DNA of 39,910 nucleotides from Chloroflexota bacterium (GTDB lineage Bacteria > Chloroflexota > Dehalococcoidia > UBA2979), in contig JAQCKI010000004.1 in NCBI GenBank assembly GCA_027592645.1, positions 1 through 39,910 of the forward strand, read 5' to 3'. Below the pieces are notes generated by a model that saw only the letters and a program-made list of their open reading frames with translations, searched no databases and was not told the origin of the DNA. Every line of letters starts with the position of its first letter. Within the stretch, counting starts at the first letter, position 1. Shown here one piece after another: positions 1 to 39,910 of the stretch. A program made the position numbers and the translations under genes.

Positions 1-179
1 TGGCGGCCACGGCCGGCGGTCTGCGCGGCGGCCACGTACGCGCTGCCAACTGGGCGGCCGGCGGCTGCGCCCGCGCGCGCATCGTCCATCGTGGACCCGG
101 TCTCTTCGAGGTGGACGACCTCGGCGCCGACGGTACGGGTGCGACGCAGAGCGTGATAGCGGGCGAGGTCGAACGGCAT
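1..179 (-). CDS. birA: Biotin--[acetyl-CoA-carboxylase] ligase (BirA catalytic domain), N-terminal part, truncated by window edge
   Basis: Manual translation of the minus strand from ATG (cat at 177-179): MPFDLARYHALRRTRTVGAEVVHLEETGSTMDDARAGAAAGRPVGSAYVAAAQTAGRGR; ETGSTxDdA and QTAGRGR are BirA/LplA-fold biotin ligase signatures. Not in the supplied ORF track because it runs off the edge. Confidence 0.88.
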   Translation of the reverse strand, partial: MPFDLARYHALRRTRTVGAEVVHLEETGSTMDDARAGAAAGRPVGSAYVAAAQTAGRGR

Positions 180-246
180 CGGCGGGCTCCGCAGCGCGGT
201 GATGAAGGCGCTTGCGACACTACCGCGATCAGCCCCCGGAAAACGA

Positions 247-276
247 CTGAGGGCGTCGCTTGCGCGACGCCCTCAG
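247..276 (-). terminator. Intrinsic terminator hairpin downstream of the micropeptide ORF
   Basis: Perfect 12-bp stem ctgagggcgtcg / cgacgccctcag with 6-nt loop; on the minus strand followed by TCGTTTT. Confidence 0.7.
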
Positions 277-297
277 CGGATCACTCAGCGGTCGGGG

Positions 298-366
298 CTA
301 GGTTTCGAGCACCTCCTTGAAGATGCGCGACCCCTGAATCTGGTGACCATGACTATCATCAGCCAC
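298..366 (-). CDS. Putative micropeptide MADDSHGHQIQGSRIFKEVLET (22 aa from GTG; 24 aa MLVADDSHGHQIQGSRIFKEVLET if ATG at 370-372 is used)
   Basis: Short ORF with a strong SD (AGGGAGGTGAT, 373-381) 8 nt before the GTG, a promoter upstream and a terminator hairpin downstream; no recognised family. Confidence 0.5.
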   Translation of the reverse strand: MADDSHGHQIQGSRIFKEVLET

Positions 367-392
367 GAGCATCACCTCCCTTCCTGCCGCCG

Positions 393-421
393 AAGGTAGA
401 GAAGTGAAGATCACTTGTCAA
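393..421 (-). promoter_or_regulatory. Sigma70-type promoter with overlapping dyad operator
   Basis: Minus strand TTGACA (416-421), 17-bp spacer, TACCTT (393-398); spacer and -35 edge contain the perfect inverted repeat AAGTGA-TCT-TCACTT (402-416). Confidence 0.6.
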
Positions 422-486
422 CAGGTAGTGATCAGTAACTTCATCAGATTGTTGCAGACACGTTACGGGCGGCTCCCGGTGCCCCG

Positions 487-1842
487 TTATGTCCCGGTCA
501 CTGCCCGCACGGCCGCCCGCGTGGCGTCCACGATCTGCCCGATCTCCGAGGCGTTCACGACCAGCGGCGGCGCGAAGACCACGTGGTCCGCGACGATGCG
601 CGTGATCACCCCGCCCTCCTCGCGCATGTGACGCTGGACGCGGATCGCCGTCTGGGCGCTCGGCTCAAACGTCTCGCCGGTCGTCGCGTCTTTCACCAGC
701 GAGAAGCCCGCCATCAGCCCCAGGTGCCGCAGCTTCGCCACGTTCGGGTGCCCCTCGAGCGCGCCCCGCAGGCCGTCGGCCAGCACTTCGCCCATGACGG
801 CCGCGTTCTCGACCAGACGCTCGTCCTCCATGATCTGCAGGTTGCGGAGGCCCACCGCCGCCGCCGTGGGGTGGCCGCTGTTGGTGTAGGCGTGCATGAA
901 GCGCGCGTCCGTCGGCGCCTGCTTCAACGCCTCGAAGATCTCGGCGGAGACGATGAAGGCGCCCATCGGCACGTAGCCGGAGGTGATCGCCTTCGCGATG
1001 CTTAGGATGTCCGGCTGCACGCCCCAGTGCTCCAGCGCGAACCAGCGCCCGGTACGACCGAAGCCCGTGATCACCTCGTCGGCGATCATCAGCACCTCGT
1101 AGCGGTCGCAGATCTCGCGCAGGCGCGGGAAGTAGTCATCGGACGGCGTCCAGACGCCGCCGGCGCCCTTCACGGGCTCGACGATGATCGCCGCCACGGT
1201 GTCCGGATCCTCGCGCAGGATCGCCTGCTCCATCCAGCAGGCGCACTCCCCGTCCGAGTTCGGCGTGCAGTCGCACTCCAGGTTGTCGGGCTTCTTCGTG
1301 TGGCTGATCTCGGGAGCCAGCGGGCCGAAGTACTTCCAGAACGCCGGCAGGCCGGTCATGGCGGACGCTGCCAGCGTGCCGCCGTGGTACGACCGCTCGC
1401 GCGAGATCAGCTTCACCTTGCCCGGGCGGCCCTGCAGGTTCCAGTAGAACCGCGCCGCCTTTAGCGCACCCTCGTTGGACTCCGACCCGGAGTTCGTGAA
1501 GAACACGCCCTGCATGTTGTCGTAGGCGAGATCGATCACCTTTGAGGCGAGGCGGATCGCCGGGACGTTGCTGAACCCCACGTAGTTGTTGGTGAACGCG
1601 ACCTTCCGCATCTGTTCGGCGGCGGCGTCCGCGAGTTCACCCCGGCCGTGCCCCACGGCCACGTTCCACAGCGAGGCGAGGGCATCGATGTAGCGCTTGC
1701 CCTGCACATCCACCAGCCACACGCCCTGGCCGTGGTCGAATACGACCGGGCGCTCGTGGTCGGGCGCGTAGTACTGAGGGTGAAGCAGGTGCGTCTGATC
1801 CTCGCGTGCCAGCGCTTCGTAGGTGTCGAGGTCGAGAGTCAT
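487..1842 (-). CDS. Class III PLP-dependent aminotransferase (omega-amino acid:pyruvate type)
   Basis: 451 aa; NSGSESNEGALKAAR, IADEVITGFGRTG, and SIAKAITSGYVPMGA (PLP Lys) class III signatures. Confidence 0.93.
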   Translation of the reverse strand: MTLDLDTYEALAREDQTHLLHPQYYAPDHERPVVFDHGQGVWLVDVQGKRYIDALASLWNVAVGHGRGELADAAAEQMRKVAFTNNYVGFSNVPAIRLASKVIDLAYDNMQGVFFTNSGSESNEGALKAARFYWNLQGRPGKVKLISRERSYHGGTLAASAMTGLPAFWKYFGPLAPEISHTKKPDNLECDCTPNSDGECACWMEQAILREDPDTVAAIIVEPVKGAGGVWTPSDDYFPRLREICDRYEVLMIADEVITGFGRTGRWFALEHWGVQPDILSIAKAITSGYVPMGAFIVSAEIFEALKQAPTDARFMHAYTNSGHPTAAAVGLRNLQIMEDERLVENAAVMGEVLADGLRGALEGHPNVAKLRHLGLMAGFSLVKDATTGETFEPSAQTAIRVQRHMREEGGVITRIVADHVVFAPPLVVNASEIGQIVDATRAAVRAVTGT

Positions 1843-2059
1843 GCCGGGCCTCCTCCGCGAGGGCCAGTGTATGTCGGGGCGCGGAGGCGTTCAGCGGACA
1901 GGTCCCGTCCCCGGGGGACTTTCACGTTGCCGGTAACGTCATTCGGTAGCCTACTGGACGAAGCATCGTGCGAGCGCGATGTCTCTTGCCCCGCCCCCGA
2001 CGTCGGACGGTGCCGACGCAACCTGGACGAGGCCCACTGGAACGCCAGAGGGAGGTCCG

Positions 2060-2941
2060 ATGGACGGGGCGGCGCGTTCCCCATCGTCCGAGGAGTCACC
2101 ACACCCGGAGCCGCGACCGGGCGGCCTCCACGCGTTCCATTCGCTCCGGTCGCCCAACTACCGACTGGTCTGGTTCGGGACGCTGTTCTCCTCGTCCGGG
2201 CAGTGGATCCAGCAGGTCACCCTCGGCTGGCTCGCCTACGAGATGACCGGATCCGCGCTCATGCTGGGGGTCGTCAATGGCGTGCGCGCGCTGCCCCTGC
2301 TCTTCCTGGGGCCGCTGGGCGGCGTGGCGGCCGATCAGTTCGACCGTCGCCGCCTGCTGCTGGTCTCCCAGTGGCTCCTCATTGCCATCGCGCTGGGATT
2401 CGCGACGCTGGTGCTCCTCGGCCACGTGGAGGTCTGGCACCTCGTGGTCTTCAATTTCCTCTCCGGCATCGGCTGGGCGATCAACACCCCGGTGCGCCAG
2501 ACACTGGTCTCACAGATCGTGCCGCGTGAGGAGTTGATGAATGCGCTGGCGCTGAACGCCGCCGGATTCAACGCCACGCGGATCGCCGGGCCCGCGCTTG
2601 CCGGACTGATGATCGCCACCTTTGGGCCGGCGGAGAACTTCTACCTCCAGGCGGCCACCTACCTCATCGTCGTGGTGCTGTTCACCCAACTGCGGCTCGG
2701 CCCGCGGACCAGGGCGACCTCGGTCAATATCGGCGCGGGGTTCACCGATGGTGTCCGCTACGTGATGCGGCATCCGACGCTGCGGACACAACTGGCGCTC
2801 GTGCTCCTACCGGTGCTGCTGGCGTGCCGTACACGGCGCTCCTCCCCGTCCTCGCACGGGACACGCTGGGTCGCGGTGCCGGCAGCCTGGGGCTCATGGT
2901 CGCGGCGCCGGGGGGCGGCGCGGTCATCGCGACGATGGTGA
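2060..2941 (+). pseudogene. MFS transporter (MFS_3 / EntS-like), N-terminal part before an apparent frameshift near 2800-2825
   Basis: RBS GGGAGGT then ATG at 2060 (ORF opens at 1979). TM-rich MFS sequence LVWFGTLFSSSGQWIQQVTLGWLAYEMTGSALMLGVVNGVRALPLLFLGPLGG; MFS homology stops at LLPVLLA and continues in the +1 frame. Confidence 0.75.
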
Positions 2942-3330
2942 TCGCCTCGCTCACTGCGATGCGAAGGAAGGGGCTGGTGCTGCTTGCTGCGGTGTTCTGC
3001 CTGGGCGTCTCGCTCGCACTGATCGCGCTGACGCACTCATTCCCGCTGACGATCGCGCTCCTCGTGGTCGCTGGCGGTGCACAGATGACGTACACCACAA
3101 TGAATCAGACAGTGCTGCAACTCACGACACCGCCCGAGTATCGAGGCCGGGTGCTGGGAATCTACATGCTGAACCAGGGGATCTTCCCGCTGGGCAGCGT
3201 CCTGGTCGGACTGCTCACCGACCTGACCGATGTCCACGTGGCGTTCGCGGTGATGGGCTGCACCGTGGCTCTGATCGCCGCCGCCTTCACCTGGCGCGCG
3301 ACGCGCCTGCGGGACCTGGTCGTGTCATAG
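2824..3330 (+). pseudogene. MFS transporter, C-terminal part (continuation of the preceding ORF after frameshift)
   Basis: VPYTALLPVLARDTLGRGAGSLGLMVAAPGGGAVIA... through C-terminal TM helices; overlaps the upstream ORF in another frame. Confidence 0.75.
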
Positions 3331-3345
3331 GAAAGCCGCAGGGCT

Positions 3346-4890
3346 CTAAATCGGTGGCCCGCCGAAGCGCTCCGCGATCAGTTCGCGCGCAGTCTCCCGG
3401 TCGTCCCACGGGCGGGGGCCATCGGCGTACTCGATGGTCGACTCGTGGCCCTTGCCGGCGAGCAGCACGAGGTCGGCGGGCTGCGCGAGGTTCAGTGCGC
3501 GCGCGATTGCCGCGCGACGGTCGGGGATGCGCTCGAAGTGCTCCCCCTCCACCGCCCCGGCCGCGAGCATCGCGCGGGCGATGTCATCGATGATCGCGTC
3601 GCTCGGCTCGGAGCGCGGGTCCTCGTCGGTCAGTACGGCGTAGTCCACTACGCGCGCGGCGACGCCGCCGAGGCCGGTGCGCCGCTCCATGCCGCGCTCC
3701 CCGGCGCAGCCGAAGACCACGATGACGCGACCCTCGACGGCAGGTCGCACCGTCTCCACGACCTTGGCGAGCGCGTCCGCGGTGTGGGCGTAGTCCACGA
3801 TCACGGTGAACGGCGCGCCATCGATCCGCTGCATGCGGCCCGGGACGCCCTCGCACGCGGCGATGCCGGCGGCGGCCTGCATTGCGTTCAGGCCGAGCGC
3901 TGCGGCGGCGGTCACGGCCGCCGCGGCGTTCGCAACGTTGAAGCGGCCGGGGAGCCGGATCGAGGCCTCCAGCGACTCCTCGCCGGTGCTGAGGGCGAAC
4001 GTGGAGCCATCCGGCCACTGCATCAGGTCCTCGACGGTGACATCCGCCTCGTCGTCATCGAGCGCGTACGTCACCACGCGCGCCCTCGTGCGGCTCGCCA
4101 TGTAGTGCCAGGCGGGGTCATCGCGATTCAGCACGGCGGTGCCGCGCCGCTTCTTGCCGCGATCGGTGGCATCGAGCAGTTCGAACAGCCGCCCCTTCGC
4201 CGCGCGGTACTTTTGCAGGTCGCCGTGGAAGTCCAGGTGGTCGGGTGTCAGGTTCGTGAAGACGGCGACATCGAGCGCGCAGTGATCCAGCCGGTGCAGG
4301 TCGAGTCCGATCGAGGTCGCCTCCACCACGGCGTGCGTGCAGCCCTCCGCCAGCATCTCTGCCAGCATCCGCTGCACCACCGGCGCCTCCTGCGAGGTCA
4401 GCCGGGTGGGGTTCGGCAGCACGCGGTCGGCGATCTTCGATTCGATGGTGGTAAGCAGGCCCGTCTTCAGGCCGCACGCCGAGAGCGCCGCGTGCAGCAG
4501 GAAGGAGGTCGTGGACTTCCCGTCCGTGCCGGTGACGCCGATCATCTTCAGCGACCGCGCCGGGTAGCCCTCGTGCGCGGCGGCGGCGGAGGCCATCACG
4601 GCGCGCGGGGTGGCGACCTCCACCACCGGGACGCCGAGGCCCTGCAGCGCGCCACCTCGGCCGGCCTCCGCGATCAGCGCGACCGCGCCCGACCGCACCG
4701 CCTGCGACGCGAAGTCATGGCCGTCGGCGCGCTCACCGGAGATGCAGACGAAGAGGTCGCCCGGGGTCACATCGCGCGAATCGAACTGCACCGCGCGAAT
4801 CGCGGGCAGCGAGGCGCGGTCGACGCCCTCGGGGAGGCCATCGCGCCAGTCGCCTCGGGCGGCGGGGGTCGGGGCGGAGTCGGTATCCAT
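3346..4890 (-). CDS. murE: UDP-N-acetylmuramoyl-tripeptide synthetase (Mur ligase, MurE type)
   Basis: GVTGTDGKSTTSFLLHAAL ATP-binding motif, VFTNLTPDHLDFHGD, VDYAHTADAL; likely start MDTDS at 4890. Confidence 0.94.
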   Translation of the reverse strand: MDTDSAPTPAARGDWRDGLPEGVDRASLPAIRAVQFDSRDVTPGDLFVCISGERADGHDFASQAVRSGAVALIAEAGRGGALQGLGVPVVEVATPRAVMASAAAAHEGYPARSLKMIGVTGTDGKSTTSFLLHAALSACGLKTGLLTTIESKIADRVLPNPTRLTSQEAPVVQRMLAEMLAEGCTHAVVEATSIGLDLHRLDHCALDVAVFTNLTPDHLDFHGDLQKYRAAKGRLFELLDATDRGKKRRGTAVLNRDDPAWHYMASRTRARVVTYALDDDEADVTVEDLMQWPDGSTFALSTGEESLEASIRLPGRFNVANAAAAVTAAAALGLNAMQAAAGIAACEGVPGRMQRIDGAPFTVIVDYAHTADALAKVVETVRPAVEGRVIVVFGCAGERGMERRTGLGGVAARVVDYAVLTDEDPRSEPSDAIIDDIARAMLAAGAVEGEHFERIPDRRAAIARALNLAQPADLVLLAGKGHESTIEYADGPRPWDDRETARELIAERFGGPPI

Positions 4891-5015
4891 AGGATTCGAT
4901 GCTACCGCCCGGCCCCCGCGGCGTCGTGGTAGACGGGCGGCGGCGGGGGCACTGTAGAATCTCCAGCGCACCTCAAGAGGCAGCGGCCCGACCGGGCCGG
5001 CCGAATGGAGACTCC

Positions 5016-5438
5016 GTGGCGATTGAACTGAGCGACGAGTTCAAGCAGGCGATCAACAACGCCTTTACTGATGGCTGCCCGATCATCTGGGCGAGTACCG
5101 ACGCGGGCGGCCAGGCCTCCCTGAACTTCTTCGGCACCACCCAGGCGTACAGCAACCACGAACTGGCGATCTGGATGCGGACGCCGGATCGCGGATTCCT
5201 GCAGCGCATCGCCGGCAACCCGCAGGTCGCGATGATGTACCGCAACCCGGAGACCCGCATGGCCTTCCAGATCCACGGCGAGGCGCGCCACGCGGATGAC
5301 GAGGCCGTCAAGACCACCGTCTACGACAACTCGCCGGAGGCCGAGCGCAAGCAGGATCCGGACCGCCTGGGTACCGCCGTGGTGATCGATGTCACCCGCA
5401 TCGTGCAGCGCGGCCAGGTGGTGCAGTCGCGCGACTGA
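5016..5438 (+). CDS. Pyridoxamine 5'-phosphate oxidase-family (split beta-barrel flavin/F420-binding) protein
   Basis: MAIELSDEFKQAINNAFTDGCPIIWASTDAGGQASLNFFGTTQAYSNHELAIWMRTPDRGFLQRIAGNPQVAMMYRNPETRMAFQIHGEA pattern; GTG start at 5016. Confidence 0.75.
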   Translation: MAIELSDEFKQAINNAFTDGCPIIWASTDAGGQASLNFFGTTQAYSNHELAIWMRTPDRGFLQRIAGNPQVAMMYRNPETRMAFQIHGEARHADDEAVKTTVYDNSPEAERKQDPDRLGTAVVIDVTRIVQRGQVVQSRD

Positions 5439-5462
5439 CGGACGTCAGCCGGTGGAGGAGTT

Positions 5463-5853
5463 GGGCGCCAGGGGGCCTGTAAGCCGGATTCTGTACCGCG
5501 TCCCGAGCCCAGCCGGGACGCGGCGACGGCCATCCATCTAGGACGGCGGTTGCCCGCCGCCTCCAGCAGCCTACCCGGGGACAGGACGGGCCGCCCGTAT
5601 GTCCCCCTATTTGGCCTTGCTCCGGGTGGGGTTTGCACGGCCGCCGTGTTGCCACGACGCCGGTGCGCTCTTACCGCACCATTTCACCCTTGCCGGGTCG
5701 CCCGAAGGCCCCCGGCGGTATGTTTCTGTTGCACTTTCCGTCGGCTTACGCCGCCCGGCCATTAACCGGCACCCTGCCCTGCGGAGTCCGGACTTTCCTC
5801 CCGCCCTTCCGAAGAAGGACCGGCGACCGTCCAGCCCCCTGGCTGCTTCGAGT
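5463..5853 (-). ncRNA. rnpB: RNase P RNA (bacterial type A)
   Basis: Minus strand has GAGGAAAGTCCGGACTCCGCAGGGCAGGGTGCCGGTTAATGGCCGGGCGGCGTAAGCCGACGGAAAGTGCAACAGAAA...GGGTGAAATGGTGCGGTAAGAGCGCACCGG...CGGGTAGGCTGCTGGAGGC...TACAGAATCCGGCTTACAGGCCCCCTGGCG, including conserved P4/CR-I, CR-IV and CR-V elements. Ends approximate. Confidence 0.96.
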
Positions 5854-5890
5854 CTACCCCGCGCGTCCCCCACCGTCCGAGGGTGTTCGC

Positions 5891-7222
5891 CTACGCTCGG
5901 CGGCGCGTGACCCGCACGGCATCCTCTGTCACCGTGATCTCCGCCACGGCGGCGCGCAGCAGGTCTCGGCGCGTGGCGAAGTCGAGCGACTCCCATTCCG
6001 CGACCAGCCGCCCACGCGCCTCCGCCGCGTCCGGGCCTGGCACCGACAGGTCGGCCCGTTCCGCCTCCAGCAGTGAGGACGCCGACGCCCCGACGCGTCG
6101 CACGAGTTCGGGCCACGCCCACTCGCCGCTCTCCCAGCGCTCCAGCATCCGCGCCACGCGACGCTCGGCGCGGTCGCGTCGGGCCTCCAGGTCGTCCTCG
6201 GGGGGCACCTCGGTGCGGGCGGCGACCGGGTACGGGTCGGTGGCACGGATCAGCTCGCCACGCACCAGCGCCTCGAGTTCGTCCGCTCGGCGGCTGCGGT
6301 AGCGACACCGGCCCTGGTTCTCGGCAGACTCACAGCGGTACAGCACCACCTCGCCGGCGCCGCCGGGGCGGCGCGCACCGATCATCCGGTTCCCGCAGTG
6401 CCCGCAGCGCACGAGGCCGGCGAGCAGGTACGGCCGCCGCTCCTGAATGCGCGAGGAGGTGCGCCGGGCATCCAGCCGCCGCTGCGCCTCCTGGAATCGC
6501 GCCGCGGGCACCAGCGCCACGTGCGCCTTCGGCACCGCGATGCCGAGGCGGCGGTAGAGGCCGGTGTAGACCGGGTTGCGGAGCACCGTGCGCACGCTGC
6601 TCGTGCTCCACGGCGCGCCCCGACGGGTCTTGATGCCGTCGCGGTTCAGTTGGGCGGCGATCCGCCGGATGCCCTCGCCCTCGTCGAGGTAGAGCGCAAA
6701 CATCCGCTCGACCACGCGCGCCTCGCGCGGGAGCGGCTCCAGTGAGCGGCCCTCCACCGCATAGCCGTACGGCGGCCGGCCGAGCACCTCCGCACGCAGT
6801 GCCCGGCGGCGCATGCCGTCGCGAGCACGCTCACGGCGGCGCTCCGGGTCGGGGCGCTTCGCCCAGGCCTCGGCGAGCGCGACGGCTGGCGTGCGGCCAT
6901 CGGCGAAGATGACCCGAGCGCCGGCGAACTCCAACGCCAGCAGCCGCCACGCCTGCTCCACCACCGTCTCGCTGAGCACCGCGAGGGTGGCGAGCAGCAC
7001 GGTCGCGCCCTCGGCGACCTCGATGCGCTCGACGAGCGCGGCGAACGCGGCTCGGCTGTCCGGCGAGGCCTCCACGAACCACCGAGGGACAGCCAGCCCC
7101 TCGCCCTGGGCGCAGGCGGCGACCGCGCGCCGCTGAATGGCGACCTCCAGGGGCATACTGCCGGGCGGCAACGGGCGGACGTAGGCCAGGACGGGCCGGC
7201 CAGAGGCTGCGAGATCGGACAT
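5891..7222 (-). CDS. Large serine recombinase-like protein (Recombinase domain plus zinc beta-ribbon) with degenerate N-terminal resolvase domain
   Basis: LGRPPYGYAV...REARVVERMFALYLDEGEGIRRIAAQLNRDGIKTRRGAPWSTSSVRTVLRNPVYTG (Recombinase domain), LLAGLVRCGHCGNRM...YRCESAENQGRCRY (zinc ribbon). N-terminus YVRPLPPG lacks the catalytic Ser. Confidence 0.88.
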   Translation of the reverse strand: MSDLAASGRPVLAYVRPLPPGSMPLEVAIQRRAVAACAQGEGLAVPRWFVEASPDSRAAFAALVERIEVAEGATVLLATLAVLSETVVEQAWRLLALEFAGARVIFADGRTPAVALAEAWAKRPDPERRRERARDGMRRRALRAEVLGRPPYGYAVEGRSLEPLPREARVVERMFALYLDEGEGIRRIAAQLNRDGIKTRRGAPWSTSSVRTVLRNPVYTGLYRRLGIAVPKAHVALVPAARFQEAQRRLDARRTSSRIQERRPYLLAGLVRCGHCGNRMIGARRPGGAGEVVLYRCESAENQGRCRYRSRRADELEALVRGELIRATDPYPVAARTEVPPEDDLEARRDRAERRVARMLERWESGEWAWPELVRRVGASASSLLEAERADLSVPGPDAAEARGRLVAEWESLDFATRRDLLRAAVAEITVTEDAVRVTRRRA

Positions 7223-7299
7223 GGAGACAGTCTAGGTTCGCCCGGCCGCGCCCGCGCCCGGTGTTACGATGGGTCCACCCGCCGGGGAGGCGGGCCCCC

Positions 7300-7851
7300 G
7301 TGCTGATCAATGTCGCCACGCTGATCCAGGAGCCGGTCGGCCACGCTCGGCGCTACCACGCCGATGGCGAGCGGGTCGCGGTGCCTGACGACGGCTACGT
7401 GCAGGAGATCACCGGCCCGATCCGGCTGATCCGGAGCGAACGCGGCGTCTTGGTCAGCGCGTCGCTCGACCTCGAAGGGGTGGATCTGGTGTGCGCGCGG
7501 TGCCTGGAGCCGTTCCGGGAGCCGCTCCACATCGAGTTTGACGAGGAATATGTCACCAGGCGCGACCCGCTGACGGGCGAGCGCTGGGATGCCGACCAGG
7601 ACGAGTTCCTCATTGACTCGCGCTGGCATCTCGACCTCAGCGAAGCCGTCCGGCAATATGAACAGTCCACGCTCCCAATCCAGCCGCTCTGCCGGCCGGA
7701 TTGCGCGGGACTCTGCCCGACCTGCGGGCACAACTTGAACGAAGGCACGTGCGGATGCGATGCATCCGCCTCGACCGAACCGTGGAGTCCGTTGGCCGGC
7801 CTGGCCGAACGGCTCCGTATGGAGGAATCGCATGGCCCTTCCGAAGCGTAG
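7300..7851 (+). CDS. yceD: YceD/DUF177 family protein
   Basis: DGYVQEITGPIRLIRSERGVLVSASLDLEGVDLVCARCLEPFREPL ... CRPDCAGLCPTCGHNLNEGTCGC; immediately upstream of rpmF. GTG start at 7300. Confidence 0.88.
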   Translation: MLINVATLIQEPVGHARRYHADGERVAVPDDGYVQEITGPIRLIRSERGVLVSASLDLEGVDLVCARCLEPFREPLHIEFDEEYVTRRDPLTGERWDADQDEFLIDSRWHLDLSEAVRQYEQSTLPIQPLCRPDCAGLCPTCGHNLNEGTCGCDASASTEPWSPLAGLAERLRMEESHGPSEA

Positions 7852-8008
7852 GACCCCCAAGGCGAAGCGGAACTCTCGCCGCAGCCATGACCGCGTGGCC
7901 GTGCCGACGCTGGTGCGCGACCCCGCCACCGGCGGCTTCAAGGTGAACCACACCGCTGGAGGATCGCGCGACCGCAAGGGCCGCATCATCCAGCGCGACG
8001 AGGACTAA
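7832..8008 (+). CDS. rpmF: 50S ribosomal protein bL32 (cysteine-less form)
   Basis: MALPKRRTPKAKRNSRRSHDRVAVPTLVRDPATGGFKVNHTAGGSRDRKGRIIQRDED; overlaps the 3' end of yceD by 20 nt. Confidence 0.92.
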   Translation: MALPKRRTPKAKRNSRRSHDRVAVPTLVRDPATGGFKVNHTAGGSRDRKGRIIQRDED

Positions 8009-8015
8009 CCGGCAG

Positions 8016-8975
8016 ATGCCGGGACTGGACTCGCTCGCCGCTCGCATCGCCGCGCTCCCGGTCGCCGCGGACACCGCCTGGGTGTTCCCCGGTCAGGGTG
8101 CGCAGGCCGTTGGCATGGGCCAGGACCTGGCGCAGGCGATCCCCGCCGCACTCGAGGTCTTTGACGCCGCCGACGCCGCCCTCGGCGTCTCGATCTCCAC
8201 GATCTGCTTTGAGGGGCCGGAGGCGGAACTCACCCGCACGGTGAACACGCAGCCAGCGATCGTGACGCACTCGATCGCGGCGCTGGTCGGCGCGCTGGAG
8301 TCGGGCACGATCACCCACCGCCCTGCCTTTGTCGCCGGTCACTCGCTCGGCGAGTACGCCGCGCTGGTGGTCGCCGGTGCCGTCTCGTTCGAGGACGGCG
8401 TGTGCCTGGTGCGCGAACGCGGCCGCCTGATGCAAGAAGCCTGCGACCGCGAGCCGAGCACGATGGCGGCGGTACTGGGCGTGGAGCCTGACGTGCTGAC
8501 GAAGATCTGCGCCGACCACGGCGCGGCGATCTGCAACTTCAACGCCCCCGGCAACATCACGATCGGTGGTACCGCCGCGGCGGTGGCGGCCGCCTCGGCC
8601 GCTGCCACCGCCGCCGGCGCCAGTCGCGTGGTGCCCCTGACCGTGTCCGGTGCCTTCCACACCCCGCTGATGCAGTCCGCCGCCGATGGCATGCGGGCCG
8701 TGCTCGCGGCGGTGGCATTCCGCGACCCGACGATCCCCGTGGTCTCGAACGTCACCGCGCGTCCGATCACCTCGGCCGCTGCGCTGCCGGACGAACTCGC
8801 CACGCAGATCACCAGCCCGGTGCTCTGGGTCGGCTCGGTCGAGACGATGCAGGCCGCGGGCGTCACGCAGTTCGCGGAGTTCGGCCCCGGCAAGGTCCTC
8901 ACCGGCCTCGTGCGCCGCATCGACCGCGGCTTCGGCGTGCGCAACGTCAGCACCGCCGAGGAGGCGCGGGCGTGA
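8016..8975 (+). CDS. fabD: Malonyl CoA-acyl carrier protein transacylase
   Basis: VFPGQGAQAVGMG, AGHSLGEYAALVVAGA, SGAFHTPLM motifs. Confidence 0.95.
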   Translation: MPGLDSLAARIAALPVAADTAWVFPGQGAQAVGMGQDLAQAIPAALEVFDAADAALGVSISTICFEGPEAELTRTVNTQPAIVTHSIAALVGALESGTITHRPAFVAGHSLGEYAALVVAGAVSFEDGVCLVRERGRLMQEACDREPSTMAAVLGVEPDVLTKICADHGAAICNFNAPGNITIGGTAAAVAAASAAATAAGASRVVPLTVSGAFHTPLMQSAADGMRAVLAAVAFRDPTIPVVSNVTARPITSAAALPDELATQITSPVLWVGSVETMQAAGVTQFAEFGPGKVLTGLVRRIDRGFGVRNVSTAEEARA

Positions 8976-9727
8976 CGGGCTTGCTCGCCGGTAAGAATGC
9001 CGTGGTCACCGGCGGTGGGCGCGGCATCGGCCGCGCCATTGCCACCGCACTGGCCGAGCAGGGCGCCAACGTGCTCCTCACCTACCGCGGCAGCCAGGCC
9101 GCCGCAGAGGCCGTCGCGACCGAGTTGAGCGCCGCCCACGGCGTCAAGGTTCTCGCGACCCAGTGCGACGTGCGCGACTCCGCCGAGGTCGACCGACTGT
9201 TCGAGACCGCCAAAGAGGCGCTGGGCGCCGTCCACGTCCTGGTGAACAACGCCGGCATCACCGCCGACACACTGGTGATGCGGATGTCGGAAGAGGCCTG
9301 GGACGACGTGGTCACCACCAACCTGCGCGGCACCTTCCTGGCCTCCAAGGTGGCGGTGCGCGGGATGCTGCGTGAACGCTGGGGGCGGATCATCAACATC
9401 TCCTCGGTCGTGGGGGTCACGGGCAACGCCGGGCAGGCGAACTACGCCGCTGCCAAGGCCGGGATCATTGGCTTCACGCGTTCGCTCGCGCAGGAGGTCG
9501 CCACGCGTGGCATCACCGTGAACGCGATTGCGCCCGGCTTCGTGCTCACCGACATGACCTCCGGCCTGACCGACGAACAGAAGGCCGCCATCCTGGGGCG
9601 GATTCCCATGGCCCGGTGGGGGGAGGCCTCGGAGATCGCGGCCGTGGTCGCATTCCTCGCCTCGGACGCCGCCTCGTACATCACGGGGCAGGTGATCAAC
9701 GTGGACGGCGGTCTGGTCACGGCCTAG
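8972..9727 (+). CDS. fabG: 3-oxoacyl-[acyl-carrier-protein] reductase (SDR)
   Basis: VTGGGRGIGRAIA, NNAGIT, YAAAKAGIIGFTRSLA, GFVLTDMT; start overlaps fabD stop. Confidence 0.95.
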   Translation: MTGLLAGKNAVVTGGGRGIGRAIATALAEQGANVLLTYRGSQAAAEAVATELSAAHGVKVLATQCDVRDSAEVDRLFETAKEALGAVHVLVNNAGITADTLVMRMSEEAWDDVVTTNLRGTFLASKVAVRGMLRERWGRIINISSVVGVTGNAGQANYAAAKAGIIGFTRSLAQEVATRGITVNAIAPGFVLTDMTSGLTDEQKAAILGRIPMARWGEASEIAAVVAFLASDAASYITGQVINVDGGLVTA

Positions 9728-9750
9728 CGCCCCCGGCGCGCCGCACGCTT

Positions 9751-10215
9751 ATGGCAAGTACATCCCGCCGCCGCTCGCGCATCGTCGCCTTCCGCACGCT
9801 CTTTGAGGCGGATCTGTCGGGTCACCCGATGGAGTCCGTGCTGTCGCGGCAACTGGAGGAGGCGGGCCTCGCCTCGGACGCACGGGCGTTCACCAGTAAC
9901 CTCGTGGCGGGCGTGGTGGATCGTCGGGATGAGATCGACGAGGTCATACGCCGCCATGCACCGGCATTCCCGTTGGAGGACATGGCTGCGGTGGACCGCA
10001 ATATTTTGCGCCTTGCAATCTACGAAGTGCTCTTTGATACTGACCCCGCCCCGCTCCGCTCGGCCATCAATGAGGCGGTCGAGATTGCCAAGGGCTACGG
10101 GTCAGAATCATCCGGGCGCTTCGTGAACGGAGTACTCGGTGCGGTTGCGTTGAATGCGGCCGAACAGCACGAGCCTGACAATTCCTTCGCCGACGACGAT
10201 CTCGCCGGCGAGTAA
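9751..10215 (+). CDS. nusB: Transcription antitermination factor NusB
   Basis: RRRSRIVAFRTLFEAD ... DRNILRLAIYEVLF...PLRSAINEAVEIAKGYGSESSGRFVNGVLG. ATG at 9751. Confidence 0.95.
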   Translation: MASTSRRRSRIVAFRTLFEADLSGHPMESVLSRQLEEAGLASDARAFTSNLVAGVVDRRDEIDEVIRRHAPAFPLEDMAAVDRNILRLAIYEVLFDTDPAPLRSAINEAVEIAKGYGSESSGRFVNGVLGAVALNAAEQHEPDNSFADDDLAGE

Positions 10216-10233
10216 TGGGGAGGACCGCCTTCA

Positions 10234-10494
10234 GTGGCTTCGATTTACGAGCGAGTGCGCGGACTGATTACTGAGCAGCTGGGCGTCGAAGAGGACGAGG
10301 TGACGATGAACGCCTCCTTCGTCGACGACCTCAACGCCGACTCGCTCGACCTCGTCGAGTTGATTATGTCCATCGAGGAAGAGTTCTCGAAGGACGGCGT
10401 GCAGTTGGAGATCTCTGACGAGGACGCGGAGAAGATCCGCAGCGTGCAGGACGCGGTCGACTACCTGCGCGACGCGGGCATCGAAGACGAGTAG
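10234..10494 (+). CDS. acpP: Acyl carrier protein
   Basis: [20 protein letters not shown] phosphopantetheine site. Confidence 0.97.
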
Positions 10495-10565
10495 TTCTCC
10501 GCCCGAGTGCGAACAGTTGCGCCCCGGCAGTCCCCCGGACTGACCGGGGCGTATCATTGGACACC

Positions 10566-11147
10566 ATGAGTTTCCTTGGCGTCGGCGCGGCCGAGGTCGG
10601 GATGATCCTATTGATCGCCCTGATCCTCATCGGCCCCCAGAACTTTCCCCAGGTCATGCGGCAAGGTGGCCGCTGGTACCGCGTGGCTCGCGCTTTCAGC
10701 AGCGAGATCATGAAGGATGTCCGATCCGCGGTCGACGAGATCGAGGAGGAGGTCAAGCGCGAAGGCGGCGACCTGACCTCCATGCGCGACATGCTCAACA
10801 TCGAGCAGGACCTGCGCCAGGTGCAGTCTGACTTCCGCAACGCCACCGACGACGTGAACACCATCACGCGTGGCGACGAGGTGCGACCGCGGGAGGAATT
10901 TGACGGCCCTGCGACACCAGTCACCGCCGCCACCCCGCGCCCGACCGCCCGCGGCTGGTGGGAAGACCGTGACCCGAACGACCCGTTCGTGAAGCTCGAA
11001 CGCAGCCGTGCGGCGGCCTATGCGGCCAGCATGACAGCAAAGACTGCAGAGCCCGCGGAAGCCTCCCCCGCTCCTACCGTGGCCGCGGAGGAGCCGGCAC
11101 CGGATACCGACACCACCCCGGCTGACCGGGATGGCGCCAGCACGTGA
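10566..11147 (+). CDS. tatB: Sec-independent protein translocase TatA/TatB family
   Basis: MSFLGVGAAEVGMILLIALILIGPQNFPQVMRQGGRWYRVARAF; followed by tatC with 4-nt overlap. Confidence 0.85.
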   Translation: MSFLGVGAAEVGMILLIALILIGPQNFPQVMRQGGRWYRVARAFSSEIMKDVRSAVDEIEEEVKREGGDLTSMRDMLNIEQDLRQVQSDFRNATDDVNTITRGDEVRPREEFDGPATPVTAATPRPTARGWWEDRDPNDPFVKLERSRAAAYAASMTAKTAEPAEASPAPTVAAEEPAPDTDTTPADRDGAST

Positions 11148-11911
11148 CCTCCGATACCGATCAGCCCGAGGTCGCGGGGTCCGAGCCCAAGCGCGGCGGC
11201 GAAATGACGTTGATGGAGCACCTGCTGGAGCTCCGGAAGCGCATCACGTGGATCGCCATCACGGTGTTCATTGGGATGGGCGTCTTCTTCATCCCACCGA
11301 TTGGCTTCCGGCTGGTAGAGCTCCTGCTGCAGCCCGCTCGCCAGTCGATCCCGGACTTCCGGCCCCAGTTCATTGAGCCGATGGAGAACATCCTAGTCTA
11401 CTTCCGGGTGGCGCTCCTGGGCGGCGTGACCGCCGCGATGCCCATGATCGTCTTCCAGGTACTTGGCTTCGTCAGCCCGGCGCTGACGCCACAGGAAAAG
11501 CGCTGGGTCTTCCCGATCGTCGCGGGGGCGACCCTCTCGTTCCTGGCCGGGCTGGCGTTCTGCTACTTCCTGGTCCTGCCGTTCACGCTGGACTTCCTGC
11601 TCACGTTCGGCGAGGAGTTTGCGGAGGCGGACTGGCGGATCGGCAACTACATCGACTTTGTGACCCGCATGTTGCTGGTGCTGGGCCTGGTGTTCCAGAC
11701 GCCGCTGATCATCATGAGCCTGGCAAAGTTCCGCGTGCTGACCGCCCGCCAGATGCTGAAGTACTGGCGCTTTGCGGTCGTTGCGGCGTTCATCATTGCC
11801 GCGATCGTGACGCCGACCATCGACCCGGTGACGCAGTCACTGGTCGGCGGGCCGATCATCATCCTGTACTTCGTCGGCATATTCCTGGCCTGGCTGGTGC
11901 GGCGCGAGTAA
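11144..11911 (+). CDS. tatC: Sec-independent protein translocase TatC
   Basis: MTLMEHLLELRKRITW ... FVTRMLLVLGLVFQTPLIIMSLAKF...TPTIDPVTQSLVGGPIIILYF; polytopic. Confidence 0.95.
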   Translation: MTSDTDQPEVAGSEPKRGGEMTLMEHLLELRKRITWIAITVFIGMGVFFIPPIGFRLVELLLQPARQSIPDFRPQFIEPMENILVYFRVALLGGVTAAMPMIVFQVLGFVSPALTPQEKRWVFPIVAGATLSFLAGLAFCYFLVLPFTLDFLLTFGEEFAEADWRIGNYIDFVTRMLLVLGLVFQTPLIIMSLAKFRVLTARQMLKYWRFAVVAAFIIAAIVTPTIDPVTQSLVGGPIIILYFVGIFLAWLVRRE

Positions 11912-11922
11912 CCGGATCAACT

Positions 11923-11938
11923 GTATAACCGGTTATAC
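11923..11938. promoter_or_regulatory. Perfect 16-bp palindrome upstream of the type-4 UDG gene, candidate operator
   Basis: GTATAACCGGTTATAC, AT-rich island between tatC stop (11911) and udg start. Confidence 0.45.
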
Positions 11939-11980
11939 CAATCATTGCCGCCGCCGAGGCGCGGTGGTACCCTTCTCAGG

Positions 11981-12682
11981 ATGCATCGCACCCCTGAACC
12001 CGTGGCGCTCCGGCCGTCTCGGACAGCCCCCACGCCAAGGCCGGAGGGTCTCCGCGTGGCTGACCCGCGCCTGACGGCACCACCCGCCCTGCTTCCCCTC
12101 TACGAGGTGCCGCCTGCTGTGGCCGGCCTCTACGAGGAGGTAGCGGACTGCCCCGCCTGCATCCTGGCGCGCACCCGCTCACGCACCGTTCCGGGCTCCG
12201 GGCCCGTCCCCAGCGACCTGATGCTGATTGGTGAAGGCCCTGGTCAGCGCGAGGACGAACTCGGGCTGCCGTTCGTCGGGCGCTCCGGCCAGTTCCTCGA
12301 TGAACTGCTCGACACCATCGGCCGTTCGAGGCAGGACGTGTACGTCACCAACGTGGTGAAGTGCCGCCCGCCCGCCAATCGCGACCCCGAGCCTGCCGAG
12401 ATCGCCGCCTGCGGCGACTTCCTGGAGCGTCAGATCGAGGCGGTACAGCCGCGGGTCATCGCCACGCTCGGGCGTTTCTCGATGGCCCGCTGGTTCCCCG
12501 GCGAGCGCATCTCATCGATCCACGGACGCGCCTCGCGCGCCGGCGACCGCTGGGTGGTGCCCATGTACCACCCGGCTGCGGCGCTCCGCGCCGGCGCCCT
12601 GCGCGAGGTGATGAAGCAGGACTTCCAACAGATCCCGGCGCTCCTGGCCGGCGACACGAACAGCAAGGCGACACGCCCATGA
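11981..12682 (+). CDS. udgA: Type-4 (Fe-S) uracil-DNA glycosylase
   Basis: CPACILARTRSRTVPGSG, LMLIGEGPGQREDELGLPFVGRSGQFLDELL, VTNVVKCRPPANRDPEPAEIAACGDFLERQI, MYHPAA. ORF opens at 11945; ATG 11981 likely. Confidence 0.93.
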   Translation: MHRTPEPVALRPSRTAPTPRPEGLRVADPRLTAPPALLPLYEVPPAVAGLYEEVADCPACILARTRSRTVPGSGPVPSDLMLIGEGPGQREDELGLPFVGRSGQFLDELLDTIGRSRQDVYVTNVVKCRPPANRDPEPAEIAACGDFLERQIEAVQPRVIATLGRFSMARWFPGERISSIHGRASRAGDRWVVPMYHPAAALRAGALREVMKQDFQQIPALLAGDTNSKATRP

Positions 12683-14331
12683 CTGACAACCTGCGGATCA
12701 TCCCCCTCGGCGGCCTGGGTGAAATCGGCCGCAACATGATGATCTACGAGTACGGCGACACGATGATCGCCGTGGACGTGGGGCTGATGTTCCCCGACGT
12801 GGATCACCCCGGTGTCGATCTGATCATCCCGGACATCGACTACATCATGCAGGACCCGTCCCGCCTGAAGGCGATCTTCCTGACCCACGGCCATGAAGAC
12901 CACATCGGCGCCGTCCCGTTCCTCCTGAAGGAGGTCAACGCGCCGGTCTTCTGCCTCCAGCTCACCCGCGGCCTGCTGAGCGTGAAGTTGCGCGAACACC
13001 ACCTCGCCGACTCCGCCGAGGTGAACGTGGTGGAGCCCGGAGACATCATCGATGTGGGGCCATTCTCCGTGGAGTTCTTCTCGGTATCGCACTCCATCCC
13101 GGACTCGGCGGGGCTGATCATCGAGACGCCCCTGGGGCCGATCGTCCACACCGGCGACTTCAAACTCGACCACACCCCGATCATGGGCCAGCACACGGAC
13201 CTCGCACGCCTCGCCACGGTCGCCGAAGAGGGCGCGCTGTTGCTGTGCGCGGACTCTACGTACGCGGAGGTGGAGGGCTACACGCCTTCCGAGCAGCGTG
13301 TCGCGGAGACGCTCGACCGCTACATCGCCAACGCCGAGGGCCGGGTGATCGTCACCACGTTCGCTTCGCTCATCTCGCGCGCTCAGATCGTGATCGATAG
13401 TGCCGCGCGGCACGGCCGGCGGGTCTTCGTCACGGGTCGGTCGATGATCAACAACGTGACCATGGCGCGCGAACTCGGCTACCTGAAGGTGCCGGCGAAC
13501 ATGCTCATGTCCGTAAACGAGATGCGCAGCCACCCTGCCGACAAGACCGTGATCATCTGCACGGGATCCCAGGGCGAGCCAACGTCGGCGCTCACGCGCA
13601 TGGCCTCCGGAAACCATCAGCAGATCACGATCCAGCAGGGTGACACGGTGATCCTGTCGTCCAGTCCGATCCCGGGCAACGAGAAGTTGGTGACGCGCAA
13701 CATCGACATGCTGTACGCCGCGGGTGCGCAGGTGATCTATAGCCGCATCGCAGATGTCCACGTACACGGCCACGCCGCGCGCGAGGAACTGAAGATCATC
13801 CACCGCCTGGTGCGGCCGCAGTACTTCATCCCGATCCACGGCGAGTATCGCCATCTGGTGATGCATCGAGAACTGGCGATCTCGCTGGGCATGCCGCCCG
13901 AGAACGCCTTCATCCTGACGGACGGCGACGTGCTGGAGATCGACGAGGACAGCGCCGGCAAGGGCGAAAAGGTCTCCGCCGACTACGTGTACGTGGACGG
14001 CCTGGGCATCGGCGACGTGGACGACTTCGTCCTGCGAGACCGTCAGCGGCTGGCGGACGACGGCTTCCTGGTCTTCGTTGCCACCATCGACCGCCACAAC
14101 GGAACCCTGACCCGCTCGCCGCAGGTGATGTCACACGGCTTCATCGGCCCGGACGAGGAGGGCGCCGTGCTGGACGAGGTGCGGCAACTGATCGTGGACG
14201 TCCTCGGCGGCGAGGAGCGCACAGTAGACTGGAAGCAGTTGCACGAATCAATCAGGGAGGATGTGTCAGACCTGCTGTACCGGAAGACCCATCGGCGTCC
14301 GCTGGTGATCCCGGTGATGCTGGAGGTCTGA
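12679..14331 (+). CDS. rnj: Ribonuclease J
   Basis: MTDNLRIIPLGGLGEIGRNMM, FLTHGHEDHIGAVPF, HTGDFKLDHTP, IPIHGEYRHLVMHRELA; ATGA overlap with udg. Confidence 0.95.
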   Translation: MTDNLRIIPLGGLGEIGRNMMIYEYGDTMIAVDVGLMFPDVDHPGVDLIIPDIDYIMQDPSRLKAIFLTHGHEDHIGAVPFLLKEVNAPVFCLQLTRGLLSVKLREHHLADSAEVNVVEPGDIIDVGPFSVEFFSVSHSIPDSAGLIIETPLGPIVHTGDFKLDHTPIMGQHTDLARLATVAEEGALLLCADSTYAEVEGYTPSEQRVAETLDRYIANAEGRVIVTTFASLISRAQIVIDSAARHGRRVFVTGRSMINNVTMARELGYLKVPANMLMSVNEMRSHPADKTVIICTGSQGEPTSALTRMASGNHQQITIQQGDTVILSSSPIPGNEKLVTRNIDMLYAAGAQVIYSRIADVHVHGHAAREELKIIHRLVRPQYFIPIHGEYRHLVMHRELAISLGMPPENAFILTDGDVLEIDEDSAGKGEKVSADYVYVDGLGIGDVDDFVLRDRQRLADDGFLVFVATIDRHNGTLTRSPQVMSHGFIGPDEEGAVLDEVRQLIVDVLGGEERTVDWKQLHESIREDVSDLLYRKTHRRPLVIPVMLEV

Positions 14332-14408
14332 GGCAGCCCGAAAGGAACGAGATCACATCGGCGCACGCCGGGGCGGGGGCCAGACGCGACCGAAGGAGCA
14401 ACGGAGCC

Positions 14409-16949
14409 ATGGCTCGCACCCGAACCCGCCGTGCGCGCGCTTCCCGGAGCGCCGCCCCCGCCCTTCCTGATCTCGCGACGATCGCGCGCAGCCTGCTGCG
14501 CCCCGAAGTCATCGGCACCGCCCTGGTGGTGATGGCCGTCGCCTCGATCCCATACCTCGTCCCGCTCACCGGCGTGATCGGCGAGTTCCGCGACTTGCTG
14601 GTGCAGGCGCTTGGCCTTCACGTGTTCACGCTGATCGTCCTGCTCGCCGCCACCGGCCTGATGCTCGCCCTGAAGCGCGGCGAGGCGATCCGGCGGCACG
14701 TGCGCCACATTGCCGGCATGGTCGCCTTGCTCGTCTTCCTGGCGGGCCTCCTGGGCCTCTGGCAGCCGGACGTGCGCGTCGGCGAGGTCGACTTCAGCGT
14801 CGTCTCCACCGGCGGCGATGCGGGCCGCGCCCTCACCTCCAGCGGCATCGCCGCGGCCGGCTGGCTGCTGGCGCTGGTCGCCGGCTTTGCGCTCCTCTGG
14901 CCGAGGACAGCGCAGGCCCTGGTCGCGAACGCACCGCGGTACGCGTGGGAGACACTGCGCTGGCTCTGGGACCTGGGCCTCCACCGCCGCCTGTGGCGCA
15001 TGCTCGCCGCCACGCCTGCGCTCCTCGCGCGCCTCAACCGACGCGCGGACGCGCCCGCCGCCGTCGTCGAGGCATCCGTCGAAGCCGAGGCGGCCCCGAA
15101 GCCCGCCCGCCGCAAGGCCGTGGCGAGTGCTGTCGCAGAGAGCGCGCTCGACCTCGATGCCGCCGTACCCGCCTCGGAGCGGAGGCGCGCCCGTGCCACT
15201 GACGACCCTGGCAAGCCCGCCACGCAGTTGCCGATGGACATGGAGACGCCGATTGGCGAGTGGCGCGAGTCCGCGGATGGCTGGCAGATCCCGCCGATGA
15301 AGCTCCTCGCCCCGCAGCCGGCCGATACCGACCGCACGATCGACAACAGCATCCGCGCCCGGCTGATCGAGCAGACGCTCTCCTCGTTCGGGGTCGATGC
15401 GAAGGTGGTGGAGATCAACACCGGCCCCACGGTCACGCAATTCGGCGTGGAGCCGGGTTGGGACGTGAAGACCAAGGCCGTCGTGGAACGCGATGCCACC
15501 GGCACCGTGATGACGGACGCCTCCGGCGCGCCACGCACCAGCGACGTGGAGATCGCACGCACGCGAATCCGCGTGAACCGCATCACCGCGCTCCAGAACG
15601 ACCTCGCGCTGGCGCTCGCGGCGCCCGCGCTTCGCATTGAAGCCCCCGTGCCCGGCAAGGCGATGGTGGGCATCGAGGTGCCGAACGGGACGACCTCGAT
15701 CGTCACGTTGCGACAGGCGATGGAGTCCGGAACGTTCAAGGCGATCATGGAGAAGGGCGCGCTGCCGATCGCGCTCGGCTCCGGCGTCTCCGGCGACACC
15801 GTGGTCGCTGACCTGGCCAAGATGCCCCACCTGCTCATCGCCGGTGCGACCGGTGCCGGCAAGTCAGTCGGCCTGAACTCGATCATCGCTTGCATGCTCA
15901 TGAACTTCTCACCCGAGCAACTGCGGTTCGTGATGGTGGACCCGAAGCGCGTGGAGATGACCGCCTACACCCCCATCCCCCACCTCGCCTTCTCCGAGAT
16001 CGTCGTGGAGATGGATCGGGTCGTGGGCACGCTGCAGGCGGTGATCAACGAGATGGAGACGCGCTACCGGCGCTTCGCCCAGGTCGGCGTCCGCAACATC
16101 GAGCGCTACAACGAGAAGGAACCGCGGAAACTGCCCTACTGGGTGGTGATCATCGATGAACTCGCGGACCTGATGCTGGCGGCGCCGTACCAGGTAGAGC
16201 ACCAGTTGGTGCGCCTCGCACAACTGGCGCGTGCCACCGGCATCCACCTGATCGTCGCGACGCAGCGGCCCTCGGTGGACGTGATCACCGGGCTGATCAA
16301 GGCGAACTTCCCGACGCGGATCGCCTTCGCGGTCTCATCCAGCGTGGACTCACGCACGATCCTCGATCAGGGCGGCGCGGAGAAGCTGCTGGGCAAGGGC
16401 GACATGCTCTACCTGGCGCCGGACGCGCAGAAGCCCAAGCGCGTGCAGGGCGTCTATGTCACGGATGAGGAGATCGAGGGCATCGTCTCCTTCTGGACGC
16501 AGGACCGCTTCAAGAAGCTCGCGCCGGAGAAGTACGACGACATGCTGGAGAAGGCGCTGGACCAGGCGATCACAATGGCCCCGGACGGTTCGATGCCGCC
16601 TGATCCCGCCGACGACCCGATGATCCAGCGCGCGATCGATGTGGCGAAGGGGAGCAAGTCGCTCTCGACGTCCATGCTTCAGCGCAAGCTCGGCATTGGC
16701 TATCCGCGTGCCGCACGGCTGATGGATCTGCTGGAGGAGCGCGGCGTCGTGGGGCCTCAGGAGTCCGGCAGCAAGCCGCGTGACGTGCTGATCGACGAGG
16801 ACGGCGACGCTGTCGGCGGCGTCGATGCGTTCGAGCCGGCGAGCCTCGCCGCGCACGCCGCCTCCTTCACGCCATCGAAACGGCGCGAGGCTGACGACGC
16901 AGAGAAGCCCGCCTCGCGCTCGTTCCCCCCGGCGTTCGACGCCGAGTAG
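14409..16949 (+). CDS. ftsK: DNA translocase FtsK/SpoIIIE
   Basis: N-terminal TM helices, Walker A AGATGAGKSVGLNSII, VVIIDELADLM, ATQRPSVDVITGLIKANFPTRIAF, C-terminal winged-helix gamma domain. Confidence 0.95.
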   Translation: MARTRTRRARASRSAAPALPDLATIARSLLRPEVIGTALVVMAVASIPYLVPLTGVIGEFRDLLVQALGLHVFTLIVLLAATGLMLALKRGEAIRRHVRHIAGMVALLVFLAGLLGLWQPDVRVGEVDFSVVSTGGDAGRALTSSGIAAAGWLLALVAGFALLWPRTAQALVANAPRYAWETLRWLWDLGLHRRLWRMLAATPALLARLNRRADAPAAVVEASVEAEAAPKPARRKAVASAVAESALDLDAAVPASERRRARATDDPGKPATQLPMDMETPIGEWRESADGWQIPPMKLLAPQPADTDRTIDNSIRARLIEQTLSSFGVDAKVVEINTGPTVTQFGVEPGWDVKTKAVVERDATGTVMTDASGAPRTSDVEIARTRIRVNRITALQNDLALALAAPALRIEAPVPGKAMVGIEVPNGTTSIVTLRQAMESGTFKAIMEKGALPIALGSGVSGDTVVADLAKMPHLLIAGATGAGKSVGLNSIIACMLMNFSPEQLRFVMVDPKRVEMTAYTPIPHLAFSEIVVEMDRVVGTLQAVINEMETRYRRFAQVGVRNIERYNEKEPRKLPYWVVIIDELADLMLAAPYQVEHQLVRLAQLARATGIHLIVATQRPSVDVITGLIKANFPTRIAFAVSSSVDSRTILDQGGAEKLLGKGDMLYLAPDAQKPKRVQGVYVTDEEIEGIVSFWTQDRFKKLAPEKYDDMLEKALDQAITMAPDGSMPPDPADDPMIQRAIDVAKGSKSLSTSMLQRKLGIGYPRAARLMDLLEERGVVGPQESGSKPRDVLIDEDGDAVGGVDAFEPASLAAHAASFTPSKRREADDAEKPASRSFPPAFDAE

Positions 16950-17198
16950 GGCCGCACGAGGCCACCCACCCGTTCGCGCTCGTTCGCACGAGCACATCCG
17001 CGAGTTCCGATGCGCAGCAATGCGTCGGTGCGACCTCGGCGCGCAGGTATCTGGGTGCGGGCCGCGAGAGCGGCGCTCCCCCGCCTTGCCCGGCGGGTGC
17101 ACCATGAAGGCAGCCAGTAAACGAGTGGTTGCCCCGAACGGTAGGAACCGCCATTGAAGCGAACGACATCATCGGACGCATGACCGTCCTCGAAGGTG

Positions 17199-17393
17199 CA
17201 GTGCCAGGCCGAACCACTAGCGAGTGGGGCTGTGACTGAGCCCATGTGGCTCCGTCCTGAGCGCGACGATGCGCGCCAACTCTTGCGCTCCGGCCTCTAC
17301 TCCAGGGCCAACGCCGTCTTTCGGCGATGCGAGCCTGGGTGCTGAATCTTCGGGCGGACAAGCCGCCCCCCGGCAGTGGATGCCGGGGGGCGG
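17199..17393 (+). ncRNA. Candidate structured RNA with intrinsic terminator (family unknown)
   Basis: Long-range helix CAGTGCCAGGC (17199-17209) / GCCTGGGTGCTG (17333-17344) enclosing several hairpins, followed by terminator-like hairpin 17363-17393. Strand inferred from terminator position. Confidence 0.4.
17363..17393. terminator. Strong hairpin between convergent ftsK and uvrB
   Basis: Perfect 13-bp stem CCGCCCCCCGGCA - GTGGA - TGCCGGGGGGCGG. Confidence 0.65.
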
Positions 17394-17433
17394 TTCTGCG
17401 TTTGCGGGGCCAATCGAGCGCGGGTGGGTGCCC

Positions 17434-19533
17434 CTACTTCGTGCGGCGCGTGCGGCCGCCACGCACTTTGCGGGCGTCCGGGCGACGTGTCTGCTTCGAG
17501 AGCGACCGAAGCGACTCGGGCATCCCGTCGCCCAACTGCTCGTGCCGCAACTCCACCACCTGGTCGCGCAGCAGTGCCGCGCGTTCGAAGTCCAGGTCCT
17601 TCGCCGCGGCCTTCATCTGCCGCTCGAGGTCCGCGATCATCCTCGCGAGTTCCTCCTTGGGCAGGTCGCTCGCGCGCACGTCGTAGTCGGGGGACTCCTC
17701 CGCCACCTGGCGCAGCCGGTCACCGATGTCACGGATGGTCTTGCGAATGCCCTCCGGCGTGATGCCGTGTTCGATGTTGTAGGCCGTCTGGATCTCGCGA
17801 CGGCGCTCGGTCTCTTCGATGGCGTATCGCATGGAGTCGGTGATGACGTCCGCGTACATGATCACGCGACCATCCACATGCCGAGCAGCGCGCCCCACAG
17901 TCTGCACCAGTGATCCGCCCGAGCGCAGGAAGCCCTCCTTGTCGGCGTCGAGGATGCAGACCAGCGACACCTCCGGCAAGTCGAGTCCCTCGCGCAGCAG
18001 GTTGATGCCAACGACCACGTCGTACACGCCCAGGCGCAGGTCGCGCAGGATCTCGATGCGTTCGAGGGTGTCGATCTCGGAGTGGAGGTACATCGTCTTG
18101 ACCCCCACCTCCTGCAGGTAGTCGTTCAGGTTCTCGGACATCTTCTTGGTCAGCGTGGTGACCAGCGTCCGCTCGTTGCGGGCGGTGCGCGCCCGCACCT
18201 CGGCGAGCAGATCGTCGATCTGGCCCTCGGTCGGGCGCACCTCGATCAGCGGGTCGATGAGGCCCGTGGGCCGGATCACCTGTTGCACTACCTGCTCGGA
18301 GACCGCCAGTTCGTGCGGGCCCGGCGTCGCGGAGACGAAGATCGCCTGGTTGATATGGGCGTCGAACTCCCGGAAGTTGAGCGGGCGGTTGTCCATCGCG
18401 CTGGGCAGGCGGAAGCCGTACTCGACCAGCGTCTCCTTGCGTGACCGGTCGCCCTCGTACATGCCGCGCACCTGGGGCACCGACATGTGCGACTCGTCGA
18501 TGAACAGCAGCCAGTCGTCCGGGAAGTAGTCCAGCAACGTCCACGGTGTGGATCCGGGCGGACGCGCGGCGAGGTGGCGCGAGTAGTTCTCGATGCCCGA
18601 GCAGTATCCGGCGGAGCGCAGCGTCTCCAGGTCGTATCGGGTGCGCTCGTCCAGCCGTGCTGCCTCCAGGATTTTACCGGCCGCGCGCAGTTCGGCGAGG
18701 CGTGCCGCCAGTTCCGTTTCGATCGAGCGGATTGCGTCCTGCATCCGGTCGCCGGAGGTGACGAAGTGCTTGGCGGGGTAGATCGCGGTGCGCTCCGCCT
18801 CGGTGAGCAGTTCGCCGGTGAGCGGGTCGAGCGTGACGATCCGCTCGACCTCGTCGCCGAAGAAGTCGATGCGGATCGCCAGATCCTCGTACGCCGGGAA
18901 GACGGTGAGCGAATCGCCGCGCACCCGGAAGGTGCCACGGATCAGGTTCATATCGTTGCGCGCGTACTGCATGGCCACGAGCTGGCGGATCATCGAGCTG
19001 CGGTTGACGTGGCGGCCCTTCCACAGGTCCACCACGAACGACTGGTACTCGCCCGGCTCGCCGAGGCCGTAGATGCACGACACGGATGCGACGATGATCA
19101 CGTCCCGCCGCTCGAAGAGCGCGCGCGTCGCGGCGTGGCGCATCTTGTCGATCTCGTCGTTGATGTCCGCGTCCTTGGCGATGTAGGTGTCGGACCGCGG
19201 GATGTACGCCTCTGGCTGGTAGTAGTCGTAGTAGGAGACGAAGTACTCCACGGCGTTGCTCGGGAAGAACTCCCGGAACTCCTGCGCCAGTTGTGCGGCC
19301 AACGTGCGGTTGTGGGCCAGCACCAGCGTCGGACGCTGGTACGCTTCGATGAGGTTGGCCATCGTGAACGTCTTGCCGGTGCCGGTGGCACCCAGGAGGG
19401 TCTGTGTGCGCATCCCCTGATTCAGGCCAGCCAGCAGCCCCTCCACGGCGGAAGGCTGGTCGCCGGTCATCTGGAAGTCAGAGACGAGTCGGAAGGGCGT
19501 CGCCTGGATCGGCGGCGGGTCAGAAACGGTCAC
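17434..19533 (-). CDS. uvrB: Excinuclease ABC subunit B
   Basis: [83 protein letters not shown]-terminal UVR motif. GTG start at 19533. Confidence 0.97.
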
Positions 19534-19570
19534 AGGATCCCCCGGAGGCTGCGGATCCCAGTGTACCGCG

Positions 19571-20413
19571 CTAGTTCGTGCGCTCCGAACTGCCCGGTGA
19601 CACCGGAACGCCATGACTGGTCGTGCCATGTCCGAACTGCACGACGCGGTTCTTTCCCGACTGCTTCGCCTCGTACAGGGAATGGTCGGCGCGGAGGATC
19701 AGTTCGAATTCGTCCTGGTCCGGCTCCAGTGGCAATGAGGCGATCCCAATGGAAATCGTCATCTTCAACGGCGGCTCGCCTGTCCGCGGCACACCACTCG
19801 AGCGGAAGTCGAACGATTCGATGGCGACACGCAACTTCTCGGCCACGCGGATCGCGTGGGATACATCCGTTTCCGGCAATGCCAGCGCGAACTCCTCGCC
19901 GCCGTAGCGGCCGAGGATGTCGGACTCTCGCACATTGGCCGCGATGATGTGCGCCGTGGCACGGAGGACATAGTCCCCGAACGGATGCCCCCAGCGGTCG
20001 TTCACACGCTTGAAGTTGTCCAGGTCGACCATCAGAACGGAGAGATGGCGGCTATACCGGCGCGAACGGCGAAACTCCGCACCGAGCATGTCGAAGAGCG
20101 CGCGCCGGTTCAGCAGCCCCGTCAGGCCGTCCGTCCGCGCCAGGCGGTCCAGTTCGACGGACGCCTCGCGCAGTTCGGCGGCGGTGTGTACCAGGTTCCG
20201 CTCGCGCGTCATTGCGCGGCGCGCGTTGACCCGGAGTTGCAGCGCGAATGCGAGCGTGAACGCCATCCCGATGAGCCCGAGTGCGTCCTGACTGAGGCCG
20301 AACAGCCGCACTCTGAACAGTGGCCCATCGAGGCTGACATCGACCACGACAACCACCACGATCGCGATCAGGGCACCGACCAGGGGCCAACGTGTCTCAA
20401 TGAGTTGCCTCAC
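19571..20413 (-). CDS. Membrane-anchored diguanylate cyclase (GGDEF domain)
   Basis: Two N-terminal TM segments; [32 protein letters not shown]-site RESD five residues before GGEEF. Confidence 0.93.
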
Positions 20414-21048
20414 GCGACGTTCCCGGCCGGCGCCTGCTGGGAGAGCACGGCGCGCAGGAGATCCTCCAGCGTGTCCGTCTCCGGGCGCTCGTCCAGCACG
20501 CGCTCGACGGCCCGCTCCGCGTCACGGCGGGTGTACTGAAGGGAGACGAGCGCCTCCACGGCGTCGTCGCGCAGGTCCGGACCGACCGGCGGCGTCGCAC
20601 GCTCCTCGACGCCGTCGCGCAGCAGCGCCTCCAGCGTTAGTTTGCCGGCGAGCCGCGCGATGATCGTCTGCGACAGCCGCGTACCGATGCCCGGCAGCGC
20701 CTGGAGCGCCTTCGCGTCACCCGCCTCCACCCAGCGTGCGATCTCGGAGACCGGCCGGGTGAGGGCACGTACTGCCTTCACCGGGCCTACGTCCGGCACC
20801 TCGATAAACTTGCGAAAGAACTCCCGCTCCGCCAGGTGCGGGAAGCCGACCAGCATCGGCGACGGGTTGCGGTCGGAGACGTGGTAGTAGGTGTAGATCG
20901 TCACATCATCGCCATCGAGCACGCCGGCGATCCAGTCGTTCGCGAAGGCGGGGATGCGCACCTCGTACGAGACGCCATGCACGGCGACCCACGCGGTCGC
21001 GGTCTCGGCGTCCCAGCGCGTGACCTGGCCGGTGAGCGCCGTAATCAT
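20410..21048 (-). CDS. ruvA: Holliday junction branch migration protein RuvA
   Basis: MITALTGQVT...GVSYEVRIP...VPDVGPVKAVRAL...LPGIGTRLSQTIIARLAGK; ATG at 21048. Confidence 0.93.
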   Translation of the reverse strand: MITALTGQVTRWDAETATAWVAVHGVSYEVRIPAFANDWIAGVLDGDDVTIYTYYHVSDRNPSPMLVGFPHLAEREFFRKFIEVPDVGPVKAVRALTRPVSEIARWVEAGDAKALQALPGIGTRLSQTIIARLAGKLTLEALLRDGVEERATPPVGPDLRDDAVEALVSLQYTRRDAERAVERVLDERPETDTLEDLLRAVLSQQAPAGNVA

Positions 21049-21563
21049 CGGGCCATCGCCTCTTCGAGCCGCGCGTCGGCGAGCCGGGTGAGGGCGATCG
21101 CAGCGGCGTCCGAGACATCCAGCGGCCCTGCGAGTTCGGTCAGGCCGAGGTGGAGGAGTACCATCTGCTGCACCTGCTCCTTCGGCGCGCCGCCCCACCC
21201 GACCACGGACTCCTTGATCGAGGTGGGCGCGTACTCGAAGACGGGGATGCCGGTGGTGGCGGCGGCGACCATGGCGGCCGCGCGCGCCTCGCCCACGGCC
21301 ATGGCGGAGCGCACGTTCTCCGCGACGAACTGCTGCTCCACGGCCAACTCGGCCGGGCCGTACTCGGCGATCAGCGCGGTCACGAGGTCAAAGATGCGAT
21401 AGAGGCGCTGCGCGCGCGGCTCGGCGGGCTTGGTGCGCATGAAACCGGAGTGCACCAGCGTGCCGCCGGAGCCTCGACCGTCCACCACGGCATAGCCGGT
21501 CACGGCAAGTCCGGGGTCGATCCCCAGGACGCGACGCGCCAGCGCCGGATGCAGGTCGGACAT
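21045..21563 (-). CDS. ruvC: Crossover junction endodeoxyribonuclease RuvC
   Basis: RVLGIDPGLAVTGYAVVD, ELAVEQQFVAENVRSAMAVGEARAA, DVSDAAAIALTRLAD. Confidence 0.95.
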   Translation of the reverse strand: MSDLHPALARRVLGIDPGLAVTGYAVVDGRGSGGTLVHSGFMRTKPAEPRAQRLYRIFDLVTALIAEYGPAELAVEQQFVAENVRSAMAVGEARAAAMVAAATTGIPVFEYAPTSIKESVVGWGGAPKEQVQQMVLLHLGLTELAGPLDVSDAAAIALTRLADARLEEAMAR

Positions 21564-21611
21564 CTAGCCCCCTCAGCGGATCCCCAGCAGTGCGTTCCGC
21601 AGGGGACGCGG

Positions 21612-22364
21612 CTAGCCCGCGATCGCCTCCAACACCGCGTCATCGAACTCCGCGTTCGAGAACACGCGTGACACGTCGTCCAGTTCGTCCAGCCGCTCCA
21701 GGAGCTTCAGCACGCTCTCAGCGTCCTTCTCGGCCAGCTGGATCCGCGCGCGCGGGATCGGTGCCAGTTCGGCGCTATCCACCGCCAGCCCGGCCGCCTC
21801 CAGCGCTTCGCGCACCTTGTGCAGGTCGGCAGCCTCCGTGATCACCTCGACCGAGGTGTCGTCCGTGGCGTCCACGTCCACGGCGCCGGCCTCGATCACC
21901 TGGAGTTGCACCTCGTCCAGGTCGCGGCCGGCGGCGTTCAGCATGATCACGCCGCGGCTATCGAACTGCCAGGAGACCGCGCCGTTGTCAGCCATCGACC
22001 CGCCGCCGCGCGAGAACGCGTGACGGACGTCCGCGACGGTGCGGTTCCGGTTGTCAGTGACGACTTCCACGATGATCGCGGTGCCGCCTGCGCCATACCC
22101 CTCGTAGGTGATTTCTTCGAGGTTAGCCGCGTCGCCGCCGCCCGTCGCGCGCTCCACGGCGCGCTTGATGTTGTCCGCGGGCATGTTCGCCTGGCGGGCC
22201 TTCTGGATCGCGAGGCGCAGTCCCGCGTTCAGTTCGGGGTCAGGGTCACCCTGCTTGGCGGCCATGGTGATATCGCGCCCGAGTTTCGTGAAGGCCTGCC
22301 CCTTCTTCGCGTCGGTGGCAGCCTTCTTGTGCTTGATCGAGGACCATTTGGAGTGACCGGACAA
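21612..22364 (-). CDS. yebC: YebC/PmpR (TACO1) family protein
   Basis: MSGHSKWSSIKHKKAATDAKKGQAFTKLGRDI...NMPADNIKRAVERATGGGD...YEGYGAGGTAIIVE. Confidence 0.96.
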   Translation of the reverse strand: MSGHSKWSSIKHKKAATDAKKGQAFTKLGRDITMAAKQGDPDPELNAGLRLAIQKARQANMPADNIKRAVERATGGGDAANLEEITYEGYGAGGTAIIVEVVTDNRNRTVADVRHAFSRGGGSMADNGAVSWQFDSRGVIMLNAAGRDLDEVQLQVIEAGAVDVDATDDTSVEVITEAADLHKVREALEAAGLAVDSAELAPIPRARIQLAEKDAESVLKLLERLDELDDVSRVFSNAEFDDAVLEAIAG

Positions 22365-22481
22365 TCCAGGAACCTCCCGCGCAGCCTGTGATCGAACGTG
22401 CGGATCAGATCATCCGCCTGCATCAATTCGATGCGTATCGTACCAGTCACCCACCCGAAACGGTGAGCAGCGCCGCGCCGG

Positions 22482-23321
22482 CTAGACCGGCAGCAGTACG
22501 TTATCGATCAGTCGCGTGCCGCCGAAGCGCACCGCAAGCGAGAGCAGCGCGTCTCGCGCGATCGCGCCGCGGCACTCCTCCAGCGAGCCCTGGTCGGCCA
22601 GCGACACGTAGTCGATGCGCGCCAGCGGCTGCGCCTCGATCTCAGCGCAGACGAGCGCCCTCAGCGCCTCCGCATCGTGCACACCGTCGCCCCACGCCGC
22701 CTCCGCGCGGCGCAGCCCCCGCGAGAGCGCCAGCGCCTGCGCGCGCTCTTCCGGTGACAGGTAGACGTTGCGCGAGGAGAGCGCGAGCCCATCCGGCTCT
22801 CGCACGGTGGGACAGCCGATGACTTCGACCGGTAGCAGCAGGTCGCGGGTCATGCGCTTGATCACCACCAACTGCTGTGCGTCCTTTTGGCCGAAGTAGG
22901 CGCGCTGCGGCTGCACGATGGCGAACAACTTGCTCACGACCGTCGTGACGCCATCGAAGTGCCCGGGGCGTGCGGCACCCTCCAGCACCGTCGAGAGCGG
23001 CCCAACGCTGACCGTGGTGGTCGCACCCTCCGGGTAGACCTCGTCGACCGGGGGCATGAGAACCAGCGCGACGCCCTCGGCCTCGCAGATGGCGAGGTCA
23101 CGCGGCTCGTCGCGCGGGTAGCGGTCGAAGTCGTCGTTGGGGCCGAACTGGGTCGGATTGACGAAGATGCTCACGGCCACCGCGTCGCACTCCGCGCGGG
23201 CGCGGCGCATCAGCGAGCGGTGGCCCTCGTGCAGGAAGCCCATCGTCGGCACGAGGCCCAGCGTGCCGCCGAGGGCGGCGCGGGGGGCGCGGAACTCCGC
23301 GACGGTGCGGGCGACATGCAT
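22482..23321 (-). CDS. panC: Pantothenate synthetase
   Basis: VPTMGFLHEGHRSLMRRA, VNPTQFGPNDDFDRYPR, AYFGQKDAQQL, LALSSRNVYLSPEER. Confidence 0.96.
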   Translation of the reverse strand: MHVARTVAEFRAPRAALGGTLGLVPTMGFLHEGHRSLMRRARAECDAVAVSIFVNPTQFGPNDDFDRYPRDEPRDLAICEAEGVALVLMPPVDEVYPEGATTTVSVGPLSTVLEGAARPGHFDGVTTVVSKLFAIVQPQRAYFGQKDAQQLVVIKRMTRDLLLPVEVIGCPTVREPDGLALSSRNVYLSPEERAQALALSRGLRRAEAAWGDGVHDAEALRALVCAEIEAQPLARIDYVSLADQGSLEECRGAIARDALLSLAVRFGGTRLIDNVLLPV

Positions 23322-23346
23322 GTGCGCGTCCGGCCGGTTGAGGTGG

Positions 23347-24270
23347 CTACTCGACAGGTCGGGGGGCGGGAGCGGCCTCCACCTCGCGCATCACGCGCTC
23401 GGCTTCGCTCATGTCCTCTTCGTCGCTTGGCGTCATGCGGCGGATCAGTTCCAGGGCGCGCTCGTCCATGTAGAAGGACTCGGCGGCCGTGGGGAACGCA
23501 CCGGCCTGTACCTGCTCGCGGTACTCGGTCAGGGCGGCCTTGATCTGCTCGCCGACCTCGGCGAAGCGGCGCGCGTGCTTTGGCTTCAGGTCGTCGTACA
23601 GACCCAGAATGTCGTGCCACACCTGCACCTGCCCGCTGCAGAACGGCCCGGCGCCGATGCCAATGGTGGGTACCTTCACGCGCTGGGTGATCATGTGGGC
23701 GAGGGCGGTCGGCACGAGTTCCAGCACGATGGCGTACGCACCGGCCTCGGCCAGCGCGGCGGCGTCGGTGATCAGGTGGACTGCGTCGCGCGGGGTCTTG
23801 CCCTGCACGCGGAAGCCGCCGAACTGGTTCACGGACTGTGGGGTCAGGCCTACGTGGCCCATCACCGGGATACCAGCCTCCACCAGCTTGTGGACGGTCT
23901 CAGCGGAGCGCTGACCGCCCTCCAGCTTGACCGACGAACAACCGGTCTCCTTCATCAGGCGCGTCGCGTTGTGCAGCGCCTGCTGCCATCCCTCCTGGTA
24001 GGAGCCAAAGGGCATGTCGACCACTACGTGGGCGCGCTTGGCGCCACGAACCACGGCGCGGCCGTGGTGGATCATGTCTTCCATCGTGACGGGAAGGGTT
24101 GAGTCGTAGCCGAGGATGACCATCCCCAGCGTGTCACCGACCAGGATCAGGTCGATGCCGGACTCGTCCGCCAGCTTGGCGGTCGGGTAGTCGTACGCGG
24201 TCACCATCGTGATGGGCTTGCCCTGCTCGCGCATCGCTTGCAGGTCCAGCACAGTTACGGGCTTTGCCAT
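23347..24270 (-). CDS. panB: 3-methyl-2-oxobutanoate hydroxymethyltransferase
   Basis: MVTAYDYPTAKLADESGIDLILVGDTLGMVILGYDSTLPVTMEDMIHH; MGHVGLTPQSVNQFGG. Confidence 0.97.
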   Translation of the reverse strand: MAKPVTVLDLQAMREQGKPITMVTAYDYPTAKLADESGIDLILVGDTLGMVILGYDSTLPVTMEDMIHHGRAVVRGAKRAHVVVDMPFGSYQEGWQQALHNATRLMKETGCSSVKLEGGQRSAETVHKLVEAGIPVMGHVGLTPQSVNQFGGFRVQGKTPRDAVHLITDAAALAEAGAYAIVLELVPTALAHMITQRVKVPTIGIGAGPFCSGQVQVWHDILGLYDDLKPKHARRFAEVGEQIKAALTEYREQVQAGAFPTAAESFYMDERALELIRRMTPSDEEDMSEAERVMREVEAAPAPRPVE

Positions 24271-24384
24271 GGATTGCTCCGTCTCGGTCTTTCGGATCCA
24301 AGCGGAATGGGAACGAAGCCCTGAGTTGGATCTCGGTACTGCCTCACCGCCACGACGGGTCGATGGGCTCTCCCTGTTAACCCG

Positions 24385-24412
24385 AGTATATGGTTTGGGC
24401 AGGGCGCGTCAA
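24385..24412 (-). promoter_or_regulatory. Sigma70-type promoter upstream of panB-panC
   Basis: Minus strand TTGACG (24407-24412), 16-bp spacer, TATACT (24385-24390); overlaps the stop codon of the upstream P1 peptidase. Confidence 0.55.
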
Positions 24413-25419
24413 CGTAATATCCGCCGTTGGCGTCGATGCTTCCGTGCAGCATCAGCAACCGCCGGAATGCCCGCCAGCGAGGTCGCCGAGCGCACCCCGG
24501 CGAGCACCGCCCGCTCCACCGCGCGCGTCGCCATCGCCTCAATCGGGCCGACCTCGTCGTCGGCGATCTCGAGGCTGCCGGTCGCCAGCGCGAAGATGAC
24601 ATCGCCATCGGTGCGGGTGTGGACCGGCCAGATCGTGCGGGCAAAGCCATCGTGGGCCACGGTCGCCATGCGGTTCACCTGGGTCTTGGTCAGGCGCGCG
24701 TTCGTCGCCACGACCGCGAGCGTGGTGTTGCGCCCCGCCTCCTCCGTCCGGCGGCGGCCCCGGCCAGTGCGCAGGAGCGCGTCCATGTCCGACATGCCGC
24801 CTCGGTCGTCGCGCGGCGCGGCCACCACCTCGCCGGTGCGGGGGTCCCGAATGCTGCCGACCGCGTTGACGGCGGCGATCGCGGCGACAATCACGCCGGT
24901 GTCCAGGAGCTCGCTCGCGGTGCCCAGGCCGCCCTTCCAGTTGCGCCCCGGGCCGCCCATCTTGGCGACCGTGGCACCGGTGCCGGCGCCGACGCTGCCC
25001 TGCTCCACACGACCGCCCGAGGCCCGTGCGGCTGCCCTTCGCCCGGCCTCCGCGTCTGGCCACGAGGGCTTCCCGACGGCGAGGTCGAACAGGATCGCGG
25101 AGGGCACGATGGGTACGTGGAGTTCACCCATTGGGAAGCCGACCCCGCGCTCGGAGAGGTAGCGCATCACGCCCGTCGCGGCCTCCAGCCCGAAGGCGGA
25201 GCCGCCGGACAGGACGATCGCGTGGACGTGCTCGACGAGGTTGCCAGGGCGCAACAGGTCTGTCTCGCGCGTGCCGGGGGCGGCCCCACGCACATCGACG
25301 CCCCCGACGGTGTTCGGTGGGCAGAGGATCACGGTGCAGCCGGTGGCGGCGCGGCGGTTGGTCCAGTGACCAACGCGGATGCCAGGGATGTCGGTGATTG
25401 CGTCGCGCAGGTCGGGCAT
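24409..25419 (-). CDS. P1 family peptidase (DmpA/L-aminopeptidase-esterase family)
   Basis: DAITDIPGIRVGHWTNRRAATGCTVILCP, LSGGSAFGLEAATGVMRYL, SVGAGTGATVAKMGG, NTTLAVVATNA. Start MPDLRD at 25419. Confidence 0.92.
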   Translation of the reverse strand: MPDLRDAITDIPGIRVGHWTNRRAATGCTVILCPPNTVGGVDVRGAAPGTRETDLLRPGNLVEHVHAIVLSGGSAFGLEAATGVMRYLSERGVGFPMGELHVPIVPSAILFDLAVGKPSWPDAEAGRRAAARASGGRVEQGSVGAGTGATVAKMGGPGRNWKGGLGTASELLDTGVIVAAIAAVNAVGSIRDPRTGEVVAAPRDDRGGMSDMDALLRTGRGRRRTEEAGRNTTLAVVATNARLTKTQVNRMATVAHDGFARTIWPVHTRTDGDVIFALATGSLEIADDEVGPIEAMATRAVERAVLAGVRSATSLAGIPAVADAARKHRRQRRILR

Positions 25420-25432
25420 TGGCCCGGGCGCG

Positions 25433-26383
25433 CTAGCCCGCGGCCTGCGCGGTGGCGGTGTAAGAGGCCGGCCGTGCCGGGACCAGTTCGTCCACGAATT
25501 GGACGCAGCGGCGGACATACTGCTCGGGCGCATGCCGGAAGGCGTCGCCGTGGCCCATCAGGTCGCTCACGATCCAGACGCGTACGCGCGGGTCGAGCGA
25601 GGCGGCGGCCAGGTTCAGCGTGTGGGCCGGCGGGACTTCCGGGTCACCCTCGTTGTGGATGAACAGCACCGGCATCGTGACGCGCTCGATGGCGCGAATC
25701 GGCTGCACGGCGTCCATGTCGGCGCGGAAGAGGCGGCGCGTGAAGAAGGAGGCGAGTGCAAACACCGGGCCCGGCACGCGGCGGTACTGGTGGCGCATGT
25801 ACTGGCGCATGGCGACGAACGGCGAGTCGGCGATGACGCCAGTGACATCGGTGCCCTGCGCAGCCGCCTCCAGCGTCAGCGCGGCGCCGAAGCCGAAGCC
25901 GTGCAGGAAGATCGGCGTGGTGCCGGTGCGGCGACGGGCGTACGCCACGGCCGCCTGCACATCGAGGCGTTCCTCACGGCCGAGCGTGTCGCGCTTGCCA
26001 CCGGACTCGCCGTGGCCGCGCAGGTCGAAGGCGAAGACGGAGAAGCCTCGGCGGATGTAGTCGCGCTGGAGGGCCAACATGTCGCGATTGCGACCGGTGC
26101 GGGTGCAGCCGAGGTCGTGTACCAGCACCACCGTGGCGCGCGCGCCGGGCGAATCCAGGAACCAGCCGCGGAGCGTGAGTCGGTCAGAGGTGAGGAACTG
26201 GATCTCCTCGTAGCGGAGTCCCAGGTCGGCAGGTGTGCCCTGCACACGTACGCGCCGGGAGCGCGTAATGGCGTCCGCCAGGAAGATCGCGGCAATCGCC
26301 GTGGAGAGCATCACGCAGGCCACGGCGCCGAGCGCCATCCATGTCAACATGGTGAAGGTTCGCTTCCCCCGCACGCCGGGCAT
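25433..26383 (-). CDS. Membrane-anchored alpha/beta hydrolase-fold protein with GFGFG at the nucleophile elbow
   Basis: N-terminal TM; VVLVHDLGCTRTGRN, VFAFDLRGHGESGG, FLHGFGFGAALTLEAA, LFIHNEGDPEVPP, GHGDAFRHAPEQY. Alternative start 26437. Confidence 0.85.
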   Translation of the reverse strand: MPGVRGKRTFTMLTWMALGAVACVMLSTAIAAIFLADAITRSRRVRVQGTPADLGLRYEEIQFLTSDRLTLRGWFLDSPGARATVVLVHDLGCTRTGRNRDMLALQRDYIRRGFSVFAFDLRGHGESGGKRDTLGREERLDVQAAVAYARRRTGTTPIFLHGFGFGAALTLEAAAQGTDVTGVIADSPFVAMRQYMRHQYRRVPGPVFALASFFTRRLFRADMDAVQPIRAIERVTMPVLFIHNEGDPEVPPAHTLNLAAASLDPRVRVWIVSDLMGHGDAFRHAPEQYVRRCVQFVDELVPARPASYTATAQAAG

Positions 26384-26477
26384 TGAGTTGCCTGACGAAG
26401 CTTGCGTACCGTAGCAACTGATGCAAGCGGGAGGCAATAGGGAAAGCGTTATGTATTGTCGTGTTAGTTAGGCAAAT

Positions 26478-26503
26478 CTGACGGCCATTTGGCCACCCGT
26501 CAG
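26478..26503 (-). terminator. Hairpin at the start of the mutM 3' UTR (overlaps stop codon)
   Basis: CTGACGG...CCGTCAG with inner GGCC-AAAT-GGCC on minus strand, followed by ATTTG. Confidence 0.4.
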
Positions 26504-27324
26504 CGGCGCCGCTGGCACCACGGACAGGTGTGCGTCCCGCGTCCTCCGACGCGCGACTTCTCAATGATGGCGCCGCACCGTTCGCACGGCTGCCCCTCCC
26601 GTCTGAAGACGTGCACCCGGATGTGGTGCAACCCCTTGGCGCCGAGGCCATCGCGATAGTCGCTGAACGATGACCCCCGGTCGCCCAGCGACTGCTGCAG
26701 CGTTTCCAGCAGCGCAGCGTGCAGCGCGCGCACTTTCGGCTTCGAGACGCGCCCGCCGTGGGTCTCCGGGTGGATGCGGGCGATCCAGAGCGCCTCGTCC
26801 GCGTAGATGTTGCCCACGCCCGCCGCGACCCGCTGGTCCAACAGCAGCGCTTTCACCGGTGCCGTCCGGCCGCGCAGGCGCTGGGCGAGCCATACCGGGG
26901 AGAACGCCTCGCTGAGCGCGTCCGGGCCGGTGTGTGGCATCGCCTCGGCCGGATCGTGGACCAGGTGCCAGGTGCCAAACTTGCGCAGGTCGTTGAAGCG
27001 CAGCGTCCGCCCGTCATCGAGATCGATGCGGGCACGCTCGAATCGGTGCGGCGGGGCGTCGCCGGCGGCGATGTGGAGCGACCCGGTCATCCGCAGGTGC
27101 ACCACCCACGTGGTGGCGTCGTCCAGGTGCAGCAGCAGGTACTTCCCGTGCCGCCCGATGGACTCGACGCGCCGCCCCGCGAGCGCCTGTTCGAGCTCCC
27201 TCGGGGCGTGGGTCACGGCGAGGCGCTCCGCGCCGGCGTGAATCGTCACCCGCCGAATGCGCTGACCTACCAGCAACGGGGCGAGGTCGCGCCGGATCGT
27301 CTCGACTTCGGGGAGTTCGGGCAC
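26500..27324 (-). CDS. mutM: Formamidopyrimidine-DNA glycosylase
   Basis: MPELPEVETIRRDL; VGNIYADEALW; C-terminal zinc finger CERCGAIIEKSRVGGRGTHTCPWCQ. Confidence 0.97.
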   Translation of the reverse strand: MPELPEVETIRRDLAPLLVGQRIRRVTIHAGAERLAVTHAPRELEQALAGRRVESIGRHGKYLLLHLDDATTWVVHLRMTGSLHIAAGDAPPHRFERARIDLDDGRTLRFNDLRKFGTWHLVHDPAEAMPHTGPDALSEAFSPVWLAQRLRGRTAPVKALLLDQRVAAGVGNIYADEALWIARIHPETHGGRVSKPKVRALHAALLETLQQSLGDRGSSFSDYRDGLGAKGLHHIRVHVFRREGQPCERCGAIIEKSRVGGRGTHTCPWCQRRR

Positions 27325-27333
27325 GCTTGGCCG

Positions 27334-30144
27334 CTACTCCATCTCGCCCCAGGACACGCCGACCTTCTCATCGAGGTCGAGCGGGACGGCCAGGTCGATG
27401 GAGGGCATGAGCCGCCGGGCGATCTCGCGCACGTCGTCCAGTTCGTCGCGCGGCGTCTCGAAGATCAGTTCGTCGTGCACCTGCAGCAGCATCCGCGCCA
27501 GCCCGCCCTTGCGGCGGTGCGCCTCCAGTTCGACATCGATGTTGTTCATGGCGATCTTGATGATGTCCGCCGCGGCGCCCTGGATCGGCATGTTTACCGC
27601 GACGCGCTCGGCGGCCTGCCGCACCACGTGGTTCCTGGAGCGCAGGTCGGGGATGTAGCGCCGGCGACCGGCCAGCGTCTCCGCATAGCCGCGCTCGCGC
27701 GCCTCCTCCACCACCTCGGTGCGCCACTCCTGGACGCGCGGGTACGCGCCGAAGTAGGCGGTGATGAACGCCTCCGCTTCGTCACGCGGGATGCCCTCGC
27801 GCGTCGCCATGCCAAAGGCGGTGAGGCCGTACAGCACGCCGAAGTTGAAGACCTTCGCGCGACGGCGATCCTCCGAGGTCACGGCGGACTCGGGCTTCTT
27901 GAAAACACTGGCGGCAGTAGCGGTGTGGATGTCCTTGCCTTCGCGGAAGGCCAGTCGCAGGCCCTCGTCGCCGCTGACGTGCGCCAGCACCCGCAGTTCG
28001 ATCTGCGAGTAGTCGATCGAGAGCAGCACCGGCGCCACGCCGCAGTCCCGCGCGACGAACGCGCGGCGCACCAGCTGGCCGATCTCGGTGCGGACGGGGA
28101 TGTTCTGCAGGTTCGGATCGTTGGAGGCGAGCCGGCCCGTGGCCGCCGTCACCTGCGAGAACACCGTGTGCACCCGCCCCGTCCGAGGGTTCACCTGCAG
28201 CGGCAGCGTGTCGATGTAGGTCGACTTGATCTTCGTCAATTCGCGCCAGTCGAGGATGGCATCGATCACCGGGTGCAGCGGGCGCAGCGGCTCCAGCGCG
28301 TCCGCGTCCGTGGTGAAGCCGGTCTTGGTCTTGCGGGTGTGGGGTAGTCCGAGTTCATCGAAGAGCAGTTTCGAGAGTTCCAGTGGGGAGCCGATCCTGA
28401 CCTCGTGCCCCACGGCGTCGTACACGGCGCGTTCCGCCGCCTTGATGCGATCGCCGAGCGTCCGGTCGATGCCGGCGAGGACACTGGTGTCCAGGGCGAC
28501 GCCGTAGTGCTCCATGCGTGCCAGCACGGGCACGTGCGGCAGGTCGATCTCCTTGAAGACACGCTCCAGTGCTGCCTCGGCCAGTTCCTCGCGCAGCGGT
28601 GCGACTGCGCTCGCCATCATGTCCGCGTTCGCTGCCGCGTACCGCGTCACGTCCTCGATCGGCGCACGCGAGAACGGGATCGCCTTGCTCGCATTCCCCA
28701 GGAACGACTTCGGGTCGATGGTCTCGCGGTGGAGGCGGGAGGAAGCGAGCCGCTGCAGCGTGATGTTGGAGTCGCCGGCCAGGTACGCGGCGATCTGCGT
28801 GTCGAAGTCGACCGAGGCCGGCCAGCAGCGCGGATCCGCCTCGGATAGCGCCAGCAGCGCAAACTTCGCATCGTGGCTGATGCGCTCGATCGCCGGGTCG
28901 GTCAGAAGCGGCACCAGCGCGTCCAGCACCGCCGTACGCGGCAACTGGCCGGGACCTGCGCCCGCGCCATCATCCAGCAGGCGCGGCTGCTCCTCGGACA
29001 CGTGGCCAAACGGGACGTACGCAGCCCGCCCCGGCTCCGGGCTGATCGCGATGCCGACGAGGCTGTCGCCCGCCTTCACCGGGTGATCGCTGTCCGCCAC
29101 GACGGAGAGTGCCATGCGCCCGCTGGCGCGCACCGCGGCGATGAGCGCATCCAGCCCGGCCTGCGTGGTGACGGTCTCGTAGGTGCCGTCCGGTTCCTCA
29201 GAAGGTGCAGCCTCGTCATCAACGAGGTCGGAGTCCGGGAGACGGCGGATCAGCGACCGGAACTCCAGTTCGTTGAACAGGTCCACCACCGCCTGCCGGT
29301 GGTAGTGCCGCACGATGGACGACTCCAGGTCCAGCGTCACATCGGGCACCTCGCGCACAATCGTCGCGAGTTCGCGCGAGAGGATGGCGTCGTTGACGCC
29401 GGCCTCCAGCGCCGCGCGCAGCCGCTTCGGCTCGACCTCCTCAATGCGATCGAGCATCACGTCCAGCGTGCCGAACTGCTCGATGAGCGCCTTCGCCCCC
29501 TTCTCGCCGATGCCCTTCACGCCGGGGATGTTGTCGGAGGTGTCACCCACCAGCGCCTTGTAGTCCACCATCCGCTCCGGCTCGAAGCCGAACCGGTCGA
29601 TGACGGTCTCTATGTCGTACATGATGTAGTCCTTCTGGTACGCGCGGTACATGTAGACCCGCACGCCCGGCTGGACCAGCTGCACCATGTCGTTGTCCAT
29701 GGTGACGATGACGACGGGGATGCCCTCTTCCTTCGCCTGCTGAGCCAGCGTGCCCAGCACGTCGTCCGCCTCGTACCCCATCTTCTCGACGAGCGGAATC
29801 TGGAAGGCCGCCAGCAGCTGGCGGACGCGCTCGAACTGCGGGATGAGGTCGTCGGGCGTCGCATCGCGGTGCGCCTTGTAGCGCTCGTCGCGCGCCTTGC
29901 GGAACGTCTCCTCGGAAGCGTCCCAGGCGGCGATGACGTGGGTGGGCTTCAACTCGTTGAGGACGGTGAGCAGGCTGTTGGCGTAGCCGAAGACGGCCGC
30001 CACCGGCTCCCCCGTCCGGCGCACGGTGAGCACGTCACGCAGCGCGAAGTAGGAGCGAAAGATGATGCCGTGCGAGTCGAGGATGACGAGCAGGGGCTCC
30101 TGCGCGGCCTCGGCGGCGGGGGCGGTCTCAGTGGTGCTGGTCAC
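27334..30144 (-). CDS. polA: DNA polymerase I
   Basis: 5'-3' exonuclease domain (ILDSHGIIFRSYFAL, VTMDNDMVQLV, SDNIPGVKGIGEKGA) plus polymerase domain (SIDYSQIELRVLAHVSGD, RRRAKVFNFGVLYGL, QVHDELIFE). GTG at 30144. Confidence 0.97.
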   Translation of the reverse strand: MTSTTETAPAAEAAQEPLLVILDSHGIIFRSYFALRDVLTVRRTGEPVAAVFGYANSLLTVLNELKPTHVIAAWDASEETFRKARDERYKAHRDATPDDLIPQFERVRQLLAAFQIPLVEKMGYEADDVLGTLAQQAKEEGIPVVIVTMDNDMVQLVQPGVRVYMYRAYQKDYIMYDIETVIDRFGFEPERMVDYKALVGDTSDNIPGVKGIGEKGAKALIEQFGTLDVMLDRIEEVEPKRLRAALEAGVNDAILSRELATIVREVPDVTLDLESSIVRHYHRQAVVDLFNELEFRSLIRRLPDSDLVDDEAAPSEEPDGTYETVTTQAGLDALIAAVRASGRMALSVVADSDHPVKAGDSLVGIAISPEPGRAAYVPFGHVSEEQPRLLDDGAGAGPGQLPRTAVLDALVPLLTDPAIERISHDAKFALLALSEADPRCWPASVDFDTQIAAYLAGDSNITLQRLASSRLHRETIDPKSFLGNASKAIPFSRAPIEDVTRYAAANADMMASAVAPLREELAEAALERVFKEIDLPHVPVLARMEHYGVALDTSVLAGIDRTLGDRIKAAERAVYDAVGHEVRIGSPLELSKLLFDELGLPHTRKTKTGFTTDADALEPLRPLHPVIDAILDWRELTKIKSTYIDTLPLQVNPRTGRVHTVFSQVTAATGRLASNDPNLQNIPVRTEIGQLVRRAFVARDCGVAPVLLSIDYSQIELRVLAHVSGDEGLRLAFREGKDIHTATAASVFKKPESAVTSEDRRRAKVFNFGVLYGLTAFGMATREGIPRDEAEAFITAYFGAYPRVQEWRTEVVEEARERGYAETLAGRRRYIPDLRSRNHVVRQAAERVAVNMPIQGAAADIIKIAMNNIDVELEAHRRKGGLARMLLQVHDELIFETPRDELDDVREIARRLMPSIDLAVPLDLDEKVGVSWGEME

Positions 30145-30232
30145 GGCCCGAGTATAGCCCGCGGCCCGCCCGTGCCCGACCGCCGGGCGGCATCCCACCC
30201 TTCCGCACGCTCCCGGGACACCCGGGAGGCGC

Positions 30233-33200
30233 ATGGCACGTATCATGCCGCGGATGTTGCGCTACCGATCCCTGCCGAGGCTTGCCATCCGCCGGATGTC
30301 GCGCAACTGGCGGCTGCTCCTGAGCATCGTCGTGGGCACCATGGTGGCCGCCGCCATCCTCTCCGCCACGGCGGTCTACGCAGACGCCATCCGCGACCTG
30401 GGCCTCCGCTACGCGCTCGACCAGCACGATCCGAAGGCGCTCGACGTCGTGGTGAGCCAGAACAACGTCACGGTCTCGGGCGCGACCTACAGCGCGACGC
30501 GCACGCGTCAGGACGCGGTGCTGGCGAACACGCTGGGAGCAACCGCCGGCGACCTCGTGCGGCAGGGCGTCAGCGCCACGCTCTTCCCGAGTGCGCCCGG
30601 GGTGGCCCCGGGCGATGACCCGGCACGGCCGCGTGCCAACGTGGTGTTCCGCTCGGATCTCGATACGCACATCGAGATCGTCGCCGGGAGCGCACCGGTG
30701 GCGGCACCGAGCCGCACGAGCGGGCCGATAGATGTCCTCGTGGGCCGCGCCACGGCAGAGGTCGCCGGACTGACCATCGGCCAGGAACTGGACCTGACAC
30801 CGTTCTGGGATGCCTCGGCGGCACCGCTGCGCGTGCGCATTTCCGGCTTCGCCGTTGAGCGCGACCCGTTCGACCGCTACTGGGGGCAGGCCCCCGTACG
30901 GCTCGACGTGGAGTCTCGGACGTGGCCCACCTACCGCCTGTTCGTCTCGGAGGCCACGTTCTTCGGCGGTGCACTGGCGGGGCTGCCCGGCATGACCGCC
31001 GACTACCGGAACGACCACCAGGTGAACCTGGAGGCGCTCGACGCCCGCAACGCGGTCCCGATCGCGAACGGCCTCGGCGCGCTCGGCCGCACCCTTCGGG
31101 GCATCGACGAGCGGGTGACCGTCGAGGTCGGCCTGGAGCCCGTGCTGCGATCGTTCGACGAGAAGTTGTTCTTCACACGCATCCCGCTGCTGGTGCTGCT
31201 GCTGCAGGTCGGCGGCATCGTCGCGTACTACCTAGTGATGGTCTCCACGATGCTGATCGAGCGGCAGGCGGCGGAGATCGCCACCATGCGCAGCCGCGGA
31301 GCCACCACGCCGCAGTTGCTCGCGATGTACGGCGTGGAGGGCTTCATCCTCGCGATCCTGGCCACCGCGGTGGGGCCACCGCTGGCGGGATTGGTGATTA
31401 GCGCACTCGGGCCGACGCCGGCATTCAGCGCGCTCTCGGGCGGTGGCGCGCTCACGGTGCACATCGGCGCTGCCGCGTACATCCTCGCGATTGCGGGCGC
31501 GCTGCTCGCGTTCACGGCGCTGATGGTGCCCGCGTGGTTCGCCACACGGGACACGGTGGTGGAGTTCAAGCGCGGCGTGGCGCGGCCGAAGCCGGTGCCG
31601 TTGCTGCTGCGCTACTACCTCGACGTGGCGTTCGTCCTCGTCGTCGCGGCGATCTTCTACCGCCTGTCGCAGCAGGACGGCCTGGTCTCCGAGACGATCT
31701 TTGGCGAGGCGCGCGTGGACCCGTTCCTGCTGGCCACGCCGGCGGTGTTCATGCTCACGGTCGGCATCGTGTTCCTGCGCCTGTTCCCGGTGGTGCTGCG
31801 CCTCGTGGCCTGGATCGTGGGCTGGACGCGGAGCGTCGCGATCCTCGCGGGGATCCGCGCGCTGGTCCGAAACCCTACGCACTACACACGGCTGGTGCTG
31901 CTGCTGATGTTCGCCACCGGCGTCGGCATGTTCGGTGCCACGTTCTCGGCCACCCTCAGCCATTCGTACGAGGATCGCGCTCTGTACGTCTCCGGCGCGG
32001 ACGTGCGAGCCGCGGGACTGGTGCCGCCGGCCTTCCAGGGCACGGATGGCGTGCTCGCCGCACTGGAGGGCGTCCCGGCGGACGACGCCAGCGTCGCGGT
32101 GCGCACCACCGGCTTTGCGTACGCCGGGCGCAACACCGCGGATGTCCAATTCCTCGGGGTCGACCCCGCCACGTTCGCGGAGGTGGCCTACTTCCGCGGC
32201 GACTTCGCCCCGCAGTCGCTCGACGCGATGATGGCAACGCTGGCCGATGACCCCGTTGTCCCGGCCACGGGGCCGCACCTGCCTGCGGACGCGCGCCAGA
32301 TCGGCCTCTGGGTGCAGTTCCCTGACATCCGCGGGCGGATCGCGTTCGGCATCTCGCTCCGCGACGCCACGGGAAGGATCTCCCACCGCCAGGTCGGCAT
32401 CACCCGGCCCGATCACCCCTCCACGACCGGGTGGACGCTCTTCGCCGCCGATCTCGAAGCGCCGAGGACGCGTGCGGGCGCCGTTTCCAACGAGCCGGCG
32501 CTGGTCGCCCCCGTCGAACTGCTCGGCGTCTGGTTGACGCCGGCGGGGCGCACCGCCTCGCAGCGGGGTGTCGTGCACTTCGGGCCCGCAATCACGACGG
32601 CTTCCGCGCCGAACGAGGCAAGCGAGGTCGCCGGGCTCGTGGAGCGGGAGACGGCGTGGCCGGACGCCGCCCTCGTGCAGGACTTCAGCACGCCCGGCTT
32701 CGAACTCGTGCGGGCGCTGAAGCAGGCCACGACATCCGACCAGGTACGCATCATCGAGGGTGGCCCGCCGGGCGGCGGCGGCACGCTCCGCATGGACTGG
32801 TTCGACAGCGCCGGCACGCCCGGCTTCCGCGGAGTTGCCGCGGTGTTCGAAGGTGGCGCAGTGCCGGCCTACCTCAGCCGTCGCGAGGCGGACGCGCTGG
32901 GGCTGACTCCGGGCGACACGTTCCGTGCCTCCGCCGGCAGCCGCTACTTCGAGGCGCAACTGGCCGGCGTCTTCGACTACTTCCCGACGTTTGACCCGAA
33001 CGCCCGAGGCGGCCTCGCGGTGGTGGACGGTGCGCGCTTCGCGGCGACGATCAACGCGGGACTCCCGGATCGCTGGGTGATCCCCAACGAGGCCTGGTTC
33101 GCCTCGGACAGTCCCGGGGCGACCGTCGCGGCGCTGGCGGCGCTCCAGCCGCGCGAGGTGGTCCAGCGCGCGGAGGTGCTGGCAGAGCAGCAGGAGGACC

Positions 33201-33640
33201 CGCTGGTGGCGGCGGGGTGGGCCGGCATCCTCGCGATTTCGTTCGGCGCAGTGCTGCTGCTCTCGGCGATCGGCTTCATCGTCTACTCGTACCTGACGGC
33301 GCAGCAACGAGGCCTGGAGTTCGCGATCCTCCGCACGCTCGGCTTCTCCCGCGTACAGGTGTTCGGGGTGGTGTTGTTCGAGCACCTATTCGTGATCGCG
33401 GCGGGCATGGGCCTCGGCACGGCCGTGGGCCTCCGCCTCGGGCGGATGATGCTCGGGCTACTCGCGGTCGACGAGCGCGGCGCCGCCGTGCTGCCGCCGC
33501 TGCTGATGCGCGTCTCCTGGATCGAGGTCGCCGCGGTGTGGGGCATCCTCGGTACGGTGTTCATCGCTACGATTGCCGCGGTGGTCGCGCTCTACTTCCG
33601 CCTGGCCGTCCACCGCGTATTGAGGATTGGCGACGCTTGA
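30233..33640 (+). CDS. Large FtsX-domain ABC transporter permease (two FtsX modules, two extracytoplasmic domains)
   Basis: N-terminal TM, MacB-periplasmic-like domain, TM block with STMLIERQAAEIATMRSRGATTPQLLAMYGVEGFIL, second ECD, C-terminal TM block with EFAILRTLGFSRVQVFGVVLFEHLFV. Confidence 0.9.
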   Translation: MARIMPRMLRYRSLPRLAIRRMSRNWRLLLSIVVGTMVAAAILSATAVYADAIRDLGLRYALDQHDPKALDVVVSQNNVTVSGATYSATRTRQDAVLANTLGATAGDLVRQGVSATLFPSAPGVAPGDDPARPRANVVFRSDLDTHIEIVAGSAPVAAPSRTSGPIDVLVGRATAEVAGLTIGQELDLTPFWDASAAPLRVRISGFAVERDPFDRYWGQAPVRLDVESRTWPTYRLFVSEATFFGGALAGLPGMTADYRNDHQVNLEALDARNAVPIANGLGALGRTLRGIDERVTVEVGLEPVLRSFDEKLFFTRIPLLVLLLQVGGIVAYYLVMVSTMLIERQAAEIATMRSRGATTPQLLAMYGVEGFILAILATAVGPPLAGLVISALGPTPAFSALSGGGALTVHIGAAAYILAIAGALLAFTALMVPAWFATRDTVVEFKRGVARPKPVPLLLRYYLDVAFVLVVAAIFYRLSQQDGLVSETIFGEARVDPFLLATPAVFMLTVGIVFLRLFPVVLRLVAWIVGWTRSVAILAGIRALVRNPTHYTRLVLLLMFATGVGMFGATFSATLSHSYEDRALYVSGADVRAAGLVPPAFQGTDGVLAALEGVPADDASVAVRTTGFAYAGRNTADVQFLGVDPATFAEVAYFRGDFAPQSLDAMMATLADDPVVPATGPHLPADARQIGLWVQFPDIRGRIAFGISLRDATGRISHRQVGITRPDHPSTTGWTLFAADLEAPRTRAGAVSNEPALVAPVELLGVWLTPAGRTASQRGVVHFGPAITTASAPNEASEVAGLVERETAWPDAALVQDFSTPGFELVRALKQATTSDQVRIIEGGPPGGGGTLRMDWFDSAGTPGFRGVAAVFEGGAVPAYLSRREADALGLTPGDTFRASAGSRYFEAQLAGVFDYFPTFDPNARGGLAVVDGARFAATINAGLPDRWVIPNEAWFASDSPGATVAALAALQPREVVQRAEVLAEQQEDPLVAAGWAGILAISFGAVLLLSAIGFIVYSYLTAQQRGLEFAILRTLGFSRVQVFGVVLFEHLFVIAAGMGLGTAVGLRLGRMMLGLLAVDERGAAVLPPLLMRVSWIEVAAVWGILGTVFIATIAAVVALYFRLAVHRVLRIGDA

Positions 33641-34560
33641 TGGTGCAACCCGTGCCCGATGAGGCGCCGTACATCCACTGCGAAGACCTGTTCAAGATCT
33701 ACAAATCGGACGACCTCGAGGTCGTCGCGCTCCGCGGCCTGGATCTGCGCGTGGAGCGCGGCGAGATGATGGCGATCGTCGGTGCCTCCGGTTCCGGCAA
33801 ATCCACGCTGCTGAACATCCTCGCCGGGCTAGATCAGCCCTCGGCCGGCCGGATTCGGGTCGGCGAGCGCGACCTGCTCACCGTCCGCGAGGAGGACCTC
33901 GTCGACTACCGCCGGCGAGACGTTGGCTTCGTCTGGCAGCAGACCGGGCGCAACCTGATCCCGTACCTCGGCGCGCAGGAGAATGTGGAGGTGCCGATGG
34001 CGCTGGAGGGCGTTCCGCGGCGCGAGGCACGCGAACGCGCGCTCTCGCTCCTCGAGCAGGTCGGCCTCGCCGACAAGCGTCGCAACCGCCCGACGGAACT
34101 CTCCGGCGGCGAGCAGCAGCGCGTCGCGATCGCCGTGGCGCTCGCCAACCGCCCGCCGCTGCTGCTGGCCGACGAGCCGACGGGCGAACTCGACGCCGCC
34201 ACCGCCGACGAGGTGTTCTCGGTCCTCACCCGCCTCAACCGCGACACCGGCGTCACCGTGGTCATCGTCACCCACGACCGCGAGATCACCCGCCGCGTCG
34301 ACCGAGTGGTGGCGATGCGCGACGGGCGCACGAGCACGGAGATCGTCCGCCGTGCCCACTTCGCCCGCGACGAGGCGGAGCGCGCGGAGGAGTTCGCCGT
34401 CGTCGACCGCAGCGGACGTCTCCAGATCCCGCGCGAGTACCTCGACGAACTCGATATCGGCCGCCGCGCCCGCGTCACGATCGAGGGCGACCGCGTGGAG
34501 GTGCGCCCGGAGCAGGCGCACGACGAGACCACGAACCCTGATCGGAAGTGGCGTCGATGA
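33640..34560 (+). CDS. ABC transporter ATP-binding protein (LolD/MacB type) with AbrB-like C-terminal extension
   Basis: IVGASGSGKSTLLNIL, ELSGGEQQRVAIAVALANRPPLLLADEPTGELD; C-term EEFAVVDRSGRLQIPREYLDELDIGRRARVTIEGDRVEVRPE resembles SpoVT/AbrB. Confidence 0.92.
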   Translation: MVQPVPDEAPYIHCEDLFKIYKSDDLEVVALRGLDLRVERGEMMAIVGASGSGKSTLLNILAGLDQPSAGRIRVGERDLLTVREEDLVDYRRRDVGFVWQQTGRNLIPYLGAQENVEVPMALEGVPRREARERALSLLEQVGLADKRRNRPTELSGGEQQRVAIAVALANRPPLLLADEPTGELDAATADEVFSVLTRLNRDTGVTVVIVTHDREITRRVDRVVAMRDGRTSTEIVRRAHFARDEAERAEEFAVVDRSGRLQIPREYLDELDIGRRARVTIEGDRVEVRPEQAHDETTNPDRKWRR

Positions 34561-35342
34561 CCGCCCCGCAAGAGGGACCGCCAACCGGGCCCATGGTCCA
34601 GGTGCGGGACGTGACGCGCGTCTTCCGCTCGGCGGGGACAGCCGTCACGGCGGTGAACCACGTCTCGCTCACCGTGCAGCGCGGCGAGTTCATGGCGATC
34701 GTCGGGCGCTCCGGCTCAGGTAAGACGACGCTGCTGAACCTCATCGCCGGCCTCGACAAGCCGGACGAGGGCGAGGTCATCGTGGATGGCTTGGAGGTGC
34801 ACCGCTTCGGCGATGCGGAGACCACCACGTTCCGCCGTCGCACTGTGGGCTTCGTGTTCCAGTCGTTCGGCCTGCTGCCACTACTCTCGGCCGCCGAGAA
34901 CATCGACCTCGCGCTCCGCATCGCCGGTGCCGGGCTCCGCGAGCGCAGTGAGCGCACCCGCGAACTGCTGACACAGGTCGGCCTCACCGAGCGCGCTCAC
35001 CACCGCCCGTACGAGCTCTCCGGCGGCGAGCAGCAGCGCGTTGCCGTGGCGCGTGCGCTGGCGAACCGGCCACCGCTGATCATCGCGGACGAGCCCACGG
35101 GCGAACTGGACTCCACCACCGGCGCGCAGATCTTCCAGTTGCTGCGCGATGTCGCCACGCAAGGCGTGACCGTGATCGCCGCCACACACGACCCGTTCGT
35201 CATCGAGCATGTCGACCGCGTGCTGGAGATGTCGGACGGGCACATGCTGCCGGAGGGCGAAGGCTCGCTCATTGCGCAGCACCGCCGGCGCGGGGTGGAA
35301 GTCCCCCGCCCTCGCACGGATCCGCCGCCCGTGCGACGCTGA
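34557..35342 (+). CDS. ABC transporter ATP-binding protein (LolD/MacB type)
   Basis: IVGRSGSGKTTLLNLIAGLDKPDEGEV, ELSGGEQQRVAVARALANRPPLIIADEPTGELDSTTG; ATGA overlap with upstream ATPase. Confidence 0.95.
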   Translation: MTAPQEGPPTGPMVQVRDVTRVFRSAGTAVTAVNHVSLTVQRGEFMAIVGRSGSGKTTLLNLIAGLDKPDEGEVIVDGLEVHRFGDAETTTFRRRTVGFVFQSFGLLPLLSAAENIDLALRIAGAGLRERSERTRELLTQVGLTERAHHRPYELSGGEQQRVAVARALANRPPLIIADEPTGELDSTTGAQIFQLLRDVATQGVTVIAATHDPFVIEHVDRVLEMSDGHMLPEGEGSLIAQHRRRGVEVPRPRTDPPPVRR

Positions 35343-35347
35343 CTCGC

Positions 35348-35917
35348 ATGAGCGGCGTGGTCCACGTCATCTGCGCGTCCCTGCGTCCTGATGCTCCCGC
35401 CGAGGCGGTAGCGCAGGCGATGGAGCGCGCCCGCGGCCTCGCTGAGGCACCGGGCGTCCTGCGCACCTTCGCCGCCCGCGCGGACGATGCCATCCTGACC
35501 GCTACCTGGGTCGCCGACGGTGCCGCGCTGGAGGTCTTCGCCGCTTCGCCGCCGCACATGGCCTTCGTGATGCGTGGGCTGGCACCGTGCATCCGCGGCA
35601 TGTGGAGCGCCGCCGCCGAGACCGAGGCGGCCCCGCCCACCGAAGCGGCTGCGCTGTGGGTGTTCGCCGTACGTGACGCCGAGGCCGTCTTCGAGTGGCA
35701 GGTGCGCGACCTTCTCGCTGGCCTCGATGCGCTGCCGGGGCACCTCGCCGCGGGGCCCACGTTCGAGGAGCGCGACCGCTACCGCGCCGGCGGCGTGGTG
35801 GCGGTGCCAGCTGGCGGGATCGAGGCGTTCACGGCGGCCCTCAGTGCCGCCCGACAGACCTGGGGCGACCTCGCAGAGCACGTGGTCGATGGCTTCGCGC
35901 CGGTGGCCGCGTCGTGA
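35348..35917 (+). CDS. Hypothetical protein, probable tandem dimeric alpha/beta-barrel (ABM/Dabb-like) domains
   Basis: Two ~90-aa halves with similar hydrophobic patterning: VVHVICASLRPDAPAEAVAQAMERARGLAEAPGVLRTFAAR... and AALWVFAVRDAEAVFEWQVRDLLAGLDALPGHLA.... Confidence 0.55.
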   Translation: MSGVVHVICASLRPDAPAEAVAQAMERARGLAEAPGVLRTFAARADDAILTATWVADGAALEVFAASPPHMAFVMRGLAPCIRGMWSAAAETEAAPPTEAAALWVFAVRDAEAVFEWQVRDLLAGLDALPGHLAAGPTFEERDRYRAGGVVAVPAGGIEAFTAALSAARQTWGDLAEHVVDGFAPVAAS

Positions 35918-36555
35918 ACATGCCACCCGGCACTGGCGGCCCGACGAAGTACCGGGGGCGGCCACCCGGCGAGCGACGGAACCAGGGCGGCGGCCGGCGG
36001 CGCGCCTCGCCCGACCTCTCGACGGTCTCGGAGCGGCGGATGCGGCGGCAGTTGAGCCGCGTGATGCTGGTGGTGGCTGTCCTCATCCTCTTTGTCGTTG
36101 GGATCTCTGCCCTCGCCGAACGCGGTGGCCGGGACGCGCTTCCCGTCGAAGGCTCACTCGTTCCCGTCCCCGGCGCCGTGGCGGTGCCAGTCGACCGGAT
36201 CATCGACGGCGACACCCTGGACGTCCGGGTCGCCGGCAGCACCGTGCGGGTGCGCCTCTACGGTGTCGACACACCCGAGCGCGGCGAGACCTGCTTCCGC
36301 GAGGCGACTGATCGACTGCGCGAACTCGCGGGCGATGTCGTGCAACTGCTCCCCGACGCCCGCCTTACGGACTCGTTCAGTCGCGAGTTGCGTTATGTCT
36401 ATTCAGCAGACGCGATCCTGATCGACGAAGCCCTCGTCGTCGAGGGCTTCGGTGTCGCGTGGCGTGACGATGGTTCGAAGCGCGCCTCGATCATCGCGGC
36501 GGAGGAGGAGGCCCGCGCAGCGGGCCGCGGCTGCCTCTGGACGGCGGGCAGGTAG
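35914..36555 (+). CDS. Membrane-anchored thermonuclease-family (SNase-like) nuclease
   Basis: N-terminal TM (RVMLVVAVLILFVVGISAL); RIIDGDTLDVRVAGSTVRVRLYGVDTPERGETC, TDSFSRELRYVY. Alternative ATG at 35920. Confidence 0.9.
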   Translation: MNMPPGTGGPTKYRGRPPGERRNQGGGRRRASPDLSTVSERRMRRQLSRVMLVVAVLILFVVGISALAERGGRDALPVEGSLVPVPGAVAVPVDRIIDGDTLDVRVAGSTVRVRLYGVDTPERGETCFREATDRLRELAGDVVQLLPDARLTDSFSRELRYVYSADAILIDEALVVEGFGVAWRDDGSKRASIIAAEEEARAAGRGCLWTAGR

Positions 36556-36562
36556 GTCCGCC

Positions 36563-37345
36563 CTACTCCACCGAGGACGTGGCCCGGACCAGCTCGAACA
36601 CCAGATCGCCGTTGTCCCAGCGCAGGACCACGTGCGGCGCATCCACGCTAATCCACGCCGTACGCACCGCCCGGCCGCTGCGGAAGATGAGGCGCCACGC
36701 CTCGAACTCGCCGGCAGGCACCGTGACCGTCTCGCGCTGCGGCACCTGCAGGTTCACGGTCTGCTGGCTGCGATCCATGGGGTTCACCGACACGTAGTTG
36801 CGGTTGAAGCCCTCCTCGAACGCCAGTGTCCGCCACAGCCACAACGACGACTCGTTGTCGAAGGCGTAATCACGCAGCCGCACGGATCCCTCGTCGGTGT
36901 CGCCGCCTTGCGTGCGGATCGAGGCCAGCCGCAGGTCGCCCTCGGCGTCCACCTCGTACGTCCAGTCGTACCGCTCCTCGGACATCGAGTCGTCAGAGGC
37001 GCGGCGGACGATCACGCGCTCGCCGGAGACCGCAGCGAACGTGGTGGCATCCACCGTGACAATGGTCGTATCGGTGGCCGGTGTTCCGCCGGCGGGTGTC
37101 CCCGCCTCGGTGTACTGCTGCACCAGCACCAGCCGGTCGCCATCGAGGTGCGTCTCCAGCGTGCCGTGGCCGACCAGGTCGCCCTCCACCGTGCGCAGGT
37201 AGTAGACGAGGCGCTCCTCCGCGGCCCAGGCGGCGGAGCCGACGATGTCGCCCGTAGGCGCGCTGGGCGTGGCCCCCTGGCAACCGGCGGCGAGCAGGGC
37301 GACGAGGCCGAGGGCGAGCGCGGAGGTCGCGCGGCGGAACGTCAC
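36563..37345 (-). CDS. Putative lipoprotein, DUF3108-like
   Basis: Signal peptide with lipobox ALLAAGC; C-terminal VTVPAGEFEAWRLIFRSGRAVRTAWISVDAPHVVLRWDNGDLVFELV resembles DUF3108-type beta proteins. GTG at 37345 overlaps the upstream stop. Confidence 0.7.
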   Translation of the reverse strand: MTFRRATSALALGLVALLAAGCQGATPSAPTGDIVGSAAWAAEERLVYYLRTVEGDLVGHGTLETHLDGDRLVLVQQYTEAGTPAGGTPATDTTIVTVDATTFAAVSGERVIVRRASDDSMSEERYDWTYEVDAEGDLRLASIRTQGGDTDEGSVRLRDYAFDNESSLWLWRTLAFEEGFNRNYVSVNPMDRSQQTVNLQVPQRETVTVPAGEFEAWRLIFRSGRAVRTAWISVDAPHVVLRWDNGDLVFELVRATSSVE

Positions 37346-38379
37346 GAGGCGGCGGTGAGCGACTCGAGCACGGCGCGGATGCGCGGGATCGCCGCTTCGA
37401 TCTGCGCTGCGGTCACGTCCATGTGACACACCATGCGGACGCGCTGAACTGATGTCCCGGTGCAGAGCACACCCTCCTCCGCGAGCCGGCGGCGGAACTC
37501 CGCGCCGTCCACCCCTTCGAGGGTGAAAAAGACGATGTTGGTGTCCGTGCCGGCCGGGTCCATGCGGACGTGCGGCATCGTGGCGATCGCATCCGCCAGC
37601 CGCCGCGCGTTCGCGTGATCCTCGGCCAGCCGCTCCACGTTGTGCTCCAGCGCGTAGAGCGCCGCCGAGGCGATCATGCCGGACTGTCGCATCGCGCCGC
37701 CCAGCAGCCGGCGGTTATGCCGCGCGCGGTCGATGAACTCGCGCGGGCCAGTGATCACGGAGCCAACAGGAGCGCCGAGGCCCTTCGAGAAGCAGAACGA
37801 GACCGTGTCCGCCTCCGCGACCAGCGCCGCGGCGGTGGTCTCCAGCGCGGCGGCGGCGTTGAAGATACGCGCGCCGTCCACGTGCACGCTCAGGCCTCGC
37901 TCGTGCGCCACGTCCGCGACCGAGCGCATCTCGCTGGCGGTCAACGCGGCGCCACCGCAGCGGTTGTGCGTGTTCTCCAGGCAGACGACCGAGGTCTTCG
38001 GCCACGAGTCGCGGATCAGCGAACGCACCTCGGCGGGATCGATGCGGCCGCGCTCGTCGTTGCGGGCGGCGCGCACGGGGATGCTGCCGAGCACCGAGGC
38101 GCCCATGCCTTCGTGGTTCAGGATGTGGGACTCGCTGCCCGCGATCGCTTCCTCGCCGCGGCCGCAGTGCGTCAGCAACGCCACGAGATTCGCCATGGTG
38201 CCGCTGGGCACGTACAGCGCCGCCTCTTTGCCGATGCGGGCAGCGGCGGCCTCCTCCAGTGCATGGACGGAGGGGTCTTCTCCCAGCATGTCGTCGCCCA
38301 CCTCGGCGCGGGCCATCGCCTCGCGCATCCCGGCGGACGGCCGCGTCACGGTGTCCGAACGTAGGTCGATGACGTCCAC
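37342..38379 (-). CDS. ltaE: Low-specificity L-threonine aldolase (beta-eliminating lyase family)
   Basis: IDLRSDTVTRPSAGMREAMARAEVGDDMLGEDPSVHALEE; VHVDGARIFNAAAAL; SFCFSKGLGAPVGSVI (PLP Lys). Confidence 0.94.
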   Translation of the reverse strand: MDVIDLRSDTVTRPSAGMREAMARAEVGDDMLGEDPSVHALEEAAAARIGKEAALYVPSGTMANLVALLTHCGRGEEAIAGSESHILNHEGMGASVLGSIPVRAARNDERGRIDPAEVRSLIRDSWPKTSVVCLENTHNRCGGAALTASEMRSVADVAHERGLSVHVDGARIFNAAAALETTAAALVAEADTVSFCFSKGLGAPVGSVITGPREFIDRARHNRRLLGGAMRQSGMIASAALYALEHNVERLAEDHANARRLADAIATMPHVRMDPAGTDTNIVFFTLEGVDGAEFRRRLAEEGVLCTGTSVQRVRMVCHMDVTAAQIEAAIPRIRAVLESLTAAS

Positions 38380-38405
38380 GGTGTGGCCCTCCGGCAGGCG
38401 CGCCG

Positions 38406-38441
38406 CTCGATGGCGCCCCGATTGGCGCCCCCGTTGGCGCC
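38406..38441. repeat. Three 12-bp tandem repeats upstream of threonine aldolase
   Basis: ctcgatggcgcc / ccgattggcgcc / cccgttggcgcc; core TTGGCGCC with exact 12-bp periodicity. Confidence 0.6.
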
Positions 38442-38500
38442 GAGGCGGAGCGTAGCATCGGAGCGGGTCAGGTTCTGCGGTGACGCCGGCGGACGGCCGG

Positions 38501-38953
38501 TCAGGACGGGGGGCGCTCCCAGAGCGTCTGGTAGCCCTCGCCGCCGCGGATCATCGCCGCCACGTCGGCGCGCTCCAGGCGCTGGCCCTCGCGGTAGGCG
38601 AGCCCCACGGCGTCCGCCGCCGGCTCGCCGCCGATGCCGATCATGCGGCGCTCGATGTCTTCCCACACGCCGGACTCGCGCAGCGCGCGGATCGAGCGCG
38701 GCCAGTGGAAGACCGTGATCTGCTCTGGCAGCGGCATCCCGGGGCGCTCCTTCTGCAGGAAGCGGTAGCGCTCCTCGGCGGAAGTGACCGGCGGCACCAG
38801 CCGGATGTAGGGCCGGCCGTCCGGGTCAGGACGCGAATCGACGAGCAACCGTTGCTCGATCATCGAGAAGCGGATCACGAAGACTTCCGCGTTCGCAACC
38901 ACTCGGCGAACCGCGTCCATGTCGATGCCATCGCCGTCCGGGCGTCCTGCCAT
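38501..38953 (-). CDS. Conserved-looking hypothetical protein of unknown function
   Basis: 150 aa: MAGRPDGDGIDMDAVRRVVANAEVFVIRFSMIEQRLLVDSRPDPDGRPYIRLVPPVTSAEERYRFLQKERPGMPLPEQITVFHWPRSIRALRESGVWEDIERRMIG... Confidence 0.75.
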   Translation of the reverse strand: MAGRPDGDGIDMDAVRRVVANAEVFVIRFSMIEQRLLVDSRPDPDGRPYIRLVPPVTSAEERYRFLQKERPGMPLPEQITVFHWPRSIRALRESGVWEDIERRMIGIGGEPAADAVGLAYREGQRLERADVAAMIRGGEGYQTLWERPPS

Positions 38954-38987
38954 GCGATCAGTCTACCGCCCGTGCGCCACGGTCCCG

Positions 38988-39776
38988 TCACCGCACCTGG
39001 AACGTGCGATCCAGGAACGGGACGGTGATCAGCCCCGACATGTGCAGGCCGAAGAACATCAGGATGCCGCCGCCGATGCGCGTGAGCAGCGGCAACTGGT
39101 CCGTGACGAGGCTGCCGGCGAGGCCGACCGAGGCGCCCACGGCGGTGAACACCACCGTGAACCCGATGACGAACGCGATCGCGTTGCCCAGCACCCGCGC
39201 TCGCGCTGCCGCTCCGCCCTCGGCACCACCGAGCACGGCCTCGCCCGCGATGTTGATCAGGTACACCGGCACCAGCGGCAGCACGCACGGCGAGAGGAAC
39301 GAGACGATTCCCCCGAAGAACGCGATCCCGGGCCCCAGCCAGCCCTCGAGGCCCGTCGAGAGGTTCTGCTCGGCCGACGCGGTCGACTCGAACAGGAAGC
39401 CCAGGCCCTGGAAGTAGCGCGCCATCCGCTCGAAGTCGCCGAGCACCATCAGGATGCCGACGACGATAAAGACGGCCCCGCTGGCGACCATCAACTTCGG
39501 GAGGTACGGGTTCAACCGCCGCAGCCGTGGCGACAGCCAGCCGAAGAACGCGCCCATCGCGATGAACCAGACGCCGAGGCCCAGCGAGTACGCGAAGAGA
39601 AGCAGCGCGCCCTGGTACGCCGTCCCGGAGGTCGCCGCGAGCGTCAGCACCACGCCGAGGATCGGCCCGATGCACGGCGACCACGCGATCGAGAACGTCG
39701 CGCCGATGGCGAACGACCGCGGGTAGCCCCGGCTGAGCCAGTGACGTCCCGGCGAGGAGACCGGTGCCGCGGTCAC
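38988..39776 (-). CDS. ccdA: Cytochrome c biogenesis protein, CcdA/DsbD transmembrane family
   Basis: Polytopic; GPGIAFFGGIVSFLSPCVLPLVPVYLINIAGE and FSIAWSPCIGPILGVVL carry the two conserved TM cysteines. Confidence 0.93.
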   Translation of the reverse strand: MTAAPVSSPGRHWLSRGYPRSFAIGATFSIAWSPCIGPILGVVLTLAATSGTAYQGALLLFAYSLGLGVWFIAMGAFFGWLSPRLRRLNPYLPKLMVASGAVFIVVGILMVLGDFERMARYFQGLGFLFESTASAEQNLSTGLEGWLGPGIAFFGGIVSFLSPCVLPLVPVYLINIAGEAVLGGAEGGAAARARVLGNAIAFVIGFTVVFTAVGASVGLAGSLVTDQLPLLTRIGGGILMFFGLHMSGLITVPFLDRTFQVR

Positions 39777-39910
39777 TCCTCGACGCCCAGCAGGCGACGT
39801 CGGGCGGCGTCGTACCGCTCCTTCGCGCGCACCTCGCGATTCAGCAGGCCCTTGATCTGCTCGGGGGGCATCCGCTCACCATCGAGGAGCAACGCGGGGA
39901 CGCGCGCCAG
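39773..39910 (-). CDS. C-terminal fragment of an ORF running off the window; possibly a thioredoxin-fold partner of CcdA
   Basis: Manual minus-strand translation: ...LARVPALLLDGERMPPEQIKGLLNREVRAKERYDAARRRLLGVEE*; stop overlaps ccdA GTG start; VPALLLDGE resembles the cis-Pro strand of thioredoxin folds. Confidence 0.5.
   Translation of the reverse strand: MARVPALLLDGERMPPEQIKGLLNREVRAKERYDAARRRLLGVEE

Follow-up and report, generated by a model that had tools for sequence, protein, structure and literature searches.

Peptide-leader attenuators, among them the trp, his and ilv leaders and the arrest leaders of the tnaC type, combine a short ORF, a strong Shine-Dalgarno sequence (SD), a close terminator and mutually exclusive helices, often with one gene closely 3'. 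The mini-gene described here, found in the phylum Chloroflexota, resembles them in all of these respects but has no runs of codons for the amino acid of a pathway, no recognised antiterminator that consumes its terminator stem, and a promoter of its own at an autonomous location where the downstream gene varies or is convergent. The mRNAs of hok and other type I toxins are small and stand-alone, with translation gated by long-range pairing of the SD region, features which the mini-gene shares. It differs from them in that the peptide is hydrophilic, lacks a transmembrane segment and is not conserved, and in that a genome usually carries one copy. Comparative screens have also yielded conserved intergenic RNAs that, like the mini-gene, contain a translated short ORF or lie 5' of one, for example Downstream-peptide (Weinberg et al. 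2010, PMC2864571) and the sORF and uORF motifs (PMC6429828). In contrast to these motifs, the conserved structure of the mini-gene is a competition, inside and just after the ORF, between pairing of an anti-SD segment with the first SD (SD1) and pairing of the same segment with a downstream competitor; the mini-gene matches no Rfam family.

The window, the whole stretch of 39,910 nucleotides of Chloroflexota DNA that was analysed, carries the unit on its minus strand at 421-240, comprised of a promoter, a strong SD, a 22-codon ORF and a 13-bp terminator. The earlier note had proposed a complete compact transcription unit between an aminotransferase gene and birA, and the promoter, SD, ORF and terminator were all found at the place it gave, with both neighbours also on the minus strand. 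The -35 hexamer TTGACA (416..421) is retained in both congeners; the -10 hexamer TACCTT (393..398), reached over a 17-nt spacer, is TAGATT at the same place in the congeners L002 and L003. The SD1 core GGAGG (375..379; extended form GGGAGGTGAT, minus-strand context GGGAGGTGATG) is located 8 nt 5' of the start codon of the mini-ORF MADDSHGHQIQGSRIFKEVLET (298..366), which extends from GTG at 366-364 to the stop TAG at 300-298. Two in-frame start candidates had been put forward, ATG 372 for a 24-residue and GTG 366 for a 22-residue product. The ORF is conserved and has the appearance of being translated. Of 117 elements, 82 have their start codon at a distance of 8 nt from GGAGG and the others at 9-11 nt, which makes GTG 366 the likelier start. 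ATG 372 was rejected, relatives mostly starting at the second position, which matches GTG 366. Codons 2-8 (343..363; GCT GAT GAT AGT CAT GGT CAC) are for the most part of the NRY type and T-ending.

The interior of the ORF contains the anti-SD segment UCGCGCAUCUUC (319..330), recognised from the MFE fold and from covariation of its helix with the SD1/start region, P1, across 35 families. P1 is short in the window, 5 bp, with GCAUC (326-322) able to pair with GAUGC (373-369) 3' of SD1. Alternatively, the anti-SD segment (330-319) forms a helix, interrupted by a single mismatch, with GGAGGUGCUCGA (316-305), giving a hairpin of which the 3' arm carries a second SD-like GGAGG (SD2, 312..316), exactly 11 nt 5' of the stop and missing from the earlier note. 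The intrinsic terminator (247..276) consists of 13 perfect pairs, rather than the 12 first counted, closed by a GCAA loop and followed by the tail TCGTTTT (240..246), as had been described. The operator-like dyad AAGTGA-TCT-TCACTT that overlaps the -35 hexamer (402..416, read 416-402) is also present as described, but it is private to the window genome and outside the conserved element. Since it has no counterpart in either congener (L002, L003) it was rejected as a functional part and is probably due to chance. A generic scanner alone did not flag the site.

Outside the unit, the upstream neighbour (487..1842, minus strand) is a class-III aminotransferase gene (Pfam PF00202, E 2e-95), and the downstream neighbour (3..179, minus strand) is the 5' part of birA, identified by tblastn with BirA relatives, encoding a catalytic domain without N-terminal HTH and cut by the window end. 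BirA of the genome G000 matches TIGR00121; the 59-aa fragment encoded in the window, searched alone, gave no Pfam match. Elsewhere in the window, an MFS-type permease gene at 1979-3330 appears to be divided between overlapping frames, one at 1979-2941 and one at 2824-3330, for which a frameshift or an assembly error is the probable cause, and a bacterial RNase P class A RNA lies on the minus strand at 5464-5842 (Rfam, 297 bits).

At the DNA level the unit aligns along most of its extent with each of the two congeners at 84-85% identity (E 7e-52 and 2e-43), and the reading frame is kept in relatives. Among 60 relatives searched with the DNA, the two congeners carry the unit and more distant genera gave fragments of it; a degenerate pattern built on two SD-like motifs recovered it in several families of the class. 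The second motif was required by this first search pattern, an ascertainment to which the birA-anchored set was not subject. By their named genome records the families belong to the Chloroflexota (Tepidiforma, Dehalococcoidia MAGs, RBG_16_68_14). In total, 117 distinct copies were collected under 35 family labels, 34 from Chloroflexota and one from a Bdellovibrionaceae MAG, and a sequence-only model detected the element in 77 of 261 sampled Chloroflexota genomes (E <= 1e-3), mostly as one mini-gene per genome. The cultured thermophile Tepidiforma flava is among the carriers. The architecture is shared by an Ardenticatena MAG (L207), by the one Bdellovibrionaceae MAG (L248) and by members of other Chloroflexota classes. 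In the Bdellovibrionaceae MAG the mini-gene (MDSSYYYQRKTWVEVSTK, L248 5624-5693) is situated between lgt-like and trmH-like genes, an occurrence that may reflect horizontal transfer or a wider distribution. Most of the out-of-phylum matches listed from the pattern scan had no in-frame short ORF of such architecture and were discarded; outside the Dehalococcoidia-type set, only L207 and L248 held up among the matches listed. With cmscan, neither the window nor 29 related loci gave a match to the element at gathering score, the matches in L358 and L360 (Leu_leader and mir families) falling far under the gathering scores and being regarded as chance, and Rfam 15 and the literature searched held no description of it. 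The mini-gene is very probably an autonomous, phylum-wide and previously undescribed element, its identity and anatomy being well supported.

Within the 117 elements the start codons ATG, GTG and TTG interchange (ATG 81, GTG 27, TTG 8, CTG 1) and the stop is TAG in 76, TAA in 28 and TGA in 13, with a C directly 5' of the stop in 94, often as CTAG. The ORF ranges from 14 to 28 codons. In an alignment of 59 sequences GGRGGTG at SD1 is invariant or almost so, and a sigma-70-like promoter was found 5' of SD1 in 59 of the 117 elements against 1.5 expected, in agreement with the promoter proposed for the window; a terminator is present in 79 of the 83 elements of the first set. Codons of the NRY type account for 443 of 581 positions at codons 2-8 versus 218 of 1044 later positions. 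The third base is T in 54% of mini-ORF codons 2-8, compared with 11-12% at codons 2-8 of 455 other genes from the f33, f1 and f20 loci and 21% in 30 f70 genes. These NRY, T-ending codons are accompanied by +2-frame stop codons in 115 of 117 elements. Indels within the ORF of the f33 alignment are multiples of three, and pN/pS in this family is 0.55 in frame versus 0.87 and 0.86 out of frame. The codon signal and the f33 pN/pS values suggest a translated ORF under weak constraint on the peptide.

The earlier note had listed a functional or modified peptide among the possible roles, and a regulatory, secreted or modified micropeptide would be consistent with the frame being kept in all elements, with the weak purifying selection in f33 and with an EV motif close to the C terminus in Dehalococcoidia. 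However, the peptides, hydrophilic in the elements inspected, diverge widely in sequence and in length (14-28 aa), with no residue conserved beyond positions imposed by the RNA. The recurrent residues correspond to RNA elements, E-V to GGAGGTG at SD2, G-I-T to GGCATCACC at the anti-SD segment and D/H/S/R/N/Y to the NRY codons. Neither a Pfam match of the peptide nor recurrent maturation or export genes near the mini-gene were found, the neighbours being birA, aminotransferase, smpB, murE, mreB, greA, recN, GH13 and others. In the great majority of Dehalococcoidia-type elements 11 nt separate the GRGG of SD2 from the stop 3' of it; a few have 8 nt, and f50 has 10. The spacing by itself does not tell a constraint on the peptide from one on the RNA, a change of a single in-frame codon being enough to shift it by 3; the E-to-G changes observed preserve GGRGG and the f50 motif lies in a phase other than that of E-V, and RNA constraint is therefore favoured. 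A purely E-V peptide motif was disfavoured on the same two grounds, and a functional micropeptide is considered very improbable. Three further possibilities were examined. SD2 as a re-initiation site was rejected by eye, with no suitably spaced start codon in the f1 or f33 examples. A likeness of E-V-x-S to the sequence that follows the biotinyl-lysine of biotin carboxyl carriers was also rejected, there being no conserved lysine and GGAGGTG explaining E-V. Lastly, regulatory codons tied to the pathway, as in a peptide-leader attenuator of birA, were not found, codons 2-8 being mostly of the NRY type with no single amino acid repeated.

Two helices were evaluated across families, P1, in which SD1/start pairs with the ORF interior, and P2, in which the ORF interior pairs with the first 55 nt 3' of the stop. 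In an alignment-free test the best helix within an element was compared with that between elements of different families over 20,000 family permutations. For P1 in 35 families the values were 20.8 within versus 17.3 ± 0.41 between (z = 8.7, 0/20,000 permutations), and for P2 24.5 within versus 17.2 ± 0.47 between (z = 15.5, 0/20,000 permutations). The control pairing of SD1 with the post-stop region showed no excess (z = -1.4). Intramolecular gating of an SD calls for a segment complementary to the SD or start in the same RNA, with covariation, and P1 provides both. RNAalifold of 31 f33 sequences proposes a pairing of the SD1-start spacer with the ORF segment 5' of SD2, in which two sequences have C-G replaced by U-A, a double change. 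Compensatory differences are also seen between CCUGC:GCAGG in L064 and CCCAC:GUGGG in L065, and in f112 between GUGCAG:CUGCAC and GUGCAA:UUGCAC. The congeners L002 and L003 form an 8-bp P1 and an SD2 helix of 12-13 bp, and L348 offers a further example of pairing (GGAGGTGATGCGAC:GTCGCATCACCTCC); within Dehalococcoidia the pairing signal of SD2 is modest (66/20,000 permutations). P1 and P2 claim overlapping ORF bases in six families (f110, f138, f148, f144, f105b and f158), and in L358 GGGCATCACTGT is able to pair with GGTGATGCCC at SD1 or with GCGGTGATGCCC after the stop. By eye, the 3' strand of P2 usually ends 5' of the terminator stem. A chance arrangement or an annotation artefact might be entertained on the ground that the individual motifs are short, but conservation, the architecture in 35 families and the covariation refute it, leaving this explanation virtually no probability.

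Several observations were made in the 3' region of particular elements. In L069 and L070 (f20) ORF codons form a perfect helix of 10-12 bp with the 3' region (TCGCCCAACGGA:TCCGTTGGGCGA). CGCCCAG recurs in the loop of the f20 terminator, where it is the complement of the 3' strand of P2, so that an antiterminator arrangement is possible. At about 5120-5400 in L068 (G014) four tandem, near-identical terminator-like hairpins (GGGGCGTCCCACTGCGACGCCCC) lie 3' of the mini-ORF.

The position of birA raises the question of a cis-acting translated leader, also suggested in the earlier note, in which the position of the ribosome on the mini-ORF would set read-through of the terminator into birA. In its favour, birA is 3' on the same strand in 78 of the 83 first-set elements, a set that is partly birA-anchored, at a median gap from the terminator of 33 nt (<25 nt in 25 of 74), and it persists while the upstream genes change between families, from an aminotransferase gene in f1 and f20 (20/24 and 7/8 elements, and in no other family) to smpB in f66, murE in f70 and divergent mreB in f112 and f102. 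Furthermore, many f33 birA genes have neither a -10 box nor an SD. Against it, a leaderless -10 box belongs to birA itself in 14 of 70 genes, versus 1.8 expected. These include 7 of 8 f20 elements (L069-L074, L163), where a TANNNT box is exactly 6 nt before the birA start, a placement which suggests that the f20 birA mRNAs are leaderless. No antiterminator pairing at the expense of the terminator was recognised by eye. The mini-gene elsewhere precedes smpB (f118, f127), greA, recN, surE, aroH or trmH, or faces convergent genes (f105 and f154, and also f122 and f144 as judged by eye from the reverse strand). In G147 (Tepidiformaceae) an intact mini-gene (MDCHSRSYGRTFSLEVTSS) lies 5' of an alpha-amylase-like gene, with birA on a different contig and without a mini-gene there. 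A consistent downstream birA is lacking in G147, f105, f122, f144, f154, f118, f127, Ardenticatena and Bdellovibrionaceae. Since the mini-gene has other or convergent neighbours and is intact in G147, it is autonomous and not simply a birA attenuator; the leader is an unlikely explanation of the element as a whole, although a role for birA in some lineages is possible. Names of neighbouring genes are readings of translated sequences, except where BirA/TIGR00121, Pfam or Rfam (tmRNA) runs were available.

Two side observations concern these neighbours. In f118 the order is mini-gene, smpB, tmRNA (in L335, 354-725 minus, with the mini-gene near 1480-1560 minus; Rfam tmRNA, 134 bits); the mini-gene is also 5' of smpB in f127 and lies between smpB and birA in f66. 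In L117-L140, BirA has an N-terminal HTH and palindromes of the TTAACC/GGTTAAC type are often present 5' of birA, with no mini-gene there; in the lineages with the mini-gene, BirA is without HTH.

The best reading of the element, to which we assign a probability of roughly 0.55, is a translated RNA that gates its own initiation through an internal anti-SD. The autonomous mini-gene would produce a short translated RNA of about 130-180 nt, and a ribosome would load at the strong SD1 and read the 14-28 codons. Once transcribed, the ORF-internal segment would pair with SD1, the start region or both (P1) and close the start site. In Dehalococcoidia, SD2 just 5' of the stop would compete with P1 and could free SD1; in other lineages an SD-like or other complementary stretch just 3' of the stop (P2) would be the competitor. 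Translation of a mini-ORF gated in this way would favour ribosomes that load early, and the ORF would be there to carry ribosomes across the switch, not for the sake of a conserved peptide. When growing transcripts are folded with a partition function (means of 35 families), SD1 is predicted to be 0.62 unpaired initially and 0.34-0.41 once the ORF segment emerges. Prediction and covariation together support self-closing of SD1. In longer or full-length RNA the RNAfold model clearly re-exposes SD1 in only 6 of 35 families; the general rule that full-length RNA exposes SD1 is unsupported and, because of this count, re-opening of SD1, the release half of the switch, is the weaker part of the model.

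By its construction the anti-SD segment, of the GGCAUCACC or CACCUCC type, is a complement of SD sequences, and the gene is autonomous and mostly single in a genome, both of which would also suit an action in trans, the uncovered segment pairing with SD regions of target mRNAs in the manner of an sRNA with a C-rich seed. However, the letters of the segment drift together with the SD1 spacer and P2 of each RNA, as expected for intramolecular pairing and therefore against an action in trans, which appears quite unlikely. Overall, sequence comparison establishes the parts of the element, its reading frame, the two helices and that it is independent of birA. The gating mechanism itself stands at about even odds, and the functional output would be the RNA, or the ribosome traffic on it, instead of the peptide. 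The synteny with birA in many families suggests a functional coupling outside what gating by the internal anti-SD explains.

A broader proposal, which we regard as tentative and on balance doubtful, is that the mini-gene encodes a phylum-wide housekeeping RNA that senses ribosome loading, a mini-mRNA conserved solely for initiation, closed by the anti-SD within its own ORF and re-opened by a competitor further 3'. The state of this RNA would be read out in trans or through the adjacent genes. The mini-gene illustrates how conserved genes are lost to annotation by ORF length, and its RNA is short enough for direct mutagenesis. That a ribosome-facing RNA switch is strongly conserved while its peptide is not suggests that translation in these bacteria is subject to an uncharacterised layer of control.
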